Source: Nitrospinota bacterium
GTDB lineage: Bacteria; Tectomicrobia; Entotheonellia; J063
Reading direction: 5' to 3'
DNA: 9,456 nt
Assembly: GCA_003696125.1 (NCBI GenBank)
Contig: RFHZ01000443.1
Span: forward strand, 1 to 9,456
The translations under genes and the position numbers were made by a program. The notes under the pieces are model-generated. The model saw nothing but the letters and a program-made list of their open reading frames with translations, was not told the DNA's origin and made no database searches. This document shows positions 1 to 9,456 of this stretch, piece after piece. Within the stretch, counting starts at the first letter, position 1. Every line of letters starts with the position of its first letter.

Positions 1-1
1 C

Positions 2-211
2 ACCGCGGACATGGTCAAGGAGGGAGTCATCGTCATCGACATCGGCATCAGCTTCTTTGCGGGAAAGACGGTGGGAGACGTCGATTTTGATGGTGTGTTT
101 CCCAAGGCTTCCCTGATTACTCCGGTCCCGGGCGGGGTTGGCCCCATCACCATCGCCACCCTGCTGCAGAATACCCTCACCGCCTATCGCGCCCAGCACC
201 ATCTATACTGA
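2..211 (+). CDS. folD: FolD C-terminal fragment (methylenetetrahydrofolate dehydrogenase/cyclohydrolase), 5' truncated by window
   Basis: This is the last 69 codons of a gene entering from the left edge; the frame is open from base 2 and ends at a TGA. FolD is the bifunctional cytosolic enzyme that oxidises 5,10-methylene-tetrahydrofolate to 5,10-methenyl-tetrahydrofolate and hydrolyses it to 10-formyl-tetrahydrofolate, in one-carbon metabolism. Visible family features are the VIVIDIGI strand of the Rossmann fold, the GDVDFDGV segment, the hallmark [19 protein letters not shown] motif and a short polar C-terminus. Because the true start lies outside the window, the ATG at position 11 is an internal methionine. 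The 3' end overlaps the convergent REC-kinase gene by 9 bp, and I see no hairpin terminator there. Identification is confident because the PGGVGP motif is highly diagnostic. Confidence 0.95.
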
Positions 212-1384
212 AGCGGGCAGACGGATGGTAAAGGTGGTCCCCTTCCCCCAGGTGCTCTCCACGGTGATCGTCCCGTGATGGGCACGGATGATATCCTGGC
301 TGATCGTTAAACCGAGTCCTGCTCCTTCTTGCTCTCCCTTTTTGGTCGAGAAAAAGGGATCAAAAATCCTCTCCAGATCTTCTGGCCGTATCCCGCATCC
401 GGTGTCCTGAAAGCGGATGTGTACCCATTTCCCCCCAGGGCCTTCCTCCTTGCCCTCCTGCTCGGAGGGGGCGGCAAGTTGGGTGGAGATGGTGAGTCTC
501 CCCTGCCTATCCATGGCCTGGATGGCGTTGAGGATAATATTCATGAAGACCTGTTTCAACTCACTGGCCTCGCCCTGTACCGGTAACTCACCAGGAGCGT
601 ACCTCTCTTGCAGGACAATTGATCGCTTCTTGAGTTGGGGGGCGAGGAACACGATTGCCTCTTGCAGGACGGCATTCACGTCGATTCGTTGATACTTGCC
701 GCTGGCAGGACGGCTAAAATCGAGCACGCGATTGAGAATTTTGAGTATGCGCTGGACCTCTCGCTCGATGGTCTCCAGATAGTTCCTGGATGTGGCATCG
801 AGGGAGGCGTTGAGGGAAAGGATCTGGGCCAGGGTAGAGATGCTGGTCAGGGGATTTTTGATCTCATGCGCCACACCAGCAGCAATTTCTCCCAGGGTAC
901 TCAGCTTGGTGGTATGGAGAAGCAAGCGCCGCGTTTCCTGCAGTTCCGTCTCCAACCTCTGCAGGCGGGCAATGACCTCCGCATCTGATCGCGAACCGGC
1001 TTTTCGTTTCGCTGAACGTTTCTTGGAGAAGAGGTCTGCCACCGTATCCTTGATTTGCTTCTCCTCAAAAGGTTTTACGATATATCCGGAGATACCCAGC
1101 CGGCGAGATTCTACCGGGACAACAGGGTTATCCACGGCCGTGACGATGACGACATCGAGCTCTCGATCTCTCTCGCGAATCCGGCGCAGGGTCTCCAGAC
1201 CATCCATCTCCGGCATACGAATATCCAGGAAGAGCATACCCGGTCTTTCACGCTCGATCTTGGCCAACGCTTCCCGGCCGCTGGCAGCCGTCAGTACTCT
1301 ATACTCATCACTCAGGATTAAGGCCAGGGATTCCCGCACATTCTCTTCGTCATCGACCACCAACACGGTTCTCTCCCGTTCCAT
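203..1384 (-). CDS. Soluble hybrid: N-terminal receiver domain fused to a histidine kinase
   Basis: A 393-aa cytoplasmic signalling protein with no membrane segment. Residues 5-120 form a receiver domain: acidic pair D11/D12, phospho-acceptor D54 in [13 protein letters not shown]82, and K104 in YIVKPF. A charged linker with coiled-coil character (about 120-160) leads to HisKA with phospho-acceptor H173 in [10 protein letters not shown]. The HATPase domain follows: N-box N286, G1 DTGCG 327-331, F-box FDPFFSTK 341-348, G2 GAGLGL 354-359. All catalytic residues are present. The REC-first order suggests it takes a phosphate, or is gated, from another kinase and then acts as a kinase itself. It lies 115 bp downstream of the 82-aa gene and probably shares that gene's sigma-54 promoter. 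The ATG is preceded by a purine-rich stretch (GGGGGAA). No DNA-binding output domain is present and its partner is not identifiable. Confidence 0.93.
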
Positions 1385-1422
1385 TCCGCGTTCCCCCTTC
1401 CCATGACCATAGCACCTTTGCC

Positions 1423-1455
1423 TTCGGGGTGGAGCAGGCTAGACTCCTCCCCGAA
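1423..1455. other. Intercistronic hairpin between the 82-aa gene and the REC-kinase gene
   Basis: An inverted repeat with arms TTCGGGG and CCCCGAA, continued after a T-T mismatch by GGAG/CTCC, with a 9-nt loop. No T-run follows on either strand, so it is not a standard intrinsic terminator. It lies between the stop of the 82-aa gene (1500) and the REC-kinase start (1384). It could be an mRNA processing or stability element that sets different expression levels for the two cistrons. It could also be a Rho-type pause site. Confidence 0.5.
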
Positions 1456-1499
1456 AGCGTATCGACAACTATTACCCCTTTGCTGCCTGGAAAGACTCT

Positions 1500-1748
1500 C
1501 TATGATATCCCCTCCAGCTCACGGAGAAGTAGCCGAGAGTGGAGAGCCAGCGGGAGGATCGTCTTCAAATTCGTCAGCACTTCATCCACGGAATACCCAT
1601 CGCTGACAATACTATCTCCCGGTGCCAGGGTCGTTTCTGCTGTATGGAGAACCCGTCCATGCTTTCGTGCACCACGATAGACATTCACCCGAAACTGTTG
1701 GCTGCCGTATGCCACCTTCTCCGAACAAACGAGATCATGGTAAGGCAT
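1500..1748 (-). CDS. 82-aa protein of unknown function, sigma-54-controlled
   Basis: I do not recognise this family. The ATG at 1748 is chosen because a near-perfect Shine-Dalgarno, AGGAGGTG, lies 7 nt before it (1756-1763). A longer open frame reaches 2066, but it would run through the promoter and into the regulator gene. The protein is small, soluble-looking and mixed alpha/beta. Residues 18-42 are strand-like and basic (QQFRVNVYRGARKHGRV), followed by LAPGDSIVSDGYSVDEVL (41-58) and an amphipathic C-terminal helix (NLKTILPLALHSRLLLREL). The 'G-S-D-E-VL' turn then helix resembles small HicB-like or adaptor folds only superficially. There is no signal peptide and a single Cys (C8). It sits alone behind a -24/-12 promoter with upstream dyads and in front of the REC-kinase, so it is probably a target of the local sigma-54 regulator and may modulate that kinase (inference). 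Confidence 0.8.
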   Translation of the reverse strand: MPYHDLVCSEKVAYGSQQFRVNVYRGARKHGRVLHTAETTLAPGDSIVSDGYSVDEVLTNLKTILPLALHSRLLLRELEGIS

Positions 1749-1786
1749 GCTGTAGCACCTCCTCTCTCCCGGATAACGATAACGTT

Positions 1787-1807
1787 TCTCTGTCCTCTGG
1801 ACAGAGA
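1787..1807. promoter_or_regulatory. Perfect 9-3-9 palindrome over the start site of the sigma-54 promoter (possible operator)
   Basis: Arms TCTCTGTCC and GGACAGAGA are perfectly complementary around a 3-nt centre. The palindrome touches the -12 element and is centred on the predicted transcription start (about 1796). Transcription starting there would include only one arm, so an RNA hairpin is unlikely. A DNA operator for a repressor is the better reading. The binding protein is unknown. Confidence 0.55.
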
Positions 1808-1822
1808 GCAAATACCATGCCA
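1807..1822 (-). promoter_or_regulatory. Sigma-54 (-24/-12) promoter of the 82-aa gene
   Basis: On the minus strand the sequence reads TGGCATGGTATTTGCT, against the RpoN consensus TGGCACG-N4-TTGCW. The GG (1821-1820) and GC (1809-1808) are separated by exactly 10 bp, as RpoN requires. Start of transcription is predicted near 1796, leaving a leader of about 48 nt before the ATG. It matches the micropeptide promoter at 7429-7444 in 14 of 16 positions. Confidence 0.85.
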
Positions 1823-1849
1823 GGAGGAGGGGAGGGAAATAGTCAGGAA

Positions 1850-1862
1850 AATCAAGGTGATA
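1850..1862 (+). promoter_or_regulatory. IHF-like bending site between enhancer and sigma-54 promoter
   Basis: AATCAAGGTGATA fits WATCAA-N4-TTR with one mismatch. It lies about 54-66 bp upstream of the predicted start, between the dyads and the -24 box, where IHF commonly bends DNA at sigma-54 promoters. One-mismatch hits are not rare by chance; the matching location at the second promoter is what raises interest. Confidence 0.35.
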
Positions 1863-1882
1863 GGGGGAAGTTAACGTCGAGA

Positions 1883-1921
1883 TGCCTCCTGTTTCGTGCA
1901 GAATGCACCGGGCAGTGTGCA
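1883..1921. promoter_or_regulatory. Tandem dyads, probable enhancer (UAS) for the sigma-54 promoter of the 82-aa gene
   Basis: Two 18-bp units lie 3 bp apart. Unit 1904-1921 is a perfect TGCAC-N8-GTGCA dyad. Unit 1883-1900 has one intact arm (GTGCA at its 1896-1900 end) and one degenerate arm (TGCCT). Their centres lie about 95 and 116 bp upstream of the predicted start, a typical enhancer distance. The geometry (18+3+18, 21-bp period) equals that of 7615-7653. The half-site resembles the known NtrC half-site TGCAC, though the NtrC spacer is one base shorter. The local NtrC-type regulator is the likely binder (inference). Confidence 0.7.
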
Positions 1922-1968
1922 GCACCTGCGCTCCTGGTAAGGGGGAAGAGGAGAGGCCTCCCTTTCTC

Positions 1969-3360
1969 TTAGGAATCCGAGGAAGAACGACCCTCCTGCC
2001 GAAGTCCGAGGGCATCCAGCTTACTCGCCAGGGTATTGCGATGAATACCGAGCATCTTGGCGGCAAGGGTCTGATTCCAGCGCACCTTCTCTAGGGTATG
2101 CAAAATGAAGTGCTTTTCAAAGAGTTGCAGGGCTTCGCGGAGGGAGAGCTTCTCTTCCAGCAGGGTGGCGGTCAGGTCGGGTTCGGTGGTAGAGAGATCG
2201 ATGGGGAGCTCTCGCAGTTGGATGTACTCATTGGTGGTAATGGCGACCAGACGCTCGATGATATTCTCCAGTTCACGAATATTTCCGGGCCAGTCGTACT
2301 GGAGGAGCCGTTCCATGGCACTGGGAGTAAACCCTTTTACCGACCGCTGGAAGCGTCGATTATATTTTTCCAGGAAATGCTCTACCAACAACGGGATATC
2401 ATCCTTACGTGCCCGGAGAGGGGGGAGGAAGATGGGGACCACATTGAGCCGGTAGTAGAGGTCTTCGCGAAACTTCCCTTGCTTGACCAGGGCCCGGAGG
2501 TTTTGATTGGTGGCGGCAATGATCCGCACATCAACAGGGATGGTGCGCTGTCCCCCTACCCGCTCGATCTCTCTCTCCTGTAAGGCACGGAGAATCTTTG
2601 CCTGCAGCTCCATACGCATGCTGCTGACCTCATCGAGAAAGAGGGTCCCTCCATGCGCCAGCTCAAATTTCCCCAGCCGGCGTTCAATCGCACTGGTGAA
2701 GGCTCCCCGTTCATGTCCAAACAGCTCACTCTCCATCAGGTGTTCAGGGATGGCAGCGCAATTGACGGCGATGAAGGGTTTATGGGCCCGATCGCTATGC
2801 TGGTGAATGGCCCGGGCCACCAGCTCTTTGCCGGTACCGCTTTCACCGGTAATCAGGACGGTAACATTCTTCTGTGCGACGCGGGTGATGAGATCAAAGA
2901 TCTGGAGCATCTTGGCATTGCGTCCCACCATGTTGATAAACTGCTGTTGCTCCATGGCCAGTCGGAGGTAGAGGACCTCTTTCAAGAGGGCCTGTCGCTC
3001 GAAGACCCGACGAATGGTGGTGAGGAGCTTATCGATATCGAACGGTTTGGTAAAGTAATCGTACGCCCCGAGTTTAATCGCCTTTACCGCAAACTCCACC
3101 TCGTTGAGGGCCGTAATCACGATCACATCAAGCTGTTCATCCAACTGTTTTATGCGCTCCAGCACCTCCAGCCCACTGATGCCTGGAAGTTTCAGGTCGA
3201 GGAGCACCAGTTCGACATTGTGCTGGTTGAGGATCTTGAGTGCCTCCTCCCCGTCCTGAGCAGTGAGCAGATGGTATTCATCTTCGAGGATGAGGCGGTA
3301 CGATTCCAGGACAGAGGGTTCATCATCAACAGCCAGAATGGTGGGTGATAGTGCTTCCAT
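1969..3360 (-). CDS. NtrC-family sigma-54-dependent response regulator
   Basis: A 463-aa transcription activator that hydrolyses ATP to open sigma-54 promoters. The receiver domain is 6-122, with D12/D13, phospho-acceptor D55 in LLDLKLPG, T83, and K105 in YFTKPF. The AAA+ domain spans about 144-375: Walker A GESGTGKE 172-179, a sigma-54 loop reading GAFTSA at 219-224 rather than the usual GAFTGA, Walker B GGTLFLDE 237-244, sensor I AATNQ and arginine-finger segment FREDLYYRLN 297-306. A Fis-type helix-turn-helix occupies about 406-453 (LAAKMLGIHRNTL). ATG 3360 is chosen: AGAGGA precedes it and it starts 10 nt after the kinase stop. The longer frame to 3537 would overlap the kinase gene. It is the cognate regulator of the adjacent kinase, and the two nearby sigma-54 promoters with shared dyads are probable targets. 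Confidence 0.96.
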   Translation of the reverse strand: MEALSPTILAVDDEPSVLESYRLILEDEYHLLTAQDGEEALKILNQHNVELVLLDLKLPGISGLEVLERIKQLDEQLDVIVITALNEVEFAVKAIKLGAYDYFTKPFDIDKLLTTIRRVFERQALLKEVLYLRLAMEQQQFINMVGRNAKMLQIFDLITRVAQKNVTVLITGESGTGKELVARAIHQHSDRAHKPFIAVNCAAIPEHLMESELFGHERGAFTSAIERRLGKFELAHGGTLFLDEVSSMRMELQAKILRALQEREIERVGGQRTIPVDVRIIAATNQNLRALVKQGKFREDLYYRLNVVPIFLPPLRARKDDIPLLVEHFLEKYNRRFQRSVKGFTPSAMERLLQYDWPGNIRELENIIERLVAITTNEYIQLRELPIDLSTTEPDLTATLLEEKLSLREALQLFEKHFILHTLEKVRWNQTLAAKMLGIHRNTLASKLDALGLRQEGRSSSDS

Positions 3361-3370
3361 AGGCTTTCCT

Positions 3371-5314
3371 CTAAGCAGGATACAGAAAAGGGAGCAGTAC
3401 GGTAAAGGTGGTCCCCTTCCCCGGCTGACTCTCCACCTGCACCATGCCCCCATGTTCTTCGATAATCTTATGCGAAATGGCCAAACCGAGTCCGGTACCT
3501 TTCCCTTTGGTGGTAAAGAAGGGGGTGAAAAGGGCATCGAGCTGTTCTTGAGTCATCCCACAGCCGGTATCGGTAAAGCGGATGGCTACAAAGGGCACAA
3601 ACTCCAGGGTACTCTGACTCCCGCCTCCTGAGGAGTGCATGTTATTCTGGTAGGCAGGGACTTCTGTGACTTTCAGATGAACGAGCTGGGAGGTTACGGT
3701 CAGACCCCCCCCCTGGGGCATCGCCTGCAGGGCATTGGTGATCAGGTTGCCAAAGACCCGTTTGAGGTGATCAGGATCGGCTGAAATAGGGGGAAGGTCT
3801 GGGGTGTACTCTTCTCTGATCGTGATTCCTGCTGCTGTTGCCTGCTCCCGGTAGAGCTCGATCGAATGGGCAAGCACGTCATTGATAGCGGTAGGACGTA
3901 AGAGGATCTTGGAAGGACGGGCCAGGGTGAGGAGTTCTTCCACAATGGTGTTGACCCGATCCAGCTCCTGCGGGACGATACGCATGTACTTGGCTAAAAA
4001 CCCAGGATCGTCCTTCTTGCGGGGTAACATCTGGGTAAAGGTCTTTAGGGAGACCAGCGGATTTTTGATCTCGTGAGCCACTCCGGCAGCCAGCGTGCCT
4101 ACGGCAGCCAGCCGGTCGGCTCGCCGCAGTTGCTGCTCCAGCTCGCGGATGGTGGACAGGTCTTGAAACACCCCCAGGATTCCGGTCACCTTTCCGGCAT
4201 CATCTTTGAGGAGAGACGTGGTCATGCTGATGGGGAGGGCGTCCCCCTTTTCCCGCCTCACCGAACAGTTCTGGTGCAGGGATTCTCCCTTCTCTAAGGT
4301 CTTCAGGAGCAGGGAGGTAAAGGTCTGGTCAGGGAGAAGATCGGTGAGGAGCACTCCCCGTACCCGCTCCAGCGGCATCTCCAGCAACTGTTCTGCCATG
4401 GCGTTCAGGGTCACAATTCTCCCCTGCAGATCGAGCGTGATCACTCCGCTGGTCATGGAGCGCAGGATGCTGTCGTTATAATTCTTGAGCAATGAGATCT
4501 CTCTCAGCTTCTGGTTCAGTTCCTGATGCTTGATCTCCAGTTGCCGGCGTTGATGCAGGAGTTGCACGGTCATCTGGTTAAACTGGTAGGCGAGATGGCC
4601 GATCTCATCTCCCGATTCCACCCTGATCCGGTGATAGAGGTTCCCCCTGGCCACCTCGATGACCCCGGCCACCAGTTGCTGGATCGGGGAGGAAATCCGC
4701 TGTGCCATGATCGTGGCGCCCCCAATACCTATAAGCAGAATGAGGAGCCCCAGGCCAGTGATATAGCGGCGGGTACGGGCGATCTCTTTACGCATCGCCC
4801 GCAGGGAAAGACCGACCCGCACCACTCCCCAGCGCTCATGGGAGGGGGGAACAAAGACCGGGACGGCAAAGTCGAGACCCTCCTCTTGCGTCACCGGATT
4901 GTACACGGTCTGCACCAGGGGAGAGCGAGTGTGCATCGCCTTCTGGCTGACCGGATCTTTCAGTACCTCTCCCTGCTTCTCATCTCGACCACTATAAGCC
5001 GCCACCTTCCCCTCTTTGGTCAGGATGATGACGTAGAGCACATCCTCATCCTTCGCCACTTTCTCCGCATCCTGTTCCAGGGTCACGTAGTTATAGGTGA
5101 GCAGGGATTTGACACTGACCGCAGCGAGATTACCGGCAATGGTGCGTCCCCGTTTTTCCAGCTCTGCAGTGATGACCGCTCGCTGCTCTTTTTCCACGAT
5201 AATGAGCAAAAAGATGAGTAGTAAAGAGAGGAGGGTACAGGTAGAGAGGAGAAATTTCGTGCGCAGGCGGAGTTGAGCAAACCAGGATCCCAGGGGACAT
5301 TTACGTATCATCAC
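3371..5314 (-). CDS. Membrane sensor histidine kinase (periplasmic sensor-HAMP-PAS-HisKA-HATPase)
   Basis: A 647-aa inner-membrane kinase of the NtrB/ZraS/AtoS type. TM1 is about 20-40; a periplasmic sensor of about 145 residues (41-184) resembles single-Cache domains (EDVLYVIILTKEGKVAAYS); TM2 is about 185-203. HAMP spans 204-255, a coiled coil 252-278 and PAS about 279-388. HisKA carries H414 in [10 protein letters not shown]. The ATPase domain has N527, DTGCG 582-586, FTPFFTTK 596-603 and GTGLGL 606-611. A low-complexity insert rich in Ser, Gly and Asn lies at 557-569. The start is either GTG at 5314, which overlaps the binding-protein stop as GTGA, or ATG at 5311 (TGATG). Either implies translational coupling to the lipoprotein gene, so the lipoprotein may present the ligand to the sensor domain (inference). 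The regulator gene follows after 10 nt. Confidence 0.95.
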   Translation of the reverse strand: MMIRKCPLGSWFAQLRLRTKFLLSTCTLLSLLLIFLLIIVEKEQRAVITAELEKRGRTIAGNLAAVSVKSLLTYNYVTLEQDAEKVAKDEDVLYVIILTKEGKVAAYSGRDEKQGEVLKDPVSQKAMHTRSPLVQTVYNPVTQEEGLDFAVPVFVPPSHERWGVVRVGLSLRAMRKEIARTRRYITGLGLLILLIGIGGATIMAQRISSPIQQLVAGVIEVARGNLYHRIRVESGDEIGHLAYQFNQMTVQLLHQRRQLEIKHQELNQKLREISLLKNYNDSILRSMTSGVITLDLQGRIVTLNAMAEQLLEMPLERVRGVLLTDLLPDQTFTSLLLKTLEKGESLHQNCSVRREKGDALPISMTTSLLKDDAGKVTGILGVFQDLSTIRELEQQLRRADRLAAVGTLAAGVAHEIKNPLVSLKTFTQMLPRKKDDPGFLAKYMRIVPQELDRVNTIVEELLTLARPSKILLRPTAINDVLAHSIELYREQATAAGITIREEYTPDLPPISADPDHLKRVFGNLITNALQAMPQGGGLTVTSQLVHLKVTEVPAYQNNMHSSGGGSQSTLEFVPFVAIRFTDTGCGMTQEQLDALFTPFFTTKGKGTGLGLAISHKIIEEHGGMVQVESQPGKGTTFTVLLPFLYPA

Positions 5315-7050
5315 TCTTTCCGTAGCGCACTTTGCATCTCAGCACTTGCCTTATCCAGCCAGATCTTCTTCATGGGGATAGACATCTCCCCCAGGGCATT
5401 GATCTCGATTCCCCGGACATAGGGCTGGAAGAGATGCTCATACGTATAATAGACCAGGTTGATCCAGGGAGCATCCTGCATGATGATCCTCTCAGCTTCC
5501 CGATAGATCTCGATGCGCTTCAAATAATCGGTTTCGGCCCGGGCCTGCCGCAGGAGGGTATCGACCTGGGGATTGTGGTAGCGAGAGTAGTTGTTCGCGC
5601 TTTCGGAGTAGAGGAGGACATAGAGGAAGTTATCCGGATCGGGAAAGTCTGCGTACCAGGCACGGCGATAGAGAGGAGCTTTTCCCTGTTTGAGCATCTC
5701 CAGGAACGTAGCCCAGTTGGGAGCGAATTTGAGTTCTACCTGGACACCGATGGCTGCCAGATCCCTCTGGATCGCCTCGTGTTCCTGGCGTACCACCGCC
5801 GATTTGGCACTGGTCCAGAGCTCGAGCACAGGGAATCCCCTCCCTTCCGGATACCCTGCCTCGGCCAGCAGTTGCCGGGCTTTTTCCGGGTTGTATCTGT
5901 ACCCTGCCAGTTTGGGATTGTAGCCCGGCATGCCCGGAGGAAGGATACCGGTGGCGATTTCAAAGCGGTTCTGCCGGATCTCCCGGTTGATCCGCTCCCG
6001 GTTTATGGCGTAGTTGAGGGCCTGTCTGACCTTGGGATCGTTCAAAGGGGGGATGGTGTTGTTCATGCCGATGTGGAGCAGGCTCAGGGTCGGTTTCCTG
6101 ACCAGGGTAAAACGGGAGTCTTGAATCAGTTGACTCCGTTGGGGAAGGGGAATATAGGCATCCTCCAGGCGATTGGCAGCGAACTCCTGGAAGATGTGGG
6201 TGGTATCGGAACCGCTGAACAGGACAAAACGAATCCCATCCAGATAAGGACGTCCCTCAAAATAGACCGGATTGGCCTCCAGGGTTATCGCTTTTCCCTT
6301 TTCCCAACGGACAAAGCGGAAAGGGCCGGTTCCTACCGGATGCCGGCCAAACTCGTTTCCTGCTCGCTCGACCTCTTCCCGGGGAACGACCCTGGCCTGG
6401 GCCATGCCGAGCAGGGTGATAAAGGGGGCAAACGGTTCGGCCAGGGTAATGGTCAGCGTGTGCTCATCCTTTACCTCGAAACCGCTGACCGTAGAGGCTT
6501 CTCCTCTCCTAAAGGCTTCCGCCCCTTTTACCTTTTCAAAGAGCCAGGCATTGGGAGATTTCATGGCTGGATTCAACATGCGGGTGAAGGAATAGACGAC
6601 ATCGTGTGCCGTAACCACCCTTCCGTTGTGAAACTGAGCCTTTTCCCGCAGGTGAAAGGTCCAGGTCAGGCCATCCCGGCTCCCCTCCCAGGAACGGGCC
6701 AGGGCGGGGAGCACGTTGAGATCTCCGTCAAACTGGACCAGACCATCGAAGATCTCATTGGTAACAGTAATAGCGAATATATCTGTAACAAAGGCTGGAT
6801 CGAGGGTAGGGGGTTCGTTACGAAGAGGGCGGCGGTAAATCCCGCCGTAGCGTGGTTGTCTTCCTTGTTCTACTGGAGAGGAAGCAGCGACTTTCTGGGA
6901 GGAAGCGGATTCATCGTGCGGTGGAGATTCCCGTGAGCAGGCGACCAGGAAAAACACCGGCAAGAGTGAAAGGAGAAGGGGGTATATCCACATAAGCCTG
7001 GAGGAGTTGAGCCTGAAGAACACCATCCGGGAATGATCTGCTGGGCGCAT
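5311..7050 (-). CDS. Family-5 extracytoplasmic solute-binding lipoprotein (oligopeptide/dipeptide-binding type), orphan
   Basis: A 579-aa periplasmic binding protein of the DppA/OppA class (SBP_bac_5). The N-terminus has a lipoprotein signal: hydrophobic segment 20-37, then lipobox LVAC with C38 as the lipidated residue, and a Ser/Pro/Glu-rich tether to about 65. Family landmarks are EPPTLDPAFVTDIFAITV near 79-96, NEIFDGLVQFD 98-108, HPVGTGPFRFVRWEKG 237-252, LNDPKVRQALNYAINRE 336-352 and WYADFPDPDNFLY 465-477. Length is normal. ATG 7050 has GAGGAAGG just upstream; M9 is an alternative start. No permease or ATPase gene lies in the window; instead the stop codon overlaps the start of a sensor kinase. 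That suggests a role as ligand receptor for the kinase rather than, or besides, transport. Ligand unknown; a short peptide is plausible from the family. Confidence 0.93.
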   Translation of the reverse strand: MRPADHSRMVFFRLNSSRLMWIYPLLLSLLPVFFLVACSRESPPHDESASSQKVAASSPVEQGRQPRYGGIYRRPLRNEPPTLDPAFVTDIFAITVTNEIFDGLVQFDGDLNVLPALARSWEGSRDGLTWTFHLREKAQFHNGRVVTAHDVVYSFTRMLNPAMKSPNAWLFEKVKGAEAFRRGEASTVSGFEVKDEHTLTITLAEPFAPFITLLGMAQARVVPREEVERAGNEFGRHPVGTGPFRFVRWEKGKAITLEANPVYFEGRPYLDGIRFVLFSGSDTTHIFQEFAANRLEDAYIPLPQRSQLIQDSRFTLVRKPTLSLLHIGMNNTIPPLNDPKVRQALNYAINRERINREIRQNRFEIATGILPPGMPGYNPKLAGYRYNPEKARQLLAEAGYPEGRGFPVLELWTSAKSAVVRQEHEAIQRDLAAIGVQVELKFAPNWATFLEMLKQGKAPLYRRAWYADFPDPDNFLYVLLYSESANNYSRYHNPQVDTLLRQARAETDYLKRIEIYREAERIIMQDAPWINLVYYTYEHLFQPYVRGIEINALGEMSIPMKKIWLDKASAEMQSALRKE

Positions 7051-7069
7051 TGCCTTCCTCTCTTTCTTT

Positions 7070-7119
7070 TGTCAAGCCACCAACTTCATGATGACAGACT
7101 CGGGAGGAGCTGTCAAGCC
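7070..7119. repeat. Pair of 9-bp direct repeats around the binding-protein promoter
   Basis: TGTCAAGCC (minus strand GGCTTGACA) occurs at 7070-7078 and 7111-7119, 41 bp apart, about four helical turns. The right copy contains the -35 hexamer and the left copy lies just after the predicted start. Looping repressor sites are possible, but chance is not excluded. Confidence 0.4.
7088..7116 (-). promoter_or_regulatory. Sigma-70-like promoter of the binding protein-kinase-regulator operon
   Basis: A perfect -35 hexamer TTGACA (7116-7111 on the minus strand), a 17-bp spacer and a -10 of CATCAT (4 of 6 matches) at 7093-7088. Predicted start is near 7081, about 30 nt before the ATG at 7050. It lies downstream of the terminator at 7149-7175, so the three-gene signalling operon can be expressed independently of the micropeptide gene. 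Confidence 0.6.
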
Positions 7120-7148
7120 TTTTGCGAGGGAAAGGAGGGCTGAGAAAC

Positions 7149-7175
7149 AAAAAAGGTGCATTACGCACCTTTTTT
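7149..7175. terminator. Intrinsic terminator, bidirectional in form, ending the micropeptide transcript
   Basis: Arms GGTGC (7155-7159) and GCACC (7165-7169) enclose a 5-nt loop and are flanked by A6 on one side and T6 on the other, so the stem can extend to 11 bp and each strand ends in a U-tract. It lies 38 nt past the micropeptide stop and before the promoter of the binding-protein gene. Confidence 0.9.
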
Positions 7176-7212
7176 ATCCATAGTCTAATTTTTAATTCGG
7201 AGGGGGAGTCTG

Positions 7213-7338
7213 CTATTCTCCTCCATCTCCACCAGCCGCATAGGCTATGCTGATCGTTGAGCCGTGAAAGGTAGCAACCGATACTCCCGAGACCAGAAGA
7301 GCGGTGATGATTAATACTGTGGCAACGATCTTCCGCAT
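7213..7338 (-). CDS. 41-aa secreted or membrane micropeptide, sigma-54-controlled
   Basis: A complete small gene: ATG at 7338, TAG at 7213-7215, and a strong ribosome site GGGAGGGAAGG ending 3 nt before the start. The product begins MRK, followed by an uncharged hydrophobic segment IVATVLIITALLVSGVSVA (4-22), then TFHGSTISIAYA and the C-terminal tail AGGDGGE (35-41). This is a signal-peptide layout with a possible cleavage after AYA (34) that would release a 7-residue acidic, glycine-rich peptide, or after SVA (22). A single-span membrane peptide is the alternative. It is flanked by its own near-consensus -24/-12 promoter (7429-7444) and a strong terminator (7149-7175), so it is monocistronic. 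I know no family for it. The neighbouring oligopeptide-type lipoprotein, kinase and sigma-54 regulator suggest it is an exported signal or a modulator of that kinase (inference). Confidence 0.75.
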   Translation of the reverse strand: MRKIVATVLIITALLVSGVSVATFHGSTISIAYAAGGDGGE

Positions 7339-7428
7339 GACCTTCCCTCCCTTTTCCTGACGTCTTTCTATAGATAAACTCAACTATAAATGGCAAACGC
7401 CTCTCTTTGTCGCTTGTTATACCGGTTG

Positions 7429-7444
7429 AGCAAGCACCATGCCA
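7429..7444 (-). promoter_or_regulatory. Sigma-54 (-24/-12) promoter of the micropeptide gene
   Basis: The minus strand reads TGGCATGGTGCTTGCT, differing from the consensus TGGCACG-N4-TTGCW at one position. GG (7443-7442) and GC (7431-7430) are exactly 10 bp apart. The predicted start is near 7418, giving a leader of about 80 nt to the ATG at 7338. Confidence 0.88.
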
Positions 7445-7484
7445 GCAGGGTTTCCCGGGAGGGATCATCGGTTTTCCCCAGAAG

Positions 7485-7497
7485 ATTCAATATGTTA
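7485..7497 (+). promoter_or_regulatory. IHF-like bending site between enhancer and sigma-54 promoter
   Basis: ATTCAATATGTTA fits WATCAA-N4-TTR with one mismatch, inside a locally AT-rich stretch. It lies about 67-79 bp upstream of the predicted start, between the promoter and the dyads at 7615-7653. The same arrangement occurs at the other sigma-54 promoter. Confidence 0.4.
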
Positions 7498-7614
7498 TGA
7501 TCTTCAGGCTATGCCCATGATCTGGAATGAGTCTTGGAGGTTTGCACCCGGCCCGAGGAGGGGAAAGGGAAGCGAGAGCCTGTGACCGCCAGGTTTCTGG
7601 AGGGATCTGGAGAA

Positions 7615-7654
7615 TGCACAGGTTTTTGTGCACAGTGCACAGGTTTTTGTGCAC
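7615..7654. promoter_or_regulatory. Tandem identical 19-bp repeats, each a dyad: probable sigma-54 enhancer
   Basis: Two identical 19-bp repeats (7615-7633 and 7636-7654), each containing the 18-bp dyad TGCACA-N6-TGTGCA. The dyads are 3 bp apart and centred 21 bp apart, on the same face of the helix. Their centres lie about 205 and 226 bp upstream of the micropeptide start, a normal enhancer distance. They also lie about 27 bp upstream of the predicted cofH -35, so a protein bound here could influence cofH as well. The half-site resembles that of NtrC, with a spacer one base longer. The probable binder is the regulator encoded at 1969-3360. Confidence 0.8.
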
Positions 7655-7680
7655 TGCAGGGGATAAGGGAGAAAAAGGGT

Positions 7681-7709
7681 TTGACAACGATGAGAAAGGG
7701 GGAGAAAAT
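7681..7709 (+). promoter_or_regulatory. Sigma-70-like promoter of cofH
   Basis: A perfect -35 TTGACA (7681-7686), a 17-bp spacer and a -10 of GAAAAT (4 of 6) at 7704-7709. The predicted start near 7716 leaves a leader of about 64 nt. The tandem dyads lie immediately upstream. Confidence 0.5.
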
Positions 7710-7779
7710 AGGGAAGAGTTTTCTGGTTGGGATAAACGACATCGATTAGATAGAGACGACTTTGCCCTAAAGGAGCGCT

Positions 7780-9069
7780 ATGATCCCAGAGAGCATGTTG
7801 ACCCCAGATGCGTTTTCAGCCCTCTCTTCCTTTTCTCTCTCCTCGGCTGGTCGTGTGGTGGGAAGGATTCTCGAAAAGGCTTTATCGGGTAAGGAGATCA
7901 GTGTCGAGGAAGGGACCCGACTCCTGGAAGCGAGGGGGGCCGAACTCCTCCCCCTGTTTGCCACGGCCGACTACCTGCGACAGGAGGCGGTGGGAGAGAT
8001 CGTTACCTATGTGGTCAATCGCAATATCAACTTTACCAATGTCTGCGTGAAACGGTGCGGTTTTTGTGCCTTTAGCCGGGGCCACAAAGGCGCCGAAGGG
8101 TATTTCTTGCCGGTAGAAGAGGTGGTACGGCGTACCCAGGAGGCCTGGGAACTGGGGGCGACCGAGGTGTGTGTCCAGGCCGGACTCCCCCCTGGCATGG
8201 ATGGCTGGTACTACGTGACCCTTTGCCGGGCCATCAAGGAAGCCGTGCCTGAGATCCATATCCACGGCTTTTCCCCGGAAGAGGTGCTCTACGGAGCGCA
8301 ACTCGCCGGGGTAAGCGTTGCCGACTACTTGCGCGCCCTCAAAGATGCCGGTGTAGGGAGTCTCCCCGGCACCTCGGCCGAGGTGCTGGTCGATCGCATC
8401 CGTAACATCATCTCGCCCGGACGCATCACCACGGCCCAGTGGGTCGATCTCATCCGTACCGCTCATCGTTTGGGCATCCCTACAACCTCGACCATCATGT
8501 ACGGCCATATCGAAACCGCCCATGATGTGGCCGTGCATCTCGATCTGCTGCGTAGCCTGCAGAAAGAGACGGGAGGATTTACCGAGTTCGTACCCCTGGG
8601 GTTCATTCATGCCGAAGCCCCTATGGCCAAGCACCATCCTCCTCCCGGTTTGCGGCGGGGTCCGACCGGTATCGAGACCATGAAGATGTACGCCGTTTCA
8701 CGGATCATGCTCTATGGATGGATCCCCAATATCCAGGTCTCCTGGGTCAAAGAGGGACCCAAGCTGGCTCAGGTGGGATTGATGGCCGGGGCAAATGATC
8801 TGGGGGGTACCCTGATCAATGAGAGCATCTCCACTGCAGCCGGGGCCCAGTTTGGCCAGCTCCAGACCCCTTCTACCTTCCGTGCCCTGGCCCGGGAAAT
8901 GGGCCGGATACCGGCGGAGCGTTCCACCACCTATACGCTGCTGCGGATATTTAAAGATCCGGCCCAGGACCCGCCTGATCGACTGGCCGAGATCAATGCC
9001 ACCCGTTTCGGCTCCTATTACGAGTTGATCCGGCAGGATGCCTTCCGCTTCAAGGCACGCAAAAAATAG
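7780..9069 (+). CDS. cofH: CofH, FO synthase subunit 2 (5-amino-6-(D-ribitylamino)uracil-L-tyrosine 4-hydroxyphenyl transferase), F420 biosynthesis
   Basis: A 429-aa cytosolic radical-SAM enzyme. CofH transfers the tyrosine-derived 4-hydroxybenzyl radical to 5-amino-6-ribitylamino-uracil; CofG then closes the ring to give FO, the F420 chromophore. Seen here: the radical-SAM CX3CX2C motif with C89, C93 and C96 inside NRNINFTNVCVKRCGFC, the motif TSTIMYGHIETA 236-247, GGFTEFVPLGFIHAEAP 265-281, and the C-terminal NIQVSWVKEGP and GANDLGGTL segments typical of CofH. These separate it from the related MqnC and MqnE, although that family is close enough to keep as an alternative. ATG 7780 is chosen for AAGGAG 4 nt upstream; M6 at 7795 is possible. 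Neither cofG nor other F420 genes are in the window. It diverges from the sigma-54 micropeptide gene. Confidence 0.92.
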   Translation: MIPESMLTPDAFSALSSFSLSSAGRVVGRILEKALSGKEISVEEGTRLLEARGAELLPLFATADYLRQEAVGEIVTYVVNRNINFTNVCVKRCGFCAFSRGHKGAEGYFLPVEEVVRRTQEAWELGATEVCVQAGLPPGMDGWYYVTLCRAIKEAVPEIHIHGFSPEEVLYGAQLAGVSVADYLRALKDAGVGSLPGTSAEVLVDRIRNIISPGRITTAQWVDLIRTAHRLGIPTTSTIMYGHIETAHDVAVHLDLLRSLQKETGGFTEFVPLGFIHAEAPMAKHHPPPGLRRGPTGIETMKMYAVSRIMLYGWIPNIQVSWVKEGPKLAQVGLMAGANDLGGTLINESISTAAGAQFGQLQTPSTFRALAREMGRIPAERSTTYTLLRIFKDPAQDPPDRLAEINATRFGSYYELIRQDAFRFKARKK

Positions 9070-9183
9070 TAGGGTATATTACATCAATTGGGAGATATGA
9101 TTGTACAAGATGGCTGGATTGCGATGGGTTGCGATAACTGGAGTAGTTCGTTCATCTCTGATTCTGATATTGCCTCTTAGTTC

Positions 9184-9456
9184 TCATTGCGGAAGTTTTC
9201 TCATTCTTATCCGTCTATGCGTAACCACGGTGAACATCCCCACTAATTGCTGATGAAATCGCTCTACTACTGTCGAAAGCACTTGAGCTTTTAAGAAGGC
9301 ATCTTCCCTACCAAACCGAAGTGGAAGGACACCTGGAAGAGAACTCTTGTGATGAAAGACCTCTTCTCCGAATCCCTTATCATTGGTTACCAGGATTCGT
9401 TGCTGATCAGTCGCCAGATCAATGATCTCCTCATCTGAAGGTGATCCGCCCAGTTC
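9184..9456 (-). CDS. DUF5615/PIN-like protein, C-terminal part (5' end outside window)
   Basis: An open frame of 90 codons entering from the right edge on the minus strand and ending at TGA 9184-9186. The visible sequence begins ELGGSPSDEEIIDLATDQQR and continues with ILVTNDKGFGEEVF (21-34), then GVLPLRFG and a helical basic tail ending RMRKLPQ. The pattern 'S-D-E-E-I-(helix)-R-I-L-V-T-N-D-K-x-F-G' followed by a 'G-V-L-x-L-R' strand is that of the DUF5615 family of PIN-like putative nucleases, often paired with a small DUF433 antitoxin-like gene that would lie further right. D26 of the TND motif is kept; the usual second Asp (DKDFG) is Gly here. The start and the N-terminal acidic residues cannot be seen. 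It faces cofH convergently with a 114-bp gap that contains no clear terminator. Confidence 0.8.
   Translation of the reverse strand, partial: ELGGSPSDEEIIDLATDQQRILVTNDKGFGEEVFHHKSSLPGVLPLRFGREDAFLKAQVLSTVVERFHQQLVGMFTVVTHRRIRMRKLPQ

Follow-up and report, generated by a model that had tools for sequence, protein, structure and literature searches.

A sigma-54 micropeptide gene beside a binding lipoprotein and a membrane kinase, and the autoinducer circuit it may encode

Genes and control elements of the locus

The window, i.e., the whole 9,456-nt stretch of DNA analyzed here, is one complete contig of a bacterial genome assembly (G000) with 990 contigs and 8% estimated contamination. It contains a gene for an exported-type micropeptide, followed on the same strand by genes for a binding lipoprotein, a membrane histidine kinase and a sigma-54 response regulator (Table 1). 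The original prediction described the micropeptide gene as a unit with a promoter, a ribosome-binding site, a 41-codon frame and a terminator, and each of these elements was located on the minus strand. The span from 7213 to 7444 covers the promoter and the frame only; the terminator and the upstream activating sequences (UAS) lie outside it. The exact sigma-54 box pattern occurs 48 times in the genome, versus five times for a reversed control pattern, so most of these boxes are real. At those other sigma-54 promoters of the genome that were examined, no other such frame was noticed. None of 5,000 dinucleotide shuffles of the peptide transcript produced an equally hydrophobic frame led by a Shine-Dalgarno sequence.

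The genes downstream had been described as encoding an orphan binding lipoprotein, a membrane kinase and a sigma-54 activator, which the domain scan and the lipobox confirmed. The lipoprotein is closest in sequence to peptide and dipeptide binding proteins. Both its family profile and an aligned aspartate place it in the DppA/OppA family (SBP_bac_5): it matches Escherichia coli DppA with an E value of 4e-63, and its Asp468 lies opposite DppA Asp408, which holds the N-terminal amine of the bound peptide. Its W-x-A-D-x-x-D-P motif recurs in nearly all receptors of the module, and the kinase gene comes after the receptor gene in module loci. The window has no OppB/C/D/F permease or ATPase genes, and thus does not encode an oligopeptide ABC transport system. 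In the regulator, the motif ELFGHERGAFTSA has GAFTSA in place of the sigma-54-contacting GAFTGA, a variant shared, among the relatives read, with locus L177 only.

To these elements, the present analysis adds the UAS, which were absent from the original prediction. Two TGCAC-N8-GTGCA palindromes, 21 bp apart, lie upstream of the peptide gene, and a third lies upstream of the second exact sigma-54 box, the two together spanning positions 1921-1808. The 4.18-Mb genome contains only seven such sites. Three of them are within the 9.5-kb window, and all three sit 5' of its two exact sigma-54 promoters (two at the peptide gene and one at the second unit). At least three of the remaining four are inside long frames, and there is no sigma-54 box near any of the four. 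The natural reading of this distribution is that one local regulator would act on both promoters of the window.

The second promoter precedes a gene for an 82-aa protein and, after it, a receiver-histidine kinase hybrid; genes similar to the hybrid follow the module in several relatives. Homologues of the 82-aa protein (41% identical) are encoded just 3' of the kinase gene at loci L115 (4106-4351) and L039 (3785-3967). The former has its own UAS at 3878 and a sigma-54-like box near 4060; the latter is behind a sigma-54-like box. The 82-aa gene would be a second conserved target of the circuit proposed below. Directly 3' of the 82-aa gene of L115 (genome G035) is a gene for a ComEA-like helix-hairpin-helix protein (4451-5050); a link between the circuit and DNA uptake through this protein is conceivable but unsupported. 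On the other side of the peptide gene is a divergent CofH-type radical SAM gene. Because the UAS lie between the two, an effect on cofH is possible. The DUF5615 protein encoded at the contig end is possibly the toxin of a toxin-antitoxin pair.

Table 1. Features of the window
Feature	Position	Strand	Remarks
Receiver-histidine kinase hybrid	203..1384	-	follows the 82-aa gene
82-aa protein gene	1500..1748	-	no match in Pfam; preceded by a UAS and a sigma-54 promoter of its own
Second sigma-54 promoter, TGGCATGGTATTTGC	1808..1822	-	exact box
Third UAS, TGCACACTGCCCGGTGCA	1904..1921		upstream of the second exact sigma-54 box
Sigma-54 response regulator, NtrC class	1969..3360	-	GAFTSA variant of GAFTGA
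Membrane histidine kinase	3371..5314	-	sCache_3_2, HAMP, PAS, HisKA, HATPase; orthologues 42-47% identical
Orphan SBP_bac_5 peptide-binding lipoprotein, DppA/OppA type	5311..7050	-	lipobox LVAC; Pfam E 3e-100
Intrinsic terminator of the peptide transcript	7149..7175	-	perfect 11-bp stem and T-run
Exported-type micropeptide gene, 41 aa	7213..7338	-	stop codon included; encodes MRKIVATVLIITALLVSGVSVATFHGSTISIAYAAGGDGGE; same-position frames in other genomes
Shine-Dalgarno sequence GGGAGGG	7345..7351	-	shortly 5' of the ATG of the peptide gene
Sigma-54 -24/-12 promoter, TGGCATGGTGCTTGC	7430..7444	-	enriched in the genome; similar position in relatives
Tandem UAS, two exact copies of TGCACAGGTTTTTGTGCA	7615-7632 and 7636-7653		upstream of the peptide gene
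CofH-type radical SAM gene (F420 biosynthesis)	7780-9069	+	divergent from the peptide gene
DUF5615 (PIN-like) protein	9184-9456	-	at the contig end

Same-position peptide genes in other lineages

A plain sequence search with the 41-aa frame, covering its own genome, 98 relatives and its own phylum, returned only itself and chance matches. The phylum of the window was sampled with five genomes. One of them, G004, carries the receptor-kinase pair and the 82-aa homologue at L039; because the contig starts inside the receptor gene and so cuts the locus, L039 is uninformative on the peptide gene. In two further lineages, an orthologous receptor-kinase pair is accompanied by a tiny frame at the corresponding position. 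In L115, from a third lineage, this frame encodes 29 amino acids (MKKLYVAIFLAAMSVAVYVLPVMADGGGG) and has a Shine-Dalgarno sequence and a terminator. In L116, from genome G089 of another phylum, the frame is MTKVLAVLAAIVSFLLVAPVIESGTSGSTQFFQAIGTADGGAS, accompanied by two TGCACC-N5-GGTGCA sites.

Among the checks that the original prediction had proposed were a search for the frame upstream of the lipoprotein gene in related genomes and a comparison of synonymous with non-synonymous change, and both came out in its favor. A close receptor is present in 39 of 95 genomes of the G089 phylum, and a frame of the same kind, with a conserved Shine-Dalgarno sequence, lies 5' of the orthologous receptor gene in 29 of the 30 loci read there, as well as in G035. 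The frames in relatives encode 29-48 amino acids with a signal-peptide layout. By comparison, some hydrophobic short frame occurs at 4 of 19 other family-5 binding-protein loci, and the Gly-rich tail described below at none of the 19. As for the second check, 14 independent pairs from the G089 phylum differ at 107, 53 and 213 sites in codon positions 1, 2 and 3, respectively (p about 7e-24), with non-synonymous changes far fewer than synonymous ones. The pN/pS ratio of the peptide frame is 0.35, versus 1.5 and 2.4 out of frame in members of this phylum; after column shuffling it was about 1.0, and none of 300 trials came down to the observed ratio. These patterns support translation of the peptide frame, under purifying selection, in the relatives where this was tested, the sample containing no close relative of the window.

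The gene order regulator-peptide-receptor-kinase is conserved in the G089 phylum. In its long loci, the regulator is upstream in 19/21 and the kinase downstream in 19/21, the exceptions being at contig ends; the window differs in that the regulator comes after the kinase. The linkage of a dedicated gene for a short exported-type precursor to the receptor is conserved across loci, and at least three bacterial lineages carry the peptide gene at this position beside the receptor-kinase pair, a distribution that describes a sample of genomes and not an exhaustive set. A profile built from the G089 phylum ranked the window peptide best of 2,280 frames, but with 9 bits and an E value of 0.16; alone, this profile did not recruit the window and G035 peptides significantly, and homology of the window peptide is therefore claimed from position only. 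What connects the window peptide with the others is its position, promoter, enhancer and layout; its sequence similarity to them is not significant. A peptide profile search of 386 genomes gave only weak matches outside the known members, and the peptide genes have no convincing Pfam or NCBIfam family match. A scan of a genome-contig collection with the receptor returned distant archaeal binding proteins only.

The promoter architecture is shared as well. A TGGC-N7-TTGC box lies 75-106 nt 5' of the start codon in 24 of the 30 loci. Exact UAS, present in 15/28 loci and absent in 13/28, number 1.47 per kb 5' of the peptide gene versus 0.019 per kb 3' of it. When UAS and sigma-54 box were searched as a single pattern in 95 genomes, there were 35 matches, versus none for the reversed control; 15 of the 30 composite-pattern loci read precede peptide genes, including those of four genomes new to the set. 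This architecture fits control of the peptide gene by the adjacent regulator. A hairpin follows the peptide gene in most loci and is terminator-like in many. Since it keeps the peptide gene a separate unit, induction would raise the signal more than the receptor. In several genomes of the G089 phylum, a UAS and sigma-54 box are positioned ~350-400 nt 5' of a thiolase-like gene of ~375 aa (WIAGAGMTRFGKRQESLPDLVAEAAR; L205-L208, L214 and L217), possibly another regulon of an NtrC-class regulator.

No such peptide gene accompanies the paralogous receptor loci L032 (G000:C192), L033 (G000:C650) and L038 (G004:C43), all of them near two-component genes. In L033 and L038 the receptor gene is paired with a kinase gene, and a gene for a receiver-kinase-receiver protein comes next. 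Family-5 binding proteins seem to serve repeatedly as kinase partners. Because kinase-paired paralogues without a peptide gene exist, the receptor-kinase pair may sense other ligands.

Cleavage-type site, proposed circuit and rival explanations

All 35 members of the peptide set have Ala at -1, with G, V or A at -3, as in a signal-peptidase-type site. Position +1 is Asp or Glu in 34 of the 35 and Ala in the window peptide. The tails have 4-7 residues, are 71% Gly after +1, are distinct in 31 of 35 members and end in F, Y, W, S, E, D, M, P, A or G, counts that are descriptive because the window and G035 members were found partly by eye for their layout. In the window peptide, the predicted signal peptidase I-type site is IAYA/AGGDGGE, and in the L115 peptide a textbook signal peptidase I site follows the hydrophobic core immediately. 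By contrast, peptides of the large family of the G089 phylum have a conserved spacer of ~20 residues between this core and the predicted site; cleavage could fail there, because such a spacer is long for a signal peptide. We argue that the tail is the functional core, since the L115 and window peptides do without the spacer yet keep the site and the tail. The export and tiny tail of the original prediction gain support from a conserved signal peptidase I-type site before a short Gly-rich tail.

We propose, with a probability of about two in three, that the locus encodes a secreted micropeptide autoinducer, with the lipoprotein as co-receptor of the Cache-domain kinase and the sigma-54 regulator driving the peptide gene. 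The sigma-54 transcript would be translated into a 41-aa precursor exported by Sec. Cleavage at the A-x-A-type site would free a Gly-rich, usually acid-led peptide of 4-7 residues, in the window probably AGGDGGE, of a size small enough for porins. The DppA/OppA-type lipoprotein, having no permease of its own, would bind the peptide and present it to the kinase, which would phosphorylate the adjacent NtrC-class regulator. The regulator, in turn, would bind TGCAC-N8-GTGCA and switch on both sigma-54 promoters, the one at the peptide gene and the one ahead of the 82-aa and hybrid-kinase genes.

Translation (in relatives), synteny, the promoter with its UAS, the cleavage-type site and the peptide-type receptor are supported by the comparisons above. 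We infer from them that cleavage actually occurs, that the lipoprotein binds the peptide, that the partners make contact and that the signal is used from cell to cell. The sign of the feedback is likewise presumed; a comparable Vibrio sigma-54 circuit is switched off by its signal (PMC5007282, PMC10162802). The peptide feedback loop of the original prediction thus gains support from same-position frames, selection, the site with its tail and the UAS/sigma-54 architecture, with cleavage, binding and feedback sign as its presumed steps.

The main rival, which we consider unlikely, is an uncleaved product that remains in the inner membrane and, as a feedback element driven by the regulon, modulates the kinase or its complex with the lipoprotein. 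In size and regulon control the peptide resembles MgrB, which has 47 aa, inhibits PhoQ and belongs to the PhoP regulon (PMC8404706, PMC2789325). The large family fits in that the stretch beyond the membrane shows strong conservation, with Pro, Glu and Gly invariant, and in that a long distance lies between the hydrophobic core and the predicted cleavage site. However, the whole middle segment is missing from the 29-aa G035 version, which keeps only the signal core, VMA and DGGGG, and it is missing from the window peptide as well. The constant part is Ala at -1 plus the Gly tail, the ends of which vary by species, and a membrane modulator leaves the adjacent peptide-type receptor unexplained.

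We consider it improbable that the peptide acts as an antimicrobial or toxin-like effector, in the periplasm or after secretion, while the receptor-kinase pair answers an unrelated peptide or nutrients. Regulated small exported peptides can act as effectors, and L033 and L038 are receptor-kinase pairs without a peptide gene, but no linked immunity or export gene was recognized, the tails are very short, acidic and Gly-rich, and the linkage to the receptor is tight across lineages. Largely refuted, and the least probable reading, is a sigma-54 small RNA like Vibrio Qrr with an incidental or secondary frame: the combination of binding protein, kinase, sigma-54 regulator and short terminated transcript mirrors LuxPQ-LuxO-Qrr (PMC10162802), but the strong codon-phase signal, the conserved Shine-Dalgarno sequence and signal-peptide layout, the lack of a credible Rfam match in the window and a folding z of only -1.25 for the transcript speak against it, and a pure small-RNA reading is rejected.

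With respect to the autoinducer reading, we lean slightly towards a widespread, as yet undescribed pheromone class beyond Gram-positives, with precursors of 29-48 aa, species-specific, mostly Asp- or Glu-led Gly-rich 4-7-mers, a family-5 lipoprotein as kinase co-receptor and sigma-54 autoinduction. Reviews regard quorum sensing by peptides as mainly a feature of Gram-positives (PMC5007282, PMC5388746), an exception being the E. coli pentapeptide EDF. If true, the proposal would mean that a binding protein of the transport type has become a dedicated receptor for a peptide that the cell itself makes, a form of peptide signaling new for such bacteria. A conserved gene family from which signal sequence, receptor, kinase, regulator and DNA site can all be predicted would make peptide signaling directly testable, with synthetic 4-7-mers, in little-studied environmental lineages.

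Comparison with known systems

The architecture is undescribed in the open-access literature searched, in keeping with the original remark that no described system of this form was recognized. LuxP-LuxQ-LuxO-Qrr is alike in that a periplasmic binding protein is the co-receptor of a periplasmic-sensor kinase, with a sigma-54 regulator and a short sigma-54 unit whose enhancers are palindromic (PMC8534201, PMC10162802). It differs in that its output is RNA, with no peptide, and in that LuxU stands between the kinase and LuxO; here, the receptor is an SBP_bac_5 protein and the output is coding. The ligand of LuxP is AI-2, and LuxP does not belong to the oligopeptide-binding family 5.

The enterococcal cCF10/PrgZ system shares a very short linear peptide derived from a signal-peptide region and an OppA-type receptor outside the membrane (PMC7117660). 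However, cCF10 comes from a larger lipoprotein and is passed from PrgZ through Opp import to cytoplasmic PrgX, and the system, which is Gram-positive, has neither kinase nor sigma-54. MgrB-PhoQ-PhoP likewise has a small exported or membrane product in a two-component regulon, but MgrB is a membrane kinase inhibitor, and neither a binding lipoprotein nor sigma-54 takes part. RRNPP and Agr-type quorum sensing resemble the module in that their short peptides vary between species and have a dedicated receptor linked to them. RRNPP receptors are cytoplasmic, and Agr systems use AgrB-cyclized peptides and the AgrC kinase. Neither receptor type is present in the window: Pfam and NCBIfam scans of its proteins found no RRNPP cytoplasmic TPR receptor and no AgrB/AgrC. 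Because it combines an SBP_bac_5 receptor with a coding output and has no permease or cytoplasmic peptide receptor, the proposed circuit is a member of neither LuxPQ-LuxO nor cCF10-PrgZ; it works like a cross of the two.
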